DNA of 64,000 nt from Pocillopora verrucosa (taxonomy: Eukaryota > Cnidaria > Anthozoa > Scleractinia > Pocilloporidae). Made by a program: the position numbers and the translations under genes. Shown here in pieces: positions 1-64,000 of the stretch; within the stretch, counting starts at the first letter, position 1, and every line of letters starts with the position of its first letter. The stretch is from the NCBI RefSeq assembly GCF_036669915.1, contig NC_089316.1:26463325-26527324 (forward strand), given 5' to 3'. The notes beneath the pieces are model-generated. The model saw only the letters and a program-made list of their open reading frames with translations, was not told the origin of the DNA and made no database searches.

Positions 1-257
1 TGACGACAACAGAAAGATTTCTGTATAGCCCCCTTAACCCTTCAATCAAATTTTGATTGACTTGTGTAATGTTTGTGCATGATATTTGTCCCAACAGAAT
101 TAGATAATTTGCAATATGTTGAGCACCTTTGCACTCAAAGTACTATTCCTAGTTTTATTTGAGAGGTTCTGCTTAAGTGATTGTTCAACACATGCAAGTA
201 GAGAACAATAAAAACAGGAAGCTGGGACTCAATCAAGGATGACCATGACCACTTAAT

Positions 258-331
258 AGAGGTGAAAATTACAGTAATAAAGGAGAGAAAAACTAGAGGT
301 GAAAATTACTGTAATAAAGGAGAGAAAAACT
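258..331. repeat. 37-bp tandem duplication
   Basis: Two adjacent copies of a 37-bp A-rich unit, 258-294 and 295-331, differ by one base (ACAGTAATA against ACTGTAATA). This looks like a recent local duplication. Confidence 0.8.
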
Positions 332-932
332 GAGAAGTGACTGCTTTATTACAGGGTAACTGTTTAATATGGTGCAGCTTAATACAGGTTCAACTGTATA
401 ATGATCAGCCATTTCCTGATGAAATAGACATGTTTAACTATGTTTTCTTTTGTAGCACTAATTGCTCCAATAAAGAGGAACATTTTACAAAACATTAAGG
501 GAAAATGCATATTCTTTAATAACCAGTACTTCTGGATGGCTTTTAAGACTTGAGGTTGTTTTTGCAGGAGTAATGGGCAATTCTGTTGAGCTGTTTTTAA
601 AACAGTGTTATAGCCTCCTCAAGGGGTTTGCCTGATCAAAAAAAAAAAGTTATTGGTGAAGTTTAAACCAACCGCAGTGGAGATAGCATTGATTACAGCA
701 TTACAATTGTGTCTTTGTTTTTAAACCCCTTGAAAACACAGTTCATCTATTTTAATTGTATTAGATTTCACTTTTTGATTTTGTTTTCGTGCTTGATACT
801 TGGTTGGTGAACATTATTTGAAAGATAGAACAGACACATTCAAATTTGGAAATTTTTTCTTTTTGGAATATTGAAATGTTATTTTATTCTTCCAGCCCCC
901 ATCCTGTCATTTCCTTTTACACTGAACCTCCA

Positions 933-1139
933 TAACCCTTTAACTCCCATGAGTGACCAAGACAGAATTTCTCCTTACAATATCAATACAATATCAACCA
1001 GATAAGTGATGAGAATTGAGCAAAATATCAATTTGGGGATAATTAGTTGATTCAATACTAAATTCTCTGAATTGACATGATAAGAATTGTATGGTTGACA
1101 GTAAGGAGAATAACAAATTTAATCTGAGTTAAAGGGTTA
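933..1139 (+). mobile_element. MITE family 1 copy (CCCTTTAACTCC termini)
   Basis: The copy starts ATAACCCTTTAACTCC and ends GAGTTAAAGGGTTAC. It shares its interior with the copies at 45.5 and 46.6 kb. The flanking TTAA has decayed to ATAA and TTAC, so this is an older copy. Confidence 0.7.
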
Positions 1140-1412
1140 CATAACATCTTGTCAAAAAGGAGAACGCCTTATTATCATTCAACAGGAAAAAGACAAACCG
1201 CAGTGCAACACAATGCTATCCACAAAATGAATCACTATTTACCTATAAGTGTTGTGATAACATACAACACTATCCACTGGATGGTGATTTTCCAGTGGAT
1301 AGCGTTATTCATCCTTTAAACTGGGCCCAGGTAATAAAAAGAAATTTTCTTCATGCACAACAGCATCCAATCAAAGGCCACAACATACACAAGCACATTA
1401 AATTGAGCTTAC

Positions 1413-4400
1413 CTTGTGAGAAACGCATTTGAAACACTGTAAATGGGATGTTAGGAGATTTGTTACAGAGCATTGCAGGAAATCTATGAGTTACACCTAA
1501 AATGGAAATCAAAAGAGAGGATATAAATTTACACATAATCACAGCAACACCGTGTACATTGAGTGCCTGAAAGCATGTTGTGAAAGAACATGTAATGAAG
1601 GCTGAAGAGAGGGTGTAACTGGGGTACATCACTAGTCAATAGAAATCAACAACCTTTATTTATACAAGTCATTATGCCATTTAGCCAATAAATTGTGAGA
1701 AAAATTTCGATTAAGTCAGTAAACAGCAAACAAAACAAAACAAAACAAAACAGGTAAGTCAGTTAATTTGTGCAATTCTTTGACTTGACAGCTGCAGATG
1801 TTATTCGTTTGAAACTAAGCATTACAAACAGTTTTGGTCTTTCAAGAAAATGACACTTGTTGAGAAAAACCTAAACCTGATAACTAAAACCACAGGCAGA
1901 GCGTAAACCCAGAGCTTGTCAGGATAATCTGGAATATACAAAGGGTAACAATAGCTAGTTGGGGGTCAGAGTGAACTGAAATTTACATTTTTTATATCAG
2001 AAGCAATGTTGTTCGTCATAGAAATTAATACAAATATTAATACAAATTCATGACATTATTGTACCATGTTTACAGTGCACTAAGAAAACTCCAGGAAGTA
2101 AGGATGGGTGTCGAGTACTCCCCTTTGTGCAGATGTTTGGAGTTGTGTCATCCAGGCAATAGTCACCATGACTTCTTACCACAGGCAGGCAAGGATAGTA
2201 TTCTATATCATTTATGCGGTGTACATCCAGTTGCACAGCATCTGATATTGATCCATTTCTGCCAAACAGAGACTTTACTTTTTCCAACAAGTCAATAATT
2301 AATGCAGTCAGGGTCTCAGGAAGCTGATCTCCCTCCACAATGCTAACTATGTCAAACAGGAGTGGAAAAGTTTGCTGGAGTAGAAGCATGTGTTCAGGAC
2401 ACTGCTTGACTGGTTCATTGCCAATGAGTCTGTGGTAAAATGCTTCCAAGGAGTCCAATTGGGGGAGAAGTGCACACACCAGGGAAGCTTTTCCTTGTGC
2501 ATTGAAAAATCCAGCAATAGGTGTTGGAAAAGAGACATCACATCCATAGAATGAAATGCACCAGGAAAAAAAACTACCTGAGACAGGTGCACAACACTGC
2601 AACTCCAGGTGTAAAGAGGTCATTACTGTGTCTGTAATGTAACTTTCCTAACATCACGGCCTACTTGATCCACCATCTATCTGACATATTTTGGTAATTG
2701 TGAAGAAGAGCTCCCCAAAAAACCTGTCGGCCGACTGTCGGTCAACTGTCGGCCGACAGTCGGCCGACAGTTGGTCGTCTGTCGGCTGACAGTCGGCCGA
2801 CTGTCGGCCGTTTGTCGGCCGACAGTTGGCCGACAGACGGCCGACAGGTTTTGCCCGAAATATAGGCTACCTGTCGGCCGACAGTGGACCGACAGTCGGC
2901 CGACTGTTGGTAACGTGTCGGTAACCTGTCGGTAGCTTGTCGGTAGCTTGTCCGTGAAACGTTAACACAAACCTTAATGTTTTCTCTCGGTTTTCGCTTG
3001 ATACAACATCCAACATGTGTAATACGTTGACAATTGACTTTCAAGATTTGGTGGCTCCTAAAGGAGCCGTTTTGTGAGTGGTGAAATATACAAGATACTT
3101 CACTCGTAGAATCATGATTTTAGCGGTGCGCGCCTAAATCAATTATCGCATCACGCATCCAAGTCTAATTATCGAATTGTTGCGTATAGTAATTTATTAC
3201 TTAACATAACGAGTAAAAAGATTCACAGTTGTATCATTTATTAAACTTGAAATTGGAAATAGCAATTCATCCCAAACCTGCAAGATAGAGGACGATGCAC
3301 AAGGTAAACATTATTGATACATACCATAAGAGGCAGCGTTGCATTGTTGGGCGATTTGAACGAAAGTGTTTGTATTGATACGTAGCTTATGGTTTTTTGG
3401 CCGAGTTTTTCGATTAAATTTCCAATGCGATTCTTAGATTGTCTGGTGTGTTGTAAATTACGCAAGTGATATATCCTATACGCATCTGATAACAACATTT
3501 TGGAAGAAACGTTTCTTTACATACTTTCAACTTTGCCGTCGATCGGTAAGTAGGTGAAGTCTGTCGAGTCATACATCACCATTACGGATTGTTATGTCAC
3601 GTTAACTGTTCGTTTTTAACACAATTTTTCTTTTTTCCTAACCTGTCGGTAACCTGTTGGTTAGCTGTCGGTAGACTGTCGGTAACCTGTCGGCCGACAG
3701 TTGACCGACAGTCGGCCGACAGGTTTTTTGGGGAGCTCTTCTTCACAATTACCCATATTTTTCAGCAAGGTAAACCCTGTCACGATGCCTATTGATGTCA
3801 TAAACTATTAAATAATTAGCCTAAATGCAGATCTCTTCAAATAAGGCAAATAAAAACAGGTGATATTTAGACACATTAAAAGTCTATCCCAGTGGAATGT
3901 AGGAGGAACTGGAGCTGGTCTTAGTCTGGTCTCAACCCCTCAACTGATCCAGAAAAAGAAGACCTTATTACAAGGTCTTTGCAGGGTCAATGAGATACAC
4001 AAGCTTCACCACCACGACAAGGTGCCAGCCCAAGGTGAAGGATTAAAAATATTTAAAATTATTATATTAATCAGTAATCAAACTGAATCAAGTCATAGTC
4101 TCCACATCAACAGCTAGATTAATATATTATATCATGCTCACACTCTAAAATAGAACTCCTTGAATCATACTGGGAACCAAAATAATAGGATAAATGATGC
4201 ATAAAATATGAAAAAAAATTCAGAAGAATAGAAACTTATCTTTGTGTTTCTCGTGGTTCAGTGGATGGACTCAGTGATGAATAACTAGACTTCAGTGAAG
4301 TAGAAGGCTCTTGTCTGAAAGATAGTGCTGTAGTATCACAAATGACAGTGTCCAAACTGTTATCTTTGCCACAGATGGCACAACAAAAACCCTCTTCATA

Positions 4401-7400
4401 GTTTATGTCAAGAAGGTCCAGGAAACTGTACCAAGCAAAATGCCATTGGTGGTATGGCAGCAATCTCTTGAAGTCCAATACATCTGCATCAGCCATGATC
4501 TCTTGCCAGACACTGTAGTATGTAAATAGAATGCACCTAAAAAAAGAGAACATAATTTCAATATTGCTTTTTGAAAGACAATTGGATGACATACATGTAC
4601 AATTTTACATTGTTCTTGATACAATGATTTTCAGTTAATGTCACAGGAAAAACTTCAGAGATACAACAAATCAGAACCTTCAGCTAATAATTTTTTGATT
4701 ATTTGTTTTTTTCTGGTACCTGATTTTCATTGTAAACCATCATGTGCAGACAAATGAGTCTTAGATTGTTTAGTATAATTGTTGTAAATAATAATTGTTT
4801 TTGTAAGTGCATCTGCCGAGTGTGTTCCAGAAAAATTTAAATTTATTGAACTAAGTACATTACTTGATATTCAGATGTCACAATAATGTCATTTTCAAAT
4901 TCATTGTAAACTTTTGGGTGGTATGTGATTACTTGAAAAAAATTCAACATAATGTAATTTTCATAATGCCATTCTCAACACAACATCAAAGTAATGTGCA
5001 ATAAGTGTGAAGGCCTGTAAGACTTCAACTTTTAAACTGCAACAGAGAATTCATTTATGATACAGAATAAGTTACATGTACCTCCCCTTAAGAAAATGAA
5101 ACATGAAATCCCTCAACACCTCATAAGAAACAATGTAGGAACCCATGTTTAACAAAGTGAGCTCTGAGCCATCAAACTCCACTTTTCCATCACAGATTTC
5201 CTCAACACAAGTATAATATAATACTGAAATGAAACATACAGAAATCATTATTTGCTTATTACAAAAATTTTATGATAAGATGACATAAAATTACTCATAC
5301 ATGACATGTTAGTAGCCACAGGCATGAACCTTTTCATTTTGTATTCAGAACATTTATGCTTGGATAATATATAAATGTAAGTTATATTATTATTGTAAAT
5401 AGGGAGCTTAAGCACAGACAAGTAGTTTGGTCCATGGACAACAACTGGAAGGTGAATGTTGTTATTTTTTGATGCATTGTTAACTTCACCTCCAAATTTA
5501 AAAGCTTTTTTTTTAGCATTTAAAACATAGGATTACCAATGAAAAGTTGGTAATAATTATGCAACAAAGAGGAGAAAATGTTTTATTTCTGGCTGCCATC
5601 CATGATTGACAAATACCTGTGCTTGAGTTATACAAAAACCTTGTGTTGGTTTTAGCAGTCCACCTGTATTCATTTGGCTTGCTGTCAGCTGAGGGTTTTC
5701 ATCCTAATGGATCCCTCACACCAGGCTGTTGACAGCTATCATCCAATCAACTGGACAACCTTGCTTGTATGGTTTTCATTTTTCAGCCATTTCTATCCCA
5801 TTCATGACAGTGAACACTACTTGAACACTTCAAGAGATAAGGAATTAATGCAAGGAGTTTCTTACCTTCACATTACCATGTCTGCTTTTTCAAAAAGCAC
5901 AAAGCTTGTGTAGTCTAACTAATGCACTGTGATGAACACTTTGGGCAGGAGGGAGATAAGTTGGGAGTAAGCAGCACCAAATCAGTAGTTGACATTTTGC
6001 CACAAAGAACATCTTCCAGAGAGGAGAATTAGTAAGTAAGTAAGTAAAGCCTTTATTTAAAGAGGGTGGCACTTAATAGCCAAAGGCTAATAAACTTGTG
6101 GTCCTCACAACTATTTACAATCTAAAATACTGTAAGCTAAAATATATTATAGAATACGTTTTTCTGTGTTGTTGATAGATGGAATGGTATTTTTTTTACA
6201 AGATACTGATCTTATTTTCCCCTCTTTACAAATGGTGGCTGCTGCAACTGATTCAGTAGACTCTTGAAAATTTCTCTCTGCAAAAAAATCGCCCAGAAAA
6301 TCAGGCATTTTGTGTTCCATTGTTTCCTCAGATTCTGCTACTTCTGTTACATCCTCACAGTTGTGACACTGGTGATCACAGATAAAGCAAGTGATAAGTG
6401 CATCCTGGAGGCCAACTACTCCATGCTGTTTATTATTTCCACGGATAAAAATGGTAAAATTATTCACAGGCAATAAGTCATGATGTTCCTCCTGAGACAG
6501 AAAAACAGCAAGAACAAAAAGTAAGTAGATTGTGGAAATGCTTCAATCATTTCAGATAGTCTTTACTTAAATAACAGATACAAATGGAAAAATATGATGT
6601 TTACAGCTACTTACAGCAAACAATGCACTTGTCATTTCTCCAAGAATATACTAAACTAAGATTCATAAATAGCTGTACTCTGAAGGGGGCCTAGCTGTTT
6701 AAATACACAAATTATGCTCTAACATTATTTAACTTATACCAAAATCATTAGGATGAGTAAAAAATAACCAGAAAAATGTTGAAGATAGCAAGATTAATGT
6801 TAGTAATAATTCCAAAATTTTAACCTTCTAAAGCAAAAAATTCATCATCTTACTTGGTAAGTGTGATCATGAGAATATGTGTCTCTGGCAAGTGAAGGGT
6901 GATGTTGTTTTCCCTGTCAAAGCTTTCTATCAACTATTCAGTGGCTTCAATATGGATGCAATTCCCATAAACAGAACTAGCTGCAGTTAAACCTGTGAGA
7001 AACATTTAATAAACAATACTTATTATTAGATATAATTTATTACTCAATTTAATACTGAAATGCAAAGAAGAAAATTATGGCACAGGGGCCTGGGACACAG
7101 TCAAAGACACAGGGGTCAGATTCAAAACAAAATAGCTAAATGAAGACAGCATATAATCCTGTTAGTAGTAGTTGGAGCCTTTCATTTCACAACTCAGGTT
7201 GTTAGAATTCAATAGAAAAAATATTTGACTAGTACACGAGGGTGCTTAAAGGAGGCTGGAGAAATAATTGGCAACAATAAAAAAGAGAAGCTGTAAGAAA
7301 GAGGATGGGAACTGCAGTTGCCTCCTAATGTATAAACAGAAATGAATGGCACTTAATGAATGTGCACATGAGATACAGTTGTTGTCTACATTTAAACTGT

Positions 7401-9062
7401 GACTTGGATGAACAATTTTATTGGAGCATTTTTATAAATTATTTATATCAGTTTATATGCTTGTACTTACTATCTCCTGTGACTGTTGATGACAGTGACT
7501 GCAAATAATCTGTTTGCCTTGTGCCTTCAACACATTTGCAATGATAGATCCAAATGTTATTCTTGGGTTCTCTTTCAACAATCACATATTCGGCTTCCTG
7601 ATGGTAGAGGATAAAAAATATGTAAGGTAAATGATTGATTTTGTTTGGCATAACCATAAGTACCACATTATATCTAGTTATGAGTTATCTACATAGCTAC
7701 TGTGCTAAACAATAAAAAAACAGACATTTTTGATGCGCCCCAAGGGTACAAACCACAAACAATTTGTGCCAAGTCGTAGAATGTCTAACCTCCTTGTTCA
7801 TGTACAAGATGCACTAGAAACTACAGTATAGAGAACCCAAAATATAAATAAACATTAAACATTCTATATAAAATATTAAACAAAATCAAAAATAATTATG
7901 AAAACCACAGGTGTGTAATTAGGATATTTTATATTACATGTATACAGTGATGTATTAATATTACCCAGGTTTGAGTCTTACTCAGGTTGAAAGGTCTACT
8001 TACTAGTAGTACATAAATTGTGGTCATTTCTTTTTGTACTACAGTACTAGCAGTACAAAAAAAGATCAACACCAGTGTTACAAAAATAACTTATAAACAA
8101 TGATCAGCTTGCTGGCCAAGATTTGGGAATATTAATAATAAGTGCCTCTACCTAGGTGTTATCCTTAATATTTATGAGAAATATCCCAGGCACTTACAAG
8201 CAATTTCTCTGTAACTGTATTGAAATCCGGAAAAGTGAACAAAGAAATCTTGCTGCCAATGATGGGAAAAGCATTGCTGTTCAACAGCTCTCACATGTAT
8301 GCAAACTGTGAGGTAACAGGCACAAGGTCTGTGAGGTAACAGGCACAAGGTCTGTCTGAGAGCATGGGTCAGTGGATAAAGCAGAACTTAATTCACCATC
8401 TGCTATGATTTCATCATCAGAAACATCCTAAAAATAAATAACAACACCGTAAATATTTAAACTGCTGTGAAATTTACGCTCCCTATCTATGATAGGAAAT
8501 CTGTTTTTAATTACAAAATGCACGTAAAATCCTCGTTGGAAAACAGCAGGTATTAATTATATAAGATTCAGCCCAATATAAAAGAAACTAATGAGGAATA
8601 AAAAAAATAACACAGTCATTGTGTGTGATTCATCACAACTTATGAACGAAACAGTTTCCTATATATAGCTGAAAAAAAAGTCTGTCAAATGAGAAATATC
8701 TTGGTTGCTACAGATATCAGTTTTCCTCGACTTTTTTCAAACATGCCAACTTCCCATGACTCAAAATAAAATTCCATGACTTTTTTCCTGATCTTTTCCT
8801 GACATGTGAAACACTCGAATATAATTTATAGAGTACATGCTGTAAGAACTTAAGCTTTAAATGACTGTAAAAAAACAGAATCGAAAATATTTTTAATAGA
8901 TGCAAAATTATGACTTACCAGCAAAGCATCTAAAATTGGTCTAGGTTGCAACGCCTTATAAGAAGGATTTTCGAAATCATCTTGACCAGTCGAGGTGGTG
9001 ACCGTAGTACTCAAATCAGATGTCTTCTTTGATCCCCTACGTCTTATCTTCTTTGGCAGAAA
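1413..9062 (-). CDS. Transposase-like multi-exon gene with SWIM-type and cysteine pieces; partial, probably decayed
   Basis: Exon-like blocks, 5' to 3' on the minus strand: 9062-8919 (basic, KKIRRRGSKK), about 8431-8200, 7597-7471 with a CKC motif, 6992-6854 with NCIHIEA, 6491-6147 with CFICDHQCHNC, 5223-5082, 4536-4236 with CCAICGK then DTTALSFR, 2577-2065 ending in HPSLLPGVFLVHCKH, and 1496-1413 with SPNIPFTVFQMRF. CKC followed by CIH suggests a SWIM zinc finger split by an intron. Phases agree for 5082 to 4536 and for 2065 to 1496. From memory these blocks resemble the DDE-like, cysteine-cluster proteins abundant in cnidarians and related to HMGXB3; this is inference. Against an intact gene: a TAG at 6936-6934 follows the SWIM half, the block at 8.4 kb hits a stop after a 23-bp duplication, and the expected donor near 4236 reads AG|ATAAGT. 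The catalytic core would lie beyond the left edge. Confidence 0.4.
1728..1751. repeat. (AAAAC)n microsatellite
   Basis: A short run of AAAAC units lies in intronic sequence. Confidence 0.8.
2693..3753. mobile_element. Nonautonomous DNA transposon, long terminal inverted repeats, 8-bp target duplication
   Basis: The element is 1,061 bp. Its ends are inverted repeats beginning GGTAATTGTGAAGAAGAGC and running on through CCCCAAAAAACCTGTCGG and further palindromic units. It is flanked by a perfect 8-bp direct repeat CATATTTT at 2685-2692 and 3754-3761. Both subterminal regions (about 2724-2950 and 3640-3730) are packed with CTGTCGG and CCGACAG words in both orientations, which give many small hairpins. 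No transposase frame is present inside. An 8-bp duplication fits hAT, P or Merlin; the GG terminus leans toward Merlin, but the superfamily is not settled. It sits in an intron of the transposase-like gene. Confidence 0.9.
6033..6048. repeat. (AGTA)n microsatellite
   Basis: A short run of TAAG units lies just left of an exon-like block. Confidence 0.7.
8307..8353. repeat. 23-bp tandem duplication inside an exon-like block
   Basis: Two identical 23-bp copies (the TGAGGTAACAGGCACAAGG core occurs twice) lie in the minus-strand block at 8.2-8.4 kb. Because 23 is not a multiple of three, the duplication shifts the reading frame, which then meets a stop shortly after. Confidence 0.8.
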
Positions 9063-10891
9063 CTAGGAAAATTGCACCAGCCTCTTCTTTTATTCCTCTC
9101 GCTTAATTCATTTCATGAACGACGGGAAATATTCGAAAAGGTGGTGCACTGCTCGCCATTTTGTGGAATGCGGCTATAGTGGCGTGTATGTGTCATAAAG
9201 TGTACCAGCAGCTGCTTGGTTATTCTTTGTTACAGAATACCTTTCTCCAGGCTGACCTTTCTCACAACTTGCAGTTTTTGCCCCGTGGGGATCCCACGAA
9301 TCTTTGCGCAATCACAAGGCTCTGATTACTGCATGGAGGCTCGTTCTCGATTTACCGTAATGATCCGTGATGATCCTATTTAGCGCACGAGGTGCTTGTT
9401 TACTTTTGTTGCTGCTTCTTCGAAACAGGACGCTTTTTCTTTTTTTGAAAAGCTTTGAAAGCTTTGATTTTTATTTGACTGAGGATCTAAGAGACTGGTC
9501 AAAAGACTTGTTGTACCTGGATCCTTCTGTTAGGAAGTATTTAGTTAGTTTATGATTAGTTAGTCATTTAGTTAGTCAATTCAGGATGAGTTAATCTTTC
9601 GTTTATAGTATGATTGTACCCAGAGGCCTATGCAACGCAGCCGTTTGTTTTTATTTTGTATGAATTCAAATTCCGAAGTTATTTAGGTTTGAGCTGCTGT
9701 GATAAGTTCCCGAATTGTGACAGCCTTGTCTAACTTCCATAGGTGGACGTGTTTAATTTGTTTACTGACCTTGCTTTGGACCCACATGAAAGTTTTTGTT
9801 TTGGCTAACGCAGTGAGAGGTTGATTCAGTTGATTGGAAGCATTATGATGAAGTGCTTTGTTGTTCATTTCGAAAGTCTCATGAAATTGTTTGGTTTGGT
9901 TTTTTAACAACATTGTTTAGCCTTCTAAACCGCAAAAGATTGAAGCGAACTACCTTCCATTCGTTTAATTATTATTTGTCACATTTAATAAGGATCGAAC
10001 GTTGTTTGTCTGAGTCACGAGGGGAACTGAAATTTCATGACGTCATTAGCACTCTTGGCTATTGTCACGATATCTGTGCTGAAGCTCTTTAATCCTCCTT
10101 TAAGCATCAATCTGGCGCCAAATCTATCAGTCAATCATGCCCTCCTAACCCCTTGAACAACAGAAGACGTCCAGCCAAAGGGACTTGACGCCGCATGCTC
10201 TTCACATGCTACGGAATTTTTTGGAGGAGCTACAACTAAATAAGACAGCAAAAATAATTTAATACAGTTTGAGTTCCTATTGTTACTAATCTAAGCAAGT
10301 GTGAACCAGTTCTGTAGACTCGTTTCAAAGCGGGAATTTGACGATTCAAAGTTTTAGCTTAGTGCGGAAATTCTTGCTTCACATTACGTTATCCAACCTT
10401 ACAGAGTCTACAGACTATGTGTTTCTTTCATCACGTCTCCCACTGGCGTTAAAGAAAGAAGTCTTTGACCTGCATCACACCCAGGTGTTTTAGCTTCTAA
10501 GTAAAAAATTCAAATCTCTTTTGAAATGCCACAGAAAAATAGCGATACTTGGTAGCTTAGAATTTACCAGGCTTCAAGCTGGTTAAAAAACAAACATTAA
10601 CACTCCAGGTTTGAGAGCTGAAAATTAAGTGAAGTGCAGTGTGAAAATGAGCAAATGGGGGCGAATGGAGGTCAAGCGCATCTTCCAGCAATAGAATGCA
10701 TCTGTATCCGTCTTAATTTAGTGGTCTGATATCTGTTTCTTATGAAAACAAGTAAATGTTGCATGAGCCATTGCCTTTTTGACAATTGAAGGTTTTCAAA
10801 GAGCCAATCAAAAGAAAGTTCTGTATCTTTTAAAATATTCATTTAAATTGGGGAAAATTAGTATTCAAACGAAACTACAGAATCACTCAAG
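9063..10891. other. Intergenic region between divergent genes
   Basis: This separates the minus-strand transposase-like gene from the plus-strand NACHT gene and so should hold both upstream regions. A minus-strand ATG in good context (CAAAATGGCGAGC, near 9160) could start the left gene, but its frame closes after about 16 codons unless a very short intron is removed. No other gene is seen. Confidence 0.5.
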
Positions 10892-13800
10892 ATGTCAGTG
10901 GAAAAACTGTTAGATTATTTGGAACCAAAAACTTTCGGCAAAGTTCACTATGTTGTAGTGGTTTTTTGGATCGTAATTGGTGTCATCTTCCTTGTTATAT
11001 TCGCCGACATGGAAAACAGCGAACCCAGGCTTGATTTCCACTGTGGTGGAGCGAAAAGTGAACACATCAACCTCGTCCGGGGAAAATGTTACGATAAATA
11101 CCAGGAGCAGTACAACAAATTCGCTTTGCCTGTCTATGGCTTCGTAATCATGAATTTCGCCCTTATTATATTTGTATGTGTTATCTACTCCCAAATAGTA
11201 AAACCAACAGTCAATCGACTATCGCAAAGCATTCGTAACCATCCAGAGAGACAGTCGCGCAACCAAGAGAACGCATTATCAACGGGATACAAGCTTTTTA
11301 TTGCTTATTGCTGTCAACTATCCACAAGACTTGTTTTAGGAGTTGTTTTCATCATCCTACAAACTCAGTTGCTTTATCCTTTAAAGTTTTCCTCTAAGTT
11401 TCACTGTTATTTAACCGATGGAACCACTCAGCCGAGGAATTCATCTGACAACGCCCAACACTCTACTTTACACGACTGTCACAATCAACGAGCGGTAAAG
11501 AAAACCTCCTGGATGGATGCTGTCCTTGTAGTGAATGGAATTTTTGTCGTTGCCATTCTGATTGAAATCGTCTACATTTTTTTAAGGGCATGCAAAGAAA
11601 GGGATTTCATGCAAAACTCAAAGTTCCAAGCATCTCATCTAAATCCTCCGGAAGAATCTCAGCAGCAAGAAGAAAGAATACAACTTGTAATAAACATCAC
11701 ACATGAACCTGTGCAGCAAGAAGAAAGAACACAACTTGTAACAACCATCGCACATGAGCCTCAGCAGCAAGAAGAAATAACACAACTTGTAACAACCATC
11801 GCACATGAGCCTCAGCAGCAAGAAGAAATAACACAACTTGTAACAAACATCGCACATGAACCTCAGCAGCAAGAAGAAATAACACAACTTGTAACAAACA
11901 TCGCACATGAACCTCAGCAGCTAGAAGAAAGAAGAGAACATGGAACAAACATCCCACAAGAAGTTCACCAGGTAGAAGAAAGTAAAGACGATGATACGAA
12001 CATCCCACATCTGCCAAGCGGGCCTGAACAAATCGTAAAATCACCGCTTCAGGAATTCATCCGCAATACAAAGAAAATGATTATAGACGACACTTATCAA
12101 CCTCCACAACTCCGGTCGCTTTTTCCAAGTCCTCCTGGCAAAGGACACCCACCTAAACACTTGACTCTGGATCAAATTTACACAAACCTTGTTGTTGTAC
12201 CTGACATGGCTGAATATGACTTTACTGAAGACAGACGGAATAACTTGCAAATCTACGCCAGGTCGGGTGAGAAAAACGAAACACCGAGAGGGCCAGAGGA
12301 CATTCTTAATCACGAAAACAAAAACATTTTGATCGTCGGTCGTCCCGGAATCGGAAAGACTCTTAGTTGTACAAAAATTCTCAGAGACTGGGCGTCTAAC
12401 AAAGTATTCCATAAAACACCCGATGACAAAATCCACTGTGATGTTGCTTTTTTCGTCAAATTCAGATTATTCAACGCTGCAACCGACCTTAGTCTTAGGG
12501 AGCTAATGACCCGCTCCACATACTCACCCAGGGATGAGCTAGATGAGCAAGTCTGGAATTACATCCTAGAAAACCCGCAGAAAGTTCTCCTTATTTTCGA
12601 TGGACTTGACGAATTTAAATTTAACTCAGAAATCAGCAAGAAAGATAATGAACCTCAATTCAGAAACAAAGTAGACGAGAAGATGCCCCTCTCCGCGCTT
12701 TATGCCAAACTTACGACTGGAAAACTTCTTAATGGAGCAGCCGTTATAACTACTACAAGACCTACAGCTCTTTCATGCATCGAAAGTATTCCTTTTCACA
12801 AAATCTTCGAGATCCTTGGCTTCTCATCCGAACAAGTCGAAGAATACGTAACCAAATTTGCAGAAGAAGACAAGGAAGCAGGCGACACAGTAAAGCGTCA
12901 CATCACCAGCAACATCAATATCTTATCTCTATGTTACATTCCTGCGAGTTGCTTCATCATTTGCTCAAGTCTTTTTAAGATGGTAAAGTTCCATGCTTCT
13001 AAAGGTCTCAACCTACCAACAAGTTTAACAGACATATACGAGAAAGCTGTAAAAATTTTCTACTTGAGACACACCGAAGAATTTCGCGATAAACATTTCA
13101 CTCGCAAAGACTTTGAATCAAATGATTTGCCCCGCGAAGAAGAAAAGAAATTGGAGAAACTAGAAAAATTGGCATTTGAAGGAATTAAAGAAGGAAGGCT
13201 GATCTTTGGAGCAAACGAAGTACGCGGAATGGAAGACAGCGCTCTATTTCACCGCTTACCCGACCGTGAAGTTGACTCGTTTAGTAGCGAAGGACAGTTC
13301 TGTTTTATTCATCTTACAATGCAGGAGTTTTTCGCTGCAAAGCACCTGACAAACAACATGAGTGAAACAGAATTAAGAAACTTTGTTCAGATGAACATCA
13401 AAGAAGGCAAATGGCAGCTGGTTTTTCAGTTTGTAGCAGGATTAATGAAGAATAAAAAAAACCTACCACGCGAAATTATCACAGACCTTCTTCCTGTGAA
13501 AACTGAAGAAAAAGAAGACGCATACCATAACGTACAGTGCACAGAGAATAAAAAGGAAACGAAAGTGACCTGCTGGCCGACTAGAGACAAACGAGATTTA
13601 GCAGTGACATTGATTAAATGTTTCAACGAAAACAGTAGAATGAAGTCAGAAGCACAGAGAAAACTTCAACAAATTAACTTTAATTATGTAAATATTACTC
13701 GTTGTCACCTCACAGCTGTTGATTGCTCTTCGCTAGTAAATGTAATTAATCTTCAACAAATTTCACATTTAGATTTGACTAGCGATAACATTGGTCCATT

Positions 13801-14215
13801 AGGTTGTTTGGAGATTTGTAAATTGTTAAAATGTAGGGAATCTCAACTGAGCTGGTTAAACCTCACATGGAATCAACTGACAGATGAAGCAGCAAAGTAC
13901 TTAGCTGAAGCCATCAACAACAACAACTGTCAGCTACGCACGTTAGACCTCACATCAAATAACATCTCAGACATTGGAGCACAGCACTTGGCTGAAGCCA
14001 TCAACAACAACAACTGTCAGCTACGCACGTTATACCTCACATTAAATAAAATCTCAGACACTGGAGCACAGCACTTGGCTGAAGCCATCAACAACAACAA
14101 CAACTGTCAGCTACGCACGTTATACCTCTCATACAATAACATCACAGAAGCAGGTGAGCAAAAGGCACATAATTTACTAAGCAATATTCAGTCTAAGTGT
14201 AAGCTATATCTTTAG
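10892..14215 (+). CDS. Four-pass connexin/innexin-like channel domain fused to NACHT and leucine-rich repeats
   Basis: One uninterrupted exon encodes 1,107 residues. Residues 1-235 have large-pore-channel topology. A short N-terminus with KLLD and GKV precedes TM1 (about 19-38). Loop 1 carries Cys51 and Cys66 (DFHC ... GKCYDK). TM2 is about 78-103 and TM3 about 133-163. Loop 2 carries Cys172 and Cys196 (HDC, soon followed by KKT). TM4 is about 208-232. The spacing and words recall connexins, although connexins have three cysteines per loop and this has two. Residues 257-375 are a 17-residue repeat linker. The NACHT has Walker A GRPGIGKT (483-490), Walker B LLIFDGLDE (566-574) and TTRP (620-623). 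The winged-helix end has FCFIHLTMQEFFAAKHL (803-819). Four or five ribonuclease-inhibitor-type LRRs fill about 955-1090. NACHT-LRR proteins are oligomerising innate sensors. A membrane-pore N-terminus in place of a death-fold domain is the odd part; its pore function is inference. Confidence 0.9.
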   Translation: MSVEKLLDYLEPKTFGKVHYVVVVFWIVIGVIFLVIFADMENSEPRLDFHCGGAKSEHINLVRGKCYDKYQEQYNKFALPVYGFVIMNFALIIFVCVIYSQIVKPTVNRLSQSIRNHPERQSRNQENALSTGYKLFIAYCCQLSTRLVLGVVFIILQTQLLYPLKFSSKFHCYLTDGTTQPRNSSDNAQHSTLHDCHNQRAVKKTSWMDAVLVVNGIFVVAILIEIVYIFLRACKERDFMQNSKFQASHLNPPEESQQQEERIQLVINITHEPVQQEERTQLVTTIAHEPQQQEEITQLVTTIAHEPQQQEEITQLVTNIAHEPQQQEEITQLVTNIAHEPQQLEERREHGTNIPQEVHQVEESKDDDTNIPHLPSGPEQIVKSPLQEFIRNTKKMIIDDTYQPPQLRSLFPSPPGKGHPPKHLTLDQIYTNLVVVPDMAEYDFTEDRRNNLQIYARSGEKNETPRGPEDILNHENKNILIVGRPGIGKTLSCTKILRDWASNKVFHKTPDDKIHCDVAFFVKFRLFNAATDLSLRELMTRSTYSPRDELDEQVWNYILENPQKVLLIFDGLDEFKFNSEISKKDNEPQFRNKVDEKMPLSALYAKLTTGKLLNGAAVITTTRPTALSCIESIPFHKIFEILGFSSEQVEEYVTKFAEEDKEAGDTVKRHITSNINILSLCYIPASCFIICSSLFKMVKFHASKGLNLPTSLTDIYEKAVKIFYLRHTEEFRDKHFTRKDFESNDLPREEEKKLEKLEKLAFEGIKEGRLIFGANEVRGMEDSALFHRLPDREVDSFSSEGQFCFIHLTMQEFFAAKHLTNNMSETELRNFVQMNIKEGKWQLVFQFVAGLMKNKKNLPREIITDLLPVKTEEKEDAYHNVQCTENKKETKVTCWPTRDKRDLAVTLIKCFNENSRMKSEAQRKLQQINFNYVNITRCHLTAVDCSSLVNVINLQQISHLDLTSDNIGPLGCLEICKLLKCRESQLSWLNLTWNQLTDEAAKYLAEAINNNNCQLRTLDLTSNNISDIGAQHLAEAINNNNCQLRTLYLTLNKISDTGAQHLAEAINNNNNCQLRTLYLSYNNITEAGEQKAHNLLSNIQSKCKLYL
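11660..12016 (+). repeat. Seven 51-bp coding minisatellite units
   Basis: Units begin at 11660, 11711, 11762, 11813, 11864, 11915 and 11966 and encode variants of QQQEEITQLVTNIAHEP. The third to fifth are almost identical, while the outer ones are diverged. The unit is in frame and acidic, and probably forms an extended or helical linker between the membrane part and the NACHT. Confidence 0.95.
13900..14130 (+). repeat. Near-identical 84/87-bp leucine-rich repeat units
   Basis: Successive LRR codon blocks containing AEAINNNNCQLRTL are almost identical at DNA level. The last has one extra AAC codon. This indicates recent unit duplication or gene conversion. Confidence 0.9.
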
Positions 14216-14952
14216 GCCTCAGCAATTCCAATTAAAAACTAAAAAGAAATTATTAGAACCACTTACTATTCAAAATAACTGTGAGGTAACCAGCTCAGTG
14301 ATAATTACAGCCCAACAACTCAAATCGTGAATGAAAGCAAACTTACTCTGTGAAGCGCTCAGAGCAGCGAGATTATTTGAACCGGATCGAAATGAAGGAA
14401 AATGAACCAATGAACATGTTTATTGAGAACAAACGATGTCAATCTTTTTTTTTTTTATACACGAACCAATAACATTGAAGTAAAAAACACAAAGCTTCCC
14501 GCAGAGAAAACAATCAAACCTCGGACCTCTGAGGAAGCTTTTTCATTTCATGATTGGTTAGTTTCGATCCTAAATTCTCTTCATGCTTCTGTATGTTTTG
14601 ATCGCTTGAGAGTTTTGTGTGAGATTTTAAGCGGATTAGATTAGTGAATACACCACAGTTTACCTGGTAGTATACCAGGTTTTCTTTTTTTCATTTCTCG
14701 TGTTTTCAACAATTTTTTTTTTGATTAAAGCGAACCGGTTCAAGTAGTTTCGCTTTTCTGGCAAAATATCAAAAAAAGATATGAAACCACATTATAAATC
14801 AGATCACATTGCTTTCAGACAGACCCTAAGCAAGGCCTTTTAGTAGATTTTTGGTGTGAGATTTACATAACATTTAAACAATTTGACTCAGGGAGGTTTC
14901 TGCATTTGTTGTAAATATTAATGTAATTTATGTACATATTTATTTTTTTCAT

Positions 14953-14958
14953 AATAAA
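14953..14958 (+). terminator. Possible poly(A) signal AATAAA for the NACHT gene
   Basis: This canonical hexamer lies about 740 bp past the stop. An ATTAAA at 14231-14236 is much closer to the stop and is an alternative. Confidence 0.35.
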
Positions 14959-14999
14959 TTTTGTAAACCAAATTGAACTTTGTGTTGAGATACATTTGG

Positions 15000-15150
15000 C
15001 CTCAATTGTTAGACACATATCCTTGTAAAGAAGTTATGAGAATTTGGTGCTAGATCAAGATAGCAAATTCTACCTGATAGGTTTGAGTATTCTCATTTCC
15101 TGTTTTCTGGATAATGCATGGATGTCATAAGGAGAAATTGTGGGGTTTTT
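15000..15150 (+). mobile_element. Repeat family 3 copy, partial
   Basis: It shares the TTTGAGTATTCTCATT stretch and flanking sequence with the fuller copy at 21.4-21.6 kb. Its ends are not clear. Confidence 0.5.
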
Positions 15151-15559
15151 AATTTCTGGGGGGAGGGGGGGAAGGGGTTGATTGGCTGGCCTTATGAAAT
15201 TTAGTATTACCCATTGCCTTACCAACAAATGCACAATTGTTTGTATGATCATTGCTTCTTTAATTTTACATAAAAACCAATAAAATTATTTCAGAGTAAA
15301 ATGAAGTACAACAACTGTGAACATTAATCACAACACATATGGCAACTCCCTATAAAAGTGGCCCCACTATTGATTAAGAATTCTACACAGAGTGAAAAAG
15401 AGAAGTTTTAGTTGAGGAGTAAACACATAACTCCATAGACAGTTGTTTTACAGTACTTGGTAAGTTAAAAATTCTTCTATAATCTGAGGGGAACAAATTA
15501 TCCCAGTTTAAATTGGCACTCCCAGTGAGACAAGTCCCTACAACAGTTCCCGGTGATGC

Positions 15560-15935
15560 TTTAAAACCAGAAGAGTGACCAGCATCTAATTTCTCCTTAG
15601 AGTAATACTGGTGAATCATCCATCAAGATCATGAGAATTAAGAAAATGATCACCATCCAAAGAAGCTTCAATTGTTAAACAAATTCTCTATTGTAAGGAG
15701 AAATTCTGTCTTGGTCTTTAAAGTTTAAACTGTAAGAGTGACTAGCATCTAATTTCTCCTTACAGTAATACTGCTCAATCATCCGTTAAGATGAAGAGAA
15801 TAAAGAAAATGATCACCAACCAGAGAAGCTTCGATTGTTAAACAAATTCTTCTTGTCAGCACCTTCGGAAATGTAGAGAGAACAGTGAGGAGAATATGCA
15901 TACTGATGTTAGGGTGTAAAGGGTGTTTAATTCTA
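15560..15935 (-). mobile_element. Repeat family 2, two partial copies in tandem
   Basis: Two reverse-oriented copies follow one another, both containing a segment like GAAAATGATCACCA. The second runs to GTTAGGGTGTAAAG at its right end. Confidence 0.65.
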
Positions 15936-16224
15936 CCCAGAGCAATGTTCCTCCTATTGAACTTGGCGAGTGATTTGGACCTCCGACTTCTCACAAGGAT
16001 CCAATTTGTTTGAAGACACAGGAACCTTGTGTTTGTCCTATCATCTGATCAAATCAACTGTTCACCATATCTCTCTGAAGATCTCAATTATCAATTCTCC
16101 CTACTATCTGTCCTACATCTGAGCTGATTTTAGCTCTGAGAATTTGGTTTTAAATCAAGCAATACCCCAGAGTTGATATTTGTCTTTCTTCTAGTCCCCT
16201 TTCTGCTTAAAAATTGGTCATTTC

Positions 16225-16447
16225 TAGGTGTGAAAATGTAAACCCATTTACTCATGAGATCTAACAAGTCATTCTCCTCACTGTCTGTGGTAGAATTCTT
16301 ATGATGTTAGTTCAGAGAATTTGGAATAGGATCACCTAATAATCCCCTAATTGATATTTTTCTTTATTCTCATCACAAGTCTGCTTGATATTCTATTGAT
16401 ATTGTTAGGAGAAATTCTGTCTTAGTCACTCATGGGAGTTAAGGGTT
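16225..16447 (-). mobile_element. MITE family 1 copy
   Basis: A reverse copy ending CATGGGAGTTAAGGGTTAA. The left end is diverged. Confidence 0.6.
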
Positions 16448-16558
16448 AAAAAAGGAAATGCAACAGGGACTTCATTCTCAAATGTGCCACCATTACCACA
16501 CAAACTCCTCTGAATATACAATAAAATTACTACTAGTAAATTGTTTTAGATGTCTGTG

Positions 16559-19500
16559 TTAGCATTTGTGACTCAAAGCTACTTTTTCATCCTGGACAGC
16601 AGCAAATCTTTTCAGACGCTTGCTAGACTTCTTGGTGCTCAATTTAATTCTTTTCCTTTGAGTAGTTGCAGCATCTGGGGCTACCTTGTGAAGAGAATCT
16701 TTCTTCACACATGGTTTGAAAGGCAAGGTATTGGTGCCGACAGAGATAAAACTAGCCCTGTCTTCCTCAACTGCCTCCGTGGTTGTTGTATCAAAGAGTT
16801 TGTTTTTATCTACAGGTTTGCCTTTGTTCCCTTTGACATGACTTGTACTACCACAAGTACTGGAACTATCAAATGTCTTACTTTGTAAGTCTTTGTGCAC
16901 ATATGAACCCATTGACACTGCTGATGGTGATGGAGACTGATAAATGTGGCGCACTACAGAATTACAGCAATCAAGGTCACATTTCAGCCCACATTTGTCA
17001 TTTCCAAAAGGACACAACTTTCTCACTACTTTAGTGATGCAACAGGAATCTTCATCACTATCCTCCTTGTTCTCTGCAACTGAAAAATTCACAACTGATG
17101 TGGACTCTCTTCCTTCAGTCCTCACAGAAATGATGCAAGATTCTGCTTCCACAAAATCCATAACTGCTTTTGGTGTTGTTGAGGACAAATCCTGTTTTAC
17201 TTCTCGGAAACATGCTCTTCTCGGCACCTTACCACATTGTGCAGATCTTGTGTTAGGGAGAACTGGTGCTGATCTGTCGACATTAGCTTCACTGTCAAAA
17301 GGTTCCTTATCTGTTTTCACTGCCTTAACAAACTCAACACTTGCATCTGATGAACAATCAGATTCTATAGATTCTTTACCAATTAGTTCAAATTCATTTT
17401 GAAGATTTTCCCTCGCTGACCCTGTGATAAGACCAGAGAGAGTAAGAAGAAAACTAGATGTCATCGATGATGTTGAAGCAAAACTGTCACCAAGGTGAAG
17501 GCCACTAAAGTCAGGAGTTTCTTGAAGTTCTATTGTACGTTCTCCTTTTTGTTCAATTGTTTCGTCTTCATCATCTGATCTTTGAAGGGAAATTCTGAGA
17601 CGTTTCCTCATAGGAGATGATCCCATGTTAGGCTTCTTCACAACAGTATCTTCAGGTAAAGGTGTCTCTCTTCTGCAGTTTAACTCATTTCTGATCTCAG
17701 CAAGAGGAGGTTCGTCATCTGACACTGAACACACATTGACTTCACAGTCTTCTGTTGGTGATTCCCATGCATCATCATCATTATCGTCATGGCTTAAATA
17801 GTTCATGGAATGATCCCCTATTTGTCTTTGCCGCGTACTCAATTGAGGCTCACTATGTCCACATACATGACAATGCCATTCTCCGGGGGATTTCTTCCAG
17901 CGTTGACACTTCAGATGGGTGCCAGTTTGGCCACAGGTGTCACACAAACGCAGGCGCCATTTTCTGAAATTAGAGCAGCAATACTGTAAATGTATTGAGC
18001 CCTCCAAGCAAAAAACATTTCCATGGCAACCACAAGTTTAAAACAATTTTGGCAACTAAATTTACGGTGAAAGTTGCCCAATTGGTGACCTGTGTTTTGT
18101 GGAAAAGAAGCAGGCTCTAACATTGCATGTTACTGATCTTAAGTTGAAGTAAACTGATGAACCTTTAACATCAAACAACCACATTGCTTACTTCAAAGGT
18201 TTGTAGTGTGCTCAGCCATTTTTCAACCATACAATATTACACAAAGTGTTCCCATAGTTCCATCATTTTTTTTTTCCTCTGTTGACTAAATTTCATCTCT
18301 GAAGGTTGTTTTCTGTTTTTTTTAAGGTGCCAAATGGTATGTTTGAAATACCTTGAGCTTGGAATACTGATATAATGTAAAATACAAAAGGTTCCCCAAA
18401 AATCCACTGCTTTAGCTTTACATGGAGCAATGTTGGTATCTGAGCAACTGGCCACCTACCCCTCCCCTACCCCAATAACAGTCAACTGATAACTATTTAG
18501 GGTTATAGATAGGTTATGGGAGGTAGGTGTCCAGTTGCTTAGGTACTGTCATTGATTGCTAATAGACTAATCCAATGGCTCTTGACTGCACTATTTTCAA
18601 TGAAAGTTTTAAATCAAAGTAGAATTTTCAATGTATAATACAACACTAAAAACAAGAGAATTTTAGTGTTTTATACCCAGATGTTTCCTTATACTCTCTG
18701 CCATTGGGACAGACACAGTTCTTTGCATCACAGCGACTGTACTGAAAAAGAAGGTCAACAAAGGCATCTTCTGTTTCCCAACTAGCATCCCTGTAAAGAA
18801 TTTTACAAAAATATCCTTTGTCAGTTTTCCAACACTAATAGCAGATTTTCAGGGACTAATGCTCACAATAAATGAATTTGGTAGACTATAACCAAAGATC
18901 CCTGTAGCACACAATCACCATTTTTTCCCCGACATCATCGAAAAGGAGGGCTTACTCATTTTCTATGCATTTGGAATCTTTTACATAAAATAATCCATTC
19001 TGTCCTTTAATATATTATGTGAACATTCACTTCTCTGACATGAAATTAATCTGAGATCATTTCAACCCTTCCACTACCAAGATCTCAGTAGTAATTCTCT
19101 TTAGTGTATGTCATACAATTCTGTTGATGTTGTCTTGACGAATTTGGTATTAGATCAACTAATGATCCTTAAATTAATATTTTTCTTTATTCTCATCTCT
19201 TGTCTGCTTGATATTGTACTGATGTTATAAACCAACATTCTGTCTCAGTCACCCATGAGAGTTAACCCTTTAACTCCCATGAGTGACCAGGACAGAATTT
19301 CTCCTCACACCATCCATACAATATCAAGCAGACAAGTGATGAGAATAAAGAGAAATGTAAATTAGGAGATTATTAGTTAATCCAAACACAAATTCTCAGC
19401 ACTAAAATCATAGGAATTGTATGGCAGTCTTTTAGGGGAATTACTAATGAGATCTTGGGAGTGAAAGGGTTGATAAACAGGTTAACTAAAACTTACTGAT

Positions 19501-22500
19501 CAGGTATGAAAATTCCCATTCGCTTCATTTCTTCTTGAAATTCTTCCAAATTATTGCAAACTGGGCAACGGAAGTAATACAACCCACTTGACTTTGCATG
19601 TTTCTACAGGAAAAATATTGAAAAGCTATAAGTATGATCATAAATTGAACAAAACATTTCCCAGAAAAGGTGTCTTAGCATATCATTACTCCATTTGAAT
19701 TTAAAGGTTTTAAGTTGCAGATGTATCCCAGGGTGGTAAAATGGTTAAATACTCATATAATTGTGTTTTTTCCTTGGTGACAATCTGAACTTCCATCGCA
19801 TCTAGATTGTGTAACAAGCTACAGTTATTCATATACAGATAGATTTTTTTCTAATGAGTAATTCTGCCAGGATCATTTGAAAATCAAAGTGATTCTTTGG
19901 TGGCCTTGTCAATCAATGATGTCCAAACAAAAAAACAACAACAACTTGACGAAAATATGGAGTTTGGTAATAAGTTGTGAAAATTATAATTTGGAAAAAA
20001 ATTGGAAAAAAAAGGATTTTTCTGTACCTGAAGACATTTGTTGTGAAACCATGTCCTTCTACAGCAAGGTGTGACGAGGGGAATATCATAAACAGGTGAC
20101 TTATTCTTCTGTTCTATTTCACACAAACAGATTGGACAGGTTTGGTTTCTTTTTAATGCCACATCCTGGGTTGGGCGATGATGCCGACAAAAAGAACTGT
20201 GGTGTAACACAAAGGGAAAAAATATGGTAAATATTATTATTGATGCTACATTTAGTAATCAACATTCACAACAATCATCACAATTATCTTTTTGGTATCT
20301 CATGGTAGTAAGGGCCAGTCACACTTGTTTTATTTGTTATTTACAGAATGGAACAAGACCATTAATAATCAGGACCAGTGAAACTATTTGCCATTTCAAA
20401 AATGCTATCTTAAGAATTTTAGTGTAATTTAAGTCAGAAAACTGAGACTTTGCAGTTTTTTGGTAGCTCTGTTTTATTAACCTTTTAACTCCCAGAAGTG
20501 ATCAACATGAAACTTCTCCCAATAATATCCTTACATTATCCAGCAAACAGGTAATGAGAATATTCAAACTTATCAGTTAGAAGTTGTTATCTTGATCGAC
20601 CAAAAAAAAAAAAAAGTTTGGGATACAGGTGAACAAGAATTTCGAAAGTATTCACAAATTCTATCGCTCTGACGAAGGGCTAACACTCGAAACGTCAGCT
20701 TTTTTACCCTTTACGGTAGCTAATTTACGTTTTCAACCCAGTTGTTAACACTAAATTACCTGCTTCACAAATTACAGGCTGTAAAATGAAATCGCTTGAC
20801 TCTTAGTTGGGTTTTTTTTTTTATCAGGAACAGATCTTTGGATAACGCTTGTTATCGGGAATACACAGACGCCGTGGAGATGCTAAGGCGAATGTGACAA
20901 AAAAGTCGGCTTTGTTTGGGCCTCTTGTTATGCAAAATGGTTTTAAAGTGTGATCTACTAATGAGCTTCACTAAACGCGTTTGCGTTTGCGTGGACACGC
21001 GTTAAGTTCAAAACGCCAACGCGTTGGCTCTGCGTGGGGAACACGTTGAGCGGTTCGCTTATCTTCAAGAGGTACTGTAACACCATGTTCTCATTACTAA
21101 TTTACAAGGAAATGTGTAGCAGCCTGAGAGGAGAATTAATCATTTGATCTTGGGAGTTAAAAGGGTTAACCTTGGTGTAGTTATTCTTAAAAATCTTAAG
21201 TTGTTATTCACTTTTTTTTTTCCAAGTCCTAGATTTTTCAGACAGGACTAGCCTCAAAATCACCTATGGATGAGGCAACCTTTAAAGACAGTCATTATTA
21301 ATATCATTAACTTATCCATTAAATGCCACTGACAGTGTTCATCAAATTTTGGCCTTTCTGATGCAGAGTTTCTTTCAAAAAGTTAAGCTATTTTACTGAA
21401 ATCACAAGCAACAATTACATGTTTAACCCTTCAATTCCCAAGATCTGATTGTTAATTCTCTCTGCTCTCCTCTATTTCCATGTGAATAAGTTACAAGAAT
21501 TTGGTGTTAGATCAAGAGAACAACTTCAACCTGATACATTTGAGTATTCTCATTACCTGTTGGTGGATAATAAAAGGATATTGTAGAGAGGAGTTACTTA
21601 TTAATCACTTCTAGGGGTTTAAGGGTTAAAAACCCCTTACTAACCCCATTAAAATTCCGTATTGTAAGTCATGGACTGGGTATTTTCCGCTTGGATTTAT
21701 GGCTCAAGTGCAAAGCAAAAGAAGGTTATTACCACTGAAAATCAACTCACTTAAAGGTATCAAAAAACTGAAACAGAGCTCCATTCTCTTTTCCACATTT
21801 ATAGTGGAAAGTTTCACGACATCCTCCCTCACAACAGCCAATAGAGGCACCCAGCTTCCTGCAGAAACTGCATCTCTGCAAAGAAATGAGCCAAACTAAA
21901 CAATACCATAAAGACAATTAATATAAATAGTCATTGGAAAATATAAGATAATTCATCACGAGCAGCTCAGCAGGCTCTTCTGGTCAGTGGTCAATCTCAC
22001 AGGTACAGGCTCATATCAAATACTTCAGCTGCACCAGTGACAGATGGAAATAAGTTCAGTGAGCAGCTAAAAAACATTGCACATCCCTTTCACTTAAACA
22101 TTCAAAAATTCATAAATTCACTCCTTACAATTCTTATCATTTGAGTTTGAAAAAATTGGTTTTGAATCAACCAATAATCCCCTAATTGATGTTTTGTTTG
22201 TAAGGAGAAGTTCTATCTTGATCACTCTACAAAGTTAAAGGGTCAAACAACTGCATTATGAGAGAAACTACAAAAAAATTATCATTAGATGTGTGTTATT
22301 CTGTATCTTTAATTGAAAATCAAGGCTATCAACAAAACAGTTCAGTGGCCCAGGATGGAGACTTGAGTGTCTGTATCTGACAAATAAGTGACCAGGACTG
22401 TTTTTGGAATTTTAGATTTCTAAAGGCTGGTTTCGCAGGCGACAGAATTGGAATCCAAGTCATAGTTAGAACTGTAAGAGGGTTTTCACTGAATCATAAG

Positions 22501-23603
22501 CATCAGAGTCATAAGTGAAATTGGAAGAAAATGAAACTGCCCTGCTTCTTCTGGTTTTGATTCTGTTCATTTTATAACTCTGCTTACAATTGCGATTTTC
22601 AATTTTTACTACATCATATCATTTTCTTCCAATTTCACTTTTCTCTGACTCCTATGATTCAGGGAAAACTACATCATGGGAGTTACAAGCAGAAGCAAAC
22701 AGACATTCAATCAAAATTCCAGTTTTCCATCCTGCCGAAAACAGTCTTCTACTCACCACTCCAACAATCTAGTTTTCACTTAACTGTAGGCAACAAAGTT
22801 GTACCGTAAGCAACATCTATATTTTTTTTCCAATTCCATTGGTTTGATTTTCTCTAGATTGTATGCTTGTGTGGTTCTGATAACCAATCCAACCCCAACT
22901 CTGTCATAAGTGAGATCCAGGCTTAAAGGCATATTTAAAATTTCATCTAAGTCACTAACCAGTCTCTTTGCCCTTGATATTTCCTTCTTTATGTCCTTGA
23001 TTAAAAATCCATCAAATTCTTCATCATCTTTTCCTCTCTGAGCCAGTCCTGAGGAAAGAAACTGCACAGGAAACAATTCATTATGCAATAGACAGGGCTT
23101 TCTATCAGTTTACCAGCGTGATAACACATGCCTAGAAAAGTTTGTTCATTACTGGCTGGAGGTGAGTGATTTACAAACTATTCCCATGTTCCCAACATTG
23201 TAAGTGTAACTGAGGCACAACTGCCTTTTAAACCATTACACACTGACATTAATCAGTATGCATATTCTCCAAACTGTTCTCTATACATTTCCTAAGGTGC
23301 TGACAAGGAGAATTTGTTTAACAATCAAGAGCTTCTTTAGTTGGTGATCATTTCTTTTATTCTCATGACCTTGATGAGTGATTCAGGGGTGATAATGTAA
23401 GGAGAACTTAGATTCTAGTCACTCTTAGAGGTTAAGGAGATTAAAAGGGACAGAGGGCTGAACTACATGCAAAAAAATTTTAAATTTGTAAAGGAATCAT
23501 TCCTTACCATACAATACTGGTGAACTGAAAAACCAGTATTTATATCCTTTAAGAATTTTCCAAAAATTTCTTCATCAGGTCCTTGGAAACACAGCCTACA
23601 CAT
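16559..23603 (-). CDS. PHF7/G2E3-like extended-PHD and RING-type zinc-finger protein
   Basis: Seven coding exons join in phase on the minus strand: 23614-23508, 23061-22960, 21875-21751, 20196-20028, 19603-19497, 18790-18677 and 17963-16559, giving about 705 residues. The first usable ATG is at 23603 (MCRLCFQGP). Residues 2-118 form an extended PHD finger (CRLC, HQYC, CSFC, FHYKC, CRHHRPTQ). Residues 125-185 are RING-like (CPIC ... CPVCNN), followed by MGIFIPD, a sequence close to PHF7/G2E3. Residues 213-270 form a third zinc module (CDTCG, HCHVC). Vertebrate PHF7 is a histone-directed ubiquitin ligase of the male germ line, and G2E3 adds a HECT domain. No HECT is present here. Instead there is a tail of about 430 residues, rich in Ser, Asp and Glu, with basic patches near the end (KRLKRF). 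The split between PHF7 and G2E3 is probably later than cnidarians, so no symbol is given. Confidence 0.88.
19063..19264 (-). mobile_element. MITE family 1 copy, half of a back-to-back pair
   Basis: A reverse copy abuts the forward copy that follows and shares the GTTAACCCTTTAAC junction. The pair forms an imperfect inverted repeat of about 410 bp inside a PHF7-like intron. Confidence 0.7.
19262..19473 (+). mobile_element. MITE family 1 copy, other half of the pair
   Basis: It starts TTAACCCTTTAACTCCCATG and ends GGGAGTGAAAGGGTTGA. Confidence 0.8.
20480..21175 (-). mobile_element. Family 3 repeat split by a nested insertion
   Basis: The outer parts, about 20480-20605 and 21070-21175, match the two halves of the copy at 21424-21630 in reverse. 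The inside, about 20606-21069, begins with a poly(A) run and contains CTCTGACGAAGGGCTAACAC and a TTATC/TTAAC-type arm also found in the palindrome at 61.2 kb. Confidence 0.6.
21424..21630 (+). mobile_element. Repeat family 3 copy, full length
   Basis: It runs from AACCCTTCAATTCCCAAG to TAGGGGTTTAAGGGTTAA. The ends are imperfect inverted repeats related to those of family 1. It lies in a PHF7-like intron. Confidence 0.7.
22107..22245 (-). mobile_element. MITE family 1 copy, internally deleted
   Basis: A reverse partial copy with the GAATCAACCAATAATCCCC core, ending AAAGTTAAAGGGTC. Confidence 0.55.
23231..23436 (+). mobile_element. Repeat family 2 copy
   Basis: It contains GTATGCATATTCTCC near the start and GGTGATAATGTAAGGAGAAC near the end, and matches 23.8, 46.4 and 55.3 kb. 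Confidence 0.7.
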
Positions 23604-23819
23604 GTCACTGTTGACTGGCAATAATAAATAACGTTTAAAAAATGATAAGAATAAAGAAAACCAACTTTCCCTTATCAAGTTAACAATTAAATTTATCATA
23701 AGGCCATAGATGAAAGAAACCCTGCAATTATCAAAAATTATTGCTCGGAAATACTTTAGATGCTCTTTCTCTAAGAAAATCATAGCATCTTAACTGTTGA
23801 CCACAAAGAGAGATTGTTC

Positions 23820-24016
23820 ACCCTTCACACCATTACATCAGTAAGTATATTCTCCATACAACTCTCTATACATTTCCTAAGGTGCTGACAAGGAGAATTT
23901 GATTAACAATCAAAGCTTCTTAGGTTGGTGATCATTTCCTTTATTCTCATGATCTTATTGGATGATTGAGCAGTATTACTGTAAGGAGAAATTAGATGCT
24001 GGTCACTCTTACAGTT
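23820..24016 (+). mobile_element. Repeat family 2 copy
   Basis: Same family as the preceding copy. It is followed directly by a family 1 copy. Confidence 0.7.
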
Positions 24017-24224
24017 TAACCTTTAAAGACCAAGACAGAATTTCTCCTTACAATATCAATACAATATAAAACAGACAAGTGATGAGAATAAGGAAAAATA
24101 TAAAGTTGCAAATTAGTAGTTGATCCAAAACCAAATTCTCCAAACTCACATCATAAGAATTGTACTGCAGACAGTAAGGAGAATTATTAATGAGATCTTG
24201 AGAGTGGAAAGTTCAAAGGGTTAT
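24014..24224 (+). mobile_element. MITE family 1 copy
   Basis: It starts TTTAACCTTTAAAGACC and ends GTTCAAAGGGTTA. Its interior matches the other copies. Confidence 0.65.
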
Positions 24225-24310
24225 GACACTTTTCCTCATGACTTTCTAACAATATCAAATGGTCAAGTAATGATAACTGATGACATCAGAAATATTTCTG
24301 TATAGCCTCC

Positions 24311-24435
24311 TTAACCCTTCAACTTCCAGAACTATCTTGATCTAGCACCATGCTCTCATAACTAATTTACAAGGAAATATGTATAAGCTAGAAGGGAGAA
24401 TTAACAATCAGATCTTGGAAATTTAAGGGGTTAAA
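24311..24435 (-). mobile_element. Repeat family 3 copy, partial
   Basis: It holds the outer parts of family 3 (CTAATTTACAAGGAAATATG, then GAGAATTAACAATCAGATC) and lacks the middle. Confidence 0.5.
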
Positions 24436-25341
24436 CAAAACCGTATTCACAAAGGCATTCTATGGTTTTCAAGAACTGTATGCATGATGGAGTTTTGGGG
24501 CTGTGCAGAAACTTCGCCTATATGAGTGGAAATGTGTTGTACAGATGATGCATCAAGCTCTTACGGGTATCAGAAATATTTACGAGAAATATCTCCGATT
24601 CTCTATTGTTTAGGACGATGTTTTACTAAATTACAAATTAAATTCGGGCGCCAAAGTTGTGATGGGATTTTCGAAACTCAGCCTGAAATAGTAGCTACCC
24701 ACGAATACTCGAATCAGGTACTGAGATCTTTGTAGATTCTTTTCTTCTGAGGCAGATCTTGATCAAAAGTCAAAAGCTGTACAGATCGAAGTTAAAAAAG
24801 CTTCCAGATCGCACAAATTGGACGGAGTTCATGCATTACTGTATAAATGTGCATGATCTCGATCGAATATCAAGATCTATTTCCGAACTATATCGGGAAA
24901 CTATGTCCCGGTTTTTCATGGAAAAAGCTGACCTAAGTGCCTACCTTCGGCAAAATCTCTTTCTCTCCATCCCCTACGTCGACGCATCATAAAAACAGTG
25001 AAAATCTGGAAACAAAGTCGATCTACTTTCTACAATCGGCCCAGCTTGGCATAACTTCATATTCACCTCATTCAAAGGTAACGGAATCTCGCCCCATGCC
25101 TCCACTCTGATGTCTAATCATAAGCACGTCTAGCGTGCGAAGTGTACTTTTTTTGGCTGCCTGAGTCGTGACTTATTAAAAGTTATTTAAAAAAGCTATT
25201 TTTTTTGAGTAGTTTTCTAGTTTTAAGTATAAGTTACAAGTGAAATAACTGTTCCCCAGAGTACTCAAATAACCAAAGAGCGAATATCTTTAAGAAGTTG
25301 TGTGAAAAAAAGGGAAATGCTGAAAATTGATTAGATTACGA

Positions 25342-25400
25342 ACTCACCCTTTTCCTCCAGCACAAATCGTTGTACTGTCAATGAAGTTGACGAAATAAAA
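25342..25400 (-). promoter_or_regulatory. Possible noncoding first exon and splice donor of the PHF7-like gene
   Basis: On the minus strand GAGGAAAAGG is followed by GTGAGT at 25347-25342, a strong donor with no ATG in the sequence just before it. The first coding exon begins with an acceptor at 23614, so an upstream untranslated exon is needed; this is the best candidate seen. Confidence 0.35.
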
Positions 25401-26221
25401 TCTCGTGTCCACCGTTAAACCTGGGACATCAGGCGTCATCGGGCGTCATCAGGCACTTCTCAGAGTTCACGAGACACGAGGATTTCGAGACTGCTCGGCT
25501 CTCATGAATTTATAACGTCGGGATTTAATCCCATGGAGATAATTTTTACATGGGTTTAAAACATTGTTTTAGATTCTTAAAGTCAGTTAGCGATTACAAT
25601 CTCTTCCCGTGTTCTTCCCGCGTTTTTCCCCAGTATCTTTTATCTAATGAATCCGCAAAAATAATATTAATTTTGTCACTAAGGAATAAGATTGTTAGTT
25701 GTCTTCTATAGCTTTGATCGTAACTTTACATCGCCAGCAGATAAAACCGTGATTAACGTGACACGTAAGTAGCCTCTTCCTCTTCAAAATTGACGAACCA
25801 ACTACTTACCCTGGTTTCATCACCATCATCATTATCATTATCAGCCACTTCAGAACGAATGTTAATGCAATTTCAACAGTATGGTAAGGCGGAGAGACCT
25901 CCACGAAACCACCAGACTAATGTGGGAGGTCACCTCGGTTGTCAATAGGTTTGTGATTAAGTTGTGGATATGCGGCTTTGTCAATACAGACTCATTTCAT
26001 TAAAAATTCAATCATCATCTTCCTTTTTAGATGCACAAAAGCTAGTCGAACGAATTATCGATATTGGGAGAGATTTCCAAATTTTGGGACCTTGGTAGAG
26101 TATTGTGAACTTTTCAAGATTAGTACGACAGTGATGCAGTCGATAACAGCTCGCTTCTCGTCTCAAAACTATAAATTTGATTACTCGTAGGACACATACT
26201 GAGAAACACCAAGCAATGCTA

Positions 26222-26310
26222 AGGGTATATTTCAGGTGGAGGGTATATTTCAGGTTGAGGGTATATTTCAGGTGGAGGGTATATTTCAGGTGGAGGGTAT
26301 ATTTCAGGTG
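26222..26310. repeat. 18-bp minisatellite, about five units
   Basis: Units of GAGGGTATATTTCAGGTG are repeated head to tail with one G/T change. Each unit carries TTTCAG followed by GTG. The last one continues to CAGGTGAGT, a consensus donor on the plus strand. Confidence 0.9.
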
Positions 26311-26566
26311 AGTCTCGAGCAGTTTTAATCAAAATCTTTGTGACTCTTTTTGCTCTGTGAAAGTCTTTTCTAATTGAACGTAAATCGTATGCCTCGCGAT
26401 ATAGAGTCAGGCTATCAACTCTATTGATTACAACGTTTCGACTGCTACACAGCTAGTCTTCGTCTTTTAGCTACGGATCCTGTTATATCTTGTACCTACA
26501 TCTTTTCATTGTCTGTGAAATTTTACATAAAACCGAGGGAAAGCTGGGTAAGGGATGAGATTCTTT

Positions 26567-26572
26567 TTTATT
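26567..26572 (-). terminator. Poly(A) signal AATAAA for the Kv gene
   Basis: TTTATT on the plus strand, about 120 bp past the stop of the minus-strand channel gene. Confidence 0.5.
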
Positions 26573-26690
26573 ATCATTTATATCGTTACTTTTTCTAACA
26601 AAACTGTGATTCTTAACTTTCGCCTCTGAAAACTTTGCACCTTTTTCAGGGGTCTGGAGAAACCATACCTAAACAATTTGGATATAAAAA

Positions 26691-28148
26691 TTAAACGTAA
26701 ATCTCAATTCTTTCTCCTTCTCCCAACAGAGTGACTTCAGTGTCTTTCATTTTGCTTTCATCCTCCTGTTTCCCATTGTTTTGCTTTTCCTTCCCTTTCT
26801 GTTTGTTCGCCGGACTACTTCCCTTTAGCTTGTACATCTCCTCAAAGTGTGACAGCAGGACAGGGGTGGGGAAACAAAACAGAACAACTATCCCGGATAC
26901 AGCACAGATGGCTCCAATTAATTTACCCAGAGCACCTTTCGGTACCTTGTCCCCATAACCCACTGCGGTCATGGTGACTATCGTCCACCAAAAGGCGTCT
27001 GGTATACTATCAAAGTCATTGTCTTTCACGTCATTCTCAACATAGTAAATGACGCTGGAGAAGAGGATCACATTAATAATCATAACTGCTAATAGCGACG
27101 GTAGGTCTTTTCCACTCATAACTAATGTTTGAGCGAGAACTTTCAAGCCTTTGCTGTAGCGAGAAAGCTTCAGGACTCGTAACACTCTAATGAGGCGAAT
27201 TATCCTTAAAACCGGAAATGACGTCATCAAGACACCATCCGCTTCGAAGATAAGAGTGATATAAAATGGCAAAATGGCTAAAAAGTCAACTAAACCTAAG
27301 GCGGAAGTCATAAATTTGATTCGATTTGGAGCAGCAATAAGTCGCAAAACATATTCAAACGTAAACCATGCTACGTAGACAGTCTCGATCGTTGACCAAT
27401 AGGTACCACGTTCTATAACAGTACAGTGTGTCTCTGTCAGGTTGATGTGATTATCGCCCAGCGAAGTGTTGTAGAGGTCACGTGTCAATATATGACCGTT
27501 GGTATTGTTGTGTAAGGAGCTCGAAGTGACATCACGACAAACAGTGCGCCGATTAAACCTCGGGATAGTCTCAATACAAAATGTTATCGTTGATAATATT
27601 ATCACAAGTAAACTGAATTTTGCCAGCAAATCCGCCCAAATGGAGGTGTGAGGGTATTCTAGAAGCCTCCAAATTTTTCGCTGAATCGGATGTTCGGGCA
27701 TCTCCTCTTCAACATCTTTCACCTTCTCAGGTTCAATTTCCTGCTTGTACCTCAAGTCCGCTTCATGAAGCTGGAAAAATTTTATTTCCTCTAAAAAACT
27801 TTCCCGTGGAACGTGCTCGGGACATGATAAAATTCCGCAGGATTGATAGAAAAACAGTATGGCATCAAACACAACTTTATCACGATCAAAACAGTATTCC
27901 TTGCTCAGAGTGTTGTAATATTCCCTCCGCTTGCTTGGCGAACCGAGCAATGTTTGAGGGTACTGGGCCAGAGTTTGTTCATAGGTTTCGAAAACAAGTC
28001 CCCGGACGTTGATGCGAATTCTTATTCCTGTATCCGCTGTTGTGACTGATTGCGGGCCATAGGGTTCCAACAAACTTTCACATCTGACATAGCGGTCTCC
28101 ATCATAACCGGAAGCTCGTGACGATGCGGCCACTGAGAGCGCATGCAT
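26691..28148 (-). CDS. Shaker-type (Kv1) voltage-gated potassium channel, intronless
   Basis: A single 485-residue frame. The T1 tetramerisation domain is at about 42-135 (INVRGLVFETYEQTL, FDRDKVVFDAIL). S1 is about 173-193 and S2 250-272. S3 is 283-301. S4 is 311-334 with regularly spaced charges (RIIRLIRVLRVLKLSRYSKG). S5 is about 350-370, the selectivity filter TMTAVGYGD is 392-400, and S6 is 407-433. Three N-glycosylation sequons (N214, N227, N236) lie in the long S1-S2 loop. The protein forms a tetrameric plasma-membrane channel that repolarises excitable cells. The S6 bend is PTP (427-429) where Shaker channels usually have PVP. The C-terminus EIYV could bind a PDZ domain. Cnidarians have many Kv1 genes, often intronless, so no paralogue is assigned. 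Confidence 0.95.
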   Translation of the reverse strand: MHALSVAASSRASGYDGDRYVRCESLLEPYGPQSVTTADTGIRIRINVRGLVFETYEQTLAQYPQTLLGSPSKRREYYNTLSKEYCFDRDKVVFDAILFFYQSCGILSCPEHVPRESFLEEIKFFQLHEADLRYKQEIEPEKVKDVEEEMPEHPIQRKIWRLLEYPHTSIWADLLAKFSLLVIILSTITFCIETIPRFNRRTVCRDVTSSSLHNNTNGHILTRDLYNTSLGDNHINLTETHCTVIERGTYWSTIETVYVAWFTFEYVLRLIAAPNRIKFMTSALGLVDFLAILPFYITLIFEADGVLMTSFPVLRIIRLIRVLRVLKLSRYSKGLKVLAQTLVMSGKDLPSLLAVMIINVILFSSVIYYVENDVKDNDFDSIPDAFWWTIVTMTAVGYGDKVPKGALGKLIGAICAVSGIVVLFCFPTPVLLSHFEEMYKLKGSSPANKQKGKEKQNNGKQEDESKMKDTEVTLLGEGERIEIYV

Positions 28149-31100
28149 TACTGTGGGTTAATTTACGACCAGTCTATAACGACAAATCACGAGAAAAAGA
28201 AAAGTTACTTTTTACCAGCCCTACAGGTATAACTAATCAATCCTTTAAATTCATAAGTTGAACATGAAACTAGGTTTGAAATGCGCACAAGTGATTACTG
28301 CAGCTCTCTCCTTCCAAGATCTTCATGCATCTCTTCCCGCGCGCATTTTAGTGAGGAGACGAGAGGTAACTGATGACCGCTGTTTAACGACTGAATCAAA
28401 ATAAAGATTGAAAGTAGTTTTTGTAACTCGTTTTATTTCCAGTAATTTACCATCTGCGAAACAACGTTCATCTTTGTCCTTTCCAGCCTTAAGACTTTCA
28501 CTCCTCATGTTATCAGGATCTCATACAAATCCTAGTTAGCAGGTAGCAATTCTTTAAAGCAACTAATTTACTTGCGCTAGAGGTTCAATTTAGTTTAAAA
28601 ATCATCCCACATTATAGAGGCGATAAGATCTTGATGAAAACATACAACAATCAATTTGATCTTTAAATTGTCATTCCTCTCTGTTCGAATAATTTTTCGT
28701 TTATCTAATCATCAAGATTTGACTTTAAGTGTCGTAACATGAAGTGAACTGAGCACCACTGACCGGTAACCGCGGGAACAGCAAGGGAGGTTGTAATCGT
28801 TTGCTGTTAGGTAAATCAAGAGTTAAAATCTCTTGATGGTAGTTACATAAAATTCTGTTGCATTAACTTGTTTCGTCTTCCTTACTAGTCAGAGATCGGA
28901 ACATAGAGCTTCTCGAAAATTGAAACTAGTTAATTAATTGAGAGGCAGTCTGCATATCAAGAAAGGCTTGATTAAGATGGCGTGGAATTGTCACTGTGGT
29001 ATGGAGCTAATAAGCACTCTGTATTTAATAACATCTTGCTCCTCAAAGAATTGTTTACATAACAAATTTTACGAGTGTACAAGGTTCTAATGTTTTTTTC
29101 GCTAGAAGATGTGAACGAGAATGCTTTGCCGAACGCTGTACCCATGGAATTTTACAATTGGGTAAATTCGCTTAAGCCGGTTTTCATGTCGTTTTTTTTT
29201 GCGTGCGTAAGTTTCATTTACTTGACGCGCGCAAGAATTTTGACACAATGCTTTTTCCTAAGGGGAATTTAATTGATGAACACGCGAACTGTCTTTTCAT
29301 TATCTTTTTTTTTTCGCTTTATGCCAGACAAGACATGTATAAATTATAGCCCTCTTTTACCAAACATACTGCAAACTACGCTCTATATGGTATGCGATAG
29401 TTCGCATTTGTGAAAATTGAGTTATTTCCATTATCTGTAAACAATCAAGCTAGATAAGAAATAAGAGTATATTTTTATGCATGGACGTAATGTCATTACG
29501 GAATCCAACCCGCAGGAGTAACGTTGGTATGATTTGTAAATACTGTGATGTTGTTCAGATTACAAGCCAGCGAGGACTCGAAAACGACGTAACTGGCCTT
29601 CGGGTAATCGTGTGAATAAGTGACACAAAGCAGTTTCACCGGCCGGGTGTGCTTGATAAGTTTCTTGAGTGAAAAAGAAAGTCGAAAGCTTAAGGCAACA
29701 GCTACAGGATGGTGAGATTAGATCTAATCTTTTCAGAACTTCTCACACTTCCAGTTTATTTGTTCACCATAGAATAGAAAGCTTTTTGTTCTCCGGCTGA
29801 AGATCAAGAGATGAAATTATGAAACATGGTCTGTAGCTGAACTGAACTCCAAGGCTGTCCCGCATAAGTGAGCCAGAGGCAATTACAACAGATGCTGGAG
29901 TTGAATAATTTGTGCTTACCTTTGAGTGCGTGAAGCACAGATGAACGAATTTTTATCGTCTTTGTGTTTTGAATAGTGGTTGGGAAACTTTATTGTCGTC
30001 GCTTCATATTTTTGAGCCCACGCGAGGAGGAGATTCGCAGCTCTGGATGCGAAAACACGCCCATCGGATGAGCCGACTTCGAAAGACTTATCTGCAATAA
30101 AATTGAGAAGAGGGTGTCGGTAAGAAAGAAAAACAGCAAGAAAACGAGAAACAATAACCACAGACGAGTTGAGAATTTCGAAGGTTCAAAAGCTAGTCTC
30201 GCATTGGGTGACTTAGGCGAAACCAAAACTCAATTCTTTTCAGAAAGCACATTACACTTACACCGACAAGTGAGAGATACTCACGAAGCTTTTGTAAGTC
30301 ACTAAAACGCGTCTTACTTGTTGTCATCTGAATAAATCAGGTCTTGTATAGTGTTCTATCCTGCTGCGAAAAATTTTAACCACATCAAGGCTCAACCGCG
30401 AATTTTTTTTTATGGCACGTACAGTTTTAAAAGACCAGCGCGGAGAAGCAAGGTAAAAGACTTCCTCACACAGTTTGAAGAAGTGGAGCTACCCACCGTA
30501 CATTTGTGGGCGGATTTGATGCTTATCTTGAAGAAATAAAGACTGGAAAAATCCAGAAAAGTAGATCTTGCTACAATACCGGTCGTTTTCTTTGGAGAGC
30601 AAAGTAATTAATATTTAATGCATAAATTTTTAACACAGAAAAGAAACAAAGAGAAAATAAAATAAATATCTTAAAAAGTTATGGGAATATAGACTTTGTT
30701 ATCAATAAATTTGCTGTGACACAGGCGACAGGCTAAGAAAAAATATACCAACAACATTAAAATTATATGGAATAGGCGTTGCTTTGGGGTTTGTCTCGAG
30801 ATTTTATGTAAACATACCCTCATTTGGAATTGTCTTTAAATCAAGATCATTGTTAAATTCTGTCCTAATAAAAAATTTACGAAGCGATCATCAATTCGCC
30901 TGAGCGAAATTAAAACAAAAAAACTGTTTCATTCTCGAGTGAGGGGCTAAATGCTAACCACGGGTACTAATATGTAACACAACTGGAAAATTAAATGCAA
31001 AAAAAATTGATCAAATAATGAGACAATTTTCAGGAGTATCTCTCAATGTTGTCGATCAATCCATGGTGTTGCATATGAATGTTGTATACATTTTTCTGGA

Positions 31101-34100
31101 TCGTTCATGGTTTGGGCAAATGTGATAAAAGATAAGCGTTATTTAGACTAGCAAAAGACAATTGATTTAATCTTTAAACAGGTGAAACTTCACTTTAATT
31201 GTACAAAAAGTTGAATATTTGTATGCAAAATTTATTCAGGTTGGAACGCAATTTTTTTCTTTTTCACTGATGGTGGAGCTAAAACGGTGTTATTTTGGCA
31301 AAAAAAAATTTGAAGAAGAGAAAATGATTTCGATAGTGTTCACAATTTTCAGTAATGCTAAATACTTAGCCAGCGGTTTACTTGAACAAAGAGCACGTTT
31401 ACCTCAGGATGTCACGAGATCCCGCCGGATAATTTTACCCCATACAAAGTCACACCTTTTCTCCTTTGAACACAATGATGCATCGAATGCATTCAAAATG
31501 ACATAACCAACCAAGAGTGAGGATTTTTTTTTAACAAAACACAAAATTATTTGAGATCAGAGACCAATCTGTTCTTCTCCATTGTTGCCTGTACCGGGTT
31601 CTCTTTGAACAAGTTAGGAGAATTTACTTTTAAATATGTTTCGATAAAACTCTAGGACTGATGCATTCGTCTCTTCTCAGTTTCTGATTTCGGTATAATG
31701 TTCTAATTTTATAGGAAGAAATCATATTTTTAGCTTTTCTGAGAATGAAAAGGTTAAAGGTAAAGGTTTTTGAACCCAAACTGACACCACCAAAGAATTG
31801 ATTGTGGGATCTTAAATACTGCTGTCGAATAGATTGAATGCTAAGCTTCACTTGTGATGCAAATCGCTCCAGCTGGCTTGAAATTTCTCTAATTAACACC
31901 TCAATTTAAATCACCCTTAAGATTTTAATTTAGAATTGAAAAATCAAATAAAAGGTAAGTCAAAATTAAATCAGAAATTAAGGGGTAGCCTTTTTTTTTT
32001 GTTAACTTGTTCTGTTTACAAATTTGTTAAGTATAAGATATTGAAGGTTGAAACACACATTAATCAAAGTGTAACTGGCTCATTACAATCAAAGTTTCGG
32101 ACCATTAGAAAGAAATGATTGCACTGAATTGTTCGCAGGGATGGAAAAGTGAAACCAACTCGACGTAAACAAGCATTAATACGAATAACAAACGAAACAG
32201 CCAAACCTAATCTATTATTGAATTAACGCTGTTCCCCGTTCCGCGTTCAGTCTTTTCCGAGAACATTCGTTTCTGCAGTGAATGAATTTTGAAGACATTC
32301 AACACGGCACGAATCGGCAGAACTGTGCAGATACAGGTAGACGATAACATTTTACCGTCAATCGTCTATTGCCTCTTATTTACGTTGCAAATGATGCGAC
32401 GTGTTATATTGGATTAAAACATGTGGTTTACGGACAACTTTTACTGATTGCTACCACTACATGAGCGAGTGTTATGGGAATTTATGCGGCTGCGATAGCC
32501 AGATACGGGCCCAAAAAAAGTCAAGGGTTTTATTTAAATTTCAAAAGCCTCACTAAATCGTACCGCAGACAAGATTGTGAGCCCAACTACGTACCACGCA
32601 GAGTAAATAAATCACATTAAATATAGTTCTACAAGTGAATAACTACCGTATTTCCAGGTCATTTTTGTGAATATTACTTTAATTTATCACAGAGCGCACT
32701 TGTCAGTTAAGCGAAGTAAACTTCTGTTTGAAACACACCCCTTAAATGCGTAATTAAGTTATCGAGAAAGTTGAAGGTTTTTATGCTTCAAATTTGAGTC
32801 ATGTTTGAAATAAGAGTTCACTAGAAAACAAACCAATTCTGAAAGAGATGCAAGTTGTTTTACTTTGAATAATGAATATCTTTATAATTTTTCCAATTTA
32901 CAAATCTATTACCAGCTTTGTTCAGCAGTAGCTTTGCCTCGCCATAAGAGTCTTCCCCATAAATTTCCCGCACACAAATTATAATAATTTACTGTAAAAC
33001 TTTGCACTTTAACGCGCTACATAGCAAGGTTGTTAAAATCGCACCAATTACTTTACGAAACCCGAAAAAAAAAAAAGATTTCAAATGAAAGCGAAAAAAA
33101 AGCTGACTGCATCTGCAAAATTTGCCAACATACCTGAATTCGATAGGATTCTGTTCCTCGTCTCGGATGTGCAGCTAAAACTTGGAATGATTCTTGTTTA
33201 TTCCTGAAAGGCGACGAATGTTTTATTAATGTCCCACCAGTTCGGGTGGCATAAAACTAAATATTATTCAGGCTTATGATTGGTCGTCACCTTACCATCC
33301 TGCCATAGTGATTCAACTGGACTAAAACAAATTGATAGCATCCCATAGTGTGGCCATTGTTCCGCAAACTCTGCTCGCGACACGACAGATCTGTCAAAAT
33401 TATTACAACTTTCCTTCTATTTCCTACTTGCAAAAAAGCATGATCAATTTCTTGCAGTTTTAACAAACAAAAAAATGCGTCAGAATGATTATTTCGTTAA
33501 GGTTTTCTAGTCGTTTGATGAAAAGAAATTCGTAGTGGATGAATTCCCATGAGATGAATAAGTTCTTTGTTTGAAGAACGTGTCGCTTAATGACCTCTGA
33601 TGGAAATTCTCAATTAAGACAAAGGACATAGGTGACTTTACGCTGGTGGTAAAACGTAACTCAATTTTCTATTTGTTCTTTTTTGTGTTAAGAACTGTAA
33701 GAAATGTCGGGAAAAATAAAATAACTTTCTGATCAGGAATTAAAAGTGACATTGCTTCTCTTCTCACGCCAGAGTGCTAAAAGATCTTTTCACTGCGACA
33801 GGATCCTTTATCCCCAAATTAAAAAACGAAAACATAAACAAACCGTAAAATGGATTTACGAAACTAAATTAATGGAAGTAAGCCAGGGAGATTTGCGTGC
33901 CAAGAGCCGTGTTTTCAATTTTGATGTCTGTCTTCAATGGTAGGACGTTGATTCGACTCCCATTAAGAAACCTCGTCTCACACTGAGTGATCGTCCCTTG
34001 CACCGGTCCACGGTGCTAATTTATCATATTTTATCACAAGACAAAAAAAAACCCTTTTCAGACATGCTTTTTTAGCATATTTAAGGAATTACTTGTTTTT

Positions 34101-36024
34101 AATTACTTAATTCTCGTGTTACAACAACCATAATCTTTTCTGATACCAAAAGATTATTTCAAAGCACGGGCCAAAATCTGAATTATATATTTTAAGTTTT
34201 CGTTTCTTCACCTCCGAGGAGGTAAACCTCTCACCAGAATTTCCCGAGCGAATTGGAAAAAAAACTTAAGTAACCACAATGATTCTCGCAAGCGAGCTGC
34301 AATTGAAGCAATAACAGAGAAGAAGTCTGAAAAAAATTCAGTTTTCGACGACATTCGAACTCATGCCTCCCAAGTACTAGTTTGTACCGCTACTATAGAC
34401 GGAGAACGAAGCCATTCGTGACGAAAGTGGCGCAGTTTAGAGGGTTCTTCTTTCACGAAGAGGAAACTGTTCATACTGTTTAGTTTGTTTCAGTGTTTGT
34501 TTTTAAACGAAACAAAATTGATTATCATCTGCATGTCAAAGAAAATTTTTATCATCGAAAATTATGATGAGGAAAAAAATACAGAAAAGGTAAATTTCAA
34601 TTTGAAAGATATACTATTCCGTGGGAACCCTACTGGTTTTATTTCTCCACCAAATTGGCCAACATTTTAGAAGTATTCTGTACAATTACACTAATTGACA
34701 ATCTTGATATATTTATCTGACACATCTCGAGATGAACCCACAACAAATTTGAAATTATTATTTTACAACCGAATCAGGTGAGCAAATTGCCTTTGCTGGC
34801 ATAACCGCCATTTGCAAAAGATGCTTTAGAAAATACGATATCAGTTATAACAGTTGAGACTCCTTTCTTCTTTCGGGACCATTGGTTTCTGTATCATAGT
34901 GCACGCATGAGTTTTCGCCGTTAGCATCGGTTAGATGATTTTTATTTCCCATAAACTTTGACTTTTGTCTTCTGCATTCCTGCGCCTTTTATTTCAGTCT
35001 GCTCAGCTTCCTTTTCCAACTGCAACATGTTTTCTGCACTTTTCAATTGCGCCATGTTCCCTCGCTCTTTCCACCCGCGACTTGTTTTCCCGCGCTTTTC
35101 ACCGGATCCATAATACTCTTTCTACCCGCCTGCTACATGTTTTCGCACGCGTTTCACCTACAACATTTTATGGGTGGCATGCGTACCGACACCTTTCAGC
35201 AAAGATCATCTTCCCGCTTTTTTTGCTCTGCTTTCTGATTGGCTCACTATCATCCAATCTCTATCGAGAATGGTTCTGTCTCTGGAAATGAAGGACATTT
35301 TCATGCTATTTTCAAGCGTCCTTAGAAGCAGTGCCAAGTTTCAGAAGTCAAATTGCTGTGAAACTGGGTACCTGAGGTTGACTCAGATGCTGTGTTCTTC
35401 CGTTCTTGATCGTTTTGTTCGTGATTAAACTTGGCGTCGAGGGGGCGCTGCCGTTAAACTTGCGGAAAGACTGACCTGCAGAATCGTATATTCAAGATAT
35501 CTTATCATTGAAAACCCAGTGAGTAAAGAACAGAAAAACGGTACGAGCGAGGAGTAAATATTGAAGATTTGGTTTCAGGGGAGATTGAGGGGCTTTGCAT
35601 TTCGGTAAGAAAAATTTTTTGCTCATGAGATCGAGCTGGAGAGAGAGGAAATCAACATTCGGCAAACAAGCGGTCAAACGTGAGGCACGCTAAAGGAGAT
35701 CAATTCTGGTCGGCCGCGCGTCAGTCTCCTGAACAAAATTTCAGAGAAAGGCATTGGACTCGACCGTTGTCTAGCAAAATAGGCATATGGTAATTGAAAA
35801 AGTTCATAAGAATCTTTTAAAAGGGAAGAGAAATGGGGAAAATGAAAACTCGAACACAGAGCTTAAACAAGTGCGGGTATCTTGTTGATTCGACATTTTG
35901 TTTTGGGCCGTGACTTATCGCTGGATTGTATGGTTGTTTGTTACTCGTGTGAGCCAACTTGGTTCTGACAAACTGAAAGCGCGCTTCGTCACAACGTTTG
36001 CACGTGCGCAGACGTTTGACCGCT
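28149..36024. other. Long gene-poor stretch between the Kv and glutamate receptor genes
   Basis: About 7.9 kb with no complete gene. Apart from one exon-like block at 29920-30091, only short AT-rich open frames without family motifs were seen. It may be one large 3' intron of the glutamate receptor gene plus the Kv promoter. Confidence 0.5.
29920..30091 (-). CDS. Orphan exon, possibly the glutamate receptor tail
   Basis: A 172-nt block on the minus strand lies between a good acceptor (TTTTATTGCAG) and a good donor (CAAAG|GTAAGC). One frame is open throughout and reads KSFEVGSSDGRVFASRAA and onward. Its entry phase needs one preceding base, exactly what the receptor exon leaves if it is spliced at the GTAAGT at 36047-36042. 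The intron would be about 6 kb. No homology is recognised, so membership is inference. Confidence 0.35.
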
Positions 36025-39000
36025 CTATTCATTCAGCGAAGACTTACCATTGAAAACAATGTCTGCCTCCGGTACATTTAAGTCAAAAGACTTTGATCTT
36101 GAGCGCAGTCTGGAATTGCTCCTGATATTCTTCTCGGGTTTGAATAACACAATGTAGACTTTTGGCAAGAAGATAAAGATTAAGATTGTTGTAGCGCTGA
36201 TAACAGAGCTGAAAGCCAGCGCAATGGCTTGGAATCCTCCTCCTATTCCATAATACACCGGGACGAAAGCGATCCATATCACGCATGTTGTGTACATGCA
36301 GAAACCAATAAATTTAGCCTCGTTAAAATTCAACGGGGTTTTACGAGTTCTGAACGCGTAATATGTGCAAAATATTATAAGGACGGCATTGTAGCCGAAC
36401 AAGCTTACCATTCCAACAGTACTTATGTTACATTTGATAAGTACAAAGTCTTTTTGCTCGTATGATGCAATGGCCTTCGGCGGTCGAATCAAGAGCTCTG
36501 TGATGGCCATGGCGAGCTCCGGAGCAATTATAACGGCAGTTATGAGAAGTTGAGACTTTGGGCTAATGAAAGAAGGTGATTTTATCCCGCTGAAAATGCG
36601 CGCAATTCTATTCGTGCGCACTAATAAGGAAGAATAACACACACAGAAACACAAACCAATTCCAAATCTTTGAATCGCGCAGACAACTTTGCCTGGATTC
36701 GAAACCATCACGAAAGCAAAACTGTAGCAGAGTAGTATTCCAGCAAGAAGGATAATGGATAATTCGTGTCCTGAAGCTTTTATGAGCGGTGTTTGAGCGA
36801 ATTTAACAAACACAACACAAACAGTGACAGTGGCAAGAATTCCTAGAGACGCAAATACGCCAACTACAACGATCCACACTTTGTTGAGATATACTTCATG
36901 TAAAGGTTCGCAGCCGTCGAACGTAGCATTTGGCCTAGTTCCCTTGTCACAAGTCTTGCACGTGAAGTCATTTTCAACGTAAGAGTCTGCGTCACAGTCT
37001 TCGCATGTCCAGCAGCAGACCGTATCGCGTATGCGCCTTATAGCGTGGGGTCCACAAGGCTTTCCACAATGTGATTCAAGGTAGTTATTTGCTCTGTAAA
37101 GTGCGTGAGAGTCCATCGTCAATTTTCCTTCGACCCAGCTTCCCAGTTTCGTATAGGAAGCACTGTAAGAGTTTCTAAATGCGTAGAAGTCGTACTTTCC
37201 AGCACTGTCGCCGTTGGCATCGAATTTCACCAGCCCAGTTGTGCCATTAAAAGACACGTTCCGCAAATACCACAATAGCACAGAGCGATCCAATTTCTTC
37301 ATGGCCGAGCAGAGGCCTGGTACTGGGCCGCAGATGTTTCGGTGCATCGCATGAAGCGCGTGCGCAAATGAAAACACCGCATCGATGACAAAAGGAACTT
37401 TAGCATCGAATCTGTCCAGAACTGAAAAACGATTCTCTGGGAAAAGACAACGAGGATTTCCTGACAATGGGCCTTTTCCAAATTTGCAATTGAAACGCTT
37501 CTCCCAGTATTCTTTAAACCAAGGGTTTCTTGAGTTGTTCAGTGGATTCAGCTTCGAAAAATAATTGTAAAATGGCTTTAATTGCGTTTCAAACGTTTGA
37601 AATTCGATGGTAATGGCGCCATCAGCGACATCTTCCAAACCTTCAACATGACGAAGTCTTGTCCCCCAAAAATCACTTGCAAGCCAGATAAATCGCTTCT
37701 TCTCGCCTCGATTCTGCGCTCTTTTAGCGGCTTGGAGCATTGAACGAAGATCTTCAGCATTGCAAAACATCACAACTACACGAATATCCTTCTCTGTAAG
37801 AAATCGTTCTATGATCTGGTCATATTCTTCCTCAGTAAAATCTGGTTCTAATTGCCGATGGTCAGCAATACAAACGTTGCTCATAACCGAGAATTTTTCC
37901 AAGATCTCCATTCCCTGTTCACCATAGCTGCCGCGCGAATGAACCGCGAAGACCGCTGACCAGTTCATGAATGTAATGATGTCTATCATGGCTCGCGCTT
38001 GATATGAGTCCGGGGGGACAGTTCGCACGAAGTATTCAAACCTGTCCTTGTCGCTCAACTCAGCGCTTGTTGCAGCATAGCTGACTTGCGGGACTTCAAA
38101 CAGACGAAGGAGGCTGGCCACCTATAATGCAAATGATACCACTGTTATAACCTAAGTGTTGTCACAATATGATTATTAAAATCGTAGAGACACCACTCAT
38201 AACCCAGATAGGGGCTGTAAACTTCCCCAAACAGTCGTGTTACCTGTACTGTAGTAATGCTGTACGATGGCCCCACTACCCCCACCAGCGCAGATTTTTT
38301 CTTCACCTCAGGGGTCCCTACCAGGGAACTGCATATTTCTTCCCTCTTGGTCAGTGTACCAAGCACAAAATTCAGGCACTGTTCTAAAGCAGTGTTTACT
38401 GTTCCACAGTCGTCGCGAATTTCCATGCCCAGGGTTATGTTTGGGAGAAGAGTGCTGTTTTTGTTCACCTTGAAGAGAAAAGAAAAGTGTTGTTTTCAAT
38501 ACAGTAGGATGCAAGTTTTAAATATAGAAAGTGTTGATTGCAATGTACGTCATGTTTAGTTTGCCCTACCCACGCGGTACTGGGTTTAGTTTGCTTATTA
38601 TGGTCTAGACCATATGCTCGAGTTCGTTGTTTTCGCGTTTCGCTTATGTCACGTTTTTCCTTCAGGCTCATAAATCTTCTAAGCAGTTTTTCGTTTCGTA
38701 TTCGTTTCGTTGAGTTTCCTTAATTTGAGTGTTATTGTTTCCCTTTTTCTTTTACTCAAACCATATCTTACGAGTCATATAATAAAGATTACACGCATTG
38801 ACAGATCAAGTCGAATATTTATTTACTGAAAGTTTGAGCTCAGTAATAGGAAAACGTAGACTACAGTGTCAGGAAATCAGAACTCAAAAATACATCACGT
38901 GATCAGCGCTTGGCGCCAAAGGCGGGAAAGCAAGCGAGACCAAGTCGACAATGTCCAAACACTTGACGATTCCTCAAGAGGAACTAATTTTTGGAAACCT

Positions 39001-40551
39001 TTTCGAAAGTGGTTGCTCCTTTAGATGCAAGAAGCGTTTTTTTGACATTTACAAATGTGATTTGTCAAGGTGCCACGCGGTGTACGTTGTTTGAAAGTCT
39101 GATGACACAGATACCGACATGCAATGAAAATATTGAGTTTGAAATGATTCCAATATCAACAACCACATGCTGTGCGTCACAGCATGACGTCACAGAAAAT
39201 AGAGACTCCTGAAGTTTAATACGATCTGTATCGAAAAGAAAAAAAAATATCCTCCTGTTTTGGTTGAAAAGTTTTTGAAAAAATTATGTGATCATAAAAG
39301 ATTTAATGGAACGCTAGAAAGTGTTCGATTTGATATTTGTTATTGACGAGACAGCTAAATAGCAAATATTATAAAATTACTGAGGTCGGTTTGCTTTATA
39401 TAATTTTGTCTACCAAATCAGACGAACGATTTACAAATACTTCAAAACTGATCCGATTATCAACGATGACGTTTTTATCATTAAAATTCAAATCGATCTA
39501 GAAACTCGATTCACTACAAAAAAGGTGTCTTTCAGCTTTTTTTTTTTTTTACAGAAAAAAAAAACGAAACTAACGTTTATAAATCCTTCTGCCGTGCATT
39601 ATTGAATCGTACCATTCAATAAGCGGATAAAAGTATCAGTTAAAATTGTTAGGAAAAAAATGCATATTTGGAGTGACATTGAAAAGATTCATGGACCAAT
39701 ATAGTTCTTAAAAACCAAAGGATGATGTTTTTATTGAGCACAGTCAATGATTTAAAGACAGGAATAGGAATAACAGTGAAATGTACAATATGATTGTCCG
39801 AATGATTGCATAATAAGATCGAATACTTATTTAGCTTAAAAACGTCCCGTGCCCGCTCAAGACTTTTCCTTTCCATCTTACTACAACCCAGAACCAGATT
39901 AACATTCCTGTAAGCACTACGTGTAAAAAAAAACTGCTGTCTTGGAGAAGACTTTCGACACAACAATCGATGGATTTAAATTTTTTGCGACATCCAGTGA
40001 ACGGAGCTAAATATAGATCCTTGATTACCCAAATTTCAGGGACGCGATATGTGTAAATTATCGAGATCTCGGTCCTTACATTTTATTTTATCAATTCGAA
40101 ATAGTACGAATTAATTGTCGTGAAAGTGGCAGATAGCTGGGATCCAAGTTTGACTGATACACCACAAAAAATATTCACATTCGCTGAACGCGCAAGTACA
40201 ACACCAAGGCAACTTTTAATAAACATTTAAATGAAAATAGAAATTTACCTGATCCATTGCATACAACATGGCCTCCACACGGTGAATTCCGACCTGTTCA
40301 TTTAGTTCGCCGCACAAAGATGATCCGTTGCCTTTGGCGTGAACTGGGAAAAGTCCTCCCAGGAAAACGTCGCCCTCAATTCTCGCCACTTGTGATGCTG
40401 AAGGGCCCTCCTTTGTCGGAGTCGGGCTGGAGAGAGCACCGAACTCATGAGAATTATCTGGTTCATAAGTATTCGTGGTGTATACAACGGTGATTAAAGC
40501 GAGTGATAGGATGAATCGAGGAAGTACTAAAGATTCTTTAACAAGCAACAT
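36025..40551 (-). CDS. Metabotropic glutamate receptor-like class C GPCR
   Basis: Three coding exons, all in phase 0: 40551-40249, 38468-38244 and 38121-36025, giving about 874 residues, normal for the family. A signal peptide occupies about 1-25. The Venus-flytrap domain carries [28 protein letters not shown] and [11 protein letters not shown]. The cysteine-rich domain is about 528-581. Seven helices span about 590-838, with FNEAKFIG before TM6 and [15 protein letters not shown] after TM7. By remembered alignment to mGluR1, the ligand-contact positions Arg78, Thr188, Asp208, Tyr236, Asp318, Arg323 and Lys409 are kept, while Tyr74 is Val and Ser186 is Ala. Glutamate is therefore the likely ligand but is not proved. 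The final exon ends in an in-frame stop at 36025, yet a perfect GTAAGT donor lies at 36047-36042, so an alternative tail is possible. An acceptor at 40629-40631 suggests a 5' untranslated intron. Confidence 0.93.
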
Positions 40552-43500
40552 TGAAGCCTTTAAGCTTTGTAAGAGCAGTTAATCTTCTCGTGGTGTGAAG
40601 TTCTTTTGTCAGGTATGACAACAAATATCTGCAATTGTAAAAAGGTGAAATTAGAATTGAAATTACCACAGCATGATAACTTGTTGAACAATTCAATTTA
40701 GCAGTCGGTAAGTGCGATATCTGCCCACCCACTTGTTCAGAGGGAAGATACGAAGGGCAAAGAGAGAATTTTTAAAAATCGTACTTTTGCTCGCAAAATA
40801 TTGCACGGTTTAATTCTTAATGCCAGAAATGTAGTGTACTTTGGCGCCTTTCCACCTTCAAGTGTCTCTACACATATCATTTATTTGTCGGACACCGACA
40901 AATCGAGTATCTAGCACTGACACATATGACATGTAGAGTCTTCGGATTTGCGCGCACGAAAGACATTAGTCTTGCTTGCGTTTTTAAAGGGTGCATTCAT
41001 TAAGTCTCCCCTCCCTTTAACAACCTGGCTACGCTTCTGCTACAGGAACGGAGGCGTTGGAACAACAATGATGTCCATAAAGATCGCGCGAGAAAACAGG
41101 TGCTTGAAGTCGCTTCGCGCGGCTCCTTTTCTGCACTTGAGGTTCCGCCACTTTCCTATGCCCTTTTAGTGGTAGAAATGCGTTTGCGCGCCCATGTTAC
41201 ACACTGAACGCCTAGGACCCTCTTCATGATAAATCTCGGCAGCTTGACGAGTCCAAAGACAACCAAGCGTCATGTTTTAAAATTTAAATCTCGCAATTAA
41301 TAGAGCGGAACTCAACTCACAAACGTATCCATTCTCTTTCGTCCCTTTTGCTTCCGGATGCTAATGTATTTTAATTTACAAAACTATCAATACTTCCATC
41401 TTGGATGCAAACACGCCGATCAATTCAAAAGACAAGTTGCAGGAACGGTAATTACAAAGACTTTCTTAAAATCGGTCCTTGGAACAGACTAGGGAGAATT
41501 CATTCGGCGGTGTGACAAGTTCTACTTTAGGAATGAAAAACTATTGCATAAGCTTGCGAGCAAAAACCAGATAGCTTTCAGAGAGGCAATTATGGCAAAT
41601 ATACTCATATACAGTAACTGCAAACGTTTCATTGAAAAGCAAATATTGGTACGCTTATCATTTTCAATAAACAAATCAAAAAATGCAATTATTTTTGTAA
41701 AAGAAATACATTACTCTGGCAGAAAATTATAAACAACTTTGAAATGCCACTAACTTGATTTCGTAGACGATAATTCGCTCACTTCTTCTGCAAACCGTTC
41801 GCATTGCTCAAAATCTAACATCACATCACATTTCAACATGTGTCGTTTCAGCTGAAACCTGCTTTGTCTGGTATTTTTCTGTTGTTAGAAGGAGGTTGTT
41901 ATTTGAATAGCTACAAAGTGCTTTCCTTCAGTTTCCTCCTAGGATGTTTCTTAGACAAACAATCTGAATGAAACAGACGGAAAGCTCTGCTGGAGTCGAT
42001 CTTCGGATATTTCAGAAATTTAACGACTTTCGAATAGGTATCATTTGTGCGATTTACACTATAAATAGCTCAGAAACACAGCATCAAAATAAACTGTTCT
42101 TTTGTGTTGCGTTACGGCCGGAAACACATGAGAATTGTCGCCGTAACAGCTTCAAAAAAGGCCTTTCAATCTGAATCAAGCGGACCTCGTTGGCTACCGT
42201 TCACTAAAGTCGAAAAGGGCAATTAAATGTTTGGAAGTTGTGTAAATACACCTTTAGTAACAAAAGATATAAGCTGATTAGTTAAAACGACTAACCTTGA
42301 GGTCCTTGAAGCAGTTTTGTGCGTAGATATGTTGTTGATAAATAAACGAAAATCATCGAATGTTGTGCTCCTTATAACACACAAACTTAAAGTCGAACAG
42401 ACGATAAGGAAACCTTTTTAACTCGCCACGATTCAATGTTTACTTATTTGAATTCCCCAGTGCTCGGAGAAATACAATCTCCTCTGGTCTTCGAGATGCG
42501 ATCTAAAAAATTGGCTTAATACGACCTCTATATCATATCATGTTTTCCTGAACGGCACGCACGACAAATTGTGTTTCCGGTGTAAGGCCAGCGTAAAATT
42601 TCCCATTATCTCTCACCATTAACTCGAATTTACTCTGCGTACCTCGAATGAACGAAGATAATTACGAATTCAATGGACTTTGCAAAGAAGTCTTTCTAAT
42701 GATAATTAGCCCAGACTTGAACGTGTTGAGTGAACAAGCCCTTTGTATTATTCGTCAAATATGTCCCGCTAAGTACTTCCGCTGACATCTCAAATTACTA
42801 ACAAATTATAACTACAATTTTTCACTTATCACTTTGAATTCGAGGAATAACTATAACAAAACGATTTTCAGATTCCAAGCTAATAAAAAGGAATCACCTA
42901 ATTACAGTATATTCCTTATACGTCGACAGTTAAGTGCGATAAAGGTTTGCAGAAAGTAAATTTACTGTTCAGAGCTTTCTCGGTTTTGACACTTTAACAT
43001 GTTTAACCTTGTCTGTTTTCACAAAGTTCTTCTGTTTTCTTATTCTGTCTCTAAACAATGTGATATTTATTACAGGAGAAATGAAAACGTCCTTTATGTG
43101 TCACTTAATGCAGTCTTACAAAATAAATCAACGCTCTCTGGACAGTGAAAAATAATAATAACAAATAGTGATTGTGAAATAAATTTTCTTTTTACTCAGA
43201 AATATTTTCGCCAAATAATTAAAAAAAAAAACGGCGGCAAGCTTATTAGCTTATATAGGCCATATTGAAGCGAATTCAAATCTCTTTTTCAATTTTCCTG
43301 AAAAAAATTAACTATTAGGCTAGGAGCCCTGATCAGGCTTATAGCTTTATCTCTGTCTTTAGATGAAATCAAAACAATATTTTCCCTCGACAAAGTTGTC
43401 CTTTCCACAGAGTGAGGGAAAAAAAAATAGAAAATCAGATCTCGGAACTGTGCGGAATCGTAGAGATCCCCTTTCCGGTGATTTGGAGTGTTAAGTAATT

Positions 43501-44519
43501 GTATGCTTCAAATCAATAAACAGACGCTTTAATAAAACGTTATTTAGACGTTATTGCAAAACTGATTTTCATCTTAACTAAGTTTTCTTTTACTTTTGAG
43601 GTTTGCAGAAGTATGTTTGGAGTGAAATATTCCGTGCCGCAGAGTCTACTCAGACTTTGAATTTTGCAGGATAATGGAGTTCGTGTTTGGAGTTTGGACA
43701 CAAGTGTCCGATTTTAGATACCAATGTCCGATTTTGCATTTTATACACTAGTGTCCGATTTGGGATCTTAGACACAAGTGTCCAATTTAGTATTTTGGGC
43801 ACTAATCTCCGATTTTGACGTTTGGACACTAGTGTTCTATATTGGATTTGGACACTAGGGCTAGGGTGTGGTTTTGGATTTTAGACTCCGGTATCCGATT
43901 TTGGATTTCGGACACCGAATTTGGGTTTTGGGCACTCCTGTTCGATTTTGGATTTTGGACTGGAACTTGCGTTGTGCTGTGTTTCTAAGAGACGCTTGTT
44001 TTTATCTAAGTTTCTTATTTGCTCATTGAGATACAAAATATATTTTCGTCCCTTCGTGAATGGCTGTTGTGAGTACAGTACTTTGGTTTTGATACAATGA
44101 CACGAAAGACAGGTCTTAACGATCAATAAGATTTTCGAAAAAGAAGGGAAAATTTTTTCTTGAGAGTGAATTCACATGGCAGACCTATCACAATGTGTGG
44201 GTTCAGGAAACTTTCTTTTTTCCCTAAAAAAACTAAACTTAGTATGACTTCAGCAGAAACAAGATTTCGAATCGTTTCATATTTCTTTGATAAGAGGTCT
44301 GCAAACGAGGCATTCCAAAAACATTTGTTTCCAGGATAATTTAAAAAATGCAGCGACTGACTCTTATTTCTTTACAAATGTAAAATGAAACGTGAAAAAG
44401 AACATAAAGTCGCGACAAAGCAACGATTTGGTCAGCGGTTGTCTCTCAAATTGACTTTTGGTGTTGGGTACATAGCGTACATACTCAAAACTCACTAATG
44501 ACTTGAAAAAGGATGCAAA
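40552..44519. other. Intergenic region between divergent receptor and POLR3K genes
   Basis: About 4 kb without a recognised gene. It should contain the receptor's 5' region and the POLR3K promoter. A degenerate tandem array lies at 43683-43968. Confidence 0.5.
43683..43968. repeat. Degenerate tandem array built on GTGTCCGATTTTGG
   Basis: About ten imperfect units alternate GGACAC-like words with TCCGATTTTGGATTT-like words, spaced roughly 20-30 bp apart. Several units include GGACACNAGTGTCC, itself a small palindrome. Confidence 0.85.
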
Positions 44520-46151
44520 ATGCTTTTATTTTGCCCAACTTGTTCGAATGTTTTGACTGTAGAGGAAGGAACTGGGCCATCCTCGTATAGGTTTGCTTGT
44601 CAAACGTGTCCTTATGTTTACAACATCACAAAAAAGGTGACGTATTCGTTGTTATCTTTCTGACATACTCATTGGTAAAACTATTCCTACCTACATGCGC
44701 ATTTACACCCCTTAAGGAAGTTTGATTATTTTTTCTGTTTTATTGAACTTGGAGAAATAACAGGTTAATTGGCTCGTTTACTGTCCTGCGTTAATTTCAA
44801 AACTTCAATTTTCAATCCTCTCAACTGGGTGTATTTTGACCTTCGTAATAAATGTGGTGTGCAAATATTAATTTCGTTTTCAAAACAAAACTGTTTGCTG
44901 AATTTTTTTTGTCTGTTGTTGTTTTTTACAAAAAAAAGAGAGTTTATTTTACACCATATATCCCATGAAAAACCACCCATATCATTTCCAAAGACATAGC
45001 AGATATGTATTTTGTGGCCTGCTAATTGTCTGAACTGCCCCTTGGCAAGCCTTTCAGAGCTCTCAAGACTTTTGGGTTGAGCATTTAACTCTGGTTAGCT
45101 TGATTGAAACTGAACTGAACAACTAGATTATGCATCATCAATTAAATGTTTTACATAACAAGCATCATGATCATTATTGAGCTATATTTATTTAAACCGA
45201 GTGTATCCACAACAATAAACATAAACAGTGCGCTCATTAAAATTAACCAGTGATTATAATAAAATGAATGTTCAGCTAAACAGTACATACTCATATGCCA
45301 ACCACAGACCAGTAACATGGAATCTCTCCACACATGTTCAGAATAAAGGAATGCATGTCATGACTTCTTCATTATTTCTTAATTTTTTGGAGGGAACCAT
45401 GCAAACCAACTTGAGAGCTCTGCTCTCTACTTCCAGACAGCTACTTTAGATATAAGCTATTCACTAAGATTACTTATTAAGGATCCCTGAGTATGTTAAC
45501 CCTTTGACTCCCATGAGTGACCAAGACAGAATTTCTCCTTACAATATCAACCAGAAAAGTGATGAGAATAAAGAAAAATATCAATTTGGGGATAATAAGT
45601 TGATCAAATACTAATTCTCTGAACTAACATCATAAGAATTGTATGGTTGACAGTAAGGAGAATTACAAATTTGGTCTGGGAGTTAAGGGTTAAACCATGT
45701 TCTAAATAATTATAACTTCTCACTATTCTCTGACAGATATCAAGTAAAAAATATCCAAAATTGAAAGAGGTTGATGATGTGTTAGGTGGAAAGGAAGCCT
45801 GGGAAAATGTCGACTCAACAGAAGGTAAATACCTTCCATTATTTTGTTTGAAGTTCTTGATCATGTGTTCTGATTTTCTGCATATGAGTAGTCCTTCAGA
45901 GGACTGTTCCTGGTAGCCATGAGTAACATGTCTTGTCCAAGAGCACCTCACAGTGATCTTACCTGGGCTAGATCAGGGACTTTTTGAGCCATACCAACCA
46001 TTAAATGTATTTTTTTAAATTTAAAACAGAGCGCTGCCCCAAGTGTGAACATGACAGAGCCTACTTCATGCAGATTCAGACTCGGTCAGCAGATGAACCC
46101 ATGACCACATTCTACAAATGTTGCAAATGTGGTCATCGCTGGAGGGAATAA
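44520..46151 (+). CDS. POLR3K: RNA polymerase III subunit RPC10/C11 (POLR3K)
   Basis: Three exons, 44520-44636, 45737-45824 and 46030-46151, join to 108 residues, the same length as the human protein. The N-terminal zinc ribbon reads MLLFCPTCSN ... FACQTCPYV. The middle has KYPKLKEVDDVLGG and AWENVDST. The C-terminal TFIIS-like ribbon has CPKCEH, the acidic hairpin QTRSADEPMTTFYKC and CGHRWRE. The subunit supports transcript cleavage, termination and reinitiation by RNA polymerase III in the nucleus. Junctions are AAAAAG|GTGACG, TGACAG|ATATCA, GAAG|GTAAAT and AAACAG|AGCGC, with consistent phases. A family 1 MITE ends 43 bp before exon 2. The gene looks intact and conserved. Confidence 0.97.
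45496..45693 (+). mobile_element. MITE family 1 copy in POLR3K intron 1
   Basis: TTAA-flanked, with ends CCCTTTGACTCC and GGAGTTAAGGG. It lies immediately upstream of the branch-point and polypyrimidine region of exon 2. Confidence 0.85.
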
Positions 46152-46433
46152 CACTGGATATAATTTTCAGAAGAAAAACTATTTTCCAAGTCTGCTTAAA
46201 TCAATAAGGAAAAACCATTCCACTCCCAGGGGTGACTGCACTGTGCTCCCAGAAAAAGAGGAATTTAGCAAGAAAGTGAGCAGACATAAAATTGATAGTG
46301 TTTTTCTGACAACCACAACTGCTGTTTGTAGCTTGTCTACTCCTTAGCTCACACCCACAGAAAGAGTACCTGGTAGAGGCTAGCTCAGGGGTGACTGATA
46401 AGTGATTTCTGCTCATGTCATCAATACATTTTT

Positions 46434-46645
46434 AACTCTTTACACCCTAACATCGACATGCATATTCTCCATACTGTTCTCTATACATTTCTTAAGGTGC
46501 TAACAAGGAGAAATTGTTTAACAATCAAGAGCTTCTTTAGTTGGTGATCATTTCCTTTACTTTTGTGATCATAATTTGTGATTCAGGGGTAAGATTGCAA
46601 AAAAAACTTAGATCCTAGTCACTCTTAAGGGGTCAAAAAGTTAAC
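46434..46645 (+). mobile_element. Repeat family 2 copy
   Basis: It starts AACTCTTTACACCCTAACATC and ends GTCACTCTTAAGGGGTC, abutting a family 1 copy just as at 24 kb. Confidence 0.75.
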
Positions 46646-46851
46646 CCTTTAACTCCTGTCAGTGACCAAGACAGAATTTCTCCTTACAACATCAATACAA
46701 TATTAACCAGATAAGTGATGAGAATAAAGAAAAATATCAATTTGGGGATAAGTAGTTGATCCAATACTAAATTCTTTGAACTAACATTATAAGAACTGTA
46801 TGGTTGACTGTAAGGAGAATTACAAATTTGATCTGGGAGTTAAAGGGTTAA
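46641..46851 (+). mobile_element. MITE family 1 copy, best preserved
   Basis: A 211-bp element with perfect ends TTAACCCTTTAACTCC and GGAGTTAAAGGGTTAA. Taking TTAA as the target duplication, the inverted repeat starts CCCT, which fits the piggyBac CCYT rule. There is no internal coding sequence. Confidence 0.85.
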
Positions 46852-47114
46852 GTAGAAAAGTGGGAAGAAGAAAGAGAAATATTGCCTGAAAGATAGCTCA
46901 GATTTTGTTGAAATTCTCATAACCAAAATTGTAAGGAATGTATGGCACATACTTGTGAGAATTTATATCGAGATCATGAGAGTAAGAGGGAAATAGTTAC
47001 AAGTGTGAGGGATGGAAGTATCCTTGAGGGATCCCAGAAAGGATTAGATATCAAAAATTTCTAAGTCAATTTTGATGGTAGTTTAACTATCCAAACTATG
47101 TAGCATGAAACAGT

Positions 47115-47290
47115 AGTAATTCTCCTTACTGTCTGGCTTACAATTCTTATGGTGTTAGTTCGGAGAATTTGGTATTGGATCAACTGATAATCCCCTCACT
47201 GATATTTTTCTCTATTCTCATCACTTGTTTACTTGATACGATATTGAAATTGTCAGGAGAAATTCTGTTTTGGTCAATCAAGTGAGTTAA
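47115..47290 (-). mobile_element. MITE family 1 copy
   Basis: A reverse copy. The right end, AAGTGAGTTAAAG, is degraded. Confidence 0.6.
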
Positions 47291-47501
47291 AGAAACAGAG
47301 GGAAAAGAAAAACTTAGGACTTTTCGAACACAAAGCTTATTTAGTTAAAGGTATTCTGTTGATTTATCGTTTTGTTTTGAGCTGTACTGAAAAACTTTTA
47401 CGCTTTGAAAAAAACGTATTACGATAGTTAAATATTGAGAACAGCGATCTCGTCAGTTCTCGGGTAAAATCGTAACAATTCTTCAACTCGAGGAAATGAA
47501 C

Positions 47502-47507
47502 TTTATT
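47502..47507 (-). terminator. Poly(A) signal AATAAA for the orphan gene
   Basis: TTTATT on the plus strand, 67 bp past the stop of the minus-strand frame. Confidence 0.5.
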
Positions 47508-47573
47508 TTCCATCGTAAGAGAGGTTTTGTTTTTTGGGGAGTCTATTCCTCTTGGTACTGTTGGGAATTTAAT

Positions 47574-48215
47574 CTACTCCTTGCTAGCTTTTGATCCATT
47601 TATCCAATCGTTGATGTCTTTTTCTTTCTGCGGCGACAAAAATCCCTTACCGCCCGCTGGAAAACACTGAATACCGTTCTGAATAAATAGACAATCCTGA
47701 AGATCTGATTGAGTTCCAAGATTCGGTTGAAATCTTGATTTTCGTGCTGATGTACGTTTGCTCCGTGCTTTATGTGCTCGAATAACCGGTGTCCGTTTGC
47801 TCACAGAAGTATGGTGACTGACAGCGCTTGCTTCCGATCCCATTAACACAGTTGGGGTTGGTACAGGCAGTGCCAAAGTATTTCTGTGACTGTACACTGT
47901 ACAACCATCTTCAATATCAGCAGCTTTTTGTAGTCTAAGAGTAGGCGCTGTTTGTGATGTGTTCGATTCATAACCTGTCAGAAGAATGGGCAGATGAAGC
48001 GAAGGAGGTTCATGGGTTCTGCTGATGACACTGGAGTCGCTGTGGACATGTCCTCTTTCGTTGTTCGCAACATGTTCAGCGTTGGACATCCATAGAATAG
48101 AGTTTACTTCTCTCGCATTACGATAGCTGCTTAACGGCGGTAAAGAAGAATCGATGGCCGAATCTTTTTCAAAACGGAACCAGCGATAGCCTTTGTTATA
48201 GTCATAATTCGCCAT
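47574..48215 (-). CDS. Uncharacterised basic protein, single or terminal exon
   Basis: From ATG at 48215 (MANYDYNKGYRWFRFEKD) the frame gives 213 residues. The open frame extends another 28 codons upstream without an ATG and passes a possible acceptor (GAAAGCTGCAG), so this could instead be a last exon. The N-terminal third is aromatic and charged. The middle is rich in Ser and Thr. Residues about 140-180 are strongly basic (KRTPVIRAHKARSKRTSARK), suggesting nuclear or nucleic-acid contact. The end, PQKEKDINDWINGS, looks helical. A poly(A) signal follows. No family is recognised. The length and local composition argue for a real gene, but there is no homology evidence. Confidence 0.5.
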   Translation of the reverse strand: MANYDYNKGYRWFRFEKDSAIDSSLPPLSSYRNAREVNSILWMSNAEHVANNERGHVHSDSSVISRTHEPPSLHLPILLTGYESNTSQTAPTLRLQKAADIEDGCTVYSHRNTLALPVPTPTVLMGSEASAVSHHTSVSKRTPVIRAHKARSKRTSARKSRFQPNLGTQSDLQDCLFIQNGIQCFPAGGKGFLSPQKEKDINDWINGSKASKE

Positions 48216-49636
48216 GATGTCAAGTTGATCACCATGAAAGATATTTGCCCCCAAAAAACCTTTCCAAGCATTTACTTCACAGTTATCTGCAGCTTTCAAT
48301 AGGAAACATCGATTGAATCGATTATGTCCAATACCAATTATAAAAATGTAAGTCCGCAGTATAAATTTTCATGCAAAGTCACAGATGTTCGCAGCAAACA
48401 TCAAATCAATTTGCGTTTATAGACAGCCTAGCTTTATGTGCCATAATTTCAATGACAAAGGAATGTGAAAAGGGAGCTTTAGGTTGTTCTTAGTTCAACT
48501 ATTGAATACTGTTCGATTGTTTGTTGTGTTCATTATGTTAGAGCCCGTATTGACGTCATGCAGTGATTAAATTTGTTTGATATAAAGGGCACTTTTCGAT
48601 GAATGTCTTACCAAAGTAATCACGAGGCCAATCAGGAGAAAGGAAAATACGTTTAAGAGCCAATGAAAACAAATGAAATGTCTGGAGCGCTGGAAAACAC
48701 TTTGTCGTGTTTCCCAACTCGTCTCAAATCTTCCTGTAAGCGGAGAAACATACGTCCTGCAGTACAAATTACGAGGCCTGCTCGCAAGCTTAACTGACCA
48801 TCCCTGCCTGACAGTAACTGTACCAACACTCTTAGATAATCATCCACCAGTGAATTAAACATTTAATAACTGATCATAAAGGGTTTATGTGTAGAATATC
48901 TAGGAAACAAGAAAAAAGGTATAGCTGAAAAGATCTTTTTCCAAAGATGTCTTAGCTAGTCTCCATTCCCTCTCGCAAAATAGAGAAACAAACAAACAAA
49001 CAGCTATCACAAACGAGTTAAATACTCGGAGAAGCTGTTAGTCACAGGCTACAACAGATTCCGCGCTCCGCTCGACATTCTCTGTCCTATGGGGACTGAG
49101 ATCGGGTTAGCTGGTACTTTGTTCTTTTTCGTTGCTATCTTCAATAGAGTTCTTCTTTGGAACATGTGGATACCAGAACAAAGATTTGGAACGTGCCGAG
49201 CAGATTGAAGATTGCCACATGCCCTGAACGACGTGATAAGCTAACAGCTTGAAGTGTTGGTTGACCCATCTTGCACAGTAAGGATATGGTAAGAAGGAAG
49301 CATTTTGGCACGTACGTGGCAAGGACATTTGCGTCATTCACGCTATCGGATGGTTTAATCTTTGGGATTCGAGCACACTGGAGGCGTTTGGGGGGGGGGG
49401 GGGGAGGGTGAGGCATGACGGGACCATACAGGATTTTTCTTAATAAAGGTTTATAAAATGGTAAAAATATTAAGATCTTATGTAAATAAGATGGTGCTTA
49501 GAAGTGTTTAAAGATCAATTTAAGAGTTTGATAAAAGAGGACGTCTATTTTAGCCAGAGCGCCACCTTTGCTCACCTATATTGTAAAATGATGTTTCAGT
49601 CGGACATCGTGTTTTACTGTTGGCACATAACTCTTT

Positions 49637-49855
49637 CATTAGCAAGATCTCATTAGTTGTCAGTCTCCTTATTTTCTGTTATACAATTCTTATGATGTTA
49701 GAATTTGGTTTTGGATCAACTAATAATCCCTTGATTGATATTTTTCTTTATTCTCATAACTTGTCCATTTGATATTGTAATCCAGTAAATGGCTTGAACC
49801 CGAGGGTGACATCTATCACATGATATTGTATTGATTTTGTACGGAGAAATTCGTA
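49637..49855 (-). mobile_element. MITE family 1 copy, interrupted
   Basis: A reverse copy with the GATCAACTAATAATCCC core. About 45 bp of foreign sequence interrupts it near 49785-49830. Confidence 0.5.
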
Positions 49856-52800
49856 GCGGCTGTGAGTTTGATGTTAGGTGTTTAAGAGGGATGCATTGAC
49901 GGTGACCAAACGTTTATTTTGAAAAGGGTACATGCTTGGAACCCTTCCCCCCCCCCTTCTTCAAGAGTAATGAAAAGTAATGATACCGTCGGGAACAGAA
50001 AGCCTTGCTCTTTTACAATCGCTTTCTTTGATCGGATCACTTCCGGTCTGTCATCGCTTACTTTTAATTTAACTTAGTGGGCTAACATCACGAATATGTC
50101 ATGTTTTCATTCTTACTAAGGAAGGTTGAGTACACTTTATCAACATTTCCTGCCGCGAGGATAAACAATCGTGAGTACCCGTTACTTGTATGCAGATAAT
50201 CCACAACGGTGTAGCTTGTAACCAATATTCAGCACTAAAATGAAAAGAATGTCCATCTGTTACAAGTTTTAACCTCTTTCCACGTTTTGTCCTGTACGCT
50301 TCTTAGAGAGACGCGCGGCTACATGCCAGTTTAACTGAGGTGTTCTAGAACGAGTGATTGAACGCACTATGGTGTTTTTAGACATCAATTCCGCTGTGTA
50401 TCACATTGCGATCCAGGTTAGACTTCCACGTGAAACAACAAAAAGTGTTGTGTTCGAACAGTCCGGTCATCTGGTTGTCGATCTTTGGAGCTGGCGTGGG
50501 TAGAAGACAAGTCATGTCATTAAAAAGATCGAGTTTCGCGAGGAGGAATGAAGAGAAGCTGGCTTAGGAACGTGGATAGGTGGAGGTCATTTCGTTCACG
50601 TCTGTTGCCCATAGAAGTACAAATAACTTAAGTTTGCAGATGCCACGAATGAGGAAGTTTTTATGAGATGCGGGAAACCTGTTAATGTTCATTGTGACAG
50701 GCAAGTCGTAATCAGTCCTTGCGGCTCATTAATGTGTTCTCTACATACAGCGTTTTTGTCTACCAATATTTTCTGAGCTTGAAAACATTTCGCAATTACG
50801 TAAGTATTGCTCTCTTCAATTAAGAACTCCAGAGCCTTCGGGGCTGATTCAATTGTTTCTCATCTCTGATTTGCGCTGGGTCCTGGTCAATTATCTGCGG
50901 CCAATAGCTTGACTTTTAAATCTTCACCTTGAACTGTTATCCTGAAATGGCAGTCGCTGAAAATTGAAACTCACTAAAATGATTTCAACACGGTGGCTTT
51001 TTTTTTAATGTTTACTCTGTCGGTGTGCCAAATATCAGTTATAAGATGCTCTTTCTGGGGAAAGGAGGGTAGAGTGAGACGGGAAGGTGGGATAAGTTTG
51101 TACGGTCTGAAATTGAAATCAAGTTCTGTAGTTACCTTTTTGGTTAGGTTTTTTTGCTGGATTTTGTTCAGGCCTCAAGAGGGGTGGGAGTCAACAATTT
51201 TTGTTGTGGTTTGAAACAGATTCATGGGTTCGAGGGTTATGTGTCGAACCACCCTCGGAATTATTGTAGACTTGCCTTCCCCTCTCTTCCCGATGCTCTC
51301 TTATGTCTGAACGTTCTGAACCCATGGCGCTACTTTATGAAGTTTCAATCATGAGTTTGTAAGAGTATTTATGTCCATCTAAACCAAATTGACAGATCTA
51401 GAAGCTAATAAGAATTTGAACTATTAGCAAACTTACAATCGCCCGAGGTTAAAATATAAGATACATGGAAATCAGAGAGATAATCTTTGGAGGTCATGAA
51501 AAGTGTTTTTCTCACTGTAGTATGTAAAAGAAAAAACAGCATAAAAAGGGGAAATCGGATTACATGGGAAAGAAACGTTAAACGCTGATTAAAAAAAAAT
51601 GTAAAAGGACTCGAAAACTGACGCCAAAAAAATCACAAAGGAGTATAGAAGTGCAAGATGACCTTAGCACCTAGCAAGCCACTGCTGAACAACTTGCATA
51701 TGAAACGATAACCTAGAGAGGCACATGTGTCAAAGACAGTCTCCTTGAGGCAAAATTTTGATGGATTTTACGTTGCATTCGTAACAGCACCACTGTAGGT
51801 CGAGAAAAAGAGTTGTCATGTTTTGACAAGCGAATTTATGACAGGAAATTGAAGTGTTTTCACCTATTAAGTATCAGCCGAGTACCCACCATCGAAAGGT
51901 ATGTGCGTTTGGCTACGAAACAAGCCAGTTGCTTATTCTATCATCCTAAAGTGGTTTTGATTATAAAATAATGGGAATCACGACGAGTCTGGTTTATCAA
52001 AATAAGCACCCACTCGAAATATTGGTAATGAGTTTTACATATACGTAATCCCTTGCGTCAGATGTCGGTTGAAATCAACTTATTTCAGCCAGTGGCAGTG
52101 AAAGGGAAACGTCATAATGGAAATACAGTGAGAGAGGTTTTTTTATACATAATGATATGTTCTTTTAAGGTTAAATATGCGATTGTTTCAAGGAAAAAAA
52201 CAAGGTTGTTTTTTCCAACAGACGCGGGGCACAAAATGTTTTACATTGCCTCGTAAGAGGAGTATTGATTTCAAAGTCTCGCCTAGAATTTTTTGCGGGG
52301 TGGTAAATTTCTTGAATACCGTTTGCATCGAGTGAAAAACATGTATAAAGAGGCGAGGTGTCTCATCAAGTAACCCAGAGAGAACTGTCTTCGGTGATAC
52401 AGAATTCCGTTGCCAAAGTTATCCAACCATCGGGTTTATCAGCAGAAATACATTTGCGAAATAATCTTTCAGAATTCCATACATATCCTTTGCCAAACAC
52501 CTGCTGTGGAAGAAAGGAGTTTGCTGCGTTGAATTTGCTTGGAACACCGGGAGGAAAGAGGAGTGATTATTTTTCCAAAGATCAAGGTAGTGTAGTGTAT
52601 CCATACAGTAGTGTTCAGGTGTTTCAGGTCAGACGTGATAATGACTTTTGCGGTTTGTGCGTTTAATTGTGTAAGGAAATTATTGTCGGACTGATGCAGT
52701 CAACAACCGCTCATGGTCAGAGTTTCGTGCGGTTACAATTACACAGATTCACCGGCTTCAAACGACGCGAAAGTTCAATAACGGAGTTTTATATGCTTCT

Positions 52801-53869
52801 TTCGCAAAACGCTATTAAGTTCAAGCCTCCGATTCATAGATTTATTGCATCCGAAGATGTGTTGTAGAATATCAATGCATTTATCTTTCACAAGAGTTCT
52901 GCTTCAGTCTACAAGACCTTCTTAGTGGTTTCGAGGGCTTTATCGCAAACTGTTTACACTGAGAAAGTATTTAGCGGTCTCATCATTCATCAGAGCTAAG
53001 AAATTCACCTGGGGCGCGCGCTCGTGAATCACACTGAAAACGTGCCAATTTCGATTTAACTCACGTGTCGAAGTTCTGATATCTGGAGATCAAATATGTC
53101 CTTTCCTTCAAAGTTTGTTTATACACCTTTACGGCGAGGATCTATTTATTTAAGGGAATTATCTGATTCAATTTTGATCTCAATGTTGTCAAGTCTACTA
53201 GATTTTGAGAACGAGGCTTCTCTTATTCACGTTCGCGGCTAAGCTCACGTTTTTCAGATTATAACCTGTCACAATTTATTTTTCTATGACCATTTAAAAT
53301 TTACCTAGAATGATGCTTTTGATATAAGTCAGAAATTGTTGAAGTCTCTATTGCGTAATGAGAATCATTTGAAACTTGAAAGACAAATTCACTTTTCTGA
53401 TAAAACAACGTATTTCCCCAACAAAAATATGTAGATTTTTCCGTGCCAAAACGTGTTAAGCATTCACGTTTGGCTCAGTCGATCAATTTCTCATCAGGCG
53501 CATGTGAAAGCTAAAAATAGTGAAAAATGTTTTTACAAGCATTCGAGAATAGCTTAGTTCATTTGAGGAAGCGCAACATGTGAAGCCAGTTGACAGATCA
53601 GAATGTACAGTCACTCAACAAGATGTCCCAGGTTAGGGAGACGGGGGGGGGAGGGGTGGGGGAGCGTCACTCGGCATACTGTCCCGTGTGGCGCTACATT
53701 ATGTCGCATAACACGCAGATATCACCAAAGAGGGTACGATTTCAGGGTTGTGAATCTTCAACAGTACACAGTTTCATTCTTAATCGTCTTAAACCAAACG
53801 TCTGGTATAGAGCTTCGGATAGGCCTTTGGATGGACTTTTGAATGCTTCAGAGGCATACCTCCTTGACC

Positions 53870-54007
53870 AACTTTTTTAGAATTCCCTTCCCCTCCGGGC
53901 ATGCCTAGCATGTTGTGTGGTAATCCCACTTTTTAAATTCTCCCGAACTTTTTTCAAATTCCCTTCCCCTCCGGGCATGCCTAGCATGTTGTGTGGTAAT
54001 CCCAGTA
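53870..54007. repeat. 76-bp tandem duplication
   Basis: Two copies, beginning AACTTTTTT at about 53870 and 53946, share an identical block containing CTCCGGGCATGCCTAGCATG. Confidence 0.85.
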
Positions 54008-55315
54008 AAAATTACCGAAGCGACAGTTGAGATCCCCGATTTCAATAAATAATTCCACAAAATACGGTTAATTTTCACTTCATGTTTAAATTTCTAAGAG
54101 GATTTCAAAGGATAATAACATGATTACAAACTTTCTCTGCGGGAGAAAAGTAAATTCCATAATAGCAATTTGTTTTCAGCAAACAAAATGGTTTAGGAAA
54201 AATAGAACAATTCGTAAAGATTCTTTAAGACGACTTCTAGATCTCTGGAGGATACGACCCCAGGTTCAAAATCGGAGTTTGCAAATTATCCTCTTAAACT
54301 TCTGTTTGCTTTAATCTTGATGTCTGCGAATAATCTGTGATAAAATACATCTACTGCGTATAAGTAACAGTAGTCCTAAAAGATGGATCTCGAAAGCTAT
54401 AAGATTTTTCTTTACGCTTGGTTTTTTTGTTTGCAGTCTCCCTACAAGAATCATTTCTTTGCTTGGTTTCCATCCACAGTTCAAATGAAACTTATATCAT
54501 GACAAGTTGCTAAAATAAAAATATAAAAAAAAGAAATTCAAGATTTGTAAAGTACATATCAGCGTAGAGCTTAAAAAAATTTGGAGTCTGAAGAAAAAAT
54601 TATTTCATAGATTCTGTGTAGTGATTTGTGCGCAAGACCTCAAGGCAAAATTGGCGATGTGTGATCAATTGAATTACCAGCCTTCGTGTGTTTGTACACA
54701 CGATTGAGCAAATTGCACAGTGCCAATAAACAGTTGATGGATTGCAAACATATGAGGCTTTCTCAGTCTTCATAGGGGTTGAAATAACCTTTCAAGAGTT
54801 ACTTGAATGAAATCCTCCGCCTGTGGCGAACACAAGTGACAAAATATGCAACTTTTCGACAGCGCTTTGACAAAGCCAATGATACTCTGGCAAACTGGTG
54901 TTTATCTTTCATCTTTGTTAAGTAAAACAGAAGATCGAATCCACTTAAAATGTACTTGAAATAACCCTGCTAATCCTATCATGAAGCTATTTTGGACTTG
55001 TTGTTGTCGTTTGTGTGGTTTCCAGTCAAGGCTCTATAATTATGTGGTTTACAAAGCATCTGGTTCGAAACATGAGCCAGAAATGTAATACCTTAAAAAG
55101 CCACTCTTCTGAAAGGGCGCGAGCGGAAATTTTTCAAAAGGATGTGGGAGGCTAGGGGGAATTTCCTACACCGGGTCCTTAGGAAAAATCCAGGATGTTT
55201 CATTACTGTTAAATCCGGTTGTGGTGAGAAGATCTCCCTTGATTCCTCTCCATCCTGGGAAATGGTTTTCATTTTGAGAATTTTTAACCTCCGTGGGGCG
55301 AATATCAAATCAATC

Positions 55316-55500
55316 CTTTACTTCCTAACATCAGGATGCATATTCTCCAACTGTTCTCAATGCATTTCCTAAGATGCTGATAAGGAGAATTTGTTTATCA
55401 ATCAAGAGCTCATTTGGTTTTTTATCATTTCCTTTATTCTCGTGACATTGATATGTGATTCAGGGGTGATTTTGTAAGGAGAATTTTGATACTTTGAATT
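55316..55500 (+). mobile_element. Repeat family 2 copy, 3' truncated
   Basis: It matches family 2 from CTAACATCAGGATGCATATTC to GATTTTGTAAGGAG and lacks the usual right end. Confidence 0.65.
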
Positions 55501-56070
55501 TTGTTAGTCTCCTCCTCCAAGAATACCACCTTGGAAAGTTTAGGACCAGAACAACAGCGTTGACGATTTGGAGAATCAAATTTCAAAGGTTATGAAATCG
55601 CAATTTTCTGGTGTCCATTCCTACCTTGATCAGTGTTTGGAATTTCACCTTGAAATGCGTTAATAAAACTCAAATGAGTACGGACGTGCAAGTATTGTGA
55701 TTCGAGCCTCTAACATTGGGCGTGTTTTTTCTGTGATAAACGATGAGTTAAGTGCCTTTTTCCCGGAAGGCTAGTTATATAATATATTACTTACAAACGT
55801 GACTAGCCACTGCTAAAGGGATTACAGCTATCTAAATGCTACGTCCTTTAAATATGACGCTTTACTGAAAGGCAGCCAATCACAAGAGGCACCGATCTCT
55901 TATCACTCGCATATAAATTTTTATATCCACCTCGGCTATTAGATAATTCTTTAAATCTTGTATTGCATGGTCAGATCGTGCATTATTTGGCGAGATTTAC
56001 CATTGAAATAAGGCGCTCTGCAAATCTTAGAGGCGTCGTTGAAAGACGGTCAAATCATAAGAATGTGGCA

Positions 56071-56350
56071 CTGTTTACACGGGCAACTCTCAGGAAGGTA
56101 ATGAAGAAGTTTGTGTGTTTCCAGTGAACAACAATCTCCTAATATCCATTTGTGTTTGAAGGAAGACTCAACGGTCTTTTATCATACTTAAATTTCGTTC
56201 ATATAATACGTGACACTGTTTTCGCGGGCAACAAGGAGGAAGGTCATGAAGAGATTTGTGGGTTTCCAGTGAACAACAACTTTTTAATATCCATTTGTGT
56301 CTCATAGGAAGGCTCAAAGTCTTTTATCATACTTAAATCTCGGTTACGTG
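56071..56350. repeat. Diverged tandem duplication, about 140-bp unit
   Basis: Copies at about 56071-56211 and 56212-56350 share TTTCCAGTGAACAACAA, AATATCCATTTGTGT and CTTTTATCATACTTAAAT in the same order. Confidence 0.8.
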
Positions 56351-57149
56351 TATTGTTATAAACTTTTAGCCAGTCTATATGGCGAGCGGCTCTGGGTTAA
56401 TGTCTGTTTAAACGATTTTCATTCCCACCAAAACAAGTTCATTTTTTTTAGGGGTTGCAAAATTTTTTTCACTTCGTTCAAAGAACTGAGTGGATTAACA
56501 AGACTTGGAAATCATAACCATGGTAGCTGTCATTTAGAAGTGTTTGTGATTATGGAGAATTTTTTTTATTGAAAATCTCTGGAAGGTATTAACAGGGATT
56601 CAATAAGTAGTCGAACTTAGTAATCCATAACGGCATTCATGAAATTTGTCACATCCAGAGTATGATTAGTAATGATTGTACTTGAATATGAAAGCGATCA
56701 TCGCAGTAATGCACACTACTTGAGTAGTAGTGAAAATAAGATTGATTGTACTCAAATAGAATCAGTTTGTGTCGTGTTATTTTATTGATGATGAAAATGG
56801 TGTAAGCTATAATCAAAATAATCAAAACCGCAATTAATGTAAAAAAAAAACTCTAATTTTCCTAGCCAGCAAAAATATGCGATAATTCAATGTCTGTCCA
56901 AATTTTTAAAATTCTCTCAAATCAAACCCTTGAATGTTTGTAAGTTATAACCAACTTGAATCGGCGAAGCTTAGATTTGATAAATTCTTCCTTTTTGTTA
57001 TCCAGAAATGAGATTAGAGCAGTTAAGACGGGGGTGTATCGTTGAATTTGTTTTCTTCAGGAAATTGCGACATACAACGAACTTGAATTTTTCTTTGGCA
57101 GAGTCGGAACATTTTTTTGGTTTCTTCGGTTTCTTTTAAATTAGGTACG

Positions 57150-57275
57150 AGATTTTGGTAACAAACAGATCAAGGTAACAATTTCTACCTGATGAGTCTT
57201 CTCTTTACCTGTTTGCTGAATAATCTATGGATATTATAGGGAGAAGTTACATTTTAATCACTTTTAAAAGGGTTA
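57150..57275 (+). mobile_element. Repeat family 3 copy, partial
   Basis: The right half of family 3, ending CACTTTTAAAAGGGTTAA, just upstream of the GTPase gene. Confidence 0.5.
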
Positions 57276-57451
57276 ATGTAAGAGTCGAGAAAACTCGAAG
57301 AGGAATGAGAACGGGTAAAACATGAGAAAGTCGAAGTGGTTTGCCAATGAAGAACCAAAAAAAATGTAGGAAAATTTTTCCGTTATACACAATTAAGTGA
57401 CGTGTCATTTCTAATCCACTAATGAATTCATTGTTGTCTGTTCTTTTCAGG

Positions 57452-57506
57452 AGCCCGCTGTAATTATTAACCCTGTGCGAACTGTTGGCCGGGCGAGGAC
57501 CAGACC
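57452..57506 (+). promoter_or_regulatory. 5' untranslated start of the GTPase coding exon, after a splice acceptor
   Basis: A strong acceptor (GTCTGTTCTTTTCAG) ends at 57451. The sequence from there to the ATG has an in-frame TAA, so it is untranslated and an upstream noncoding exon is implied. Confidence 0.55.
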
Positions 57507-60421
57507 ATGAGAAGACGCAGACCCAATCAGTTATCCATTAAACCAGCGAAAGCTTATATCCTCGGGAAGGCTGGAGTTGGCAAATCGGGTAAGTTAAGAC
57601 CGATGATGAAATCTCGTAAGCACAATAAATTATTATTGCACCTTGGAGCTGTTCTATTGTTAAGAGATAACAAGAGTGCTAATTACCTCCGTATCTAAGT
57701 GTTTGTTCCGTTGTGATTGATTTGCAGTGAAGATCCAAACTACTTGATTTTCAGAGTTGACAGTACTTCTTTTAGTGCAATACCTCCATACAAAACCTTG
57801 CAAAGATTAAAAGTCGCTTCAAAACCACTCAAGTATTTCGATGCTGAGACTGAGGTCAGATACATGGAAAAACTGTGCGTTGTTTAAATGCCAAAATTGA
57901 GTCTGTGTGGTTTGAAAAAATGTGTTTCGAAGCAGATGGAGTTTTATCTTTCGATCGTTGTAGAAATCTGTCATTCTCAGTTCCTGTTGGACAAAAGTTC
58001 AGTCAAGTTATTTTATCAAATGACATTTGACACACTCTCTCTTTAGAAATGATCGTCTTTGTTTAATCACAACACATGATTGATTCTTTCGATCAAAGTC
58101 GAGTAGATTAAATTGAGTCCTCCATTATCAAACGCAGCTTCTCGATTGTTCTTCGAAGTGTTGCCTCGTAACGTTGAGTCATCACAATATTCATGTGCCT
58201 TCAAACAAGCTTGTATTAATTATAGAGGTTTATAGAGGCTATTTTGCGGGCTACAGATAAATTAATTTATTTCTCAAGGCGCATAAATCTGTTTTCAACA
58301 AAATCATTCACTCAATTATTTTCTGTTTCGATCTGTCGATCAAAAGTGTGAGAGGTCTTTAAAAAATATCTTTCCTCTGCTACTTTCACACCACAAAAAT
58401 TATTCGCCCAATTTTCAAGCGCTTGAAATTTTAGCTCCTTTCCCTCCATACGCATGCTCTTCCGGTGATTCTGATCTTAAACTCTCTGCCGAGTCACGGA
58501 TATGGGAAATTATTGTTACTAGTTTAAATCTGAAGAGACTGTTTTTTTAATCAAATAAACTACATTTTTTATAAGTAGGATGTTTGCAATGTATAAGAAT
58601 TTTTTTTAATGTATTCAATGACAACTTTCTGTATACAACAACTTTACGTATACAATTATTCACTAACCAGTTTAACTGATTTTTCCTCTAGCCCTGATTG
58701 TGAGGTTTATGACCAGGCGGTTTATTGGAGAATATGCCCGAGCGATAGGTAAGTGGATAATTTATATAAACAAGGGAATAGCCGGATTAGAATACTTATT
58801 CGTAAGAAGGCTTGTTTACTCGCACCAGTCTCTTTGCCGCTATTATTGCGCCGTTTACTATTTCCGCGCCGCGCCTCACTAACTGAACGCTGGGAACTAG
58901 CTAAGACATTGGATTTTATCTTACTTAGAGTAAAGAAGTTACGTCAAAATCGAATTATCGCCGGCAGGTCGCAATCGTATTAGCAACTTATTGACAATAA
59001 TTGATGTTTATAATGTTCTTTTTTCAGAGGGAACCTACAGGCATCATGTTGAAACAGACAATGAAGAAGTAGAGTTGGAGATCGCGGATACTGCAGGAGA
59101 GGTACGTTGTCATATTCATTTGTGTTTTAGATACATTTAAGTGCATTTGAACTAGTTTTAATAGAAATATTGAGTTACCAGTCATAGGCTGAATGATCAG
59201 CCGCCGGTCAGAAAATGAGCCCACGCTTCTCTCTCAAACGAGGTTCGAAGACTGAACTCGACAAAACGTCGGAAATCTGGGCAACTCGAGTCAGCGAAAA
59301 GGGCAAAAATGAAAAGCTTTATAATAGCAATGCAAGTTACGACAGTAAGTTTTTGTGAAGCTAACCCTGTACTTTTCTGCTTTCAGAACACGGCTGAGAA
59401 GCTAACTCTCATTTCTCGTCAAGGCGACATTTTCATCATTTTGTATTCCATCACCGATCGTTCCAGTTTTGAAGAAGCAAAGCGCATTGCTCGTTTCATA
59501 AAGGACAGTACCGCAGATTCTGTTGCCATAGCAATCGTGGCCAACAAGTGTGATCTCGAACATTTTCGGCGAGTTAAATATGAAGAGGGGAAAAGTCTGT
59601 CGATGGAACTGAATTGCGCTTTTCATGAAGTTACTACATCAGAAGACAATAAGCAGGCCAGAGAAGTTGTACAGAAGTCAGTGTCAAGTTTTATTCGAAG
59701 TCGTGAAAAAGTGAAAGATTCTGGAAATTTGAAAGTGCCTTCATTTGTAAAAAGGACTCCTTCGTTCGAGAAGAGCGAGAAAAAGAAGAGGTTAGGACGT
59801 TTTTCTCAAGACAGTTCCAAGACACTGTCCCGACCGTTTGAATTTCATACACGAATGAGGCGGATTGAAGAGGGAGATGGTGAGGATTACAAAGTAAACA
59901 ACAACAACAACAACAACAACAATAACAATCGTACATTCAATGCGTTTGATGGTAAAAATAATGACGGTGGGAATAAAAAGGATGCACTGTCCGGTGAAGC
60001 CAAAAACCGCACTCAAGGACCGTTTCACGTGGAAAAGGTGAAGAGCGTAACTTCTAAGAAGCTTCACTCACACACCGAAAAGACGGATGATTCGTTCAAC
60101 GAAGACAAACCTAAAGTACCTTTTACTGTTCATAAAGTTAAAGGTTCCTCCGCTGGAGAATTGAAGCGGCCTCTTCCTGCCGATAAATTACGATCTCGCT
60201 CATCGTATAATTGGACTGAAAATTCGGTTTCCGAAGAGAAGCCGAAGCAATCTTCGAGAGGACCATTTTCATTGGACAGACTTCGGAGTCAGTCGACTGA
60301 AAAGCTTCGGGCGTCTTCGTCGAGTGATCGGCCGAAGTCCAGTACTTCTTCGTTCACTCGTATGAAAGATGGACTGATGGGCAGAACGAAGGCCTTACGA
60401 AGAAAACCCATCTATCTATGA
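57507..60421 (+). CDS. RERG/RASL11-like Ras-family GTPase with long C-terminal tail
   Basis: Four coding exons, 57507-57588, 58692-58748, 59028-59101 and 59387-60421, join in phase to 415 residues. The P-loop is GKAGVGKS (20-27), followed by ALIVRFMTRRFIGEY, typical of the RERG and RASL11 branches. G3 is DTAGE (67-71) and G4 is NKCD (124-127). Mapped on Ras, position 12 is Ala, Thr35 is Ala45 and Gln61 is Glu71, so switch I lacks its magnesium-binding threonine and switch II is two residues short. Nucleotide binding is likely; normal hydrolysis and switching are doubtful. After the G domain (to about 175) comes a basic, Ser-rich tail of about 240 residues with an Asn run from AAC repeats. Three spaced units of the form PF-x3-K/R-x-K/R are seen (PFHVEKVK, PFTVHKVK, PFSLDRLR). 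There is no CAAX box, so any membrane contact would be through basic residues. Confidence 0.9.
59899..59930 (+). repeat. Coding (AAC)n tract
   Basis: A run of AAC/AAT codons gives eleven consecutive Asn residues in the tail of the GTPase. Confidence 0.9.
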
Positions 60422-60925
60422 TATCACAAGCACAAATTTGCGTGGGAATCCGTGTGTCCCTATGAAGCCAGGCCGCGCGCCATTCCAGCGTTTCCGCCTT
60501 GACAACTGGAAACCGGCCGAAGCAGTCTGAGCAGATTTTAAAAGATTGAATTACGCATCTAGAAAGATTTACTTGACGAACACGAGAAACAAGTCATTTA
60601 TAGAAAGAAATTATTATTATTATTATTATTGTCATATGAAATTAAATTCTTACTAGAGCAAAATCTAATTTATACAGTTTTGTTTTAGAGCTCGTAAAAT
60701 TTAAATTCTCCTCCAAGAGGGTTGTAGAGCGATGACCTTTGACATTTGCAATTTTCGCTCAAAACACGACCAAATTTCTTTCCCCACATCAAAATCGGGG
60801 TAAGATAAATCTTCTTTTTTTAAATCTTTTTTTAGGATTTATCTTGTAGCATTAATGAACCATGATATATGTTTTCTACTGTGACGTTTAATATTCACTC
60901 TCAATTTTTTCCAAATTACCTGAAA

Positions 60926-60931
60926 AATAAA
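60926..60931 (+). terminator. Possible poly(A) signal AATAAA for the GTPase gene
   Basis: A canonical hexamer about 505 bp past the stop; an AATTAAA variant lies nearer, at about 60640. Confidence 0.35.
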
Positions 60932-61201
60932 TTCAGTTACGCTTGTGTTGAACAAATCAAATGACATTAGAGATTCCTCAGGTCTGCCGCGTGATCTTTT
61001 GAAAACTGGAAACTTAAATACTTCGGGGTTTGAAAATTAATAACTAAAAGCACTTAACTAACTCAAATGGCAGGTTCACGTTTAGCATTAAAATTGTGTG
61101 GAAAAAAAAAGAGATGTCATTCAATTTTTTTGCGCGACGCATCGGTCCCTCGCGGTACTTTTGACCTCCCCCTGCCTCCCAGGAGTCTAACTAGGTGCCA
61201 T

Positions 61202-61389
61202 GGTAATTTGGTGTTATCAACCGAGTTGATAACGTAAATTGGCCACCGTAAAGAGTTTAAAGGCTGACGCTTCGAGCGTTAGCACTTCGTCAATTGCTCT
61301 GACGAAGAGCCAACGCTCAGATGGCAGCCTTTAAACTCTTAACGGTGGCCAATTCACGTTATCAACTCAGTTGATAACACCAAATTACC
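61202..61389. mobile_element. 188-bp foldback (palindromic) element
   Basis: The left arm GGTAATTTGGTGTTATCAAC and onward is mirrored by a right arm ending GATAACACCAAATTACC. The arms pair over almost their whole length around a small loop near 61295, with a few mismatches. One arm of the same family occurs inside the nested insertion near 20.7 kb. Confidence 0.9.
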
Positions 61390-63739
61390 TCGCTATACTC
61401 TCCCACCGACGCAGCACCACAGTTTGTTTAGAAACTTACACCCTTTATAAATAAGTACCATCCCCAACTCTTCATTGGCAAACCTCAAGATAAGCACCGT
61501 CAGCATGAGACAGCGTAGGACGAGTTTTTTTTTTCTTTTTTTTCATTTTTAAGGAAAGTATATAGTTCATCACCAACTTCATAGTGCCATCTAAATACAC
61601 CTTTTCTGCGCAAATGATCGGTGTACATGTCTTTAAAAAAAGAGAGAAAGTGCGTATACCGTAGTTGAGGAAATTGTTCACCACCGTCAATTGAGCGTAT
61701 TGTTATCCCTCAGCAGTGGCCTGAGAAGAGTGGTTGCAGGCGAAAAAAGAGGGTTGGGACCTAGGGAGAGAGAATGACAGATTCCCTCGCCTCTCCCCTC
61801 CCCCCTCCTTCGTCAGACTCTCGCTACTTTGCCCGTCCTTTGTAATCGAAAACCTCCAGACATATGCTAATGTTCCAGAATTTTTAGAATTCACTCTTAG
61901 TGCCATGGAAATCGGAATAGGTTGCAGCCCAACTAGCCACTTGACTTGAGTATGAAATTAACCTATTCATCTTTCTGATCTCAATGTGTATTCAAGATAA
62001 ATTTAAACAATGTCGTTCGACTAAATATTTGAGTTGTATCAATAGAGCGGCTTGTCTTATTGTTGGAGTAAGTTCTGCAAGTGTTACATCACAAATTTCT
62101 ACAAAGTTCTCACTGGCTACATGACAATTCGCAAAAATTTGTTCAAATTCTGAAAACGATCGGTCACTGATCATGCAAACATTAATAAGGCATTTTTTTA
62201 ATTCTTCTCTTCTGAATAAATTAAATTAGTAGAATAAAAAGAAATCACTGTGGCGTTACAACGTCAGCAGGTTTTATTCAACGATAGATTTTGCCGGAAA
62301 GCTTCCGATTCATTGCTCATTTGTTTACAACGCGAAAACAGTTCGTATGTAGTAGAATGATCTTTTTTATACAAGATTCGCTGCTGTTTGTAGCCAAGGC
62401 GCTGAGTACGCCAGTCGAGCAGGTAAGGTATATTTTTGTAGTTACCTCGCCAATCGATTACTGTGTATGTGTCCTAGATTCAAGATTTAAACGCGTCCTG
62501 TCTGTCTCACTGAATCAGCTTACCGACTGTTCCTTTATAAAAAGTAGAAACCCAGTGTTCCACACGCGAAAAAAGACACAGTTATTTCGTAATTATAACT
62601 CTATTCCATCTTAAAAAATTATAGTATTGTGCACCCTTTGTCGTAATGTTTATATGCTTAAGTATGGTCAAATGATTTAAACTTCCTGCCGTGTAACCAT
62701 CACGTTTATCATCTCGAGGAACTCAGAAAAAGTGTATTATAATCTTTGTGAACCACAACTTTTCTCTAAATCAACGGCGATGTTATACGAGCTAGATATG
62801 TATATTGTCATCTCTGCAGATCCAGTTCGTCTTTTGCATGCTGTTATGTTTCCCGCTTGGATCCGTATATCGCACAACATTACATCCGAAAAGGGTGTCA
62901 GCAAATACACGCTTGGCAATGACAATACTTTGGGGCCTTTTTTTAGGCTGGATATGTTTAGGAAGGTAGGATTTTAATTCTGAAACATTTCGTAAAATTT
63001 AGTTGAGCTTTCCGCTTCGCTTAATGCATATATTACACTTGGTTTTTGCATGAGTAGTCATTGGCTATGATTTGAGTATTTACATTTGACTTATTTTAGT
63101 GCTCAAGGTTAAGAAGTGTCAGAAACATGGGAAAATTTTTTCTCAGCAGGGTGTCCTGAATCGACTTCTTAGCTTCCTTATTTCATGTCAAGGAAATTTC
63201 TATTCATACTATAAAGATTTCTAGAACAATATCTCAATTAACTTAATATATGCATTAAGACATCTTTGTGTTTTGGCTGTCTTTGTTGGTTTCATATAGT
63301 AGACAGATATTTTCTGCCAGAAAAGAGCGCATTGCAATTGAGTGTTATAAAAACAAAGTCAAAGAACTGCAAACGGATTTTAACGCCATTTAGGAGTCGG
63401 ATATTTCGGCCACAACAGTGCGCATTGCAATTGCGTGTTATAACAACAAATCAAAGTAATAAAAACAAGTTTTAACACAAAAGGAATACCTTGAACAGTC
63501 AATTAGATCTCAGAGTAAACGCAAGCAAGCAACCTAAAGCGCGGGAAATCGCCTGTGACAGTCTTGCACTGCTCGAGCGAAGGAATTGGTCGGAATGTCA
63601 ATCACAGCCGTGGCGAGGCAAGCCGTATTATTTTCGATGTTCAATTGAAAATTGTCCTATTGCGCTAACAAATCTCGTCTCTTCATTGACTTGATAGGTG
63701 AGCAGGGAGATTTCTATTTTTCCTTTTATTTTCAGCGAA

Positions 63740-63813
63740 ATGATTATCCTGATTCTAGTGTGTGCACTCTGTTACGGGTTCACAGTGAGTGTTAATCCAA
63801 AGAAAGTCCACAA
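63740..63813 (+). CDS. First coding exon of a secreted or membrane protein, continues past window
   Basis: An acceptor (TTTATTTTCAG) ends at 63735. ATG at 63740 opens a hydrophobic signal peptide, MIILILVCALCYGFTVSV, then NPKKVH, and the exon ends at a consensus donor CAA|GTAAGT (63814). The phase leaves two bases. Only about 24 residues are present, so the family cannot be named. A noncoding exon ending at 62422 may belong to it. Confidence 0.5.
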
Positions 63814-64000
63814 GTAAGTAAAACTGCACTTTGGTCCTTGATCCAATATTATTTCAGTTGAAACGTCTTATACTGGCGTCTCAATGGCTCATAATACCTA
63901 CCCACCGATTGCCCTACAGCCATTATGTCGTCAGATCTAATAAGACGGTCAAATGAGCGGACTTTTGAAACGGCTGAGAGGCAGCCAAAATAACAACCCA

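What the first reader, a model, noticed from the sequence alone, without database searches (positions are those of the whole stretch)
10892..14215. Connexin-like four-pass pore module fused to NACHT and LRRs
The first 235 residues show the order and words of a connexin: KLLD and GKV in the N-terminus, DFHC and CYDK in loop 1, a Q-rich end to TM3, and a loop 2 that closes with DC and then KKT just before TM4. Connexins are usually held to be chordate proteins, with cnidarians using innexins. Here the module has two cysteines per loop, not three, and replaces the death-fold effector of an NLR. LRRC8 channels independently pair a pannexin-like pore with LRRs, and NACHT proteins assemble into rings. 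A receptor that gates or builds its own pore on sensing a ligand is a plausible and novel arrangement. Related cnidarian fusions may already be known; this could not be searched.
Basis: partly seen in the sequence, partly recalled or inferred. Interest (0 to 1): 0.88.

Follow-up and report, generated by a model that had tools for sequence, protein, structure and literature searches.

The report
Connexin-like channel fused to immune receptor
A coral-type genome carries a large family of immune-receptor genes whose front end is a relative of connexins, the vertebrate gap-junction channel proteins thought to exist only in chordates, which suggests receptors that carry their own membrane pore.

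Summary
Window 10892-14215 is one open frame of 1107 aa: a four-helix membrane domain (1-235), a repeat-rich linker, NACHT (E 8e-29) and LRRs. The membrane domain is homologous to connexins: a profile of 29 copies gives 34 connexins among 35 PDB sequence hits at E<=10, the window domain alone 14 of 14, and profile-profile comparison 97.5% (E 7e-12) while reversed and shuffled controls fail. Models of two copies find only connexins among the 50 PDB matches shown for each. The genome holds 59 near-full-length copies; 51 of the 53 I hold read into NACHT in frame, and both halves are under purifying selection. Loop 1 keeps two cysteines in 53 of 53; loop 2 has a glycosylation sequon in 48 of 53. 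Best reading: a NACHT-LRR receptor whose oligomerisation assembles or gates its own connexin-type hemichannel. Homology and in-frame fusion are shown; pore activity, stoichiometry and expression are not. Passages of two surveys report connexins only in chordates; my ten paper searches listed no report of this fusion.

The parts
10892..14215 (+). whole coding frame, 1107 aa: connexin-like domain - linker - NACHT - LRR
10859..10861 (+). in-frame stop before the start codon; frame opens at 10862
10940..11017 (+). predicted membrane helix 1 (residues 17-42)
   Evidence: AlphaFold model
11018..11131 (+). predicted extracellular loop 1 (43-80) with invariant C51 and C66
   Evidence: aligned with cysteines 1 and 3 of connexin loop 1
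11132..11206 (+). predicted membrane helix 2 (81-105; helix continues to 116)
11207..11290 (+). predicted cytoplasmic loop (106-133), partly low confidence
11291..11374 (+). predicted membrane helix 3 (134-161)
   Evidence: dN/dS 0.28
11375..11485 (+). predicted extracellular loop 2 (162-198), two strands, invariant C172 and C196, N-x-S/T sequon
   Evidence: aligned with cysteines 1 and 3 of connexin loop 2
11486..11596 (+). predicted membrane helix 4 (199-235)
11597..12166 (+). linker, presumed cytoplasmic (236-425); length 55-259 aa among 51 copies, 190 here
11654..11982 (+). 51-bp tandem repeat, 6.5 copies, in frame (17-aa unit) inside the linker
12326..12868 (+). NACHT domain (479-659)
12338..12361 (+). 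Walker A GRPGIGKT (483-490)
12596..12613 (+). Walker B FDGLDE (569-574)
13310..13633 (+). NLRC4 HD2-like helical region (807-914), below curated cut-off
13843..14148 (+). LRR repeats, 87-90-nt units (LRR_6)

Best explanation
It is a membrane-anchored NLR whose N-terminal effector is a connexin-homologous four-pass domain. In a connexin fold both termini lie in the cytosol, so the NACHT-LRR part should hang inside the cell on a flexible linker. When the LRR/NACHT part senses a ligand or disturbance, nucleotide-dependent NACHT oligomerisation would bring the N-terminal domains together or twist a preformed ring. That would assemble or open a connexin-type hemichannel and let ions and small molecules (Ca2+ in; K+ or ATP out) cross the plasma membrane as the immune output. 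Shown here: one open frame, connexin homology, predicted fold, Walker motifs, a large conserved family and purifying selection. Inferred: membrane placement and topology, ring formation, pore opening, ligand, output.
For: Sequence: Pfam Connexin matches 25 of 29 representative copies at E<=1, best 5.1e-10. The 29-copy profile against PDB gives 34 connexins among 35 hits at E<=10. The window domain alone gives 14 connexins of 14 hits, best E 7.8e-4. hhalign against two connexin pieces gives Prob 97.5, E 7.1e-12, score 80.6; reversed control 12.7, best of 30 column shuffles 16.8. A profile of only the six most divergent held copies still gives Prob 96.5 (its reversed control 0.94); with the 29-copy profile, an innexin, a Kv and a class C GPCR frame of this genome give 1.34, 0.15 and 0.13. 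Fold: two AlphaFold models without templates; all 50 PDB matches shown for each are connexins. Family: 59 matches of 600 bp or more; 51 of 53 held copies have NACHT in the same frame. Selection: dN/dS 0.42 for the membrane domain, 0.29 for NACHT, 0.70 for the linker; distances of the two halves correlate at r 0.88. Cysteines: the missing cysteine of each loop is the middle one in the alignments, and in Cx26 those two are bonded to each other (recalled). A connexin with four loop cysteines, Cx23, forms hemichannels in mouse (passage in PMC10598745).
Against: No expression, localisation or channel data. The window's own Pfam Connexin score is under the curated cut-off. 4 of 29 representative copies have no Connexin match at E<=1 (which four is not shown), and the full-length divergent copies L069-L074 have none at E<=0.01. 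The Connexin model also rings falsely on low-complexity DNA here, once over the cut-off when neighbours are summed (C11:11704260). The AlphaFold models are of medium confidence (pLDDT 77.4 and 76.6, pTM 0.70 and 0.67), rmsd to connexins is 5.0-8.7 A, and the network was trained on connexin structures (recalled). Only single chains were modelled, so a hexamer is untested. The variable linker could weaken mechanical coupling between NACHT and pore.
Confidence: 0.6

Rival explanations
1. The connexin-homologous domain is only a membrane anchor and oligomerisation scaffold. It has kept the fold but no conducting pore; the NACHT-LRR signals by recruiting other proteins.
For: The linker is variable in length (55-259 aa), so tight allosteric gating is not obvious. 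Loop 2 is less constrained (dN/dS 0.52) than loop 1 or helix 3.
Against: Within the membrane domain constraint is strongest in loop 1 and helix 3 (0.26, 0.28), and four cysteines and six other residues are invariant across 29 copies that are 26-86% identical to the window copy. A plain anchor would not obviously need that.
Confidence: 0.22
2. It works as a gap-junction component: NLR-regulated docking channels between cells that close or open coupling on infection.
For: Connexin homology. The innexin model finds one match in this genome (4 candidates scored), leaving room for another junction protein. Some innexins with extracellular glycosylation sites are reported to form functional gap junctions (figure legend passage of PMC8769644), so sequons do not exclude docking.
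Against: N-x-S/T sequons in loop 2 of 48 of 53 copies; the abstract of PMC8769644 says N-glycosylation prevents chordate innexin homologues from forming gap junctions. One cysteine of each loop is missing, and mouse Cx23, which also has four, makes hemichannels but not junction channels, although zebrafish Cx23 appears to make junctions.
Confidence: 0.1
3. The resemblance to connexins is convergence of four-pass proteins with disulfide-linked loops, not homology.
For: Identity is only 13-20%. Pfam Connexin also rang at 4 of 51 places outside the family, of which the three fetched are low-complexity or unrelated DNA, and weak 7tm_1 hits occur in 7 of 29 members.
Against: PDB holds many other multi-pass families (recalled), yet 34 of 35 hits are connexins. 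Reversed, shuffled and unrelated membrane controls fail. The match covers loops, cysteines and the SRPTEKT-like stretch, not just helices.
Confidence: 0.05
4. The single frame is misleading: the membrane part and the NACHT-LRR part are made from separate transcripts, or the copies are mostly dead.
For: Some copies are broken: L051 has membrane domain and NACHT in different frames, and L017 is split within NACHT. One 249-aa copy (L010) stops before any NACHT, and no match to the window protein lies in the 1.4 kb held after it.
Against: 51 of 53 held copies have NACHT in frame, most of the 59 longer matches lie in open frames of about 900-1460 aa, and purifying selection acts on both halves.
Confidence: 0.03

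Closest known systems
Chordate connexins (Cx26, Cx32, Cx31.3/GJC3; PF00029)
   Same: Order of four helices, loop 1 and loop 2 cysteine frame, SRPTEKT-like stretch before helix 4, predicted fold
   Different: Two rather than three cysteines per loop in most copies, glycosylation sequons in loop 2, 13-20% identity, fused to NACHT-LRR, in a coral-type genome
Cx23 / GJE1
   Same: Four extracellular cysteines instead of six; mouse form makes hemichannels (passage in PMC10598745)
   Different: A stand-alone vertebrate connexin; which cysteines it lacks was not checked here (the original paper is not held)
Animal NLRs (NLRP3 and other NLRPs in PDB; cnidarian NLRs)
   Same: NACHT with Walker A and B, HD2-like region, LRR_6 repeats
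   Different: N-terminal death-fold, TIR or HEPN effector replaced by a four-pass membrane domain
LRRC8 (VRAC) channels
   Same: Large-pore protomer with cytoplasmic LRRs (recalled)
   Different: Innexin/pannexin-like pore and no NACHT (recalled); no LRRC8 chain among PDB hits at E<=10
Plant CC-NLR resistosomes
   Same: Works-like comparison: oligomeric NLR that forms an apparent cation channel (abstract of PMC11467418 in listing)
   Different: The alpha-1 helix of a CC domain enters the membrane there, not a four-pass channel domain; no relation claimed

Membership tests
Connexin (PF00029) | Score over the curated family cut-off | tested here: inconclusive
   Window protein 21.6 bits (24.2 for the domain alone) against 31.3: not over. 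In the genome search five family copies are over alone and one with its neighbours, but so is one low-complexity place with its neighbours. Stand-alone L010 has 39.1 bits.
Connexin (PF00029) | Closest solved relatives are connexins, other membrane families not | tested here: met
   34 of 35, 14 of 14 and, weakly, 4 of 4 for L010 hits are connexins
Connexin (PF00029) | Four membrane helices, helical N-terminus, beta-paired loop 2, connexin fold | tested here: met
   Predicted models only
Connexin (PF00029) | Three cysteines in each extracellular loop | tested here: not met
   Loop 1 two in 53 of 53; loop 2 two in 49, three in 4. Cx23 is a reported exception. I therefore call it a connexin homologue, not a canonical connexin.
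Connexin (PF00029) | Hexameric hemichannel, docking into gap junctions | not testable with these tools
   No multimer prediction or physiology
Connexin (PF00029) | Restricted to chordates | tested here: not met
   Genome has many GFP-family exons, the one tested closest to coral-type fluorescent proteins (their anthozoan origin is recalled). Papers report connexins only in chordates (passages).
NLR (NACHT-LRR) | NACHT with Walker A and B | tested here: met
NLR (NACHT-LRR) | C-terminal LRRs | tested here: met
   LRR_6 in the window and in all six divergent copies held to their stop; the other held frames end before the LRR region, so not tested there
NLR (NACHT-LRR) | N-terminal signalling domain of a known kind (death fold, TIR, HEPN) | tested here: not met
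   None among the Pfam matches listed for the window protein or for the 29 membrane domains (25 of 50 families shown)
Innexin/pannexin | Sequence or fold match | tested here: not met
   No innexin or pannexin chain at E<=10; an innexin frame of this genome gives hhalign 1.34%
LRRC8 and CALHM | Sequence or fold match | tested here: not met
   None among 35 sequence hits, among the 50 fold matches shown for each model, or among the 25 families listed

The most novel reading that the evidence does not exclude
A one-polypeptide immune receptor-channel. NACHT oligomerisation on ligand sensing assembles or opens a connexin-type hemichannel, in a family expanded to about 60 genes. Connexins would then not be a chordate invention but a surviving branch of an older pore family, which one non-chordate lineage kept as an NLR effector.
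Probability: 0.5. Interest if true: 0.95.

Novelty: new variant of a known kind. Interest (0 to 1): 0.87.

Why it matters
Two surveys that used BLAST report connexins only in chordates (passages of PMC8769644 and PMC6391747), and the first says they arose de novo there. A connexin-homologous domain in a coral-type genome, only 13-20% identical and so easily missed by BLAST, reopens where connexins came from. Independently, an NLR that carries a large-pore channel as its effector would be an animal counterpart of plant channel-forming resistosomes and a direct route from sensing to ion flux. The expansion, alongside one detectable innexin match, makes it testable in corals and anemones, where control of symbionts and pathogens by NLRs is an open question.

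Tried and rejected
Convergence of four-pass proteins: disfavoured by the controls.

Stand-alone connexin genes elsewhere in the genome: 47 of 51 Connexin-model places overlap this family and four do not. I fetched three of those four and read them as low-complexity or unrelated DNA; the fourth, C11:11128738, was not fetched. L010 (C1, 249 aa) is a stand-alone copy, but its place in the family tree is unresolved, so I do not claim it as an ancestral connexin.

Other large-pore families (innexin, LRRC8, CALHM): no match in the hits and lists seen. LRRC8 and CALHM were not searched for in the genome.

Comparison of other NLR N-termini in the genome: five loci fetched. Their NACHT frames start shortly before NACHT, so their N-termini probably lie in other exons, which I did not chase; one (L084) has two hydrophobic stretches before NACHT.

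The first genome query was a throwaway pattern to learn whether the genome was held.
Full report
OBSERVATION. Window 10892-14215 (+) is one open frame of 1107 codons with an in-frame stop just upstream of the ATG. Pfam finds NACHT (479-659, E 8.3e-29), LRR_6 (4.2e-14), an HD2-like region below cut-off, and Connexin over residues 28-230 (E 2.1e-4, 21.6 bits, cut-off 31.3). phmmer of the whole protein against PDB gives 76 hits at E<=0.1; the 60 shown are NLRs (NLRP3 best, 4.2e-32) and proteins matching the NACHT-LRR part, mostly LRR proteins. The linker carries a 51-bp in-frame tandem repeat and the LRRs are 87-90-nt units.

FAMILY. It has 74 matches to the GFP family, and the one exon I tested is closest to coral-type fluorescent proteins in PDB (that EosFP, Azami Green and Dronpa come from anthozoans is recalled). 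The Connexin model rings at 51 places at E<=1, best 3.9e-8. The window's 250 N-terminal residues match 72 places, 59 of them 600 bp or longer, on 11 contigs and mostly in clusters. 47 of the 51 Connexin places overlap these; of the other four, three were fetched and read as low-complexity or unrelated DNA, although one of them passes the cut-off when its neighbours are summed. I hold DNA for 53 of the 59. NACHT is found in 51 of 53 and Connexin (E<=0.001) in 44 of 53. The held frames of L017 and L068 end within NACHT. The two without NACHT in the frame are L010, a stand-alone 249-aa copy, and L051, in which membrane domain and NACHT lie in different frames. The six divergent copies held to their stop all have NACHT and LRRs; most other held frames end at about 720-754 residues, at the edge of the fetched DNA, so their LRRs were not checked. 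NACHT itself has 404 candidate places in the genome, of which 94 were scored; 52 of those 94 lie within 2.5 kb of a match to this family's membrane domain.

HOMOLOGY TO CONNEXINS. Five lines agree. (1) Pfam: 25 of 29 representative copies match Connexin at E<=1, best 5.1e-10; next is 7tm_1 with 7 of 29, best 2.3e-4. (2) The 29-copy profile against 177,635 PDB sequences gives 35 hits at E<=10: 34 connexins, best 5.8e-6, and one galanin receptor at 0.87. (3) The window domain alone gives 14 hits at E<=10, all connexins, best 7.8e-4; L010 alone gives 4, all connexins but weak, best 0.71. (4) hhalign of that profile with a profile of two connexin pieces gives Prob 97.5, E 7.1e-12, score 80.6; the reversed target scores 12.7 and the best of 30 column shuffles 16.8. 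The six most divergent held copies alone give Prob 96.5, E 8.7e-10, and 0.94 against the reversed target; with the 29-copy profile an innexin, a Kv and a class C GPCR frame of this genome give 1.34, 0.15 and 0.13. (5) AlphaFold models of the window copy and of L074 (26% identical) have pLDDT 77.4 and 76.6. Foldseek lists 50 PDB matches for each, out of 241 and 209 at E<=10 (78 and 49 at E<=0.001); all 50 are connexins in both lists, TM-score by target 0.52-0.73. Against this: rmsd is 5.0-8.7 A, the models are of medium confidence, Foldseek also uses sequence, AlphaFold was trained on connexins (recalled), 4 of 29 copies have no Pfam Connexin match at E<=1, and L069-L074 at full length have none at E<=0.01.

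ANATOMY. Helices 17-42, 81-116, 134-161 and 199-235, with two strands in loop 2. Invariant in the 29 representatives are C51, C66, Y99, F136, Y139, L156, C172, C196, E225 and F245. In the printed connexin alignments C51 and C66 fall on the first and third loop 1 cysteines, and C172 and C196 on the first and third of loop 2. In Cx26 the two middle cysteines are bonded to each other (recalled), so the coral proteins would lack exactly one disulfide. Cx23 also has four loop cysteines; the mouse form makes hemichannels, the zebrafish form appears to make junctions too (passage of PMC10598745). Loop 2 carries an N-x-S/T sequon in 48 of 53 copies and loop 1 in 7 of 53 (loop borders of L010 and L051 were set by motif, the rest by alignment). 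The abstract of PMC8769644 says N-glycosylation prevents chordate innexin homologues from forming gap junctions, hence my preference for a hemichannel; but the same paper marks some glycosylation-site innexins that do form functional junctions, so this is only a lean.

SELECTION. I used 51 copies (the two short ones dropped) and the 549 of 1275 pairs with overall dS 0.05-0.8, which are not independent. Mean dN/dS is 0.42 for the membrane domain (0.26 loop 1, 0.28 helix 3, 0.32 N-terminus and helix 1, 0.42 helix 4, 0.49 helix 2, 0.52 loop 2, 0.57 cytoplasmic loop), 0.70 for the linker and 0.29 for NACHT; the distances of the two halves correlate at 0.88 over 1275 pairs. So both halves are maintained, together.

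MECHANISM. Shown: fusion in one frame, homology, conserved ATPase motifs, conserved pore-domain residues. Inferred from families: cytosolic N- and C-termini of a connexin fold put the NACHT-LRR in the cytosol; NACHT proteins form rings; connexins form hexameric rings. The economical reading is a receptor whose activation assembles or gates its own hemichannel. Rivals (anchor only, gap junction, convergence, split transcripts) are set out with weights.

LITERATURE. I used all ten paper searches. Those aimed at a connexin-NLR or a coral connexin were; some searches were listed whole (3, 5, 2 and 1 papers), one search showed 15 of 75, and searches also showed only part of their results. By titles and abstract beginnings none of the listed papers reports a connexin-NACHT fusion or a cnidarian connexin. 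Subscription papers and preprints are mostly not held. I saw passages only of PMC8769644 (no connexin-like proteins in non-chordates apart from one doubtful sea-urchin transcript), PMC6391747 (BLAST survey; its table passage shows no connexin for Hydra), PMC8260672 and PMC10236652 (cnidarian and coral NLR surveys, 'connexin' occurs 0 times in either main text) and PMC10598745. Supplementary tables were not open to me, and protein databases may already label such genes.

VERDICT. Real, homologous to connexins, fused, and a large conserved family. Not a canonical connexin (cysteine rule not met). A new variant of NLR with an effector not reported in what I could search; function as a pore is likely but unproven.

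Noticed in passing
G000:C11:12871452-12872003 (L086): The only innexin match found in the genome at E<=0.001 (E 2.7e-7; 4 candidates scored) lies about 58 kb from a connexin-like NLR copy (C11:12929795).
   Followed up: partly
L010 (G000:C1:22326423-22327094, minus strand): Stand-alone 249-aa connexin-like frame with its own stop and no match to the window protein in the 1.4 kb held after it; individual Connexin score 39.1 bits, over the curated cut-off. Could be a free channel or a truncated fusion; unresolved in the tree.
   Followed up: partly
L051 (C7), L017 (C9): Broken members of the family: membrane domain and NACHT in different frames, or NACHT split.
   Followed up: no
window 11654-11982: 51-bp in-frame tandem repeat in the linker; linker length varies 55-259 aa among copies.
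   Followed up: partly
G000:C6 2.7-7.5 Mb and C8 2.6-3.8 Mb: Other large NACHT clusters (26 and 12 of the 42 scored NACHT places outside this family). In the five fetched, the NACHT frame begins shortly before NACHT, so the N-terminus is probably in another exon.
   Followed up: partly
window 26694-28157 minus; 36028-38121 minus; 59219-60418 plus: Kv-type channel (BTB_2 + Ion_trans), class C GPCR (ANF_receptor + 7tm_3) and a Ras-family frame.
   Followed up: no
G000:C1 0.67-0.88 Mb and 28.36-28.79 Mb: Two clusters of GFP-family exons, 74 matches in all.
   Followed up: no
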